Of a DNA stretch of 46,799 nt, positions 1 to 46,799 are shown piece after piece. Under the pieces are notes generated by a model. The model was not told the DNA's origin and did no database searches. It saw only the letters and a list, made by a program, of their open reading frames with translations. The translations under genes and the position numbers were made by a program. Every line of letters begins with the position of its first letter. The stretch's first letter is position 1. Source of the stretch: Desulfuromonadales bacterium GWC2_61_20 (GTDB lineage: Bacteria > Desulfobacterota > Desulfuromonadia > Desulfuromonadales > UBA2197); the NCBI GenBank assembly GCA_001799485.1, contig MGTO01000124.1, positions 1-46,799 of the forward strand. Direction: 5' to 3'.

Positions 1-2
1 CC

Positions 3-491
3 CTCGGCTTTTCGGCGCTCTGCCTGGTTGCTCTCTTCGTAGTGAGCGGCTGTTGCGGCATGTGCAGGCAGGGACAGACTGGTGCGGCCGCCCCCTGTTG
101 CCTGAAAGGCGCGGCCGCCGCCGCAGCGATGCCGGCCGCCGAAGGGACGCGCAAAGATGTGTTGTACACCTGCAATTGCGGCCCGGATTGCAAGTGCAAC
201 GCGGTCAGCACCCAGCCGGGCAACTGTGCCTGCGGCAAGCCGATGCGCTGGGCACATATCGTCAAGGTCGAAGGGACCGAGGCGCTCCTCTGCACCTGCG
301 CCGAAGGCTGTGCCTGCAAACTCGACCCGAACGATCCGAGCAAATGCGGCTGCGGCGAAGCGGTCAAACGGGTCGACCTGAAGGGATCGGGACTCTTCTT
401 CTGCAACTGCGGCGGCAGCTGTACCTGCAATACGGTCAGCGACAAAGTAGCCGAGTGCGGCTGCGGTATGCCGTTGAAGCAGCACCAGTAA
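3..491 (+). CDS. cysteine-repeat lipoprotein, 5'-truncated by the window edge
   Basis: The frame is open from the first bases and encodes the hydrophobic end of a lipoprotein signal peptide (ALCLVALFVVSGC) with a lipobox, so the true start lies upstream of the window; the GTG at 42 in the ORF track is inside the signal peptide. After an Ala-rich linker come three tandem repeats with invariant spacing C-x-C-x3-C-x-C-x9-C-x-C-G, starting near bases 171, 291 and 402, giving 18 regularly spaced cysteines. This looks like a metal-binding or thiol-rich module on a membrane-anchored, exported protein; the ligand is not known. I do not recognise the family by name. A hairpin terminator follows about 50 bases after the stop, so this is the last gene of its transcript. 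Confidence 0.8.
   Translation, partial: LGFSALCLVALFVVSGCCGMCRQGQTGAAAPCCLKGAAAAAAMPAAEGTRKDVLYTCNCGPDCKCNAVSTQPGNCACGKPMRWAHIVKVEGTEALLCTCAEGCACKLDPNDPSKCGCGEAVKRVDLKGSGLFFCNCGGSCTCNTVSDKVAECGCGMPLKQHQ
171..470 (+). repeat. three tandem six-cysteine protein repeats
   Basis: Three copies of C-x-C-x3-C-x-C-x9-C-x-C-G begin near 171, 291 and 402, with periods of 120 and 111 bases. Cysteine spacing is identical in all copies while the residues between them differ, so the repeat is held by selection on the cysteines rather than by recent DNA duplication. Confidence 0.85.
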
Positions 492-543
492 GAGAGCGAA
501 GCCGGCCCTACGGCATCGCGGCCGGCATTACTGCTCTCCAGCC

Positions 544-574
544 AGCAACAGCCCGCCCCGCGCGGGCTGTTGCT
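544..574 (+). terminator. intrinsic terminator-like hairpin
   Basis: A perfect 13-bp stem (AGCAACAGCCCGC with its complement, 544-556 and 562-574) and a 5-base loop follow the cysteine-repeat lipoprotein. The downstream T tract is short (GTTTC), so termination may be partial. Confidence 0.65.
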
Positions 575-653
575 GTTTCAACGCCGCCATCCGGGGGAGC
601 GATCTCCCGATGGTGTCAAAGACTGACCTCGGACAGAGAGGGCTTCCTGCCGA

Positions 654-681
654 TTGACCTTGCCAGCATTTCCGCTAGGAT
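654..681 (+). promoter_or_regulatory. candidate sigma70 promoter for the PsiE-like gene
   Basis: TTGACC, a 16-base spacer, then TAGGAT match the -35/-10 consensus at 5/6 and 4/6. It lies between the preceding terminator and the gene start at 749. Prediction from sequence only. Confidence 0.45.
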
Positions 682-748
682 TAAGGCAGTGCATCTCCTT
701 TCGCGGAAATCAGCCGCTTGATTGCAACTGAGCAGGGCGAGGTAAGCA

Positions 749-1288
749 ATGTCGACGCGCATCTTTGGGAATCTCTTTTACCACTGGCCGGAAAAGCTGG
801 TCATCATTGCCCTCTCCCTGATGGTCTCCATCACCATCTTCGTCACCCTGGCGCAGGCAGGGCTGGTTCTCTATCAAGCCATCGTCACCGAACAGTCTTT
901 TCTCAACCACAACGCCTTCATCAAGGTCTTTGGCGCCTTCATGACGGTACTCATCGCCATGGAATTCAACCACACGGTCTTCACCGCCATCAGCGGATCC
1001 ACTCCGACGGTCAAGGTCCGCTCTGTCCTCCTCGTCTCCCTCCTGGCCCTGGCGCGCAAGGTCGTTCTCATCGACCTGCAGGACTACGACTATACCTCCC
1101 TCATCGCCCTGGCGATCCTCATCGCCGGGGTCACCCTGGCCTACTGGGTCGTGGCGCGTTTCGAGCCGCCTCCGGAGAATCTGCAACCTGTGGTCGAGCG
1201 CCTCCGCGCCCTCTTCTCGGAAAACGTGGAGAAGAAGCCGGAAGAAGAAAATCACAAAACCATGCCATTGGGGACACCCCCATCCTGA
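749..1288 (+). CDS. PsiE-like inner-membrane protein
   Basis: This 179-residue protein has about four hydrophobic segments (roughly residues 17-43, 60-78, 90-108 and 113-135) and a charged C-terminal tail. The arrangement, with the polar NHNAFIKVFGAF and MEFNHT segments between helices 1 and 2, resembles the phosphate-starvation-inducible PsiE family, whose biochemical role is unknown. The ATG at 749 follows a GAGG ribosome-binding site at good spacing. A candidate promoter lies upstream. The family assignment rests on pattern resemblance, so the name should be read as PsiE-like only. Confidence 0.75.
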   Translation: MSTRIFGNLFYHWPEKLVIIALSLMVSITIFVTLAQAGLVLYQAIVTEQSFLNHNAFIKVFGAFMTVLIAMEFNHTVFTAISGSTPTVKVRSVLLVSLLALARKVVLIDLQDYDYTSLIALAILIAGVTLAYWVVARFEPPPENLQPVVERLRALFSENVEKKPEEENHKTMPLGTPPS

Positions 1289-1389
1289 CAACCACCATTC
1301 CCTGACGTACGGGTCGGCACCTCATCCGACCTGCACTTAGCAGAATTTTCAAGCCAGGATAGTTTTGACAGAACGAAAAGGAGAAAGTG

Positions 1390-1896
1390 ATGGGATCGAG
1401 AGCACGGGAAATCCTCGGCATGGATGTGGACAAACTCATCGAACTGCTGCGCCGGGCCTACTGCGACGAGTGGCTCGCCTACCACCAGTACTGGCTCGGC
1501 GCCAAACTGGTGAAGGGGCCGATGAAGGATGCCGTCGGCGCCGAACTGCTGCAACATGCCACCGAGGAGTTGCTGCACGCCGACATGGTGACACTGCGCA
1601 TCATCCAGCTCGGCGGGACCCCGCCGACCAAGCCGTCGGAGTGGTATACCCTGACCAATTGCGGCTACGACGCCCCCGACGACCCCTTCGTCAAGACCCT
1701 GCTGGAGCAGAACATCAAGGGGGAACGCTGCGCCATCAACACCTACAAGGAGTTGCTCGATATCACCAAGGACAAGGACCCGATTACTTACAATACGGTC
1801 TTGCAGATTCTGCAGCAGGAGCTTGAGCATGAAGAGGACTTGCAGGCCTTGCTGGAGGACTACGAGTTGATGATGGCGGCGTTCCGCCAAGGCTGA
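1390..1896 (+). CDS. ferritin-like/Dps-like diiron protein
   Basis: This 168-residue all-helical protein carries ferritin-superfamily iron ligands: E27 in the first helix (CDEWLAYHQY), E60 and H63 (EELLHAD), a glutamate in the third helix (KGERCAIN), and E-x-x-H near the C terminus (QELEHEEDL). Such proteins bind iron at a dinuclear site and oxidise Fe2+ with O2 or H2O2. Length and motifs fit the Dps-like or bacterioferritin-like group; cysteines near the site (C25 and the one in GERCAIN) recall archaeal-type DPSL proteins. AAAGGAG sits six bases before ATG 1390, so I prefer it to the GTG at 1387 used in the track. It probably protects an anaerobe against oxidants; that is inference. Confidence 0.85.
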   Translation: MGSRAREILGMDVDKLIELLRRAYCDEWLAYHQYWLGAKLVKGPMKDAVGAELLQHATEELLHADMVTLRIIQLGGTPPTKPSEWYTLTNCGYDAPDDPFVKTLLEQNIKGERCAINTYKELLDITKDKDPITYNTVLQILQQELEHEEDLQALLEDYELMMAAFRQG

Positions 1897-1937
1897 CCGC
1901 ATCCGTGCCAAAACCCCGCAGCAACCTCCTTCTCGCG

Positions 1938-1946
1938 TGCTATGAT
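1938..1946 (+). promoter_or_regulatory. extended -10 promoter for the 59-residue gene
   Basis: TGC followed by TATGAT forms an extended -10 element (TGnTATAAT type) 33 bases before the small-protein start. No good -35 box is visible, which is common with extended -10 promoters. Confidence 0.45.
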
Positions 1947-1978
1947 GTTACTGAGAGCCAACAAAAGGAGGTACCGTC

Positions 1979-2158
1979 ATGAAAGGGACGAAAAGGACAC
2001 AAATGCGACCGCCACGGCCGCAAATCAAAGAGATGAAGCACATGCCGAGCGATCGTGTCCATCACGAACTGCTGGTCCGGCGCAGCACCAACCACAATGT
2101 GCACGTCATCACGGCGCACGGCAACGTGCATCTCGGTCGCAAGGGGCGCAGCAGTTGA
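1979..2158 (+). CDS. 59-residue basic, His-rich protein of unknown function
   Basis: This gene is below the size limit of the ORF track. ATG 1979 follows a near-perfect Shine-Dalgarno sequence (AAAGGAGGT, seven bases upstream) and the frame runs 59 codons to TGA. The protein starts MKGTKRTQMRPPRPQ, has many Lys, Arg and His residues and ends HLGRKGRSS. It has no membrane segment or signal peptide. An extended -10 lies upstream and a U-tract hairpin downstream, so it forms a one-gene transcription unit. I do not recognise a family; charge alone would be compatible with nucleic-acid binding, which is not evidence for it. Confidence 0.65.
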   Translation: MKGTKRTQMRPPRPQIKEMKHMPSDRVHHELLVRRSTNHNVHVITAHGNVHLGRKGRSS

Positions 2159-2225
2159 TTCGGCTTTCCGGCAATCGGCGCGGAAGATGGCGTGAGCCTC
2201 CAGGAAATGCAGTTGTTGCCTCTTC

Positions 2226-2249
2226 AGCCCGCCTCGCGCGGGCTTTTTT
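2226..2249 (+). terminator. intrinsic terminator
   Basis: AGCCCGC (2226-2232) pairs with GCGGGCT (2238-2244) over a 5-base loop and runs into six T's. It closes the transcript of the 59-residue gene. Confidence 0.8.
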
Positions 2250-2305
2250 CTGTTCCGCGCCCAAAGCTGCCCAGTGCGGCTGTCGTCTCTCTCCACCCCG
2301 CTCCA

Positions 2306-2334
2306 TTGACCGTACGGTCATCCTCGGCTATCCT
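2306..2334 (+). promoter_or_regulatory. PilZ gene promoter with overlapping palindromic operator
   Basis: TTGACC, a 17-base spacer and TATCCT form a candidate sigma70 promoter 36 bases before the PilZ start. A perfect 14-base palindrome, TGACCGTACGGTCA (2307-2320), covers most of the -35 box. Palindromes of this form are typical operators of TetR-family repressors; no such regulator is encoded in the window. Confidence 0.5.
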
Positions 2335-2369
2335 TGCAGCCACCCCCCTCGCCATGACAAGGGAACTCT

Positions 2370-2726
2370 ATGACTACCCACCGCCCGCCCAGGCTCCCCG
2401 AGAAGCGAAAATCTCCTCGTGTCGACAAGCTTTACTTGATCGCCTATGTCCCCCAGAACGACGGCCCGCAAAAGACGCAAATCTCGCTGGGACGCACCCT
2501 GAATATCAGCCCGTCCGGGGTTGCGATGGAAATATACCGCGAGATCCCCTTGGGGACAGCCCTCGAACTGGAGATCGACTTCGACGATGTGACGGTTTCG
2601 GCCTGGGGCAAGGTCATCAGAAGCGACGACCTCGGCGGCGGGGACTTTACTGTCGCCATCAAATTCGATGAGCAGCAGGTACAGATGTCGGCGCGACTTG
2701 CGGCGCTGTTGCAGCAGGAGCCATAG
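2370..2726 (+). CDS. PilZ-domain c-di-GMP-binding protein
   Basis: This 118-residue protein is a single PilZ domain. The c-di-GMP-binding signature is present as R-x3-R (RKSPR, residues 13-17) followed by N-x-S-x2-G (NISPSG, about residues 48-53), with the beta-barrel core behind it. PilZ proteins sense c-di-GMP and act on motility, polysaccharide or pilus machinery through partners; a lone domain gives no hint of the partner. ATG 2370 follows AGGGA at six bases. The gene is alone between a terminator upstream and a bidirectional terminator downstream, and its promoter carries a palindromic operator. Confidence 0.9.
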   Translation: MTTHRPPRLPEKRKSPRVDKLYLIAYVPQNDGPQKTQISLGRTLNISPSGVAMEIYREIPLGTALELEIDFDDVTVSAWGKVIRSDDLGGGDFTVAIKFDEQQVQMSARLAALLQQEP

Positions 2727-2747
2727 GCCCTGGCACCCCTCTTTTCG

Positions 2748-2785
2748 ACACAAAAAAGCCTGCTGATTAGCAGGCTTTTTTGTGT
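2748..2785. terminator. bidirectional terminator between convergent genes
   Basis: A perfect 17-bp inverted repeat (ACACAAAAAAGCCTGCT and complement) around a GATT loop has A-rich and T-rich flanks, so it can terminate the PilZ transcript on plus and the L,D-transpeptidase transcript on minus. Confidence 0.9.
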
Positions 2786-2800
2786 CATCGGGACCTCGGA

Positions 2801-4426
2801 TCACAGCACGGCACTGAGCCCCGAATCGCGCTGATACAGATCGGGGCGAAACTGGACCTCCCCGTTGTCTTCGATCCAGGCTGTCCAGTAGACGATGTGG
2901 ATCGGCCTCGGCTCCGGCAGATGAACGATGCGGCCGCCGCCTTCGTCGAGGGCTGCCGTGAGCGCCGCAACGCTGGCGTAGGAGGTGCCGGCGAGCAGCC
3001 GCAGGGCGAGTTCGCGCGGCTTAGCGACACGAATACAGCCGGAGCTGAATGCCGGAGTTGTCGCGGAGAAAAGGGATCGGGACGGAGTATCGTGCAGGTA
3101 GATACGCTCGTCATTGGGGACGATGAATTTGAGCCGGCCGAGGGCATTGTGTGGGCCAGGCTCCTGGACCAGATGATAGGGAAAGTTCTCCCGCCCCAGA
3201 GACGACCAATCGATGGAGGCGGGGTCGAGTTCGTCCCCGTTCCGGTGCCCGGCAGCATAGACGTGAAAACCGCGACGGATCAGGTAGCTGGCATCCGCTT
3301 GCGCAAGGGGCAGGAGATCGGCGACGGCGATACTATGGGGCACATCCCATTGCGGATTGAGTACGACGGCGGTAATCGTGCTGGAAAAGTTCGGGGTCTG
3401 CCGGGCCTGGCGGCCGACAATGACCCGCATCGCCAAGGTAACGCGCTTCTTATCCCAGAGTTGCAAGGTAAAGCCGGGGATGTTGACGAGGAGGGCGCGC
3501 TCGGAGAAATTGCGCGACAGCCAGCGACGGCGTTCGAGATTGAGGGCCAGCTGCCTGGCGCGAGCAGACGCCGGGACATTGAGCGCCGCCCGAGTTTTCG
3601 CCCCGACGACACCATTGACGGCGAGCCCGTAACGGCGCTGGAAAGTGCGGACCGCAGCCTCCAGCTGCGCGTCGAAGCACTCGCCATTGAGCGCTACGGC
3701 GGGCAGCTCCCCTTCACTGGCCAGACGCTGGCGCAGAAGGGAGACGCTCCGCCCGGTACTCCCCCGGCGGAGCACGGGCTGGTCAGGAATTCGTGGCCAG
3801 CCGCCGTTTTCCGCAATCTTTTGGTAACGCTGCCAGGCCGCGCGCAGGGCCGCATAGTCGGGATGGGTGGGGAGCAGACTCTGGAGCGTGGTCCGCACCT
3901 GGCCACCGACCAGAGCCCGATCGAGGAGCTGTGCCAGCTCGCGCGGAGCTTCGGGTGACGGCTCGCGTCCATGGGCATGCGCAGGGGCTGAGCGGCCATG
4001 GTGAAAGTCGCAGGCGAGTTGAAAAAAGGCATCACTGAGGAGCAATTCTAGATCGTTCGCCAATTCACCGACGGGGGTCAAAAGATAACGACGGCGCAAG
4101 ACATCAAGGGCCGCAGCATGATAGTGACGCGGCTCGAGTCCCTCTTCCGCCGCGGCAGCGATCACGTCGAGAAGTTCCACCGCCCCCGGACGCAGGTATG
4201 AACCGATGGTCCAGACGGGTTGATAGGCGTGCCCTTCGTAAAAGGCGACCAGCGCAGGAGTCTGATAAAGCGGCTCGGCGGCAACCTCCATCCGCAGGGG
4301 CGCACCGACCCCTTGCAGCCGTTGTTGCAGACCGGAGCCGAGATCGAGGGCGTGCGTTGTCTGCGGCCAGGACCCGAGCAAGGCGAGAACGAGCCAACTT
4401 CGGAGCAAGTCGTTGCGTGTGACCAT
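2801..4426 (-). CDS. L,D-transpeptidase of the YcbB/LdtD type
   Basis: The 541-residue protein has an N-terminal signal peptide or anchor (LLRSWLVLALLGSW), an N-terminal scaffold domain, a PG_binding_1 domain (about 225-285, LRRGSTGRSVSLLRQRL) and a C-terminal YkuD catalytic domain. The active-site signature is complete: H445 in YLHDTPSR and the nucleophile C464 in FSSGCIRV. The enzyme acts in the periplasm and makes 3-3 (mDAP-mDAP) peptidoglycan crosslinks or attaches proteins to the wall. Architecture and length fit E. coli YcbB (LdtD) rather than the small ErfK type. It is transcribed alone, divergent from corA and convergent with the PilZ gene. Confidence 0.93.
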   Translation of the reverse strand: MVTRNDLLRSWLVLALLGSWPQTTHALDLGSGLQQRLQGVGAPLRMEVAAEPLYQTPALVAFYEGHAYQPVWTIGSYLRPGAVELLDVIAAAAEEGLEPRHYHAAALDVLRRRYLLTPVGELANDLELLLSDAFFQLACDFHHGRSAPAHAHGREPSPEAPRELAQLLDRALVGGQVRTTLQSLLPTHPDYAALRAAWQRYQKIAENGGWPRIPDQPVLRRGSTGRSVSLLRQRLASEGELPAVALNGECFDAQLEAAVRTFQRRYGLAVNGVVGAKTRAALNVPASARARQLALNLERRRWLSRNFSERALLVNIPGFTLQLWDKKRVTLAMRVIVGRQARQTPNFSSTITAVVLNPQWDVPHSIAVADLLPLAQADASYLIRRGFHVYAAGHRNGDELDPASIDWSSLGRENFPYHLVQEPGPHNALGRLKFIVPNDERIYLHDTPSRSLFSATTPAFSSGCIRVAKPRELALRLLAGTSYASVAALTAALDEGGGRIVHLPEPRPIHIVYWTAWIEDNGEVQFRPDLYQRDSGLSAVL

Positions 4427-4540
4427 ACCACCCGTATCGAATCGAGGGAAAAAGATGTGAAGACTGTGCCGGCACCTGGGAACAGCCTCTCATCCTCTTC
4501 CCCCGCTGTCAAAGATTTTCCCCATAGTTGCAACCAACGA

Positions 4541-4569
4541 TTGACCTTGAGCCCGGCTTGTTCTAATCT
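4541..4569 (+). promoter_or_regulatory. candidate corA promoter
   Basis: TTGACC, 17 bases, TAATCT in the divergent intergenic region. The -35 is strong (5/6), the -10 weak (3/6). Confidence 0.35.
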
Positions 4570-4678
4570 GATGCCGGTTTTCCTCTGCCTGGAATGCGGT
4601 CCGGCACTTCTCGCCGCCGCCTGCGACAAGGAGCCCTTCCCGGTCGATCCAAGTCAGGGACAGCGAGGGGATGGCATC

Positions 4679-5641
4679 ATGCTGCGAGTCTTCAACTTTC
4701 AGGGCAACAAGGTCGCCGAGATTCATATCGAGGCTGAAAACCTGGCCAGAACCATCGCCGCCGCCGGATGGATCGATGTCCTCGATCCGACGGAAGAGGA
4801 GCGTGACGAGCTCGAGCAATATCTGCGGACCGAGCTTCCCGAGTCTGACGATGTCGAAGAGATCGAATCGTCGGCCCGCTACTTTATCGACAGCGCCGGG
4901 ATGCACGTCCACTCCCTCTTTCTCGGCCAGTCCGAGGGGCGCCACACCACCGTCACTGTTGCCTTCATCCTGCAGCCTGACCGGCTTATCTCCCTGCGCG
5001 AAGAAGACTCCCCCGACTTTCGTCTTTTGCGCATGCGCGCCCGCCGCGGCCAGATCGAGGCGGGGAATCCCCTCGATTTTCTCCTTTCCATCTTCGAGCA
5101 CAAGGTCGAGAATCTGGCCGACACCCTCGAAGATATCCATCGCGAACTGGAAAAGGTCAGCGAGATGGTTCTGGAGGAAGCTCAGGCGGCCGAGGGACAT
5201 CTCGAAGAGGCCATCGGCGAGTTGGCCCGTCTGGAAAACAGTAACGGGAAAGTCCGCCTCTGCCTCATGGACACCCAACGTTCCATCTCCTTTTTGCAGA
5301 AACATCAGCGTTACCCGGCGGAACACTTCGCCACCGCCCACGATATCATGCGCGACGTCGAAACCCTCCTCTCCCACACCACTTTCCTCTTTGAGAAGAT
5401 CAACTTCCTCATGGATACGGCCCAAGGTTTTATCAACATCGAACAGAATCAGGTCATCAAGATCTTTTCCATCGCCGCCGTCGTTTTTCTGCCGCCGACC
5501 ATGGTCGCCAGTATCTATGGCATGAACTTCCAGTTCTTCCCCGAACTCGGCTGGCGCTATGGCTATCTCTGGGCCCTGGCGGTGATGGTCGTCTCGGGAA
5601 TTGCCCCCTATTGGTATTTCAAGCGCAAGGGATGGTTGTAA
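4679..5641 (+). CDS. corA: CorA-family Mg2+/Co2+ transport protein
   Basis: From ATG 4679 the protein is 320 residues, the usual CorA length; the track start at 4220 runs through the intergenic region. A long acidic cytoplasmic domain with helical segments (about residues 1-255) is followed by two C-terminal membrane helices. The first ends in the family signature GMN (SIYGMNFQF), which forms the pore selectivity filter, and a basic KRKGWL tail closes the protein. CorA channels import Mg2+ as pentamers gated by cytoplasmic Mg2+. A GAGGGG ribosome-binding site precedes the start. It is a single gene ending at a strong hairpin. Confidence 0.95.
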   Translation: MLRVFNFQGNKVAEIHIEAENLARTIAAAGWIDVLDPTEEERDELEQYLRTELPESDDVEEIESSARYFIDSAGMHVHSLFLGQSEGRHTTVTVAFILQPDRLISLREEDSPDFRLLRMRARRGQIEAGNPLDFLLSIFEHKVENLADTLEDIHRELEKVSEMVLEEAQAAEGHLEEAIGELARLENSNGKVRLCLMDTQRSISFLQKHQRYPAEHFATAHDIMRDVETLLSHTTFLFEKINFLMDTAQGFINIEQNQVIKIFSIAAVVFLPPTMVASIYGMNFQFFPELGWRYGYLWALAVMVVSGIAPYWYFKRKGWL

Positions 5642-5669
5642 CCGCCACCTTCCCCACCTCAATTCAAAG

Positions 5670-5701
5670 CGCAAAGAGCCCGCATTCGCGGGCTCTTTGC
5701 G
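5670..5701 (+). terminator. corA terminator
   Basis: A 14-bp perfect stem (CGCAAAGAGCCCGC and complement) with loop ATTC. The stem's right arm includes CTCTTT; the following T tract is poor. It may also serve the opposing zinc-protein gene. Confidence 0.7.
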
Positions 5702-5717
5702 TATAACGGCGGTCTCG

Positions 5718-5918
5718 TCAATGCAGCCCCGGCGTGGCGCAGAAAAGACAGATCGGCTGCAACTCGTAGAGGCGGCTCTCGACATTGTAAACCGAGCGCA
5801 CCTGCAGATGCGCCGGGCAGGTGATCTTGAAGCAGACGGCGCAGGCCTGGCCCTCACCAAGGGTCGAGCGGGCATCGCAGACGTGACAAATCCACGGGCT
5901 GTTGGCGTCTTCACTCAT
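5718..5918 (-). CDS. small double zinc-knuckle protein
   Basis: This 66-residue protein has four Cys pairs or Cys/His pairs: CHVC (11-14), CAVC (26-29), C34 with H37, and CLFC (57-60), the layout of a double zinc-binding module (treble-clef or FYVE-like). It has no membrane segment. I do not recognise a named family and assign no role beyond likely structural zinc binding. It lies 48 bases upstream of the end of the large lipoprotein gene on the same strand, but gene order on minus puts the lipoprotein first, so the two could be cotranscribed. Confidence 0.65.
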   Translation of the reverse strand: MSEDANSPWICHVCDARSTLGEGQACAVCFKITCPAHLQVRSVYNVESRLYELQPICLFCATPGLH

Positions 5919-5966
5919 GGCGTGCTTCCGGCAGGGTTTCGTCGCTTGTGAGGCGGCCCCTTTCGC

Positions 5967-7124
5967 CTACTGGTACTGGATATACAGGGGTTGGGGATTG
6001 AGTCGAAGCAGGTCTGCCGGCGCCATCAATGGATCCCCCTTCTTGGTGTCATTATGATAGAAGATCTTGAAACCGGTATATTGCACCGGTTCGGCGACCA
6101 CGTAATCCCGGTACGAGGTACGCTTCAACCACGACCCGCCCCAGCCATCCATGTGCATGACCACCTGCACCTCGGGACGCAACACGATCTTGCGGGCATT
6201 GGTGACACCATTCTGGGTAAAACGATGGACCGTCAACACTTTCGGCGGCAGCTTGTATTTCTGCACCAGACCCTGCAGGAATTCGGTGACGAAATTGATT
6301 TCAGCCGCATCGTAAGTACCGATTTTGGTTCCGGGGACGACGAGGCTGGTCACCAGATTGAACTCGGGATCGATGCCGAGATGAACATCGGGGTTTTTCA
6401 GGATCCACTCGAAACGGGGGAGGAGGGTGCGGATGTCCTCATGTCCAGTCTGGATATCGAGAAAGAGGAGGGCCTTTTCTTCCTTGGCCCAGGCATAGAC
6501 CATATTGACCATGTCATCATCCATGATCTTACGGTATTTACCCGATTTCCCGGGGATGTCCTGCGCCACCACGGCAACGAGGTGCAGGGCCGGTTGCACC
6601 GGCAGCTTCGGATCGGCCTTCTCCCACTCGTTTACTTCCTCCTTGAGGCGCTTGAGCATCTCCTCCTTGGGGTACTGGCCGAGAGCACCCATGCGCCGCG
6701 ACATGGGATTGCCGTAATAGGCGACGATGCGCTTGGCCGGGAGAATTGCTCCCGGCAGCGGTTCCGAGCAAGCAACCGGCCAGCCGCACTTGCGCGCGAA
6801 CTCGGGATCCTCGCCGGCTAGCCGGCCCGACTTCGCCGCCACCGGCTTGACCGCAGCCGCCGGGACCGCAGACGGAACCGCCGCCGCTTCGGGGCCGACG
6901 CCGGGCGCCACCGGCGAAGTCGGCGCCGGCGGCACAACGACTGCGGCTGGCACCGGCAGCTCCGGCGGCAAGGTCGGCGGGTTTTCGATCTTAACGCTTG
7001 GCAGGGGGGGGTCGGCGATCGCGCGCGGGGCTGCAGGCTTGTCCGCCCAGCAGCCGGCAAGAAAGAAAGTAAGACTGATAAGGAAAAGGACCCGGGGACG
7101 AGAAGGCAAGGAAAGGGATAGCAC
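5967..7124 (-). CDS. large lipoprotein with a probable TIM-barrel-like domain
   Basis: The GTG at 7124 is chosen because an AAGGA ribosome-binding site precedes it and the lipoprotein signal peptide (RVLFLISLTFFLAGC) then sits at the N terminus; the track start at 7226 adds an implausible 34 residues. The 385-residue product has a Pro/Ala/Val-rich linker (about residues 23-110) and a globular domain starting KRIVAYYGNP. That domain has the beta-alpha rhythm of a TIM barrel, with acidic residues at strand ends (LFLDIQTGHED, HLGIDPEF), as in glycoside hydrolases. It would sit in the envelope. No enzyme activity can be assigned from sequence alone. Confidence 0.8.
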   Translation of the reverse strand: MLSLSLPSRPRVLFLISLTFFLAGCWADKPAAPRAIADPPLPSVKIENPPTLPPELPVPAAVVVPPAPTSPVAPGVGPEAAAVPSAVPAAAVKPVAAKSGRLAGEDPEFARKCGWPVACSEPLPGAILPAKRIVAYYGNPMSRRMGALGQYPKEEMLKRLKEEVNEWEKADPKLPVQPALHLVAVVAQDIPGKSGKYRKIMDDDMVNMVYAWAKEEKALLFLDIQTGHEDIRTLLPRFEWILKNPDVHLGIDPEFNLVTSLVVPGTKIGTYDAAEINFVTEFLQGLVQKYKLPPKVLTVHRFTQNGVTNARKIVLRPEVQVVMHMDGWGGSWLKRTSYRDYVVAEPVQYTGFKIFYHNDTKKGDPLMAPADLLRLNPQPLYIQYQ

Positions 7125-7432
7125 TGATTCATCCTTCTGGGAATTATGGCGGCAACCGGTTGCCCGGCGGGATTGAAGCATCATCTTTTTTTGGCGATTG
7201 ATAATGCAAATCGCGACACTCCGCAAGCTTTTTCTTCACTTGCGAAAAAATACTGTAACTTACTGATCCTTCGTCTTTCTCACCCTGTTCTTTTCCTCCC
7301 GCGAGGGGATCTCGGCTTAAACATCGGAAGGGAACGGGGCATAGCCGTAATTTCTGTTGTGTACGACCTGCGGAAGGTTGTAAAATCGCCAACGTACGTG
7401 AAATGACTTCCACCACGACAAGGAGCGCGCGC
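7125..7432. other. 308-base divergent intergenic region
   Basis: This gap separates the lipoprotein gene (minus) from the dehydrogenase gene (plus). It is AT-richer than its surroundings. Apart from the candidate plus-strand promoter near 7357-7386, I see no gene, RNA or strong repeat. Confidence 0.5.
7357..7386 (+). promoter_or_regulatory. candidate promoter for the dehydrogenase gene
   Basis: TTGTGT, 18 bases, TAAAAT; the -10 is good, the -35 weak. It lies 47 bases before the start codon. Confidence 0.35.
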
Positions 7433-8299
7433 ATGCTGAAGAACATCGGCTTCCTCGGACTCGGTACCGTTGGCAGACATATGGCTGCCAATTTGCTTAA
7501 GGGGCACTATGCCCTGATGGTTTATGACTCCGACCCGGCCGTTGTCGCCGAACTGGTCACCCTTGGGGCCAGAGGCGCCAAATCCCCGAAGGAAGCGGCC
7601 AAGGGGATGGATATGGTCATCATCATCCGTCCCGAAAAGGAACGCTTGCGCCCCGACATCTTCGGACCGGACGGCATCTTTGCCGGTATCGATCCCGGCA
7701 CCATTCTCGTCGACATGGGGACGCACTCCATCGAGAGTACCATGGAAATTGCCGAGGAAGCCGCCAAGCACCGGGTCATGTTCCTCGACGCTCCGGTCTG
7801 GGGCACCAAGGAGCACGCGGTCAACGGGCTGATGACGATTTTGACCGGCGGCGACCCCTCGGTGGTCAGCCGCTGCCGCGAAGCCTTCACCTTCTTCGGC
7901 CTCAATACCATCCACATCGGCGGAGTCGGTGATGCCACCCGCATGAAATTCGTCGTCAACCTGGTTCAGGCCGAATTGATGCAGGCCTTGGCCGAGGCCC
8001 TGGTCTTTGGTGAAAAGATGGGCCTGCCGGCGGACAAGATTCTTGAGGTTCTCGACTCCGGCGGCGTTGCCTCCCCCCTCTTCCACTCCAAGGGGCGCAG
8101 CATCGCCCGCGGGGACTTCACCCGCAACCTCGCCCTCAAATACGTGCACGAGCATCTCGAATTGGTTCTCGAGGCCGCGCGCAAGGCCAACCTCTTCCTC
8201 CCCGGCGCCGAAAGCGCCTGCCGCCTCTATGCCCAGGGCGAAAAGGACGGCCGCGGCGAGGAAGACTTCTCGGCGGTGATCAAGGTGCTGCGCAAGTAA
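7433..8299 (+). CDS. beta-hydroxyacid dehydrogenase (3-hydroxyisobutyrate dehydrogenase family)
   Basis: ATG 7433 follows AAGGAG at seven bases; the track start at 7403 adds ten residues with no support. The 288-residue protein starts with a Rossmann fold for NAD(P) (GFLGLGTVGRHMAANLL), has the substrate-binding loop as DAPVWGTKEHA rather than the usual DAPVSGG, and keeps the catalytic lysine in MKFVVN. The motif usually reading KDLxLAL is EHLELVL here. Members reduce or oxidise short beta-hydroxyacids such as 3-hydroxyisobutyrate, tartronate semialdehyde or succinic semialdehyde. The changed loops make the substrate uncertain. It is a single gene ending in a hairpin. Confidence 0.88.
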   Translation: MLKNIGFLGLGTVGRHMAANLLKGHYALMVYDSDPAVVAELVTLGARGAKSPKEAAKGMDMVIIIRPEKERLRPDIFGPDGIFAGIDPGTILVDMGTHSIESTMEIAEEAAKHRVMFLDAPVWGTKEHAVNGLMTILTGGDPSVVSRCREAFTFFGLNTIHIGGVGDATRMKFVVNLVQAELMQALAEALVFGEKMGLPADKILEVLDSGGVASPLFHSKGRSIARGDFTRNLALKYVHEHLELVLEAARKANLFLPGAESACRLYAQGEKDGRGEEDFSAVIKVLRK

Positions 8300-8319
8300 C
8301 TGCTTCTCTCCTGCAATAT

Positions 8320-8352
8320 CAAGAGGGCGACCCTGACGGGGTCGCCCTCTTG
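8320..8352 (+). terminator. terminator-like hairpin after the dehydrogenase gene
   Basis: A 14-bp perfect stem (CAAGAGGGCGACCC and complement) with a 5-base loop. It lacks a good T tract. It also lies just past the end of the minus-strand radical SAM gene and may work both ways. Confidence 0.6.
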
Positions 8353-8422
8353 AGTTAAAATCTGGTCTGACTGAGGTCGCAACGACCCGCCTCCCCTGTC
8401 TTTCTGCCTTACTCCCTCCCCT

Positions 8423-10144
8423 TTAGCCACAGACTCCGCAGCGATGGCACCCCGGCACACAACGTGACGTCAATTCCCCGAGTTGCGCTCGCTGGTATTC
8501 ACGCCAGAGATGACTACGACTGACCCCGCTGTCGAGTACTTCCCAGGGGAAATGTTCGTCTTCCCCGCGTTCACGGGTGACGAAAAAGCCCGGATCGAGA
8601 TCGACTTCGCGGCAGGCGGCGCGCAGGTTTTTCCCGGATGCCAGGATCGGCAACGTTGCCCCGACCCGGCGGTCGCCACGGGCGAAAAAGGCCTGGAGGA
8701 CCGCCGCGCGCAGCGACTCGCAGATCATCTCGACATTGCCGATGCGACTGATGGCGGAGCGCAGCTGTTTGAGGCGACCTTCGAGGATTTTTTCGTCGGC
8801 CATCGCTGCCCACTGCAAGGGAGTGAAGGGCTTGGGGATGAAAGGGTTGAAGGAGAGGGTGATGTGGCCGAGGCGACCGCGCTTCTTCCCTTCGGCAAGC
8901 CAGACTTCGCGGATACGACCGATGAGGGTGAGGAGTTCGTCCATGTCGGCGGCGTTCTCCGTCGGCAGACCGAGGAGAAAATAGAGCTTGAGATTGGGAA
9001 TCCCCCCGACCGCCAGGAGCTGCACCGCCCGCAGAATCTGCTCCTCACCGATTCCCTTGTTGATGAGATCGCGCAGCCGCTGACTCCCCGCTTCCGGGGC
9101 CAGGGCAACGGTGCGGTGGCCGCTGGCGGCGAGGGCGGCGACCTCCTCTTCTGTCAGGGCATCGAGGCGCAGGCTGGAGACCGAGACCGCGCCGTCGCGT
9201 TCGAGAATCGCCGCCTGCAAGGCGCCGATCTGGCTGTAATCGGAGACGGCAGCGCCGACCAGCCCCTGTTTCTTGCGCGCGCAGAGTCCCGCTTCGATCT
9301 GGCCGACGAGATTGGCCAGGCTGCGCTCGCGCGGCGGCAGGTAGAGGAAGCCGGCGGCGCAGAAGCGGCAGCCGCGCGAGCAGCCGCGGGAGACCTCGGT
9401 CAGGGCCATGTCGCCGAATTCGGTGGCACTGGTGGTGATAAAGGAGCGACTCGGCGAGGCGTCGAGATCGGCCAGCCACTGCCGCGCCACCCGCGGCGGC
9501 GCCGGCGGCGTCGCCCGGTAGCCGGCAATGGTACCGTTGATAGCGTAGTCGATCTGATAGAGGGAGGGGACATAGAGCCCGGGGAGCTGCGCCAGGGCAG
9601 CAAGGAGAGCCGGACGGGGGCCGCCGGCGCGCAGGACAGCGATCAGCCCGGGGAGGAGTGGTTCGGCCTCGCCGACGGCAAAGGCATCGAAGATCTCCGC
9701 CAGCGGCTCGGGATTGAGAAAGGCGCAGACCCCGCCGCAGAGGAGGAGGGGATGGCGGGCCTCGCGCTGTGCCGCCCACAAAGGCAAGCGGCCGAGTTCG
9801 AAGAGGGTCGGCAGGTGGAGGTAATCGTTCTCGAAGGAGATGGAGAAGGCGACGAGGTCGAAGTCGGCCAGAGGGTGGCCGCTCTCCAGGGAGAAGAGGG
9901 GATAGCCGGTGGCGCGGTGTTCCTTGAGGTCATCGGGATCGGGGAGGAAGAAGCGTTCGCAGAGGCAGTCGTCGCGGCTGTTGAGGAGATGGTAGACGGT
10001 GAGAAAACCGAGGTTGCTCATGGCCTGGTGGTAGGTATTGGGGAAGACCAGGGCCACCGTCAGCCGTCCCCCCCAGGGGTTGGCCGCCGCGCCGTCTTCC
10101 GCCGCCAGCCGCTGGCGGGCTTTGTCGATGAGGGTGCGGGACAT
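8423..10144 (-). CDS. B12-binding-like radical SAM protein
   Basis: The 573-residue protein has an N-terminal alpha/beta region resembling a cobalamin-binding fold (about residues 28-170) and a radical SAM core with the [4Fe-4S] ligands C255, C259 and C262 (GCSRGCRFC). Extra cysteines close the C terminus (CHRCGVCG), suggesting a second metal site. The order fits the uncharacterised radical SAM group often annotated as B12-binding-domain radical SAM protein. The reaction is unknown. It lies just beyond the dcw cluster on the same strand, separated from ftsZ by a terminator, so it may have its own promoter. Confidence 0.88.
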   Translation of the reverse strand: MSRTLIDKARQRLAAEDGAAANPWGGRLTVALVFPNTYHQAMSNLGFLTVYHLLNSRDDCLCERFFLPDPDDLKEHRATGYPLFSLESGHPLADFDLVAFSISFENDYLHLPTLFELGRLPLWAAQREARHPLLLCGGVCAFLNPEPLAEIFDAFAVGEAEPLLPGLIAVLRAGGPRPALLAALAQLPGLYVPSLYQIDYAINGTIAGYRATPPAPPRVARQWLADLDASPSRSFITTSATEFGDMALTEVSRGCSRGCRFCAAGFLYLPPRERSLANLVGQIEAGLCARKKQGLVGAAVSDYSQIGALQAAILERDGAVSVSSLRLDALTEEEVAALAASGHRTVALAPEAGSQRLRDLINKGIGEEQILRAVQLLAVGGIPNLKLYFLLGLPTENAADMDELLTLIGRIREVWLAEGKKRGRLGHITLSFNPFIPKPFTPLQWAAMADEKILEGRLKQLRSAISRIGNVEMICESLRAAVLQAFFARGDRRVGATLPILASGKNLRAACREVDLDPGFFVTRERGEDEHFPWEVLDSGVSRSHLWREYQRAQLGELTSRCVPGCHRCGVCG

Positions 10145-10211
10145 CTGTCGCTTTCTACGAGGGGAATATCGGGCTGGTCGATCTTACCTTATACCAACGG
10201 ACGCACCAAAG

Positions 10212-10238
10212 AAAAAGGGACCGCACGATGCGGTCCCT
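10212..10238 (-). terminator. terminator of the dcw operon after ftsZ
   Basis: Read on minus, AGGGACCGCA pairs with TGCGGTCCCT over a 3-base loop and runs into TTTTTC. It lies about 180 bases beyond the ftsZ stop and before the radical SAM gene. Confidence 0.85.
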
Positions 10239-10414
10239 GCAGACGAGGGAGTCGTCATTTCACTTCATACATCATCACTTCCCCCGCACTACGCCGGGCG
10301 GAGAACCGGCGCGAAGGGAGTGGTGCAGCTGCAAGAGGCTCGCGATCTTCAGCCCCGTTGTTGTTGTCCTCCCGACACAACAGACTGCGTCGGGAATTTC
10401 TTTTTCCTCGACCT

Positions 10415-11572
10415 TTAATCGACGCGCTTGCGCAGAAAGGTCGGGATCTCGTATTCGGCATCGTCACCGGCGCTGGCGCTGACGGCGGCGCGCAGCCCGA
10501 CGGGAGCATCTTTTTGCTGATTGCGGATGAAGGTCGGCACGTCGCGATCGACCTTGTTCAGGGGGATGGCCCCTTTCAGGCGAATCTCGTCATGGCCGCG
10601 CCGACCCTTTTCAAAGCAGTTGCCGAAACCGGTGGCGATGGCGGTGACCTTGATCGTCTCCCCCATCTCCTCGTCGATGGCGAGGCCGATGATGATGTTG
10701 GCGTCTTCGTGGGCCTTTTCGTGGATGACGCGGGAGACTTCGTTGAAGTCGTCCATGGTCATGCTCGCCGAGCCGCTGACGTTGACCAGAATCCCCTTGG
10801 CCCCGGAGATGTCGATCTCCTCCAGCAGGGGACTGCTGATCGCCTGCTGGGCCGCCTCGGTGGCGCGTTTTTCGCCGGAGGCGACACCGATCCCCATGAT
10901 CGCCATGCCGCGCACGCTCATGACCGCACGGACGTCGGCGAAGTCGACGTTGATCAGGCCTTCGGTGGTGATGAGGTCGGAAATCCCCTGCACCGCCTGA
11001 CGCAGCACGTCGTCGGACGGTTTGAAGGCGTCGAGGATCCCCATGTTCTTGCCGGCGAGACCGAGGAGGCGGTCGTTGGGGACGACGATGAGGGAATCGA
11101 CGACCTCCTTGAGGGCGAGAATCCCTTCCTCGGCCTTGGTCGAGCGCTGCTTCCCTTCGCGGGAGAAGGGGCGCGTCACCACGCCGACGGTGAGGGCGCC
11201 GACTTCGCGGGCGACCTCGGCGATGATCGGGGCGGCGCCGGTGCCGGTGCCGCCGCCCATGCCGGCGGCGATGAAGACCATGTCGGCGCCTTTGAGGATT
11301 TCGGCGAGGCGGGCGCGATCCTCCAAGGCCGCCTCACGGCCGATCTCGGGGTTGGCGCCGGCGCCGAGGCCCTTGGTCAGTTTGCCGCCGAGCTGCACCT
11401 TCATCGGCGCCGCACTGCGGCGCAAGGCCTGGGCATCGGTGTTGGCGGCGATGAACTCGACGCCGCCGACCTTGGCCGCGATCATGGTGTTGATGGCGTT
11501 GTTGCCGCCGCCGCCGACGCCGATGACCTTGATTTTCGCCGTCTGGTCCACTGTCTCGTCAAACTCGAACAT
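10415..11572 (-). CDS. ftsZ: cell division GTPase FtsZ
   Basis: FtsZ is the tubulin-like GTPase that forms the Z ring at midcell. From ATG 11572 ([10 protein letters not shown], preceded by GAGGGAG) the protein is 385 residues. The GTP-binding signature GGGTGTG lies at 106-112, the N-terminal nucleotide fold at [10 protein letters not shown], and the conserved C-terminal peptide that binds FtsA is present as EIPTFLRKR. The track start at 11692 runs back into ftsA and is not supported. It is the last gene of the dcw cluster, 98 bases after ftsA. Confidence 0.98.
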
Positions 11573-11670
11573 GACTCCCTCACTTTCGGCTGTGCCGGTC
11601 GCCGGTTCTCCGCCTGCGACCGCCGGGTTGACTAACCATTCCACGACAATATGGCATCGGTCCGACGCGC

Positions 11671-12900
11671 TCAGAAGAACTCGCCGAACCACTCTTTCAT
11701 GCGTTTGGTGATACTGCCGAAGGTATCCTTCTGGCCGCGGCTGAAATTCTTTACCTCGACGTTGCGGCTGCCGTACTTGACCAGACCGACGCCGGTGGCA
11801 TAGACCGGCGAGTTGACGACGTCGATGAGCCCGCCGATATCCTGCGGCGAACCGCGCCGCACCGGCAGATTGAAGATCTGCTCGGCCAGCTCCGGCATGC
11901 CGGCGAGGATGGAGGTGCCGCCGGTGAGGACGATGCCCGAGGCGATGAGATCCTCGTAGCCGCTCTTGACGATTTCGCGGTTGACCAGGGTGAAGATCTC
12001 CTCGACCCGCGGCTCGAGAATCTCGGCGAGGAGCTGGCGCGAGAGGACCCGCGGTTCCCGCCCGCCGACAGAAGGTACCTCGATCGTCTCGGTCTTGCCG
12101 ACCATGGAGGTGAGACAGCAGCCGTAGGCCTGCTTGATCTTCTCGGCCTCGGCCATCGGCGTGCGCAGGCCGACGGCGATGTCGTTGGTCAGGTGGTTGC
12201 CGCCGAGGGAGAGGACCGAGGTGTGCTTGATCGCTCCGTCGACGTAGATGGCGATGTCGGTGGTGCCGCCGCCGATGTCGATGAGGGCGACGCCGAGTTC
12301 CTTCTCGTCGGCGGCGAGGACCGCCTCGCTCGAAGCCAGTTGCTCGAGAACGATATCGGCGACATCGACCCCGGCGCGGTTGCAGCTCTTGACGATATTC
12401 TGCGCGCTCGCCACCGCCCCGGTGACGATGTGGACCTTCGCCTCCAGGCGCACGCCGCTCATGCCGAGGGGCTCGCGGATGCCATCCTGGTCGTCGATGA
12501 TGAACTCCTGGGGGAGGATGTGGATGACTTCGCGATCCATGGGGATGGCGATGGCCTTGGCCGCGTCGATGACCCGGCGCAGGTCGTCGGCATTGACCTC
12601 GCGATTTTTGATGGCGATGATCCCCTGGGAGTTGAAGCCCTTGATATGCCCCCCGGCGATGCCGGCAAAGACCGACTTGATCTCGCAGCCAGCCATGAGT
12701 TCGGCTTCCTCGATCGCCTTGCGGATGGCGCCGACGGTGGCTTCGATGTTGATCACCACCCCCTTGCGCAGGCCTTTGGAGGGGCTGGTGCCGATACCGA
12801 CAATATCGAGACCGTCCTCGGTGAGGTTGCCGACGATGGCGCAGATCTTGGTGGTGCCGATGTCGAGGCCGACAATGATGTTCTCGCGTCCGCTGCTCAT
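11671..12900 (-). CDS. ftsA: cell division protein FtsA
   Basis: This 409-residue actin-like ATPase tethers FtsZ to the membrane. It starts with the phosphate-1 motif [14 protein letters not shown], has the phosphate-2 motif [14 protein letters not shown] and the adenosine motif [11 protein letters not shown], and ends in an amphipathic helix ([13 protein letters not shown]) that acts as the membrane-targeting sequence. It starts three bases after ftsQ and precedes ftsZ, the normal order. Confidence 0.97.
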
Positions 12901-12903
12901 GGG

Positions 12904-13857
12904 TTATCCCTTCCGCCCTGGATTGTCCTCTTTACTGAGGGTGAGGCTGGCGTCGACCTTGACAATGACCCGGTCGACGACATTGAGATCGATGGACTGC
13001 AGTACCGCGAAACGCGGCACCAGTTCGGTATAGATACTTTCCAGCCGGTCGAGCTTGTCACTGAAATCGGAAAAACCAAGCCGCACCGGAATGCCGCCGA
13101 GGAGGGTGTAGAGAGCGAAACCTTCCACCGGATCGATGCGGATCTCGGAGACCTGGTCGAGACCGAAGACCCGCCGCTTGCCCAACTCCTGCAGCAGTGC
13201 CATCGCCTCCCCGAGCAGGCGCTTGGCTTCCTCCGGCTGATCGAGGAGATACTGGCGGTCGATGCCGGTAACGACCGGGTAGTCGACGCGATCGCCGAGG
13301 CCGAGGGGCTTGAAGACCGTCCCGTCGCGCCCGACATAGTAGAGACAGCCGAGATTGGCCACCGCCACCGGCACGTGCTCGCTGACGCGGATGACGATGT
13401 CGCGGGGGAAGACCCGCTCGACCCGGGCATCGGCGATCCAGGGATTCTCGGCGATCTTGCGGCCGATGAGTTCAAGATCGAGGCTGAAGATGTTCATCCC
13501 CGGCTGGATGTCGGAAAGCTCGCGGATATCGTCGGCCGCCACCCGCTGCATGTTCTCGACCCGGATCGTTTCGACCCGGAAGAAGCGCGAATCGGTGACG
13601 ACCTCCCAGAGCATCAGTCCCCCGACCACGGTCAACGCCGCGCCGCCGCAGACCACTCCGACGGTGAAGGTGCGCTGGAGGATCTTGGTCCAGTCGCGCG
13701 GCTGCCGCTCGTCGAGGCAGCGGTTCTCCCGGCGCTTGAAAGGGATAGCGAGCAGTGCCAGCCAGCGGAAGAGTTTTTTCCAGTCGCGGGGCTGCCGCAC
13801 CGGGACGCGCCGGTTGGCTTTGAACTTTTGCGGTCTTCGCTCTTTCAGATCGCGCAT
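12904..13857 (-). CDS. ftsQ: cell division protein FtsQ
   Basis: The 317-residue protein has a long basic cytoplasmic tail, one membrane helix (about residues 67-88), a POTRA domain ([15 protein letters not shown] onward) and the FtsQ beta domain. FtsQ links cytoplasmic and periplasmic division proteins through FtsL and FtsB. The tail contains an internal duplication: QPRDWKK at about 22-28 and QPRDWTK at about 53-59, matched at DNA level. It follows ddl by 22 bases and precedes ftsA by three. Confidence 0.93.
13690..13798 (-). repeat. direct repeat inside the ftsQ N-terminal tail
   Basis: A run of about 18 bases around CCAGTCGCGCGGCTGCCGC recurs 90 bases away with one mismatch (CCAGTCGCGGGGCTGCCGC). 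In the protein it duplicates the segment RQPRDW. Confidence 0.75.
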
Positions 13858-13879
13858 GTTACCCCTTGCCGCCGTTGTG

Positions 13880-14806
13880 CTACTTGCTCAGTCCCGCACC
13901 GTCCAGGATCCGTTGCGTCAGTTCAGCGAAAGAGATACCGACATGCCCCGCCGCCTTGGGCAGCAGGCTCGTTTCCGTCATCCCCGGGATGGTATTGACC
14001 TCCAGACAGAAGATCTCGGCGCCGCGCACCATGAAATCGATGCGTGCCGCGCCGCTGCAGCCGACCGCCCGGTAGGCGGCGACAGCCGCCTGCTGCAGCC
14101 GCTCGTAGACGGCGGCGGCGAGGGGGGCGGGGAGGAGATATTCGGTGCGGCCGACGGTGTACTTGTTGGTGTAATCGTAAAACCCTTCCTTGGGGACGAC
14201 CTGGATGATCGGCAGGACGGTGCCGTCGATGACGGCGACGGTGACTTCCGCCCCGGCAATGAACTCTTCGACCAGGATCGTCGAATCATGGCGCAGCGCC
14301 TCAGCGAAACCGGCCGCGAGTTCGGCGCGATTGCGGACGATGCTGATGCCGATGGTCGAGCCTTCCCGCGCCGGCTTGACCACAAGAGGGAAAGGACCGC
14401 ATTGCCCCAGGAAGGAATCCCGCTCTTCGCCCCGCCTGTAGACGCGGAAGGCGGGGGTCGGCAGACCGTGATAGAGGAGCATCTGCTTGGTCGCCACCTT
14501 GTCGATGGCGAGGCTGGAAGCGAGGACGCCGCTGCCGGTGTAGGGGATGGCGAGAAGTTCGAGGAGCCCCTGCACCGTCCCGTCTTCGCCGAAGCGCCCA
14601 TGCAGGGCGATAAAGGCGACGTCGGCGCCGGCGCCGGCGAGTTGCGCCGGCAGTTCGCGGCTGACATCGATGGGAACGACACGGTAGCCGGCCGAGGTCA
14701 GTGCCGTCGCCACCGCCTTGCCGGTGCGCAGCGACACTTCGCGCTCGGCCGAGAGCCCGCCCATGAGAACGGCAATCGTCTTTTGTTTCAGTTCATCTCG
14801 CGTCAT
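13880..14806 (-). CDS. ddl: D-alanine--D-alanine ligase
   Basis: Ddl joins two D-alanines with ATP to make the end of the peptidoglycan pentapeptide. ATG 14806 (MTRDELKQKTIAVLMGG) gives 308 residues, the usual length; the track ORF extends 118 codons antisense-free into murC without support. Family motifs are visible: GGLSAEREVSL, LHGRFGEDG, the ATP-grasp region VVKPAREGSTIGI and the metal-ligand stretch CLEVNTIPGMT. It starts 11 bases after the murC stop, leaving no room for murB. Confidence 0.96.
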   Translation of the reverse strand: MTRDELKQKTIAVLMGGLSAEREVSLRTGKAVATALTSAGYRVVPIDVSRELPAQLAGAGADVAFIALHGRFGEDGTVQGLLELLAIPYTGSGVLASSLAIDKVATKQMLLYHGLPTPAFRVYRRGEERDSFLGQCGPFPLVVKPAREGSTIGISIVRNRAELAAGFAEALRHDSTILVEEFIAGAEVTVAVIDGTVLPIIQVVPKEGFYDYTNKYTVGRTEYLLPAPLAAAVYERLQQAAVAAYRAVGCSGAARIDFMVRGAEIFCLEVNTIPGMTETSLLPKAAGHVGISFAELTQRILDGAGLSK

Positions 14807-14817
14807 CGTTGCCTCGC

Positions 14818-16194
14818 TCAAACCTTGGTCTTTTGCAGATTGGCAAAGTCTTCGCCGACCTGCCACACATTCCCCGCTCCCAGGGTGATGACGATGTCCC
14901 CCGGCCGCACCACATCGCTCAAATGCTTGACCACCACTTCCCGCTCGCCGAGGTAATGGACGTCGCGATGACCATGCCCGGCAATGGCGGCGGCAAGCTG
15001 CTTGGCATCGACCCCGGGGATGGCATCTTCGCCGGCGGCATAGACATCCATCACCACCAGATGATCGGTCTGATAAAAGGCGGTGGTGAATTCCTGAAAC
15101 AGTGCCGCGGTGCGGCTGTAGCGGTGCGGCTGAAAGACCGTCACCAGGCGCCGGTTCCACCCCCCCCGGGCGGCGGCGAGGGTCGCCTTGATCTCGGCCG
15201 GGTGGTGGCCGTAGTCGTCGACGACCATGATCCCGCCCCCATCGTACTTGATCTGAAAACGGCGCTGCACCCCGCCGAAATCGCGGAAACCCTCGGCGAT
15301 GACGGCAAAGGGGAGTTGCAACTCCATCGCCACCGTCGTCGCCGCCAAGGCGTTGAGGACATTGTGCCGGCCCGGCATCTTGAAGGCGAGGCGGCCGAGC
15401 ACCTTGTCCTTGTGGTTGACGGTGAAGCTCGTCTTGAGGCCGTCATGCTCGACTTCGCTGGCGTAGAGGTCGGCCTGGGCCGAGAAGCCGTAAGTGGCGA
15501 AACGCTTCTTCACCAGCGGAATGATCGACTGGATGTTGGGATCGTCGAGGCAAAGGACGGCGAGTCCGTAAAAGGGGACTTTGTTGATGAAATCGACAAA
15601 GGTTTCCTTGATCTGGTCGAGGTCGCGGTAGTAGTCGAGATGGTCGGCGTCGATATTGGTGACGACGGCGATGGTCGGCGATAGCTTGAGAAAAGAACCG
15701 TCCGATTCGTCGGCCTCGGCGACGAGGAACTTCCCCTGGCCGAGCTTGGCGTTGGAGCCGAGAAGGTCGAGGCGCCCGCCGATGACCGAGGTCGGATCGA
15801 CGCCGCCATGGGAGAGGACGGTGGCGACCATGCTCGTCGTCGTCGTCTTGCCGTGGGTGCCGGCGATGGCGATGCCGTATTTCATCCGCATCAGTTCGGC
15901 CAGCATCTCGGCCCGCGGAATGACCGGGATCAGGCGGCGGTGGGCTTCGAGGAGCTCGACGTTGTCGGCCCGCACCGCCGTCGAGGTGACGACGACATCG
16001 GCCTGCTGCAAATTTTCGGCGCGGTGGCCATAACTGACGACTCCGCCGAGGTCGCATAAGCGGCGGGTGATCTCCGACTCCTTGAGATCGGAGCCGGAGA
16101 CCTGATAACCGAGATTGATGAGGACCTCGGCGATGCCGCTCATGCCGATGCCGCCGATGCCGATGAAATGGATGTTGCGGATACGTCCGTACAT
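14818..16194 (-). CDS. murC: UDP-N-acetylmuramate--L-alanine ligase
   Basis: MurC adds L-alanine to UDP-MurNAc with ATP, the first peptide step. The 458-residue protein has the N-terminal UDP-binding fold ([12 protein letters not shown]), the P-loop GTHGKTTTT at 112-120, the central Mur ligase motifs ([19 protein letters not shown]) and the C-terminal domain with [10 protein letters not shown]. It starts three bases after murG. Confidence 0.97.
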
Positions 16195-16197
16195 CTC

Positions 16198-17274
16198 TTA
16201 AACCCTTTCCAGGATGGTGCGACATTCTTTCAGGATCACTTCAGCGGCCTGGGGCTTGCCGAGGGAACGGGCGATATCGGCCATCTGCAGCAATCGCGGA
16301 CGGTCGTCGAGGAGCCCGGCCAGCAACTGCCCGAGAACTTCCCCGGTCATCCCCTTCTGCTCCAGCAGCAGTGCCGCCCCCTGCCGCGCCAGGGCCCGGG
16401 CATTGGCGCTCTGATGGTCGCCGGCGGCAAAGGGAAAGGGGACCAGCACCGCCGGACGCCCGCAGGCGGTCAGTTCGGCGATGGTCGTCGCCCCGGCCCG
16501 GCAGAGGACGAGATGGCTGCGCCGGTAGGCGGCGGCCATGTCGTTGATGAAGGGGACGACCTTTGCCTCATCCCAGCCGGCACTGCGGTAACCGGCGGCG
16601 ATGCGTTCGTGGTCGTCGCTGCCGGTCTGGTGGACGATCCCCAGCTTCCCCCGCAGCGAAGCGAGAAAGGGCAAGGCCTCGATAACCGCGTTGTTGATGG
16701 CGCGGGCGCCGCGACTGCCGCCGAAGATCAGCAACTGGGCAGCGCCCTCGGCGAGGCCCGGGCACTCGGTCATGCCGGCGCGGACCGGGTTGCCGGTGAC
16801 GATGGTCGCCCCGGTGTGAAAGGCACTCTCGGCTTCGGCGAAGGAGAGGCAGATACGCTCGGCCCAGCGCGCCAGCAAGCGGTTGGTCAGCCCCGGCCAG
16901 GCATTCTGTTCGTGAATCAGATAGGGCAGTCCCCGCCATTTGGCCGCCAGCAGCACCGGCGCCGAGGCATAACCGCCGACGCCGATGACGAGGTCGGGGC
17001 GAAAATCGTCGAGGATGGTCAGGGACTGGCGGACACTGCGCGCCAATTGCGGCAACACGGCGAGCTTTTCGCCGAGGCCGCGGCCGACAAAGCCCTCGAT
17101 GTCGATGGTACGTAACGGCAAACCCAGTTCCGGCAGGACCCGGGCTTCAATGCCGCGATCGGTTCCGACAAAGAGAACCTCGGCCCGCCACTCCTCGGCG
17201 AGAAACTTTTGCGCCAGGGCCACCGCCGGGAAGAGATGGCCGCCGGTACCGCCACCGGCCAGGAGGATTCTCAT
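16198..17274 (-). CDS. murG: lipid II synthase MurG (GlcNAc transferase)
   Basis: MurG transfers GlcNAc from UDP-GlcNAc to lipid I on the cytoplasmic membrane face. The 358-residue GT28/GT-B protein has the N-terminal glycine-rich loop LAGGGTGGHLFPA, the lipid-side motif GVGGYASAP, and the donor-site motifs GGSRGARAIN and CRAGATTIAEL. Its ATG overlaps the ftsW stop as ATGA. Confidence 0.97.
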   Translation of the reverse strand: MRILLAGGGTGGHLFPAVALAQKFLAEEWRAEVLFVGTDRGIEARVLPELGLPLRTIDIEGFVGRGLGEKLAVLPQLARSVRQSLTILDDFRPDLVIGVGGYASAPVLLAAKWRGLPYLIHEQNAWPGLTNRLLARWAERICLSFAEAESAFHTGATIVTGNPVRAGMTECPGLAEGAAQLLIFGGSRGARAINNAVIEALPFLASLRGKLGIVHQTGSDDHERIAAGYRSAGWDEAKVVPFINDMAAAYRRSHLVLCRAGATTIAELTACGRPAVLVPFPFAAGDHQSANARALARQGAALLLEQKGMTGEVLGQLLAGLLDDRPRLLQMADIARSLGKPQAAEVILKECRTILERV

Positions 17275-18383
17275 GCCCCCTCCTGCGACCGGCTCTGCCG
17301 GGAGATATTGAGGAGGATGCCGACGGCCAGCAAGGTACAGAGGAGACTCGAACCGCCATAGGAGATGAAGGGGAGGGTCAGCCCCTTGGTCGGCACCAAC
17401 CCCATGACCACGGCGATATTGACAAAGGCCCCGAGGCCGAGGAGGAAACTGAGGCCGAAGGCGAGATGGCGACCAAAGTCGTCAGGGGCGTTGAGGGCGG
17501 TGCGCAGACCGCGCAGGACCAGGACAAGAAACATCGCCGCGGTGACGAAGACCCCGACATAGCCGAGCTCCTCGCCGATGACCGAAAAGATGAAGTCGGT
17601 ATGGGCCTCGGGAAGGTAGAAGAGCTTCTGTTTGCTCTCGCCGAGGCCGTTGCCGACCAATCCGCCGGTGCCGAAGGCGATCCAGCTCTGGATGATTTGA
17701 AAACCGTCGCCGGTCGGATCCTGCCAGGGATCGAGATAGACCATGACCCGTTTGAGGCGGTAGGCTTTGTGCACAATCGCCCAGCCGATGAAGGGGAGAG
17801 CGAGAATGGCAACGCCGAAGAGATAGGAGAGTCGCGTCCCCGCCGCCAGCAACATGGTCATGGCGACGACGCCGAGGGTCAGGGCGCTGCCGAGATCGGG
17901 CTGCAGCAGCAACAGGAGCAGGAGCATGGCCAGGACGACCATGTAGGGGACGAAGCCGAGCTTGAAGTCGCGAATCTTGTCTTTCTTCTTCGCCAGGGAG
18001 TGGGCCATGTAGAGGATCAGGCCGAGCTTGGCCACTTCTCCCGGCTGAATCGTCACCGGACCGAGGCGCAGCCAGCGCGTCGCCCCGCCGGCGCGGCTGC
18101 CGAGCCCGGGGATGAAGACGGCCAGCAGCAGCAGGGCGCAGAAGAAGAGGAAGGGAAGCGCCAGCCGGCGCAGGTGGTGGTAATCGACCCTCATCGCCAC
18201 GGTCATGACGAGAAAGCCGGCGATGGCATAGATCGTCTGCCGCTTGAGAAAATAGAGGCCGTCGCCGTGATAACGCTTGACCGCCATGACCGAGCTGGCG
18301 GAATAGACCATGACGATGCCGAAACAGGTCAGGGCCACGGCCAGGAGGAGGAGGGTGCTGTCGAACTCGCGCTTTTCGCTCAT
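17271..18383 (-). CDS. ftsW: septal peptidoglycan polymerase FtsW
   Basis: FtsW is the SEDS glycosyltransferase that polymerises lipid II at the septum with FtsI. The 370-residue protein has about ten membrane helices and the family signatures QPGEVAKLGLILY, LQPDLGSAL, the long extracellular stretch with LPEAHTDFIFSVIGEELG, and GLTLPFISYGGSSLL near the end. It overlaps both neighbours (murD stop, murG start) by ATGA. Confidence 0.96.
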   Translation of the reverse strand: MSEKREFDSTLLLLAVALTCFGIVMVYSASSVMAVKRYHGDGLYFLKRQTIYAIAGFLVMTVAMRVDYHHLRRLALPFLFFCALLLLAVFIPGLGSRAGGATRWLRLGPVTIQPGEVAKLGLILYMAHSLAKKKDKIRDFKLGFVPYMVVLAMLLLLLLLQPDLGSALTLGVVAMTMLLAAGTRLSYLFGVAILALPFIGWAIVHKAYRLKRVMVYLDPWQDPTGDGFQIIQSWIAFGTGGLVGNGLGESKQKLFYLPEAHTDFIFSVIGEELGYVGVFVTAAMFLVLVLRGLRTALNAPDDFGRHLAFGLSFLLGLGAFVNIAVVMGLVPTKGLTLPFISYGGSSLLCTLLAVGILLNISRQSRSQEGA

Positions 18384-19747
18384 CGCCCCTCCTCGCCCCT
18401 TGCAGGGAGTGCCAGAACCGCCCGGGTGAAGACCTCGCCGCGCTCGACGTAACCGGAGAACATGTCGAAACTCGAACAGCCCGGAGAGAGGAGGACGGAA
18501 CCGCCGGCCGGCGTGACTTCCCGGGCCAGCTGAACCGCTTCTTCCAGGGACGCCGCCCGGCGTGTCGTCGTCAGGTGACCGAGGGCGGCGGCGATACGGT
18601 CGGTCGCCTGGCCGATGAGGACCAGAGTGGTCACCTTCTCCTTGATCAGCGGGGCGAGGGGGAGGTAATCGCCCCCCTTGTCCTTACCGCCGGCGATGAG
18701 GGTGACCGGACGGTTCAGGCCGGCCAGGCTCTTGACAACGCTGCCGACATTGGTCCCCTTGGAATCGTTGTACCAGGTCACCCCGTCGAGAACCCGCACC
18801 ACGCGCATGCGATGCTCGAGTCCGGCAAAAGCGCAGGCGGTTTGCCAGGCAAGCGCGGCCGGGCAGCCCGCAAGGAGGGGGGGCAGCAGCGCCGCCATGA
18901 CATTCTCCAGGTTGTGCGTCCCCCGCAACTGTAGTTCGGCCGCGGCGAAGCGGACTTCCCTCCCGGCATGGCGCCAGACCAGAGCCGTTCCGTCGAAACC
19001 GATCCCCTCGGGGAGGAGACGCCGGGAGGAGAAATAGACCCGCCGCGGGGCAATGGCCGCCGTCGCCGAAAGAACCAGAGGGTCTTCGGCATTGAGGATG
19101 GCGACGTCGTCCGCGGTCATCCTTTCGAAAATCCGCAGCTTCGCCGCGACATAGGCGGCCATGTCGGGATAGCGGTCGAGGTGGTCTTCGGTGAGATTCA
19201 ACAACAAGCCGTAACGCGGGTGAAATTGGTCGATGGCCTCGAGTTGGAAGGAGGAGATCTCGGCGACGATCCAGTCCCAGTCGTCTCTCTTAGTCGCCTC
19301 GATCAGGGGGGTACCGAGATTGCCGCCGACAAAGGTCGTTTTGCCCCAGGCGGCGAAGATCTCGCCCATAACTGTCGTCGTCGTCGATTTGCCGTTGGTA
19401 CCGGTGATCGCCACCAGCGGCGCGGTGCAATCACGCGCGGCGATTTCGATCTCGCCGAGAACCGGCACGCCGGCGGCGGCGGCGGCGATCAGAGCGGGGA
19501 CGTCGAGGGGAACGCCGGGGCTGATGACAACCAGATCGGCGGCGACAAAACGGGCGGTGGCATGGCCGCCGAGATCGAGCTCGACGCCGGCGGCCACCAG
19601 CGGTGCCAGCCCGGCTATGGCTGCGGCCTGGCGGCGGTCGGAAAGGAGGACCCTGGCTCCCCGCTGGCAAAAATAGGTGCAGAGAGCGAGTCCGGTACCA
19701 CCGGCGCCGACCACCACCACCTGCATGTCGCGGTAAGAGCGTTTCAT
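18380..19747 (-). CDS. murD: UDP-N-acetylmuramoyl-L-alanine--D-glutamate ligase
   Basis: MurD adds D-glutamate to UDP-MurNAc-L-Ala. The 455-residue protein has the UDP-binding N-terminal domain (VVVGAGGTGLAL), the P-loop ITGTNGKSTTT, the NLTEDHLDRY motif and the C-terminal domain with WYNDSKGTNV and IAGGKDKG. It starts one base after the mraY stop and overlaps ftsW by ATGA. Confidence 0.97.
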   Translation of the reverse strand: MKRSYRDMQVVVVGAGGTGLALCTYFCQRGARVLLSDRRQAAAIAGLAPLVAAGVELDLGGHATARFVAADLVVISPGVPLDVPALIAAAAAGVPVLGEIEIAARDCTAPLVAITGTNGKSTTTTVMGEIFAAWGKTTFVGGNLGTPLIEATKRDDWDWIVAEISSFQLEAIDQFHPRYGLLLNLTEDHLDRYPDMAAYVAAKLRIFERMTADDVAILNAEDPLVLSATAAIAPRRVYFSSRRLLPEGIGFDGTALVWRHAGREVRFAAAELQLRGTHNLENVMAALLPPLLAGCPAALAWQTACAFAGLEHRMRVVRVLDGVTWYNDSKGTNVGSVVKSLAGLNRPVTLIAGGKDKGGDYLPLAPLIKEKVTTLVLIGQATDRIAAALGHLTTTRRAASLEEAVQLAREVTPAGGSVLLSPGCSSFDMFSGYVERGEVFTRAVLALPARGEEGR

Positions 19748-19748
19748 G

Positions 19749-20825
19749 TCATCTCAACTTGAGGGTGGAGAGAGCGACCAGCGCCAGAATGATGCTGACA
19801 ATCCAGAAACGCACGATGATCTTCGGCTCCGGCCACCCCTTGAGTTCAAAATGATGATGGATCGGCGCCATGCGGAAGATGCGCTTGCCATAGAGGCGGA
19901 AGGAGGTGACTTGGGCGATAACCGAGAGGGCCTCCATGACGAAGATGCCGCCGACAATGACGAGGACGATCTCCTGTTTGGTGATGACGGCGATGGTGCC
20001 GAGGGCACCGCCAAGGGAGAGGCTGCCGACATCGCCCATGAAGACCTGGGCCGGGTAGGTGTTGAACCAGAGGAAACCGAGGCCGGCGCCGACCATGGCG
20101 CCGCAGAGGACCGCCAGTTCGCCGGCACCGGGGACGGCACTGATCTGCAGGTACTCGGCAAGTTTGGCGTTACCGGCCAGGTAGGCGAAGAGCATGTAGG
20201 TCCCCGAGGCGATGATCATCGGCCCGATGGCGAGTCCGTCAAGACCGTCGGTGAGGTTGACGGCGTTGCCGGAACCGACCACCACCAGCATGGCGAAGAG
20301 GATGTAGAAGAGGCCGAGATCGGGGTGCAGCGCCTTGAAAAAGGGGAAAGCCAGGGTCGTCTTGAACCCGGGGTGGAGGTAGAGCAAGACCCCGGCCGCC
20401 AGCGAAATCAGCATCAACCAGACCATCTTCTGCCGGGCCGAGAGTCCATCGCTGTTCTTCTTTTTGACCTTGCGCCAGTCATCGACGAAACCGACAGCGC
20501 CAAATCCGATCGTCACCAGCAGCGTCACCCAGACGTAAAGGTTGGTCAGGTCGGCCCAGAGGAGGGTCGGCAGGACAATGGCGAGGAGGATCAAGGTGCC
20601 CCCCATGGTCGGGGTCCCCTCTTTCTTGAAATGCGACTCGGGGCCGACCTTGCGGATACTCTGGCCGATCTGGTGCTCCGAGAGCTTGTTGATCAGCCAC
20701 GGCCCGAGGATGAAGGAGATAACCAGGGCGGTAATGGCGGCATAGATGGTGCGGAAGGTGATGTACTTGAAGACGTACAGCGCCGAAAAGTGCGTATGCA
20801 GCGGATAGAGCAGATGATAGAGCAT
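19749..20825 (-). CDS. mraY: phospho-MurNAc-pentapeptide transferase MraY
   Basis: MraY moves phospho-MurNAc-pentapeptide to undecaprenyl phosphate to form lipid I. The 358-residue protein has about ten membrane helices and the invariant catalytic motifs [20 protein letters not shown] and the HHHFE segment near the C terminus ([13 protein letters not shown]). It starts 18 bases after murF. Confidence 0.98.
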
Positions 20826-20843
20826 CTGTGGTGTCCTTTGCCT

Positions 20844-22238
20844 CTAGTTCCCCGGCCCGGCCGGAAAGCTCATCCCTGACAGTGCCGACGAAATCCGTTC
20901 CATCCGCATCCCCCGCGAACCTTTGACCAGAACGCGGTCGCCGCCGCGCAACTCGTGCCGCAGCAGCTCGATCGCGGCTTCATGGCTCCCCGGCAGCAGG
21001 ACCTGAGCTGCCGCCAAACCGCCCTTGCGGGCGCCCGCGGCCACCGCCTCGGCCTGGGCGCCGAGGACAACGAGAAGATCGACGCGGCGGGCCGCCTCGA
21101 CGCCGATCTCGTAATGCATCGCAGCCGTCCCCTCACCGAGTTCCAGCATGTCGCCGAGAACGGCGACCCGCCGCCCGCCGCCGCCAACCGTTTCGTCCAG
21201 CGCCACGAGGGCCGCACGCATGGAGAGGGGATTGGCGTTGTAGCTGTCTTCGAGGAGGAGGAGATCGCTATCGAGGAGGAGGACTTCCATGCGCCCCTTG
21301 CCGGCTCGAAAGGTTTCGAGGCCGCGGACGATGAGATCGGGCGCGACCCCCAGGGCGGTCGCCGCGGCCGCGGCAGCGAGGGCATTGGCGACGTTGTGGC
21401 GGCCGGCACATTGCAGGGTCACGCTCCGCGTCCCCTGCGGCAGCAACAGGCGGAAACCGACGGTGGCGCCGCTGACGGTTACCGCTTCGCCGCGAATCTC
21501 GGCCTGCGGTGAGGCGCCGAAGAGGAGCCGGCGCACGCCGTTGGCCACCGGCAAACCGGCAACGCGCGGGTCGTCGGCATTGATGACGGCCGTCCCCCCT
21601 GGTGGCAATGCGATGAAGAGTTCCCCCTTGGCCCGCGCCACCCCTTCCAGGGTTTTCAGCGTCTCCAGATGGGCGGGTCCGACGTTGGTGATGATGCCGA
21701 CCGACGGCGTCGCAATCTCGGCCAAGCGGGCGATTTCCCCCCGTTCGCTCATCCCCATTTCGAGGACGGCCCAGCGATCTGCCTCCTTGAGGGCAAAGAG
21801 GGTCAGGGGCAAGCCGACCAGGTTATTGAGGTTCCCCGCCGTCTTCAGCCCCGGTCCGGTCTGGGCGAGGATCGCCGCCAGCATCTCCTTGGTCGTCGTC
21901 TTCCCCGAGGAGCCGGTGACTGCCACCAGTGGCAGGGCGAACTGGGCGCGCCAGGCGCGGGCCAATTCGCCAAGGGCACGCAGGCTATCGCCAACTTCGA
22001 TCTGCGGGATGGGCAGGTCGGCTACCGGGCGTTCGCACAAAGCCGCGGCCGCCTCCCCTGCGGCGGCGACTCCGAGAAAGGCATGCCCGTCAAAATTGGG
22101 GCCGCGCAAAGCGACAAAGAGCTCACCGGGAGCGATCTTGCGACTATCGGTGGAAACGCCGGCAACACTCCCCCGGGCTGTTGCCGGATGGAGGCGCCCG
22201 CCGGTCGCACGGACAATCTGGGCAAGATCGAAATTCAT
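20844..22238 (-). CDS. murF: UDP-MurNAc-tripeptide--D-Ala-D-Ala ligase
   Basis: MurF adds the D-Ala-D-Ala dipeptide made by Ddl. The 464-residue protein has the P-loop VTGSSGKTTTKE, the NVGPAHLET motif, the DSYNANPLSM substrate loop typical of MurF and a C-terminal domain ending near VKGSRGMRME. Its start overlaps the murE stop by ATGA. Confidence 0.97.
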   Translation of the reverse strand: MNFDLAQIVRATGGRLHPATARGSVAGVSTDSRKIAPGELFVALRGPNFDGHAFLGVAAAGEAAAALCERPVADLPIPQIEVGDSLRALGELARAWRAQFALPLVAVTGSSGKTTTKEMLAAILAQTGPGLKTAGNLNNLVGLPLTLFALKEADRWAVLEMGMSERGEIARLAEIATPSVGIITNVGPAHLETLKTLEGVARAKGELFIALPPGGTAVINADDPRVAGLPVANGVRRLLFGASPQAEIRGEAVTVSGATVGFRLLLPQGTRSVTLQCAGRHNVANALAAAAAATALGVAPDLIVRGLETFRAGKGRMEVLLLDSDLLLLEDSYNANPLSMRAALVALDETVGGGGRRVAVLGDMLELGEGTAAMHYEIGVEAARRVDLLVVLGAQAEAVAAGARKGGLAAAQVLLPGSHEAAIELLRHELRGGDRVLVKGSRGMRMERISSALSGMSFPAGPGN

Positions 22239-23740
22239 CGGGAACTCCGGGACAGGGCCAGTCGCAACTCTTCACGATCGTCGAAATGGAACTTTTCCCT
22301 GCCGATGATCTGATAATCCTCATGTCCCTTCCCCGCGACCAGCAAGACATCGCCCGGGCGCAGGGCGGTCACGGCCAAGGCAATGGCGGCTCGGCGGTCG
22401 GGGACGACGACATAGCCCCGGCCGACGCCACGCAGGGCTTCGGTCTCGCTCCAGGCCCGCGCATGAACCCGGGCCACCCCCTGGCAAATCTCGGCGATGA
22501 TCGCCTGCGGGTCCTCCGTGCGCGGATTGTCCGAGGTCACGATCGCCAGATGCGACATGCGGGCACAGATCTCACCCATGACCGGACGCTTGCGGCGATC
22601 CCGGTCGCCGCCACAGCCGAAAACAGTGAGGATCCGCTGTGGCTGCAATGCGGCGACAGTCGTCAGGACCTTGTCGAGGGCGTCGCCGGTATGGGCGTAA
22701 TCGACGAGGATCTGGGCACCGCGCTCGTTTTCCACCCGCTCCAGACGACCCGGCACCTGCGGCGCCCGCGCCAGGCCTTGGGCGATCTGCTCCAGAGTAA
22801 GGTCGAGAACCTGGGCGGCGGCGATGGCCCCGAGGAGGTTCTGCAGATTAAAGCGCCCGAGGAGGGGCGAGTGCAACGTCAACACCCCCTGGGGCGTCAG
22901 GATCGTCCCGTGAATCCCCTCCAGAGTCACAGCCACCTCCAGCGGCCGCACCTGGGCATCCGCCGCCAGGCCGAAGGTCACGGCCAGCGGCAGTTCGTTC
23001 GCCAGCCGCCGGCCGTAACTGTCATCGACAGAAATGACGGCGCGGCCGCCCACCGCCGGCAGGATCTCGACGAAGAAGCGCCGCTTGCTGGCGAAGTAAC
23101 GCTCCATGTCGCCATGATAATCGAGATGCTCGGGGGTCAGGTTGGTGAAGATGCCGGCGGCAAAGCGGATCCCGTCGATGCGAAACTGATCGAGGGCATG
23201 GGACGACACCTCCATGATGGTAGTATCGGCCCCGGCGGCGACAAAAGTCGCGGCCGTGGCGAGGAGTTCCAGGGCATCGGGAGTGGTGTGCGCAGCGGCT
23301 AGAATCTTGTCGCCGAAACGATAGCTGACGGTACCGAAGACCGCGGGGCGACGACCGGCGGCGACCAGAATCGCTTCGAGCAGATAGGTCGTCGTGGTCT
23401 TGCCGTTGGTCCCGGTAATGCCGACGACCGCTCCCTGCCGGCCGGGGTCGCCGAACCAGCGCGCCGCTACCAGCGCCAGGGCCCGGCGGGTATCGGCAAC
23501 CAGTACACCCGTGACCCCGGCGGGCAAAGCCCGTTCCTCTTCCGCGAAAACGACCGTGGCGCCGGCAGCGACGGCCTGAGCGATAAAGTTGTGGCCATCC
23601 GCCACCCCCCCCCGTAACGCAAAAAAGGCCGTTCCGGGAACGACCTGCCGCGAATCGTGACACAGGGTGACGACATCGACCTCGGTCGAACCGGTCACAT
23701 TGAGGAGCGAAAGGGGCTGAAGGAGGTCTTTAAGTCTCAT
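22235..23740 (-). CDS. murE: UDP-MurNAc-dipeptide--meso-diaminopimelate ligase
   Basis: MurE adds the third residue of the stem peptide. The 501-residue protein has ITGTNGKTTTTYL (P-loop), MEVSSHALDQ and NLTPEHLDYHG, and the specificity motif DNPRTEDP. Asn-Pro-Arg in that motif marks meso-diaminopimelate enzymes, so the wall is of the mDAP type, which fits the L,D-transpeptidase at 2.8 kb. It follows ftsI by 22 bases. Confidence 0.97.
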   Translation of the reverse strand: MRLKDLLQPLSLLNVTGSTEVDVVTLCHDSRQVVPGTAFFALRGGVADGHNFIAQAVAAGATVVFAEEERALPAGVTGVLVADTRRALALVAARWFGDPGRQGAVVGITGTNGKTTTTYLLEAILVAAGRRPAVFGTVSYRFGDKILAAAHTTPDALELLATAATFVAAGADTTIMEVSSHALDQFRIDGIRFAAGIFTNLTPEHLDYHGDMERYFASKRRFFVEILPAVGGRAVISVDDSYGRRLANELPLAVTFGLAADAQVRPLEVAVTLEGIHGTILTPQGVLTLHSPLLGRFNLQNLLGAIAAAQVLDLTLEQIAQGLARAPQVPGRLERVENERGAQILVDYAHTGDALDKVLTTVAALQPQRILTVFGCGGDRDRRKRPVMGEICARMSHLAIVTSDNPRTEDPQAIIAEICQGVARVHARAWSETEALRGVGRGYVVVPDRRAAIALAVTALRPGDVLLVAGKGHEDYQIIGREKFHFDDREELRLALSRSSR

Positions 23741-23762
23741 TGGTAGAGGCAGTTTCCCTTGA

Positions 23763-25757
23763 TTAATGTGTCACTGTCAAGAGCTCTTCGGCCGGTGCCG
23801 CCAGCCGCACCCAGGTCTCGCCGCCGTAGGCGATGGGTTGCCCCGGCGGAGGGGCCTGATCGACCACGCGGCCGCTTCCGACCAGACGGATATTGAGGCC
23901 GCTCCGCGCCATTTCACGCAGCACTTGCCGGCTGCTCAACCCGACGAAATTCGGCATCAGCGGCGCATCGTCGGGATTGTCGATCGGCTCTGCCGGCAGT
24001 TCGTCGGGCAGGCTTTCCGTCTCAACCACCAGCGGTAGCGGGTAGTCCTGGGCCGGCACCGGCAGTGTTGGCTGAACGTTGAGATATTGCATCGCCTGAG
24101 CGGCAAAACGCGAAAAGATCGGGGCCGCCACCAGTCCGCCATAGACCTGATCGGACGGTTCGTCAACCATGACCAGCACGACCAGTCGCGGCGCTTCGGC
24201 CGGAAGGAAGCCGACAAAGGAAGAGACCCTCTTGTCGGCCGAATAACCACCGGTGACCGCATCGACCTTCTGCGCCGTGCCGGTCTTGCCGGCAACGCGA
24301 AAGCCGGGAACGGCCGCCAGAATCCCGGTCCCCTTCTTTTCCGTTACGGTCACCATCATCTCCCGGACCTGTGTCGCGACCTCGGGGGAGACAACCTGAC
24401 GTAAGACCTTGGGACTCCGCTGCTCGACGGTTTCACCATTGCCGTCGACGATGTGGTCGACGACATAGGGTTGCATCAGCACCCCGCCATTGGCGATGGC
24501 ACCGACGGCCGAGGCGAGTTGCAGCGAGGTCACCGTCACCCCCTGACCGAAGGAGATGGCCGCCAGGTCGGCCTCAAACCACTTGCCTGGACGGCGCATG
24601 AGGCCACCGCTCTCACCCGGCAGATCGACCCCGGTAGCTGACCCGAAGCCAAAGGCACTGAGATAGCGGTGATAGCGCTCGCGCTCAAGCATCTTGCCGA
24701 TCTTGGCCGAGCCGATATTGGAACTGTACTGGAGAATCTCTTTCGGGGTGAGCCGGGCATAAGGGTGATGGTCATGAATCACCCTCCCCCCGACCTTGAA
24801 GGTACCGTTTTCGCAATCGATGGTCTGGCGTTCCTTGAGCAAACCCTCGTTGAGGGCGGCGGCGAGGAGGAAGATCTTGAAGGTCGAGCCCGGCTCGAAG
24901 GTGTCGACCAGGGCCCGGTTGCGCCACTGACTCGGCCGATGGTTCTGGAAGGCGTTGGGATTGAATCCAGGCCGGTTGGCCATGGCCAGGACCTGCCCGG
25001 TCGCCGGATCGAGGACCACGACCGATCCGGCCTCGGCCCGTGTTGCCGCGATGCCTGCCGCCAACTCCTTCTCGGCCAGATACTGCAGGTTTTTGTCGAG
25101 GGTGAGATAGAGGTGGCCACCGGGAGCCACCCCCTCCACCTTGTTGCCGCCGGGCCCGATGCCACGGCCCAGGGCATCGCGCTCGGTGACCAGATAGCCG
25201 CCCTGGCCGAGGAGGACACTGTCATATTTGAGTTCGAGCCCCTCCAGCCCCTCGGGATCGAGGCCGGTAAAGCCGATGAGCTGGGCGCCAATCTCGGAGC
25301 TCGGGTAATAGCGGCGATGTTCCTTGATGAAGTTGACCCCGGCCAGGTTCAATGCCTTGACCCGGGCACTTTCCGCCGGCGAAACCTGCCGTTTGAGCCA
25401 GAGGAAGCTTTTTTTCGAGGTCAGTTTGGTTGCGACCTGTTTTTGCGGCAAATCGAGGGCCAGGGCCAGAGATCGCGCGGCCTCGCCCCCTCCCGCGACT
25501 TTTTGCGGCTCGAGAAAGATCGAATCGACTTCGAGACTCAAGGCCAGCTCCTGCCCGTTTCGATCATAGATACTTCCGCGCTGGGGAATCAGGGGAACGA
25601 CACGCTGATATTGATTTTCCGCCCGTTTGCGCCACTCATCGCGAGCGAGTACCTGCAACTGAAACGCCCGGATGGCGACCAACAGAAAAACGACGACGAA
25701 ACAACCGCCGATGAAGTAAATGCGGACCCGCGTCCACTTTTCACCTTTGTCCATCAC
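23763..25757 (-). CDS. ftsI: division transpeptidase FtsI (PBP3) with a C-terminal PASTA domain
   Basis: FtsI crosslinks septal peptidoglycan with FtsW. The 664-residue class B penicillin-binding protein has one N-terminal membrane helix (about 11-31), a dimerisation domain and the three active-site motifs STFK (291-294), SSN (345-347) and KTGT (491-494). After the catalytic domain, a proline-rich linker leads to one PASTA domain (about 605-655, PNFVGLSSRQVL). The GTG at 25757 overlaps the ftsL stop as GTGA; an ATG three bases on is an equally good start. Confidence 0.96.
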   Translation of the reverse strand: MMDKGEKWTRVRIYFIGGCFVVVFLLVAIRAFQLQVLARDEWRKRAENQYQRVVPLIPQRGSIYDRNGQELALSLEVDSIFLEPQKVAGGGEAARSLALALDLPQKQVATKLTSKKSFLWLKRQVSPAESARVKALNLAGVNFIKEHRRYYPSSEIGAQLIGFTGLDPEGLEGLELKYDSVLLGQGGYLVTERDALGRGIGPGGNKVEGVAPGGHLYLTLDKNLQYLAEKELAAGIAATRAEAGSVVVLDPATGQVLAMANRPGFNPNAFQNHRPSQWRNRALVDTFEPGSTFKIFLLAAALNEGLLKERQTIDCENGTFKVGGRVIHDHHPYARLTPKEILQYSSNIGSAKIGKMLERERYHRYLSAFGFGSATGVDLPGESGGLMRRPGKWFEADLAAISFGQGVTVTSLQLASAVGAIANGGVLMQPYVVDHIVDGNGETVEQRSPKVLRQVVSPEVATQVREMMVTVTEKKGTGILAAVPGFRVAGKTGTAQKVDAVTGGYSADKRVSSFVGFLPAEAPRLVVLVMVDEPSDQVYGGLVAAPIFSRFAAQAMQYLNVQPTLPVPAQDYPLPLVVETESLPDELPAEPIDNPDDAPLMPNFVGLSSRQVLREMARSGLNIRLVGSGRVVDQAPPPGQPIAYGGETWVRLAAPAEELLTVTH

Positions 25758-26071
25758 CGGACGCTGATGACCTGGCTTGGATTCGGCAGACGCAAGCCGA
25801 GTTCACTGACGGCGACTTGTTCGATGCGCCCGGGATGACGCAGGCTAGCCGCTTCCAAGCGCAGGCGACTCGTCTCCTGCTGGCCGCTGCGCAGTTTGCC
25901 TTCCAGGCTGGAAATGCCGTACTCCAGCTGCAGCACCGACAAGCGCGACCAGACAAAGAAAAGGGAAAGGATCAGGAGCAGGGCAATGAAGCCGAGGGTT
26001 GGCAGCAGAGGCGGCCGACGCGGAATCTGCGTGGCGAGACGCGGCAGGGAAATGGAAGGGGTCTGAAACAT
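25754..26071 (-). CDS. ftsL: cell division protein FtsL
   Basis: This 105-residue bitopic protein has a short basic cytoplasmic tail, one membrane helix (LLPTLGFIALLLILSLFFVW) and a periplasmic coiled coil rich in Leu and Glu (LQLEYGISSLEGKL onward), the layout of FtsL. It would join FtsQ and FtsB to activate FtsWI. Position between rsmH and ftsI is diagnostic, since sequence similarity in this family is low. Confidence 0.88.
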   Translation of the reverse strand: MFQTPSISLPRLATQIPRRPPLLPTLGFIALLLILSLFFVWSRLSVLQLEYGISSLEGKLRSGQQETSRLRLEAASLRHPGRIEQVAVSELGLRLPNPSQVISVR

Positions 26072-26119
26072 GGCAGCGCCTCCGTGGCGAAAATTGCATA
26101 CAAAACAGATAATTATGTA

Positions 26120-27076
26120 CTAGTCGTCCTGAGCAACTTTGCGTATCCCCCGCAGTACGGCACTGCGGGCGCGCGGATTACCTTCAACTTCCTCATGGCC
26201 TGCCCGCACCCCCTTGCGGGTCAGGGCCTCGGCCCGCGGCGTCAAACCACAACAGCAGATCGGCAGTCCCGGCGGGCAGGTACACGGCTTGAGCAACGAC
26301 TGAAAATACTGCTTGACGATACGGTCTTCCAGGGAGTGGAAACTGATCACTGCCAGCCGGCCGCCGGGACGCAAACTCTCGAAGCCGGCGGCAATCCCTT
26401 GAGTGACTTGATCCAGCTCACCATTGACATAAATCCGCAGGGCCTGAAATACCCTCGTCGCCGGATGTATGCGTCCCGGCACCTTTCCGCCCGGCACCGT
26501 CTCTCGCACCAGTTCGGCCAGTTCATGCGTCGTGGTCAGCGCCTTCTGGCCACGGACCTTGACGATACGGCGGGCAATCCGCCCGGCCCAGCGCTCTTCG
26601 CCGTAAACCCGAAAAATTCGCGTCAGCTCCTTTTCGTCCCGTCCGTGCAGGACCTCCGCCGCCGTCTCCCCGCGCGTCGGGTCCATGCGCATATCGAGGG
26701 GACCGTCGCTGCGAAAGGAGAAGCCGCGATGCCCGGCATCGAGCTGGTAGGAAGAGACGCCGAGATCGAGAAGGAGACCGTCGATTCCGGCGATGCCCAA
26801 CTCGGCGAGCACCTCCTGCAGCGCGGCGAAGGCCGCGTGACGCAGGACGACGCGATCTCTGAAAGGGGCCAGCACTTCGGCAGCCCTTGCCAGTGCTTCG
26901 GGATCGCGATCGAAACCGATCAGCCGTCCGTCAGGTGCCGTCGCTGCGAGAATCAGCCGGGCATGCCCCCCGCCACCGACGGTCCCGTCGACGAAGAGCT
27001 CGCCCGGGGCTGGGCGCAACAGTCCGAGAACCTCGTCTGCCAGCACCGAAACGTGCCTGAATACCGTCGCTGTCAA
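26120..27076 (-). CDS. rsmH: 16S rRNA (cytosine(1402)-N(4))-methyltransferase RsmH
   Basis: RsmH (MraW) methylates N4 of C1402 in 16S rRNA with SAM. The 318-residue protein has the SAM motif VDGTVGGGGHA, the LDLGVSSYQLD motif, the GFSF/DMRMD segment and the C-terminal SFHSLEDRIVK. The only start that keeps the conserved N terminus (FRHVSVLADEV) is the TTG at 27076, four bases after the mraZ stop. A rare start this close suggests translation coupled to mraZ. Confidence 0.95.
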   Translation of the reverse strand: MTATVFRHVSVLADEVLGLLRPAPGELFVDGTVGGGGHARLILAATAPDGRLIGFDRDPEALARAAEVLAPFRDRVVLRHAAFAALQEVLAELGIAGIDGLLLDLGVSSYQLDAGHRGFSFRSDGPLDMRMDPTRGETAAEVLHGRDEKELTRIFRVYGEERWAGRIARRIVKVRGQKALTTTHELAELVRETVPGGKVPGRIHPATRVFQALRIYVNGELDQVTQGIAAGFESLRPGGRLAVISFHSLEDRIVKQYFQSLLKPCTCPPGLPICCCGLTPRAEALTRKGVRAGHEEVEGNPRARSAVLRGIRKVAQDD

Positions 27077-27080
27077 AGAA

Positions 27081-27524
27081 CTAGAATCCCATCTCGGCTA
27101 CGATCCGGGCATCGGCGCGCAACAGATCGCCCGACCCGCTGGTCACTTGCTCGTAGCGAAGCTGACTGTAAATCTCGATCTTCTCGAACATGCCGAGGAC
27201 CACCACCTCTTTTTCCAGAGCACCGTGCGTGCGCAAGGACTGGGGAATCTGAATCCGCCCCTGCTTGTCAAAGAGGCATTCGACTGCCGGCGCGATAAAA
27301 AACCGGGTCGCCGATTCTTTTTCCGGGCTGGCCGGACGCTTGCGCACCCCTTCGACGACAGTCTGCCAATGCGCCACCGGGTAGGCCGTCAGCCCTCCCT
27401 GCAGGTTTTTGGTCAGCACCACACACTCGTCCCCCTGCTGCATCAGCTGCTCCCGGAACTTTGCCGGAATGCTTGCCCGCCCCTTGGGATCGATGGTGTT
27501 GTGATATTCGCCGGTAAAGTTCAT
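27081..27524 (-). CDS. mraZ: transcriptional regulator MraZ
   Basis: MraZ is a DNA-binding regulator that controls its own dcw operon. The internal ATG at 27524 (MNFTGEYHNTIDPKGRASIPAKF) gives 147 residues with two SpoVT/AbrB-like repeats, each with the D-x-K-GR-x-x-IP signature (DPKGRASIP and DKQGRIQIP). The track start at 27602 lies within the promoter and is wrong. Candidate MraZ boxes lie in the leader. Confidence 0.95.
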   Translation of the reverse strand: MNFTGEYHNTIDPKGRASIPAKFREQLMQQGDECVVLTKNLQGGLTAYPVAHWQTVVEGVRKRPASPEKESATRFFIAPAVECLFDKQGRIQIPQSLRTHGALEKEVVVLGMFEKIEIYSQLRYEQVTSGSGDLLRADARIVAEMGF

Positions 27525-27550
27525 CGCCTGCCTTTGTTTGGGCCTGTATC

Positions 27551-27567
27551 CCACTCTTTTACACTTT
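27551..27567 (-). promoter_or_regulatory. candidate MraZ boxes
   Basis: On the minus strand AAAGTGT and AGAGTGG occur with exactly 10 bases between their starts, just after the predicted transcription start of mraZ. They match the AAAGTG[T/G]-type, GTG-centred repeats described for MraZ in other bacteria. Only two boxes are visible here. Confidence 0.5.
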
Positions 27568-27573
27568 TTGGGA

Positions 27574-27602
27574 AATATAGACGCCATCCCCCCTGATGTC
27601 AA
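27574..27602 (-). promoter_or_regulatory. dcw operon promoter (sigma70)
   Basis: TTGACA, a 17-base spacer and TATATT form a near-consensus promoter 50 bases before the mraZ ATG. It is the strongest promoter in the window and fits the head of a 15-gene operon. Confidence 0.8.
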
Positions 27603-27835
27603 GAATATTTTCCATTTTTTCAGGGGGTTAATCGATTTCGAGGAGGAACGGAACCGAACCGAGGTAACGGCTGTGCTCCAAGGGAGAACCTATAGGGGAA
27701 ATGGGCCGAGAAGGGCGAGCCGCCGGCAGGCGAAGAGGCCGGCAAACAAGCAGGATCAGACGCGAAACCGGGGGACGATGACGGGGGGGGGAAGACGACA
27801 GGTTTTTACGGCACTTTCAGGTCGGGCGGAAAAGC
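27603..27835. other. intergenic region between the dcw promoter and the HAD gene
   Basis: I find no gene, RNA or clear terminator here. Since the HAD gene reads toward mraZ on the same strand without a visible terminator, some read-through into the dcw operon is possible. Confidence 0.4.
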
Positions 27836-28492
27836 TCAGGGGATGATGCCGAGGAGTTTGTGGACCTGCAGCAAGTCGGCGGTTTCGGCAACGAGGATGG
27901 TCGGGATGCCAAGGGCATTGGCCGGCTTGAGATCGACCTGCTCGCGGTCGCCGACAAAAAGGAAACTCTCGGGCGGGCCGCCGATATTTTCCAGCACCCG
28001 ACGCAGGGCTTCGGGATCGGGCTTGGGCAGTCGGGAGAATTCGATGGTAAAGAGGCCACGGAACTGGTCCTCGACGCCTAGGAGCGCCAGAATCTTGCGG
28101 GTCAGGGGGAGATTGTTGTTGGTGTAGATATACAGTTCGCAACGCGAACGCAGGGAATCGAGGAGCGCACCGAGAACCGGATCGGCCGTCAGGTGACGCT
28201 CGGGGCGCACCCTGGACTGGAAGACCCGATGCAACTCACCCACCTCGATCCCGAGTTCGAGACAAGTACGCGTCAGGGTCGGCTCTTCTTCGAGGATTTC
28301 GGCGAGACGGCGCCGGGCCGCACGGATCAGCCCGCGCCCTTCTGCGGCCGAAACACCGCGGCTGACGGATACCAGTTCTTCGGCCGCGCGCTCGATCTCC
28401 TGGGCGAGTCCGGGAGAAACATACAGGGTCCCGTCCAGATCGAAGACAATGGAGCGAATGGCGTCGGGGGATGTGGGAAGGTGTCGGGTCAT
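27836..28492 (-). CDS. HAD-superfamily hydrolase
   Basis: The 218-residue protein has the four HAD motifs: nucleophile and acid D18 and D20 (VFDLDGTLY), a motif II Thr after the beta strand (ELYIYTNNN), the lysine in RLPKPDPEAL and the metal aspartates in FLFVGDREQVD. A helical cap sits between motifs I and II. This resembles nucleotidase or phosphoglycolate-phosphatase-like enzymes; the substrate cannot be read from sequence. A promoter lies directly upstream and the gene stands alone. Confidence 0.88.
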   Translation of the reverse strand: MTRHLPTSPDAIRSIVFDLDGTLYVSPGLAQEIERAAEELVSVSRGVSAAEGRGLIRAARRRLAEILEEEPTLTRTCLELGIEVGELHRVFQSRVRPERHLTADPVLGALLDSLRSRCELYIYTNNNLPLTRKILALLGVEDQFRGLFTIEFSRLPKPDPEALRRVLENIGGPPESFLFVGDREQVDLKPANALGIPTILVAETADLLQVHKLLGIIP

Positions 28493-28542
28493 ATTGTCAT
28501 CATTCGAGGAAGAACCTTCTTGTCTCCGGTTAACACCACTTT

Positions 28543-28570
28543 CCTATAACACGCGTACCCCCGATGTCAA
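28543..28570 (-). promoter_or_regulatory. HAD gene promoter
   Basis: TTGACA, 16 bases, TATAGG on the minus strand, 51 bases before the HAD start. Confidence 0.6.
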
Positions 28571-28585
28571 TTCTTATCGCATTGA

Positions 28586-29353
28586 TTATTCCTGCAATTT
28601 CAAGGTAGTTTGCTTCGATTTAAGATGTTTTGCCACGCATTGCGGATCATTGACAAAGAGACCTGACACCCCCAGCAGCAAAAAACGGTCGACCTCGGCC
28701 GCGGCATCGATGGTCCAGGGGTAGACTGCCAAACCAGCTGAGCGACATGCCCGCAGAAGAGGGCGGCTCACCAGATCGGCACGCGGATGGTAGCTTTCGG
28801 CGCCTGCCGCTACGGCCCGCCGCACCCCGCGCCGCCAGAAACGGGTCTCTCCGAGAAAACCGAGGGAAAGCTCGGGGTCCTGCTGGTGCAGTTGCGTCAG
28901 CAGCCGATGATCGAATGAGGAGACCAACACCCGGCTGCGGGGAAAGTCCCGCAGCAAGCGCAACACCGCGGCCCCGGCGGCGGCGGTCTTGATCTCGATG
29001 TTGACGCGCAGTCGCTCCCCGGCCCAGGCCAGAACCTGCTCCAGCGTCGGAATCCGCTCCCCGGAAAAAGCCGGAGCAAACCACCCACCAGCGTCAAGAA
29101 GAACCAGCTCCGCCGCACTCCAGCGTGCCACCTGACCGTGCCCGTTGCTGGTGCGTTCCAAGGTTTCGTCATGAATGACAACCGGTATGCCGTCACGGCT
29201 GAGATGGACATCGAGTTCGATGCCGCCGGCACCGGCACCCTCGGCAGCGCGAAAAGCGGCCAGGGTGTTTTCCGGGGCCACCGCCGAGGCGCCCCGATGG
29301 GCCCAGAGAAAAAGGGTTGCCGCCTGCGCTGCCGACCCTTCCGGGCATCGCAT
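28586..29353 (-). CDS. glycerophosphodiester phosphodiesterase
   Basis: ATG 29353 overlaps the rhodanese stop by one base (TGATG) and gives 255 residues, the usual size; the track extension to 29488 runs over the rhodanese gene. The GDPD TIM barrel shows the catalytic HRGASAVAPENT, the metal ligands in GIELDVHLSRDG and the second histidine in VVIHDETLERTS. These enzymes split glycerophosphodiesters into glycerol 3-phosphate and an alcohol. No signal peptide is seen, so it is probably cytoplasmic. It is translationally coupled to the rhodanese gene. Confidence 0.93.
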   Translation of the reverse strand: MRCPEGSAAQAATLFLWAHRGASAVAPENTLAAFRAAEGAGAGGIELDVHLSRDGIPVVIHDETLERTSNGHGQVARWSAAELVLLDAGGWFAPAFSGERIPTLEQVLAWAGERLRVNIEIKTAAAGAAVLRLLRDFPRSRVLVSSFDHRLLTQLHQQDPELSLGFLGETRFWRRGVRRAVAAGAESYHPRADLVSRPLLRACRSAGLAVYPWTIDAAAEVDRFLLLGVSGLFVNDPQCVAKHLKSKQTTLKLQE

Positions 29354-29742
29354 CACGGCGCGCCCTGCAGGACCGGGTAGCCGCGCACCTGCCAGCCCAT
29401 GATGCCGCCGGACATGTTGTAAACCTCGGCATAGCCCTTTTGCGCCAGATAACCGGCAACCTGGGAACTGCGCGAACCGACGGCACAATAAACCACCAGC
29501 GGCCGGTTTTGCGGAATTTCACCCTGGCGGGCGAGCACCTGATCGATGGGAATAAGCTGGGCTCCGGCAATGCGGACCTGCATAAACTCTCCCGTCGTCC
29601 GCACATCAAGGAGAAAGGGTAGCGGGGCCTTGCTCAGCAGCTCGCGCGCCTCGGCGGGGGAAACATCGCGCACCGGCGCCGCCATCGGCGAAGAGACCAG
29701 CAGGAAAAAGCAGAGAGTGGCGGGCAAAAGATATCTACACAT
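29353..29742 (-). CDS. periplasmic rhodanese-like sulfurtransferase
   Basis: The 129-residue protein has a cleavable signal peptide (YLLPATLCFFLLVSSPMAA) and one rhodanese domain with LLDVRTTGEF and the active-site loop CAVGSRS, nucleophile C86. It is therefore an exported single-domain sulfurtransferase; donors and acceptors are unknown. It leads a two-gene unit with the phosphodiesterase. A GGAGG ribosome-binding site lies about ten bases before the start. Confidence 0.92.
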   Translation of the reverse strand: MCRYLLPATLCFFLLVSSPMAAPVRDVSPAEARELLSKAPLPFLLDVRTTGEFMQVRIAGAQLIPIDQVLARQGEIPQNRPLVVYCAVGSRSSQVAGYLAQKGYAEVYNMSGGIMGWQVRGYPVLQGAP

Positions 29743-29783
29743 AGGGTCGAGCCTCCGTGATAATGGATGAATGCTTCAGGAAA

Positions 29784-29812
29784 ATTGTATTCGCCTTTCA
29801 ATATGTTTTCCA
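29784..29812 (-). promoter_or_regulatory. rhodanese operon promoter
   Basis: TGGAAA, 17 bases, TACAAT on minus, with a leader of about 35 bases before the rhodanese start. Confidence 0.5.
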
Positions 29813-29821
29813 CCCCAAAAC

Positions 29822-29850
29822 TTGTCATTACGACCGAATCATGCCATCAT
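29822..29850 (+). promoter_or_regulatory. weak candidate glpX promoter
   Basis: TTGTCA, 17 bases, CATCAT, 33 bases before the glpX ATG. The -35 resembles that of the next gene's promoter; the -10 is weak. Confidence 0.3.
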
Positions 29851-29882
29851 GCCCCGATTTCATCCCCCCTTGGAAGGAGTTC

Positions 29883-30842
29883 ATGAGCATGGATCGCAAC
29901 CTCGCACTGGAACTGGTCAGAGTCACGGAGTCTGCCGCCCTGGCCTGCGGACGCTGGGTCGGCAAAGGGGATAAGAATTCCGCTGACGAAGCAGCCACCA
30001 ACGCCATGCGGCGGACCCTCGATTCCATCGGTATCGACGGGACCGTTGTTATCGGCGAGGGGGAAATGGACGATGCGCCGATGCTCTATATCGGTGAGAA
30101 GGTCGGCAACGGCTCGGCACCCCAGGTCGATATCGCCGTCGACCCCCTGGAGGGGACCAATATCTGCGCCAAAGGGACAAGCGGCGCCATTACCACCATC
30201 GCCCTCGCCCCCCGCGGCGGCTTTCTCAACGCTCCCGACATGTATATGGAAAAGATCGCCGTCGGCCCATCGGCCCGCGGCGCGATCGACATCAATGCCT
30301 CGGCCACGGAAAATCTTACGCGGGTGGCCGCCGCTAAAAAATGTTATGTCGAGGATTTGACGGTGGTCATCCTCGATCGTCCCCGGCACGAAAAGCTTGT
30401 CGAAGAGATTCGCCGGGCCGGCGCCCGCATTCACCTTATTCAGGATGGCGATGTCGCCCCGGCCGTCGCTGCCGCCGTCGAGGGGAGCGGTGTCGACCTG
30501 CTCATGGGGATTGGTGGCGCCCCGGAAGGGGTTCTGGCCGCCGCTGCCCTCAAGTGCATGGGGGGCGACATGCAGGGACGCCTCGTGTTTATGTCGAATG
30601 AGGAACGGGAGCGGGCACTGACCATGGGCATCAGCGACTTCGAAAAAGTCTATACCACCGAGGAAATGGCCAAGGGGGACGTTTTTTTTGCCGCGACCGG
30701 CGTCACCAACGGCGACCTGCTGCAGGGGGTCCGCTACTACTCCGGCGGCGCCGAAACCCACTCCATCATCATGCGTTCGAGAAGCCGTACTGTACGCTTT
30801 GTCACCTCGCGCCACTGCTTCGATTTCAAGCCAGCGTACTGA
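29883..30842 (+). CDS. glpX: fructose-1,6-bisphosphatase class II (GlpX)
   Basis: GlpX hydrolyses fructose 1,6-bisphosphate in gluconeogenesis. ATG 29883, preceded by GAAGGAG, gives 319 residues, the family length; the track start at 29757 reads through the promoter region. Metal and phosphate motifs are present: GKGDKNSADEAA, VVIGEGEMDDAPML, DPLEGTNICAKG and the later GIGGAPEGVLAAAALK. The lithium-sensitive class II fold is that of the FIG/IMP superfamily. It is upstream of the kinase-BON gene, which has its own promoter. Confidence 0.96.
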   Translation: MSMDRNLALELVRVTESAALACGRWVGKGDKNSADEAATNAMRRTLDSIGIDGTVVIGEGEMDDAPMLYIGEKVGNGSAPQVDIAVDPLEGTNICAKGTSGAITTIALAPRGGFLNAPDMYMEKIAVGPSARGAIDINASATENLTRVAAAKKCYVEDLTVVILDRPRHEKLVEEIRRAGARIHLIQDGDVAPAVAAAVEGSGVDLLMGIGGAPEGVLAAAALKCMGGDMQGRLVFMSNEERERALTMGISDFEKVYTTEEMAKGDVFFAATGVTNGDLLQGVRYYSGGAETHSIIMRSRSRTVRFVTSRHCFDFKPAY

Positions 30843-30889
30843 ACAGACCAGAGCTTCCCCGGTGCTCCGCACGAGGGCGGGATAAATGC

Positions 30890-30918
30890 TTGTCATTTCA
30901 GAAACATGCTGATAAAAT
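30890..30918 (+). promoter_or_regulatory. promoter of the kinase-BON gene
   Basis: TTGTCA, exactly 17 bases, TAAAAT, 40 bases before the start codon; a good match (5/6 and 5/6). Confidence 0.65.
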
Positions 30919-30958
30919 CCGGCCGTTTTGTGCTTCAATCCGTAGCGAGGGAGTTCCC

Positions 30959-31795
30959 ATGGCAATCATCACCATCTCAAGGGAAATGGGCAGCGGTGGC
31001 ATCCCCATTGCCCACAGAACAGCGGAAAAACTCGGCTACACCCTGGTCGACGGCGACTCCATTGCCGCAGTGGCCGAAAATTATGGTCTCACTCCGGAGG
31101 CCCTCGAGAACGCCGACGAAAAGCCTCCGGCCTTCGTTGAAAAGATCGATGAAAAGGTCGAGACTGACTTCCATCGGGTCGAGCTGATCATTCTCGACTA
31201 TGCCCTCAAGGGGAACGTGGTGATCTATGGCCGGGGCGGGCAGGATCTGCTCAAAGGGATCAGCAGTGTGCTGCGTGTTCGCGTCATCGCCCCCTTTGAT
31301 GAACGCGTCGAACGCTGGGCCGAACGCGAGTGGATCGATCCCGATCTGGCCCGCATTCTCGTACGCAAGAGCGACCAGCAGCGCGCCGGGTTCATCCGGT
31401 ACTACTTCGATCGCGACTGGCAGGATCCCCTCCATTACGATCTCAGCCTCAATACCTCCCGTATTTCCGATGAAACGGCCGTCAAGCTCATCTGCGAAGG
31501 GGTCAAGGACAAGAACCTGCAGGAGCACAAGGAAGCCGGCAAGAAATTACTGCAAGACCGTATCCTTGGCAAACGGGCGGAGATAAAGCTCCTTGGCGAC
31601 GGCATCATCGAAGGCCTGCATCACTATCACTTCCATATTGCCGTCACCGATGGCGTCATCACCCTGGATGGCCATGTCCACAGCAACGAGCAGCATCAGG
31701 CTGCCCTCGCGGCCGTGCGTTCCCTCGACGGGGTCAAGAGTATCGACGACCAGTTGGAGGTTCGCCACTATCGTTCAACCCCTTCTGAACACTGA
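30959..31795 (+). CDS. cytidylate-kinase-like protein fused to a BON domain
   Basis: ATG 30959 with GAGGGAG upstream gives 278 residues. The N-terminal part (about 1-190) is a P-loop kinase of the cytidylate-kinase-like group: the nucleotide loop reads SREMGSGGIPIAHRTAEKLG, followed by DGDSI and an arginine-rich lid region. The C-terminal part (about 205-270) is a BON domain (GIIEGLHHYHFHIAVTDGVITLDGHV), normally a membrane- or ligand-binding module of exported proteins. There is no signal peptide, so both parts are cytoplasmic. Such kinases lack proof of CMP activity, and the role of this fusion is unknown. It ends at a terminator. Confidence 0.85.
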   Translation: MAIITISREMGSGGIPIAHRTAEKLGYTLVDGDSIAAVAENYGLTPEALENADEKPPAFVEKIDEKVETDFHRVELIILDYALKGNVVIYGRGGQDLLKGISSVLRVRVIAPFDERVERWAEREWIDPDLARILVRKSDQQRAGFIRYYFDRDWQDPLHYDLSLNTSRISDETAVKLICEGVKDKNLQEHKEAGKKLLQDRILGKRAEIKLLGDGIIEGLHHYHFHIAVTDGVITLDGHVHSNEQHQAALAAVRSLDGVKSIDDQLEVRHYRSTPSEH

Positions 31796-31814
31796 GCCCC
31801 ATCCCTATCTCCCA

Positions 31815-31844
31815 GAAAGCCGGCCCACAGGCCGGCTTTCTTCG
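31815..31844 (+). terminator. terminator after the kinase-BON gene
   Basis: GAAAGCCGGCC pairs with GGCCGGCTTTC over a CACA loop, followed by TTCG; 11-bp stem with a short T tract. Confidence 0.75.
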
Positions 31845-31853
31845 TAATGACCC

Positions 31854-31883
31854 TTGTCGAGCCATTTCACCGCGTGCTATTAT
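31854..31883 (+). promoter_or_regulatory. yebC promoter
   Basis: TTGTCG, 18 bases, TATTAT with an extended -10 (TGCTATTAT), 65 bases before the yebC start. Confidence 0.5.
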
Positions 31884-31948
31884 CCGCACCGGAAGAAGAC
31901 GCACGGCATTCCTCCCAATTTTTTTTGCACAAGGAGAAGACGGGAACC

Positions 31949-32695
31949 ATGTCAGGACACAGCAAGTGGGCCAACATCAAACACCGCAAGGGCGCGCAGG
32001 ACGCCCGTCGCGGCAAGATTTTCACCAAGCTCATCAAGGAAATAACCGTTGCCGCCAGGATCGGGGGCGGCGATGCCGATGCCAATGCCCGGCTGCGCAC
32101 GGCCATAGACAAGTCCAGGGTCGAGAACATGCCCAAGGACACCATTGAACGGGCCATCAAAAAGGGGACCGGCGGGCTCGATTCGGTCAATTATGAGGAA
32201 GGTACTTTTGAAGGTTACGGCCCCGGCGGGGTGGCGGTTATCGTTGAATTCATGACCGACAATCGGACCCGTACCGTCGCCGACGTTCGCCACATCTTCA
32301 GCAAGCATAACGGCAGTCTCGGCGTCAATGGTTCCGTGGCTTTCCTCTTTGATCGCAAGGGATTGATTTCCTTCCCGGCCAGCCACAACTTCGACGAGAT
32401 ATTCGAAGCGGCACTCGAGGCCGGAGCCGAGGATGTCAAGGACGAGGGGGATGTCTACGAAGTTATCACCGAGCCGACCACCTTTCACGCTGTTCGTGAT
32501 ACCTTGGCCACCCGTGGCCTCAAATGGGAAACGGCCGAGATCACCATGATCCCGCAGACCATGGTCAAGCTGGAAGGGAAACCGGCCGAGCAGATGCTGA
32601 AGATGATGGAAAAACTCGAAGACAACGATGACGTGCAGAACGTCTATGCCAATTTCGATATTTCCGAGGAAGAGATGTCCAGCCTCATGGATTGA
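31949..32695 (+). CDS. yebC: YebC/PmpR-family regulatory protein
   Basis: ATG 31949 ([18 protein letters not shown]) gives 248 residues, the family norm. The highly conserved N terminus, the acidic C-terminal domain and [10 protein letters not shown]-like segment ([14 protein letters not shown]) identify it. Family members have been described as transcriptional regulators and, more recently, as factors that help ribosomes through difficult sequences. An AAGGAG site lies about 12 bases upstream. It sits before ruvC, the usual neighbourhood, but a terminator separates them. Confidence 0.96.
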
Positions 32696-32719
32696 CCGCG
32701 GGCGAGAAACTGCTAACGG

Positions 32720-32752
32720 GGCGAAGGGACTCGTGGCCTTTCGCCTTTTTTT
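32720..32752 (+). terminator. terminator between yebC and ruvC
   Basis: GGCGAAgGG pairs imperfectly with CCTTTCGCC and is followed by seven T's. It would reduce read-through from yebC into ruvCAB. Confidence 0.7.
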
Positions 32753-32782
32753 CTGAATGCCCCACATTGAAAGTCAGCAAAC

Positions 32783-33301
32783 GTGCGTATCCTCGGCATT
32801 GATCCCGGCACCCGCATTACCGGCTATGGCATTATCGAGCAGCGGGGAAACCGGCTCATCCATATTGACAACGGCGCCCTGTCCACGCGGTCTGGCGACG
32901 ACCTGGCGCCCCGCTTGAAGGTCATCTATGATGGCCTGTGCCGGGCCATCGACACTTATCGCCCGGAGGTTGTTGCCGTCGAACGTATCTTCCTGGCCCA
33001 CAACGTCCTCTCTGCCCTCAAGCTCGGGCATGCCCGCGGAGCGGCCCTGTTGGCGGCAGCCAATGCCGGCCTCCCGGTCTGCGAATACACCGCCTTGCAG
33101 GTCAAAAGTGCCGTTGTCGGTTACGGGCGGGCGGCCAAACCGCAGGTTCAGCAGATGATCAAGACCCTTCTCGGACTGCCGGAAATTGCCCGGGAGGACG
33201 CCTCCGACGCCTTGGCGGTGGCCGTGTGTCATGCCCACAGTCGCACCTTTATCTCCCGCGCCCCCGATCAGTCGACCGCGAACTTACAAGGGAAATCATG
33301 A
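32783..33301 (+). CDS. ruvC: Holliday junction resolvase RuvC
   Basis: RuvC cuts Holliday junctions held by RuvAB. The 172-residue protein has an RNase H-like fold with acidic residues D7 ([10 protein letters not shown]), E67 ([11 protein letters not shown]), D139 and D142 ([13 protein letters not shown]). The start is GTG 32783 with a poor ribosome-binding site. Its TGA overlaps the ruvA ATG as ATGA. Confidence 0.95.
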
Positions 33302-33891
33302 TTGCCCTCCTCTCCGGCGATATCGCCTTCAAATCCATTGACCACGTGATCATCGATGTCGGTGGGGTCGGTTATCGACTGCTGATCCCCCTCTCGTCCT
33401 TCTATGCTCTGCCGGAACAGGGAAAAGTGCGCTTCCACGTCCACACCCATGTCCGGGAAGATACCCTTGCTCTTTACGGCTTTCTGACTTTAGAGGAAAA
33501 GGAACTCTTCCTTCTCCTTCTTTCCGTCAGCGGGGTCGGCCCGAAACTGGCACTCAACATCCTCTCACATATTCCCGCCACAGGTCTGCGGGAAGCCCTG
33601 GCCGGCAGCGACATCAAAGGGCTTTCCTCCCTCCCCGGCATCGGCAAGAAGACTGCTGAACGCCTCGTCCTGGAACTCCGGGAGAAGGTCGCACGCCTCG
33701 GCGACGGCCCCACTCCCCGCCCCCCCCTCGCGGCTCGAGCCGGTGACCACCTCGACGATACGCTCTCCGCCCTGCTCAATCTCGGCTACAAGGAAAATCA
33801 GGCGCGCAGGGCTCTCGAAAGCCTGGAGATCCCGCCGGGGACCCCTCTCGAGGAGATCCTCAAAGGGGCGCTGAAAGTGCTGGCGAAATGA
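33298..33891 (+). CDS. ruvA: Holliday junction branch migration protein RuvA
   Basis: RuvA binds four-way junctions as a tetramer and loads RuvB. ATG 33298 gives 197 residues: an N-terminal OB fold ([13 protein letters not shown]), tandem helix-hairpin-helix motifs ([31 protein letters not shown]) and a C-terminal RuvB-contacting domain ([15 protein letters not shown]). The track ORF start lies inside ruvC. Its stop overlaps the ATG of a 23-codon minigene. Confidence 0.96.
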
Positions 33892-33959
33892 TGCCCGTTA
33901 TGGCAGTAAATGGACATCCACGGGGGATTGCCTGCATGACGCCAGCGGTGACCCTATGA
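33888..33959 (+). CDS. 23-codon minigene joining ruvA and ruvB
   Basis: This frame starts ATGATG, overlapping the ruvA stop as ATGA, and ends CTATGA, whose TGA overlaps the ruvB ATG. The peptide [23 protein letters not shown] shows no known motif. The double ATGA junction would keep ribosomes moving from ruvA to ruvB, which has no good ribosome-binding site of its own. It could be chance. Confidence 0.3.
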
Positions 33960-34975
33960 ACGAGCGGATGATCAACGCCGGACTCGCTGGCGACGACGAC
34001 CGCTTCGAGCAGTCGCTGCGTCCCCGGACCCTCGATGAATATATCGGCCAGATCAAGGCTAAAGAGAATCTGCAGGTATTCATCGATGCGGCGCGAGGGC
34101 GTCACGAGGCTCTCGACCATGTCCTCTTTTACGGCCCCCCCGGCTTGGGCAAAACCACACTCGCCAACATCATCGCTGCGGAGATGGGCGTGAACATCAA
34201 GAGTACCTCCGGGCCGGTCATCGAAAAGGCCGGGGACCTGGCTGCCGTCCTCACCAATCTTGAAGCAGGGGATGTCCTCTTTATCGACGAGATCCATCGT
34301 CTTTCGCCGGTTATCGAGGAGGTCCTCTATCCCGCCATGGAGGACTTCCAGCTCGATATCATGATCGGTCAAGGCCCGTCAGCTCGAACGATCAAGCTTG
34401 ACCTCCCCCGCTTCACCCTGGTTGGGGCCACCACTCGCGCCGGGCTCCTCTCCTCCCCCCTGCGTGACCGTTTCGGGGTGATCAGCCGCCTTGAATTCTA
34501 CACCCCGCAGGAACTGGAAATCATCGTCCGTCGCAGCGCCGGCCTGCTGAATATCCCCATCGACAGCGAGGGCGGGAACGAAATTGCTCGTCGCAGCCGG
34601 GGCACTCCACGCATCGCCAACCGACTCCTCCGCCGGGTGCGGGATTTTGCCCAGGTCAAAGGAACGGGAATCATCGATCAGGCGTTGGCCGATCTCGCCC
34701 TGGGACGGCTTGAAGTCGACCAGTGCGGTTTTGATCACATGGACCGGCGCCTACTCCTGACCATCATTGATAAGTTCGCCGGTGGACCGGTCGGTCTGGA
34801 AACCCTGGCGGCCGCCATTGGTGAGGAGAAAGATACCATCGAGGACGTCATCGAGCCCTTCCTGATGCAGCAGGGTTATCTCAACCGCACGCCACGAGGT
34901 CGGACCGCTACGTCCTTGGCCTATCGCCATTTCCAACGCTTGCCACCGGCAGGAGAGAACCCCCTCTTCGCCTAG
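33956..34975 (+). CDS. ruvB: Holliday junction helicase RuvB
   Basis: RuvB is the AAA+ motor that drives branch migration. The 339-residue protein has Walker [12 protein letters not shown], Walker [12 protein letters not shown], sensor 1 [18 protein letters not shown], the arginine finger region, sensor 2 [16 protein letters not shown] and a C-terminal winged helix ([11 protein letters not shown]). The N-terminal motif [12 protein letters not shown] is standard. It is followed within 12 bases by a GGDEF gene, so the two are probably cotranscribed. Confidence 0.97.
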
Positions 34976-34987
34976 GGGTCCACTTGT

Positions 34988-36334
34988 ATGTCAAACAGCC
35001 AGCCCAGCGCTTCAGGCACACGGTGGCAACTTAACGTCACCGAGAAGATCGTCGCCGGCTATCTTGCCCTCGCTTTCTTCAGCTTCGGCGCCCTGCTTCT
35101 GGCCCTCTTTGCCATCCACAGCCAAGCGGCAATTTCACGGGGTCTGGTCAACCGCGATTTCAAGGCGGTCGGCCTGATCCGTGACCTGCGCGGCAATCTG
35201 GCCGCTCAGGAGCGTCTGGAGCGCCAGTTCCTGATCCTGCACGATAGCGATCTCCTCTCCTTGCGACAGTCCCGATCCCAGGAGTTTTCTGCGAGCTGGA
35301 AGGCACTTGCCCTCCTCGATCTCGACGATATCCTGCCATTACACACCACAGCCGCAGCACTGATGCGGCAGCAGGAGACCCTCGGTGCATTACTCCAGGG
35401 AAATAGCCCCGCCGCAGAACTTTTGCTCGAAAAAGAGCTTCTCCCCTTACGCTCGACCCTGGATAAGGGTCTTCTCGAAGCCTCCCACAATCGGGAAGCG
35501 CTCATTGATCGTTCCTTGCAGCAACTTTACAATGAAAGCGACCGCGCCTACCGCTTCACGCTGGTCCTTCTGGTCGTCGGGGTTGCCATCGGCGGCGGCA
35601 TCGCCATCCGGGTAGTCCAAAGCATTCGTCACTCGCTGCGACGCTTGACCGAAGCTGTCCGCGATACTGCCGAAGAGCGCTTCAACCCTTCCCTGCATGA
35701 AATCGGTGACGACGAATTCGGCCGTCTGGCCGGGGAATTCGTCCAGATGGGGATCAAACTGCGCGACCTGAAACGCCAGCATTTGGACGCCAACCCGCTG
35801 ACCCATCTCCCCGGCAATCTTGCCATCGAACGCGAACTGGAGCGGCGCATCGCCAGTGGCGAACCCTTTGCCCATGTCTATATCGATCTTGACCATTTCA
35901 AAGCCTATGGCGATCGCTATGGCTACCAGAAGGGGAGCGATGTCCTGGCTTTCACCGGCGAGCTGATTCGCCGCAATGTCGAGGTCAACGGTAATCCCGC
36001 CGACCTGGTCGGCCACATCGGCGGAGACGATTATCTGGTCCTGACCACTCCGGGCTGTGCCGAGCCGATCGCTCGCAGCATCATCAAAGAATTTGACGAA
36101 GCACGAAAAACCTTCTATACCTCAGAAGACTGCGCGGATGGTCAGTATGAGGGAATCGATCGTTTTGGAGAAAAACGCACCTTTCCGCTCATGAGTATCT
36201 CCATTGCCATCATTTGCTCGGACAATGTCATTAACCCGACCCGACACTCCATCAGCGCGGAGAGTTCAAAGATGAAAGAACATCTCAAGCAGCTTCCAGG
36301 GAGTAATTATCTTGTCGATCGGCGCAAAAGATAG
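34988..36334 (+). CDS. membrane GGDEF-family protein with altered specificity residues
   Basis: The 448-residue protein has a membrane helix (about 22-44), a periplasmic helical sensor region, a second helix (about 190-211), a HAMP domain and a GGDEF domain (about 275-445). The signature loop is GGDDY (345-349) instead of GGDEF. The metal aspartate is kept at D300, but the residues equivalent to PleD N335 and D344, which read the guanine base, are G308 and S317. The inhibitory-site RxxD is NPAD. Ser at the D344 position is the mark of Hypr enzymes that make 3',3'-cGAMP; Glu-to-Asp in the loop could instead mean weak or no cyclase activity. It follows ruvB by 12 bases and overlaps the next gene. 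Confidence 0.85.
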   Translation: MSNSQPSASGTRWQLNVTEKIVAGYLALAFFSFGALLLALFAIHSQAAISRGLVNRDFKAVGLIRDLRGNLAAQERLERQFLILHDSDLLSLRQSRSQEFSASWKALALLDLDDILPLHTTAAALMRQQETLGALLQGNSPAAELLLEKELLPLRSTLDKGLLEASHNREALIDRSLQQLYNESDRAYRFTLVLLVVGVAIGGGIAIRVVQSIRHSLRRLTEAVRDTAEERFNPSLHEIGDDEFGRLAGEFVQMGIKLRDLKRQHLDANPLTHLPGNLAIERELERRIASGEPFAHVYIDLDHFKAYGDRYGYQKGSDVLAFTGELIRRNVEVNGNPADLVGHIGGDDYLVLTTPGCAEPIARSIIKEFDEARKTFYTSEDCADGQYEGIDRFGEKRTFPLMSISIAIICSDNVINPTRHSISAESSKMKEHLKQLPGSNYLVDRRKR

Positions 36335-36707
36335 TCTCGTGTGGCGCGCCCTGCTGATCGTCATCTTCGCCCTCAGCGGCTGCCTGGCGCCCCCCCCTCC
36401 GTCCCGGAGCGAGCTGGCCCAGGCTGACCGCCTGCTCGTTACCGGCATTACGGATTTTCTTGAAAATCGTCCCCTCTCTGCCCTGGAAACCTTAACAACC
36501 AGCTACCCCCGAACGCATCAAGCCGAACTGGCGCGACAGATTCTCGGCTGGAAGCAGGCACACCCGGAAACGGTTTCGCCCCTGGCCACTAAAAAGTCTG
36601 TGAGTGACTCGGAATTGCACGAGTTGCGTGACGAAAATCAACGTCTCCGCTCCGATATTGAAAAACTGCGGCGCATCCTTATCGACAGTGAGCGCCGCAC
36701 CCCCTGA
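36312..36707 (+). CDS. small lipoprotein with C-terminal coiled coil
   Basis: This 131-residue protein has a lipoprotein signal peptide (LVWRALLIVIFALSGC, lipobox LSGC), a helical middle and a charged coiled coil (ELHELRDENQRLRSDIEKLRR). The TTG at 36312 follows AGGGAG by eight bases and lies within the end of the GGDEF gene, so I keep it over the GTG at 36339. I do not recognise a named family. Overlap with the GGDEF gene suggests a functional link at the envelope. Confidence 0.75.
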   Translation: MSIGAKDSLVWRALLIVIFALSGCLAPPPPSRSELAQADRLLVTGITDFLENRPLSALETLTTSYPRTHQAELARQILGWKQAHPETVSPLATKKSVSDSELHELRDENQRLRSDIEKLRRILIDSERRTP

Positions 36708-36785
36708 CGGCGTGCCGATTTTCCGGACGCCCCCACGCCTGCACTCTCGCCGAAGTGGCCATCTCCCCTGAAACCCGCCTTAAAT

Positions 36786-39116
36786 ATGCCGATGAATAAG
36801 CAGACCCTTCGTACTTTTTGCCAACAGTTGGCTGCCTGGGCCCAAACCGCTATCGACGAGGGGAATTACCCCTACCGCAAGGTCGAACTCTTTCCATCGT
36901 TACTGAGCGCGAGCGGGGAACTCACCCCACCACTGGTTTTCTGGATCAATCGAGACAGCTTCATGGCCGGCGCGGTTGTGTTCTTCCCCGATAACGACGC
37001 GGAAGAGCATCTCACCCCAGAGCAAAATTGTACCACCGCCCTCGGCCTCGACTATTTTGTCACCTGGGGGCGCAATGAAATCATCTGCTGGAAGGTCGAG
37101 GAGGAAAAAACCACTCGCTTCCGGACCCTGTCGGCTCGCCCCCCGGCAGCAGATTCTCCCGCAGCCTATCGCCACCTCCTGCTGCAATTGCTCGGTGAAA
37201 TGCAACCCTTGTCCGCCAGGGGTCTGTTACCAGCGGAACGTCTCTCTCCCTACTATTTTGCCAATCTCTTCCGTACCGTACTCACCGCCACCCTCCCCGG
37301 TCTCCGCGACCAACTGCGCCGCAAGCGCGTTGGCGCACTAGCGCCGGAAGCTCTCCCTCCCGATGCCGCAGCCCTGAGAAAGGCGGTCACGAGTCTGTTA
37401 CGGCTGGTGGCACTGGTCGGCTTTGATGCCCTTCCGGCTTCGGTACAGCCGGAGGGGCTGGAGCAGGCGGCGCGTTACGCCCTCGAGACGCTACCGCCCG
37501 AACTGCACCCCTCCCTCGCTTTTTCCGGGAATGAGCTTCCCCTCACCCCCGCCGCCGCAATCCGTTTTCACCATTTACTGCGTCGGCTCACCCAGCTACG
37601 GATGCACTGTGATCTTGCTCGGACGGCCACGGCACTCGAACTGCTCCTGGACAGCTATCGTCACCAGCTTGGCGGGATGCCGCATCTCGCCGACTCCCCC
37701 CTGGCCGGGCCGGGCAACCTGCTGATCAACCCAACGACCACGATCTCTCCTGAGCCCCCTTTCTTTGAAAGTGCCTCGCCCCCACTCCTGGCATTTTTCT
37801 CCCTCATCCGGGCCTTCAAGAAGATGCCCGCAGCCACACAACAATTCACTTCGCCACTTTTTGTCGGCGCAGCGGTTCGTCCCCGCTCGATATGCGGCGT
37901 GCTGGGAGAGAGCCGGATCCCTCCCTTGCGGGAGCATTCCCTCCTGGCGACGTATCTGCGCATTTCGTGGCCAGGCAGACGTTGGGTTTTCCCGCCGGGA
38001 ACCCCACGCTGGGCCTGGGATTTGCTGCATCTCCTCGGTCTCGCCGAACCTGGCGCCACCATCGACGTGACCACCCCGGGGCGATGGTTAGCCAGCCCCT
38101 TCGCCACGATCCTCTGCGAAGTATGCTGCGAGCACTGCTCGCTCCAGCAGGTTCACCTAAGCAACACGGCTGAACTACGTTTTTCCCTCACCAAATCTGT
38201 CTCCACGCACGAGTCGGTCCTTCTCCTGACCCCACATGGGGAGCGTTCCCTTCCTTACAAACGGCTCCGCCAGGCCCCCGGATCGATCCTTGCCCTCGCT
38301 CTCGCTCTGCCACCCAACCTTTTCCCCCTACTCGCAGAGGGCCATCTACGCCCAGTAGCAGCAGGATTAAGTGGCGATCAGTTGGCCGGGGCCGATTTTT
38401 TTGCCACCTCGACACTGGGGCAGCTGCTGACAACCATCCTGAGCGCACATGGTGCGGCGATACCCAGGGGCCTGCGGTTCGATCCGCAAAGCTATCCTCT
38501 CCCCGATCCGCAGTTGCTTGGGCAATTGGCGACAGATTTGCCGGAGAGGACCCCACCGTCGCAAGAGACGTTCGACCAGGAAGTAAACAGCTGCCCCCCC
38601 ACCCCACCCCTGGTCCTGTCGACCGGGGCAGAGCTGTTCTTGCCCCCATCGAAGTTGGTCAACAGAGGAAAATCGTTGTCAGCCCTGATGGAGTTGCTTA
38701 TCCAAACGGTTTTTGCCGACGGCATACCACTTTTCCCGGATCACTATCTTTTCGCTTACCTGAACCCGGAGACCTTCTGCATTGATCTCCCCGAGCCTTT
38801 AGCCTTTGCTGAAACCTTCTTCGATCGCGCAACACTGACCGCGGCATCCGGTCGCCGACTCGACATAGAAGGACTGGCGACTGCCCGGGCGATCGTGCTC
38901 TGCTCCCATGGCCGCAAGCACCAGGTAAAGCTCCCCGTCGACCCAACGATTATGCGGGCAATCCTTGAGCGTTATCTGGCCGATCTGCGTCGACTCCACC
39001 ACACCCTGCGCCAGCTGGCCCACCAACACCTTGGCAGCGCGCGCCAAGCCGACAACCTTGCTACTCGGATCTGGAAGGACATGCACCTTCCCCCACCCGA
39101 CTTGTTTGACAGCTAG
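36786..39116 (+). CDS. 776-residue protein of unknown function
   Basis: I do not recognise this protein. It has no signal peptide and no clear membrane helix. It is Leu- and Pro-rich, with a globular N-terminal region (about 1-115; VFWINRDSFMAGAVVFF, YFVTWGRNEIICWKV), a long helical middle, a cysteine cluster CEVCCEHC near residue 444 that could hold zinc or iron-sulfur, and a helical C terminus (RAILERYLADLRRLHHTLRQ). The ATG has no strong ribosome-binding site; an ATG six bases on is possible. It follows the lipoprotein gene by 78 bases on the same strand and may be the last gene of the ruvCAB transcript. Codon use matches its neighbours. Confidence 0.8.
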   Translation: MPMNKQTLRTFCQQLAAWAQTAIDEGNYPYRKVELFPSLLSASGELTPPLVFWINRDSFMAGAVVFFPDNDAEEHLTPEQNCTTALGLDYFVTWGRNEIICWKVEEEKTTRFRTLSARPPAADSPAAYRHLLLQLLGEMQPLSARGLLPAERLSPYYFANLFRTVLTATLPGLRDQLRRKRVGALAPEALPPDAAALRKAVTSLLRLVALVGFDALPASVQPEGLEQAARYALETLPPELHPSLAFSGNELPLTPAAAIRFHHLLRRLTQLRMHCDLARTATALELLLDSYRHQLGGMPHLADSPLAGPGNLLINPTTTISPEPPFFESASPPLLAFFSLIRAFKKMPAATQQFTSPLFVGAAVRPRSICGVLGESRIPPLREHSLLATYLRISWPGRRWVFPPGTPRWAWDLLHLLGLAEPGATIDVTTPGRWLASPFATILCEVCCEHCSLQQVHLSNTAELRFSLTKSVSTHESVLLLTPHGERSLPYKRLRQAPGSILALALALPPNLFPLLAEGHLRPVAAGLSGDQLAGADFFATSTLGQLLTTILSAHGAAIPRGLRFDPQSYPLPDPQLLGQLATDLPERTPPSQETFDQEVNSCPPTPPLVLSTGAELFLPPSKLVNRGKSLSALMELLIQTVFADGIPLFPDHYLFAYLNPETFCIDLPEPLAFAETFFDRATLTAASGRRLDIEGLATARAIVLCSHGRKHQVKLPVDPTIMRAILERYLADLRRLHHTLRQLAHQHLGSARQADNLATRIWKDMHLPPPDLFDS

Positions 39117-39142
39117 AAATCCCTTCCCTTCGAATTCCGTAC

Positions 39143-39151
39143 TGTTATAAT
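39143..39151 (+). promoter_or_regulatory. extended -10 promoter for queH
   Basis: TGTTATAAT is a perfect -10 with an extended TG element, 46 bases before the chosen queH start; the -35 is poor. Confidence 0.5.
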
Positions 39152-39196
39152 GAGACGGCACATGAAATGCCGTTCTCTCCTGGAGTCATGGAACAC

Positions 39197-39736
39197 ATGA
39201 AGATCCTCCTCCACCTCTGCTGCGCCAACTGCGCCATCTATCCGGTCAAGGTATTGCGGGAACAGAATCATGATCTCGCGGGCTTCTTTTTCAATCCCAA
39301 CATTCATCCTTATCTCGAGTTCAAACGTCGACTCGATGCTGTTCGTGATTATGCGGCCTGCACAGAGCTTGAGGTCTGCTACCGTGACGAGTACTCCCTT
39401 GAAACATTTCTCGCACAAGTTGCACACAACCCGGGGACCCGCTGTGGCTATTGCTATCACTCCCGACTGGAACTGACTGCGCAAATAGCTGTCGAGCAGG
39501 GGTATGACGCATTCAGCACATCCCTTCTCTTCTCTCGCTATCAGAACCACGCAATGGTCAGAGACCTCGGCGAGGCATTAGCCAACCGCTACGGAATCAC
39601 TTTTCACTACGCAGATTTCCGTCTAGGTTGGAAGGAAGGCAACGACACTTCACGGACCATGGGACTTTATCGTCAGCAATACTGCGGCTGCATTTACTCG
39701 GAAAAAGAACGGTATTACCCCCGTAGCAGCAACTGA
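39197..39736 (+). CDS. queH: epoxyqueuosine reductase QueH
   Basis: QueH reduces epoxyqueuosine to queuosine in tRNA and is the non-B12 alternative to QueG. The protein begins MKILLHLCCANC; the Cys pair with the later RCGYC, and YCGCIYS, supply the [4Fe-4S] and metal ligands of the family (DUF208). ATG 39197 gives 179 residues; ATG 39188 (three residues longer) is possible, but its GGAG would be only two bases away. The ORF track start at 39167 is less likely. It is flanked by its own promoter and an unrelated phasin-like gene. Confidence 0.92.
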   Translation: MKILLHLCCANCAIYPVKVLREQNHDLAGFFFNPNIHPYLEFKRRLDAVRDYAACTELEVCYRDEYSLETFLAQVAHNPGTRCGYCYHSRLELTAQIAVEQGYDAFSTSLLFSRYQNHAMVRDLGEALANRYGITFHYADFRLGWKEGNDTSRTMGLYRQQYCGCIYSEKERYYPRSSN

Positions 39737-39835
39737 ATCCCTGAAAAAGCAACATTCGGCTGAAATAGAGTTCAAGTGTGATCAGCCCAACCCTTTGCGG
39801 CAGGCAGTGCGCAACCTTGCATGGAGGTGACACCA

Positions 39836-40141
39836 ATGATCGAACTTGTCGAGAAAGCGATGATGGTTGGCATGGGCGCTTTATCCCTGAGCCAGAAAAA
39901 AGCCGAGGAACTTCTTCAGGAGCTGAAGACTCGCTGCAATGTCAGCGAAGAGGAGGGGAAAGCCTTACTTGAACGCATGCAACAGTTTGCTGATGAAAAC
40001 CAGAAAAAGTTCACGTCCCTGGCTCAGGAAGAAGTCAAGAAGACCTATGAGCGGATGGGTCTTGTGGAGCGGGAAGAGTTCGAAAAATTGCGCAAAAAAG
40101 TGACTCTTCTCGAGAAACGTCTGAAGGATGCGGGCAAATAG
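39836..40141 (+). CDS. phasin-family-like coiled-coil protein
   Basis: ATG 39836 follows GGAGGTGA at five bases, giving 101 residues; the track start at 39821 is inside that ribosome-binding site. The protein is almost wholly helical, with an amphipathic N terminus (MIELVEKAMMVGMGALSLSQ) and a heptad C terminus (LRKKVTLLEKRLKDA), as in small phasin-like or PHA-granule-associated proteins. Such genes often sit next to a UbiB-family gene, as here, 11 bases downstream. No PHA synthase is in the window, so a granule role is not shown. Confidence 0.8.
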   Translation: MIELVEKAMMVGMGALSLSQKKAEELLQELKTRCNVSEEEGKALLERMQQFADENQKKFTSLAQEEVKKTYERMGLVEREEFEKLRKKVTLLEKRLKDAGK

Positions 40142-40152
40142 CCCCTCATTTC

Positions 40153-41844
40153 ATGCTGAAGTTTTCTCGAATCAATCGCAACATACGCTCCATCCGGCGC
40201 TATCGGACTATCCTGAGTGTCCTGATTAAATACGGTTTTGGACACATCGTCGAGCAGCTCAACATCAATTATTACCTTGAGCTCGGGCGCAAGATCGTCA
40301 CCTTTAACCGGGCCCCCCGGGAAATTGACCGCCTCAGCCAGCCAGAGCGACTGCGGCTGGCCATGGCTGAACTGGGTCCAACCTTCATCAAACTCGGGCA
40401 ACTCCTGTCGACCCGGCCCGACCTCATTCCCAAGGAGTACGCTGAAGAATTTGGCAAACTTCAGGATCAGGCCCCCTTCGTCCCTCTCCCCCTGATCAGA
40501 AAGCAGATCGAAGAAGACTTTTCCTGCCGCGTCGAAGAGTTTTTTCTCGACTTTTCCCCGACGCCTCTTGCCGCCGCTTCAATAGCCCAGGTCCACCGCG
40601 CCCGCTTGCTCAGCGGTGAAGACGTCGTCGTCAAGGTCCGGCGGCCCGGCATTAGGGATCTCCTCGAAACCGACCTCGATATTCTCATGGGGCTCGCCTA
40701 CCTCATTGAACGCCATCTCCCGACCAATGAAGTCTATGAGCCAACCACAATTGTCAAAGAAGCACGGCGAACTCTCCTGCGTGAAATCGACTTCACCCGC
40801 GAAGGACACACCATCAATCGTTTCGCCGCCAACTTTGCCGGAGATCATGCCATCGTCATTCCCAAAGTTTTTTGGGAGCAGACCTCCGAACGCGTCTTGA
40901 CCTTGGAGTTCATCGATGGCATCAAGGTCTCCGAACTCGAACAACTGTCCCAAGCCGGCTATGACTGTCGGACCATCGCGCGCAATGGCGCGGAAGCTTT
41001 TCTTCGGCAGGTTCTTTTCCACGGTCTTTTCCATGGCGACCCCCACCCGGGCAATATCTTTGTCCTGCCCCGCAATACGATTTGCATGCTTGATTTCGGC
41101 ATGGTCGGGAGAATCGGGGAAGACCTGCGTCAGCAGCTCGTCGACCTCCTCCTTGCGGTCCTGGCACGAGATGCCGACCGCATCATTTCGCAATTGCTCT
41201 ACTCGGGTGAATTGACCGAGGATGTCAACATCCGCGATTTAAAAAGAGATCTGACTGACTTTATCGATGATTATTACGAGATTCCGCTTCACGAGATCAA
41301 CGCGGGCAAACTTCTGGGTGCGTTTATCGAGATCCTTTCCCATTACCGCATCAAATTCCCCGCCGATTTAATGCTTTTGGCCAAGGCTCTGGTCACCATG
41401 GAGGGAGTCGGCCGTCAACTCGATCCCAACTTCAATATGATCGGCCACCTCAAACCCTTCATGGAGAAGTTGGTCCGCGAGCGCACTTCTGCCAGCGGCA
41501 TCGCCCGCGAGGCTGGGCGCTCCCTCCTTGCCTATGGTTCGCTGTTACGCAATCTCCCGCGTGACCTCAAAGAACTCATAAACCGTCTTAACCGCAACAA
41601 GTTCAAGATCGATCTGGAACACCGCGGCCTCGACAAACTCATTACCGACCTTGATAAAGCGAGCAACCGCATTTCCTTCAGCCTCCTGATATCGGCGCTG
41701 ATCGTCGGGTCCTCCCTGATTATGCAGACCAACAAAGGTCCAATGCTGTTCGAGTTCCCCATCCTCGGTTTTCTCGGGTATTCCATCGCCGGCTTTTTAG
41801 GTCTTTGGCTCGCCATTGCCATTCTTCGCTCCGGTCGACTCTAG
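40153..41844 (+). CDS. UbiB/ABC1-family atypical kinase
   Basis: The 563-residue protein has the UbiB family signatures: the KxGQ motif ([16 protein letters not shown]), the alanine-rich nucleotide loop [11 protein letters not shown] in place of a glycine loop, the catalytic [10 protein letters not shown] and metal-binding LDFGMVG, then two C-terminal membrane helices (about 505-560). UbiB proteins support quinone biosynthesis or lipid handling by ATPase activity. Here it could serve menaquinone or ubiquinone metabolism; the substrate is unknown. It pairs with the phasin-like gene and ends about 210 bases before lpxC. Confidence 0.93.
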
Positions 41845-41953
41845 TAACCTCTGAGGCGGGATGATCGACTGGTGCAATAAGTGTGGCTGCGACAACACAA
41901 CCTCCTTGCATAAATGCCACAACCGCGCCTGACGGCCCTCAGTACCATCTAAA

Positions 41954-41981
41954 TTGCATAATAACTACATATAGTTATAAT
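41954..41981 (+). promoter_or_regulatory. lpxC promoter with overlapping inverted repeat
   Basis: TTGCAT, 16 bases, TATAAT (perfect -10). An inverted repeat, ATAACTA-CATA-TAGTTAT (41961-41978), fills the spacer and touches the -10, a possible operator. Confidence 0.6.
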
Positions 41982-42053
41982 GACGATAACCCATGGCAAG
42001 GATTTTGCTAGAGGTAGCTCCAGGTAACTATTGCAGAAACAGGAGAGACCGTC

Positions 42054-42974
42054 ATGGGCCACCAATACACAATCAATCGCACCATTCAGCTTTCTGGTAT
42101 TGGCTTGCACACCGGCAAAACCATCAACATGGTCCTGCGGCCCGCAGTCGCAGGGACAGGGATCGTTTTTCATCGCAGTGAAGGAACGCGGGTCGTTTCG
42201 ATAGAGGCCATTTCCGCCAATGTCGTCGATACGAGACTGGCGACCGTCCTCGGTAAAGACGGTCTCTCCGTCTCCACCGTCGAGCATATTCTTGCAGCGG
42301 CAAGTGCTCTGGGTATTGACAATCTGCATATCGATATCGACGGGCCTGAAGTCCCCGTACTTGACGGAAGTGCCGCCCCCTTTGTGCATCATTTTCGCAC
42401 CGCCGGCCAGCGGCGGCTGAGCCAGCATCGCAAATTTCTCCAGATTCGCAAACCCCTAATGGTCGTCGATGGGGACAAGTGGGTGCGCCTCGTACCCTCA
42501 CGTTTCCTGCGCATCACCTGCGACATTGCCTTCGATCATCCGTGTATTTCAGCGCAATCGCGCACCGTCAAGGTCACTCCAGACGTTTTCTCCTCGGAGA
42601 TCGCACCTGCGCGTACTTTCGGTTTTCTGCGCGAGGTTGAGTACCTCAAGGCCAACGGGCTGGCACGTGGTGGTTCTTTGGAGAATGCAGTTGTCATCGG
42701 GGAGAAGCAAATCCTCAACCCCGAAGGGCTGCGCTACCCCGACGAATTCGTACGCCACAAGATTCTTGACGCCCTTGGCGATTTCAGCCTGGCCGGTTTT
42801 CCGATCATCGGACATATCAAAGCGAACAAGCCCGGGCATGATATGAATCACCGCATGGTGGAAACATTGCTCGCGTCACCAGAGTGCTGGAAGATCGTAG
42901 AGTTGCCGCGGTACAGTGAGCAAATCCAGCCTTTGCCCGCCTTCTCTGCAGAACTGGCATTATCCCGAGCTTGA
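42054..42974 (+). CDS. lpxC: UDP-3-O-acyl-GlcNAc deacetylase LpxC
   Basis: LpxC is the zinc enzyme of the committed step of lipid A synthesis. The 306-residue protein has the zinc ligand motif STVEHILAA, the second ligands in RHKILDALGD, and the catalytic histidine region KPGHDMNHRM. It indicates an LPS-bearing outer membrane. A strong promoter lies about 70 bases upstream. It is followed by a very long hairpin. Confidence 0.97.
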   Translation: MGHQYTINRTIQLSGIGLHTGKTINMVLRPAVAGTGIVFHRSEGTRVVSIEAISANVVDTRLATVLGKDGLSVSTVEHILAAASALGIDNLHIDIDGPEVPVLDGSAAPFVHHFRTAGQRRLSQHRKFLQIRKPLMVVDGDKWVRLVPSRFLRITCDIAFDHPCISAQSRTVKVTPDVFSSEIAPARTFGFLREVEYLKANGLARGGSLENAVVIGEKQILNPEGLRYPDEFVRHKILDALGDFSLAGFPIIGHIKANKPGHDMNHRMVETLLASPECWKIVELPRYSEQIQPLPAFSAELALSRA

Positions 42975-42994
42975 TGGGTTCTGATTTCAACACG

Positions 42995-43043
42995 TATCAA
43001 ATGGGAACGGGCAGCCGATTTGGCTGCCCGTTCCCATTTGATA
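42995..43043 (+). terminator. long perfect hairpin after lpxC
   Basis: A 22-bp perfect stem (arms 42995-43016 and 43022-43043) with a 5-base loop, GATTT. Most terminators have stems of 7-14 bp. The 3' side is AATTCTTG rather than a pure U tract. It separates lpxC from the histidine kinase gene. Confidence 0.7.
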
Positions 43044-43117
43044 ATTCTTGCAATACCGTTATGTCGCGCGTAATACTGGGTCGAGAGCAATAACGGCTAT
43101 CAGGGACGTTAGAGAAT

Positions 43118-45334
43118 ATGGAACCGACATCAAAACGCGGACAACGTTGGGAATGGCTACTTATCCTTCTCATTATTGCTACTGTTGCCATTATCTCCCG
43201 ATTCGAACTACAGCTCTTTGAACTGGCCAGACGCATCCCTCTCAGCAGCAATATTCTTGTTTTGGCGCTAGTCAACATCAACCTATTATTAATCGCCCTC
43301 TTTCTTTTCCTGATACTGCGCAATGTTTTCAAGCTCATCCTTGAACGACGTCGTCAAATTCCCGGAACTCGCCTTCGAACAAAGTTAGTTATCGCCTTTA
43401 TCGGGCTTTCACTGATTCCAACCATGTTGTTATTTTTTGTTTCCGCAGGTTTTATTACAACTTCAATACAAAATTGGTTCAGCACTCAAATTGAAACTTC
43501 TTTGGGAGAATCCCTCGAAGTAGCCCAGACCTATTATCAGAACTCTGCTACCAATGCACTTTTTTACGCGGACCAGCTCGCCCGCACCATTAAAGATGAG
43601 AAACTTCTCAATCAGAACAACCTGCCAAAGCTCAAAGAATTGATAAAAAATAAACAACAGGAATATAATCTAGGGGTTGTCGAAGTATTTTCGTCGACGC
43701 GTGAAGAACTCGTTCGTGCAACCAATCCGAATATCCCCGAGTCAGACTACAGCAACCCAAACTCTGTGAATATCGACGATGGTTTCAAAGGAAAGCGTTT
43801 TACTGATGTCACTCCCATTGGTAAGGCTGATTTAATTCGTGGGATTGTACCTGTGTACTCCAACTGGAATCCTGATGATATTGTCGCGGTTGTAGCCGTC
43901 AACTATTATGTTCCATATTCTCTTGTCAATAAAATGAAGGAGATATCGAATTCCTTCGAGCAATACAAAAACACGAAGGCTATCAAGGTCCGCATTCAAA
44001 AGATTTACATTATTGTCCTTTTACTCATTGCCTTGATTATAATTTTCCTGGCAACATGGTTCGGTTTTCATCTGGCCCGAAGCATAACCGGCCCGATTCA
44101 GGAACTGGCGGAAGCAACGATACGGGTAGCAGGGGGAGATCTCAACGTCAGTATAGCCCCCCAAAGCAAGGATGAAGTTGGGTTGTTAGTTGCCGCGTTC
44201 AATACCATGACCGGGGATTTGCGCCAAGGTCGAGAACGGTTGCAAGCAGCCAATCAGGATCTTCTGGCATCCAATACCGAGCTTGATCAACGTCGTCGCT
44301 ATATGGAAATAGTACTAAAAAATGTTACCGCTGGCGTCATTTCTTTAGACCGGCAAGGATGCCTGACGACTGTCAACCATTCAGCTGAGCGACTTCTTAG
44401 GATCCCGGCAGGCTCGGCTATCGGCCAACCACTCCGTGACATGATTGGTGCTGAGCAGATGCCCGTCATTCGTGAATTCCTAAATGAATTGTATTCTTCT
44501 GGCAAGGATTCTTTGCGCAAGCAGTTATTACTGACTATACAGGACTCCAAGCTGACCCTGCAGGTTACTGTCACCAACCTGCGTGATGAGTCGGGCGAAA
44601 TTATGGGGACGGTCGTAGTCTTCGACGATCTCTCCGACCTGATGAAAGCTCAGAGGATGGCGGCATGGCGTGAAGTGGCTCGACGAATCGCCCACGAGAT
44701 CAAAAACCCCCTGACTCCGATTAAACTCTCGGCGCAGCGGTTGCGTAAGCGCTATCTAGGGAATTTCCCTCCGGAAGATCGTGTCTTCGACGAATGTACC
44801 CGAATGATCGAAAAACAGGTCGATGAACTTAAAACCCTTGTCGACGAATTTTCTAGTTTTGCCCGCATGCCGGCCAGCAACCCGACGCCTAACAACCTTA
44901 ATGACCTTATTGCCGAAGCTCTGGTTCTCTACCAGGAAGGTCATCGATCCATTCAGTTCGCATTCAGACCTGACCCGCATATCCCGGCTCTCCATCTTGA
45001 CCGCGAGCAGATTAAACGTGTTATCGTCAACCTATTGGACAACAGTGTGGCCGCAGTAGATGCTGAGCCCGTTATTGAAATTGAATCAAGTTATAATCCC
45101 GAGTTGGGGATCGTTCAATTTTCAGTTGCCGATAATGGCTGTGGAATTTCGGCTGAAGATAAGCCGCGTCTTTTCGAACCATATTTTTCGACAAAGAAAA
45201 CGGGGACAGGTCTTGGACTCTCCATTGTCTCAACAATAATTACCGACCATAACGGGTATATTCGGGTCAAAGACAACAGCCCCAAAGGCACACGTTTCAT
45301 TATTGAATTGCCGGCAGGCGATAGAACAACCTAG
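43118..45334 (+). CDS. NtrY-type sensor histidine kinase
   Basis: The 738-residue protein has an N-terminal region of three hydrophobic segments, a periplasmic sensing domain, a further membrane helix near residue 295-320, HAMP (about 320-375), a PAS-like domain, HisKA with the phospho-acceptor H526 (RRIAHEIKNPLTPIKLSA) and a HATPase domain (DNSVAAV, DNGCGIS, GTGLGLSI). The layout is that of NtrY. The signal is unknown. It is followed by the matching response regulator after 33 bases. Base composition is clearly lower in GC than in the dcw genes. Confidence 0.93.
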   Translation: MEPTSKRGQRWEWLLILLIIATVAIISRFELQLFELARRIPLSSNILVLALVNINLLLIALFLFLILRNVFKLILERRRQIPGTRLRTKLVIAFIGLSLIPTMLLFFVSAGFITTSIQNWFSTQIETSLGESLEVAQTYYQNSATNALFYADQLARTIKDEKLLNQNNLPKLKELIKNKQQEYNLGVVEVFSSTREELVRATNPNIPESDYSNPNSVNIDDGFKGKRFTDVTPIGKADLIRGIVPVYSNWNPDDIVAVVAVNYYVPYSLVNKMKEISNSFEQYKNTKAIKVRIQKIYIIVLLLIALIIIFLATWFGFHLARSITGPIQELAEATIRVAGGDLNVSIAPQSKDEVGLLVAAFNTMTGDLRQGRERLQAANQDLLASNTELDQRRRYMEIVLKNVTAGVISLDRQGCLTTVNHSAERLLRIPAGSAIGQPLRDMIGAEQMPVIREFLNELYSSGKDSLRKQLLLTIQDSKLTLQVTVTNLRDESGEIMGTVVVFDDLSDLMKAQRMAAWREVARRIAHEIKNPLTPIKLSAQRLRKRYLGNFPPEDRVFDECTRMIEKQVDELKTLVDEFSSFARMPASNPTPNNLNDLIAEALVLYQEGHRSIQFAFRPDPHIPALHLDREQIKRVIVNLLDNSVAAVDAEPVIEIESSYNPELGIVQFSVADNGCGISAEDKPRLFEPYFSTKKTGTGLGLSIVSTIITDHNGYIRVKDNSPKGTRFIIELPAGDRTT

Positions 45335-45367
45335 CGAATCCCAACGCATCGGCAAAGGAATCAAGAG

Positions 45368-46738
45368 ATGAAAACTGTTTTAGTTGTCGATGACGAGCAA
45401 AGCATACGCGAGAGCCTTAAAGGTATTCTTCAGGACGAGGGTTTTCGTGTTGTTTTTGCCGAGAATGGCGATACGGGACTGTCAATGGTCCGCGAGGAGA
45501 GCCCTGATCTGGTGCTTCTTGACATCTGGATGCCCGGGACTGATGGGATTGAAACGTTGCGGCTTATTCGCGAGGCCGTTCCAAACCAACTTGTCATCAT
45601 GATGAGCGGGCACGGGAATATCGAAACGGCGGTCAAAGCCACCAAGATTGGTGCTCATGATTTCATTGAAAAGCCACTATCCCTCGAAAAAGTTCTTCTC
45701 TGCATTCAGAATGCATTGCGCTTACGCATTCTGGAAGAAGAGAATCAAGCCCTCAAAAATCAACTAGTTCATGAACACGAAATAATTGGTACGAGTCCTG
45801 CCATCGTTGATTTAAAGCGACAAATCGAAATGGCGGCGCCAAGTTCAGCCTGGGTTTTGATCACAGGTGAAAACGGGACGGGGAAGGAACTAGTTGCGCG
45901 CAGCCTGCACACATTTTCCCGGCGTAAAGACAAACCGTTTATCGAGGTTAACTGCGCGGCAATCCCTGAGGAATTGATCGAATCGGAACTTTTCGGCCAC
46001 GAAAAAGGCTCCTTCACCGGCGCCACCAACCAGCGCAAGGGGAAATTCGACCTGGCTCACGAGGGGACACTGTTTCTCGACGAAATTGGCGATATGAGCC
46101 TAAAAACACAGGCAAAAGTTCTCAGAATACTGCAGGAAAGAAAATTTGAACGCGTTGGTGGCTCCCGCACTATCGAAGTGGATGTCCGCGTCGTTGCCGC
46201 TACCAACAAGGAGTTGGAAGAAGAAATCCGTGATGGGAGATTTCGTGAAGACCTCTTTTACCGGCTAAATGTAATTCCTTTTCACGTTCCTGCGCTCCGT
46301 GAACGGCAAGAGGATATACCATTGCTGGCCCAGCATTTTCTTGAGGAGTTTTGCAGCAAGGAGGGACGACCGAACAAATCACTTTCCCGCGAGGCAATCC
46401 AAGCTCTCGAAGAGTATCATTGGCCCGGCAATGTGCGAGAGTTGAAAAACATCATAGAAAGAATTGTAATTATGACAGCGACCTCTGGGATCAGCGAAAA
46501 GGATTTACCGCAGAGTCTGCAATTAAAAAAAAGTTCTCTGGCACGGCTACCCTTCCCCCACAAATCAGAAGAGATAACATTCAAGGATGCAAGAGAGGGG
46601 TTTGAGCGAGAGTACATTCTCAACAAACTAATGGAGAATGATTGGAATATTTCTCGCACAGCTGAAGCAATCGACATGGAACGGTCTAACCTTCACCGCA
46701 AAATCAAGTCGTTCGGGATTGAATTAAAGAAAGGTTGA
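45368..46738 (+). CDS. NtrX-type sigma54-dependent response regulator
   Basis: The 456-residue protein has a receiver domain with phospho-acceptor D52 and K102, an AAA+ domain with Walker A GENGTGKE (167-174), the sigma54-contacting loop as GSFTGA (214-219), Walker B LFLDEIGDM, and a C-terminal Fis-type helix-turn-helix (NISRTAEAIDMERSNLHRKI). It activates sigma54 promoters after phosphorylation by the upstream kinase. Family and pairing are clear; targets are unknown. Confidence 0.95.
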   Translation: MKTVLVVDDEQSIRESLKGILQDEGFRVVFAENGDTGLSMVREESPDLVLLDIWMPGTDGIETLRLIREAVPNQLVIMMSGHGNIETAVKATKIGAHDFIEKPLSLEKVLLCIQNALRLRILEEENQALKNQLVHEHEIIGTSPAIVDLKRQIEMAAPSSAWVLITGENGTGKELVARSLHTFSRRKDKPFIEVNCAAIPEELIESELFGHEKGSFTGATNQRKGKFDLAHEGTLFLDEIGDMSLKTQAKVLRILQERKFERVGGSRTIEVDVRVVAATNKELEEEIRDGRFREDLFYRLNVIPFHVPALRERQEDIPLLAQHFLEEFCSKEGRPNKSLSREAIQALEEYHWPGNVRELKNIIERIVIMTATSGISEKDLPQSLQLKKSSLARLPFPHKSEEITFKDAREGFEREYILNKLMENDWNISRTAEAIDMERSNLHRKIKSFGIELKKG

Positions 46739-46739
46739 T

Positions 46740-46799
46740 ATGCAGACTATAAAGCAGAATCTGGTTATCCACTCCGCTCAAGTTGACACCGGGGACAGC
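46740..46799 (+). CDS. possible start of a next gene, cut by the window end
   Basis: ATG 46740, with AAAGG five bases upstream, opens a frame (MQTIKQNLVIHSAQVDTGDS) to the window end. Twenty codons are too few to judge; it may be noncoding. Confidence 0.2.
   Translation, partial: MQTIKQNLVIHSAQVDTGDS

Follow-up and report, generated by a model that had tools for sequence, protein, structure and literature searches.

A membrane HAMP-GGDDY protein encoded beside ruvB in a Desulfuromonadales bacterium belongs to the GSU1937-type Hypr group

The window analyzed here, the whole stretch of 46,799 nucleotides at positions 1 to 46,799 of contig MGTO01000124.1 from Desulfuromonadales bacterium GWC2_61_20, carries an open reading frame of 448 codons that begins 12 bp after the stop codon of ruvB. 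It encodes a membrane protein in which two hydrophobic segments enclose a periplasmic region and are followed by a HAMP domain and a C-terminal GGDEF-fold domain (Table 1). The Pfam GGDEF profile matches residues 270-372 weakly but significantly (43.6 bits against a cut-off of 23.8), which is the lowest score of the 21 GGDEF domains in this 79% complete genome, and the domain search found no EAL or HD-GYP partner domain in the protein. No RNA family match was obtained within the window. Among the 71 loci of the family alignment described below, ruvB adjoins the family member in 21, the window included; a 776-aa ORF without Pfam or NCBIfam match (window 36786-39116) adjoins the cyclase gene in 20. 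Both counts are lower bounds because many of the loci carry short flanks.

Table 1. Features of the ruvB-cyclase locus, in window coordinates
Feature	Position	Strand	Basis
ruvB, upstream neighbour	33956..34975	+	Pfam, neighbourhood
Membrane HAMP-GGDDY protein, 448 aa, putative cyclase of the GSU1937-type Hypr group	34988..36334	+	ORF, Pfam, alignment
Transmembrane segment 1, residues ~20-44	35045..35119	+	hydropathy
Periplasmic sensor region, divergent, mostly helical, residues ~45-187	35120..35548	+	alignment, low-confidence model
Transmembrane segment 2, residues ~188-208	35549..35611	+	hydropathy
HAMP domain, residues 209-259	35612..35764	+	Pfam
GGDEF-fold cyclase domain, residues 262-448	35771..36331	+	Pfam, alignment, domain model, Foldseek
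N277, cross-dimer position (Arg in PleD, Tyr304 in GmGacA)	35816..35818	+	alignment
G308, PleD N335 position (N/G/S across the family)	35909..35911	+	alignment
S317, PleD D344 position and position of the GacA Hypr serine	35936..35938	+	ungapped alignment
GGDDY signature loop, residues 345-349	36020..36034	+	alignment

The protein was aligned jointly with PleD and with the Geobacter metallireducens GacA domain (6d9m). D300 falls on PleD D327 with no gaps, and the original prediction, which had set D300, G308 and S317 against PleD D327, N335 and D344, agrees with this alignment; the GGDDY loop and the loss of the inhibitory RxxD motif, which reads NPAD at the PleD I-site position, were likewise as it described them. 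The Hypr serine, its Goldilocks pairing with an Asp as the third motif residue and the cross-dimer Arg/Tyr residue have been set out previously (PMC6456294, eLife 2019). The window protein has this pairing in S317 and D347, and has Asn rather than Arg as the cross-dimer residue. Two further features of Hypr enzymes are absent, namely the Asn at the PleD N335 position, which is G308 here, and the GGDE[F/Y] motif, said to be exclusive among natural Ser/Thr enzymes (PMC6456294), in place of which the window protein has GGDDY. The GGDE[F/Y]-only rule of the early definition has been overtaken because GSU1937, discussed below, is active with GGDDF. The PleD-type DxLTxLxNR motif is found as NPLTHLPGN. 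A family-specific hairpin at residues 376-400 (36113-36187) is present in neither PleD nor GacA, and its D391 and R392 are invariant in all 71 aligned sequences.

Conservation was read from an alignment of 71 sequences (the window protein, 67 full-length relatives and three matching the C-terminal half only), and since these were picked by similarity to the window protein the fractions describe its family and not GGDEF domains at large. Position 317 is Ser in 68 of 71 and Asp in three, while GGDD, D300, D302, K305, D347, D348 and K434 are invariant and the last residue of the GGDD[F/Y] motif is Tyr in 42 and Phe in 29, such that S317 and the signature loop come through the conservation test proposed for them. 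Chance or misalignment behind S317 is ruled out by the ungapped alignment taken together with this conservation. Asn occupies position 277 in 69/71, and none of the 71 homologues has an Arg at residue 336 of the I-site. Position 308 varies (N 49, G 13, S 9), and G308, the second residue singled out in the original prediction, is therefore a tolerated variant rather than a signature. Mean pairwise identity is lowest in the periplasmic region (24%), intermediate in HAMP (45%) and highest in the cyclase domain (52%). The cyclase domain also holds 28 of the 31 invariant columns, against none in the sensor; such an excess of conservation is what one would expect of an output domain that works under a range of inputs.

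Every one of the 194 sampled genomes of the class contains a match at E <= 0.001, many of them to other GGDEF proteins. Homologues that match over the full length are nevertheless common, with identities mostly of 39-50% within the order and 29-37% in the rest of the class. None of the three genomes sampled from the same family has an orthologue (best E 8e-11).

An AlphaFold2 model of the domain, built from two sequences, reached a pLDDT of 71, with domain residues 14-151 good and the last 36 poor. In Foldseek this model is GGDEF-like (best E 2.5e-7; 6d9m at E 8.3e-6), and the structural check thus supports the GGDEF fold but not the side-chain geometry. The full-length model was poor (pTM 0.38) and was used for the helical sensor only.

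The closest described system is GSU1937 of G. sulfurreducens, reported in 2022 as a transmembrane HAMP protein with the Hypr serine, a GGDDF motif and no EAL or HD-GYP domain, which contributes to cGAMP synthesis in that organism and has many homologues in Deltaproteobacteria (PMC8835794). We made the link to it via the printed deletion primers and close relatives and not via the G. sulfurreducens sequence; G. sulfurreducens PpcA as a query found no exact match in 277 genomes of the class (best 86%). Read in one frame, a GSU1937 deletion primer encodes VQKLIA and STPGSNY, which are peptides from the two ends of window-family proteins. In the Geobacter-type relative L060 the N-terminal primer site encodes VQKLIAS and differs from the primer at 3 of 21 bases (0/200 shuffles as good), and a second site 1230 bp on encodes AKPGSNY with 7 mismatches, in place and in frame though not significant as DNA. 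The upstream primer matches 744 bp ahead of this N-terminal site, with 4 bases mismatched (again 0/200 shuffles as good), the published deletion flanks being ~750 bp (PMC8835794). Loci L066 and L070 have the same primer-site order and spacing as L060. A scan of genome contigs returned one locus, L059. Searched against the window genome, the L060 protein finds the window gene with residues 2-428 of its 428 aligned (E 4.5e-77), its sole full-length match there (next 1.5e-6) and a reciprocal best hit, and the two fall in the same clade of our trees; full-length identity of the window protein to the Geobacter-type members is only 31-36%. These comparisons are strong evidence that the window gene is the orthologue of GSU1937, by way of the latter's close relatives, and its protein belongs to the GSU1937-type Hypr group, a kind already described in 2022.

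Trees were built with the trait columns 317 and 348 removed. Support of 100/100 separates the group with LPGN and GGDD motifs from canonical GGDEF domains, PleD and GacA. On the well-supported branches, Ser requires no fewer than three changes. When other classes were added, the nearer relatives outside the membrane clade were found to have Asp and the membrane clade Ser. Given this separation from GacA and the Asp of the nearer relatives, the serine most simply arose independently of GacA, which would give the Hypr serine two or more origins, with the window clade far from GacA. An origin of the window protein within the GacA clade is rejected by the trees. The Hypr reading made from the DNA in the original prediction holds for the most part: the published experiments on GSU1937 back the Hypr class, with the correction that the protein is not close to GacA.

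Further residues are found at the specificity position. Asn stands there in seven full-length HAMP-GGDDF homologues that belong to other classes of the phylum and possibly form one clade on the sequence trees (support 51/76 only). Three members of the window clade that adjoin ruvB (L086, L087 and L088) have Asp with GGDDY, in what is apparently a return to Asp.

The genome search for cGAMP riboswitches proposed at the outset yielded seven GEMM-I riboswitches (L001-L007, on G000:C65, C158, C111, C28, C66 and C75). Position 20, in a numbering that we take to be that of the Vc2 aptamer, was read by hand as A, the cGAMP type, in four (L002, L005, L006 and L007) and as G in three (L001, L003 and L004). 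The G20A switch is cited in PMC6274999. Two of the A20 riboswitches stand in tandem close to the tmRNA gene, and L002 precedes a gene for a di-haem peroxidase-like protein. The genome also encodes two other Ser-type GGDEF proteins that have the Asn and a GGDEF motif, L024 (G000:C3:27052), with a Rec-GAF-GGDEF order like GacA, and L021 (G000:C117:7557), with GAF-GGDEF, the Rec and GAF labels being read from the sequences by eye and not by profile search. cGAMP signalling in this organism is likely. The riboswitches were rejected as proof for the window protein because these two proteins can feed them.

We propose, with a probability of about 0.7, that the window protein is an active, membrane-controlled cyclase producing cGAMP and c-di-GMP. 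As an inner-membrane sensor cyclase, it would probably have the dimerisation of its cytosolic GGDEF-fold domain controlled by the periplasmic region and HAMP. Ser instead of Asp at 317 would allow the base pocket to accept adenine besides guanine, D347 would hold the metal at a matching distance and D348 would replace the catalytic Glu, with ATP and GTP most likely joined into 3',3'-cGAMP alongside some c-di-GMP. As there is no RxxD product-inhibition site, control would probably come mainly from the membrane side. For the window protein itself, activity, product and signal are inferred; the role in cGAMP synthesis in vivo and the active fusion are those of GSU1937. Deleting GSU1937 lowers a cGAMP reporter by ~25% on fumarate and ~70% on Fe(III) citrate, and in E. 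coli the GSU1937-GacA fusion F4 makes both cGAMP and c-di-GMP, the latter at a level comparable to GacA, while its GADDF mutant makes neither; GSU1937 by itself is inactive there, as are three of the four fusions (PMC8835794). This inactivity counts against the proposal, as do the modest identity to the Geobacter-type members, the reported restriction of natural Ser enzymes to GGDE[F/Y] and the Gly in place of the Asn that contacts the guanine sugar face in GacA.

The inactivity of wild-type GSU1937 in E. coli is one of several observations in keeping with a domain that is catalytically dead or nearly so, its role limited to nucleotide binding or to passing the HAMP signal on to a partner. This reading arises because the catalytic Glu is Asp, DxLTxLxNR has become NPLTHLPGN and N335 is Gly; the bottom-ranking GGDEF score in the genome would fit it, as would the GGDDF-EAL protein PA3258, which gave no increase in c-di-GMP (quoted in PMC8835794). 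We regard it as unlikely, since neither GGDD nor any of the metal and phosphate ligands varies among the 71 homologues, the protein has no EAL or HD-GYP domain as a partner, and a GSU1937 fusion with GGDDF is active where GADDF is not. The c-di-GMP made by F4 would also suit an active cyclase that produces mainly c-di-GMP, in which the serine relaxes the pocket without cGAMP being formed in the cell, and the Asp of L086-L088 alongside the same loop indicates that the GGDDY setting tolerates Asp. Retention of Ser in nearly all homologues and the fall of the cGAMP reporter in the native host on loss of GSU1937 nonetheless make this distinctly improbable. An enzyme of the GacA clade with a drifted motif would have the specificity-site Ser in common with the window protein, but it is hardly credible given the fully supported split in trees free of the trait columns, the Asp of the nearer relatives of the window clade and the presence of the true GacA-like proteins L021 and L024 elsewhere in the genome.

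The reading as a membrane-controlled cGAMP and c-di-GMP cyclase places the window protein in a group of which a single member has been tested, and that member makes cGAMP in Geobacter. What is new here is the independent origin of the serine, the Asn variants elsewhere in the phylum and the linkage to the Holliday-junction genes ruvAB. Across the class of the window genome, the serine and GGDD are kept in membrane proteins that match over their full length although their sensors diverge strongly, and given this conservation, together with the repeated origin of the serine, membrane-controlled cGAMP synthesis is probably widespread in Geobacter relatives. The Asp, Ser and Asn variants within one motif setting offer a natural series for how base choice is set. 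A speculative and rather unlikely extension is that base-promiscuous cyclases evolved a second time, independently, in the membrane LPGN/GGDD group, whose specificity site passed from Asp to Ser and on to Asn or back to Asp, and that members which also lost the N335 Asn, such as the window protein, might differ in base preference and make, for instance, mostly c-di-AMP or another purine dinucleotide.

Compared with known systems, the window protein has the fold and most catalytic ligands of PleD and the canonical diguanylate cyclases, whereas Asp344, Asn335, the cross-dimer Arg, GGEEF and the RxxD I-site are PleD's own. Four shorter proteins of the same class (316-361 aa), with the motifs NPLTRLPGN and GHIGGDDF, belong to the same domain group, but their specificity residue is Asp and none of them matches the window protein over its full length. 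With GacA (GSU1658, Gmet_1914; 6d9m), the founding Hypr GGDEF, it has in common the fold, the Ser at the D344 position, the Asp as third motif residue and a cross-dimer residue other than Arg. GacA, however, is a soluble Rec-GAF-GGDEF protein with a working I-site and a GGDEF motif, and its Asn contacts the sugar face of the guanine where the window protein has Gly; the latter is a membrane HAMP-GGDDY protein of another clade that lacks the I-site. GSU1937 is the nearest likeness, as both are transmembrane HAMP proteins with the Hypr serine, GGDD and no other catalytic domain; the window protein differs in having GGDDY instead of GGDDF, in adjoining ruvAB and, relative to most GSU1937-type relatives, in having G308 in place of Asn.
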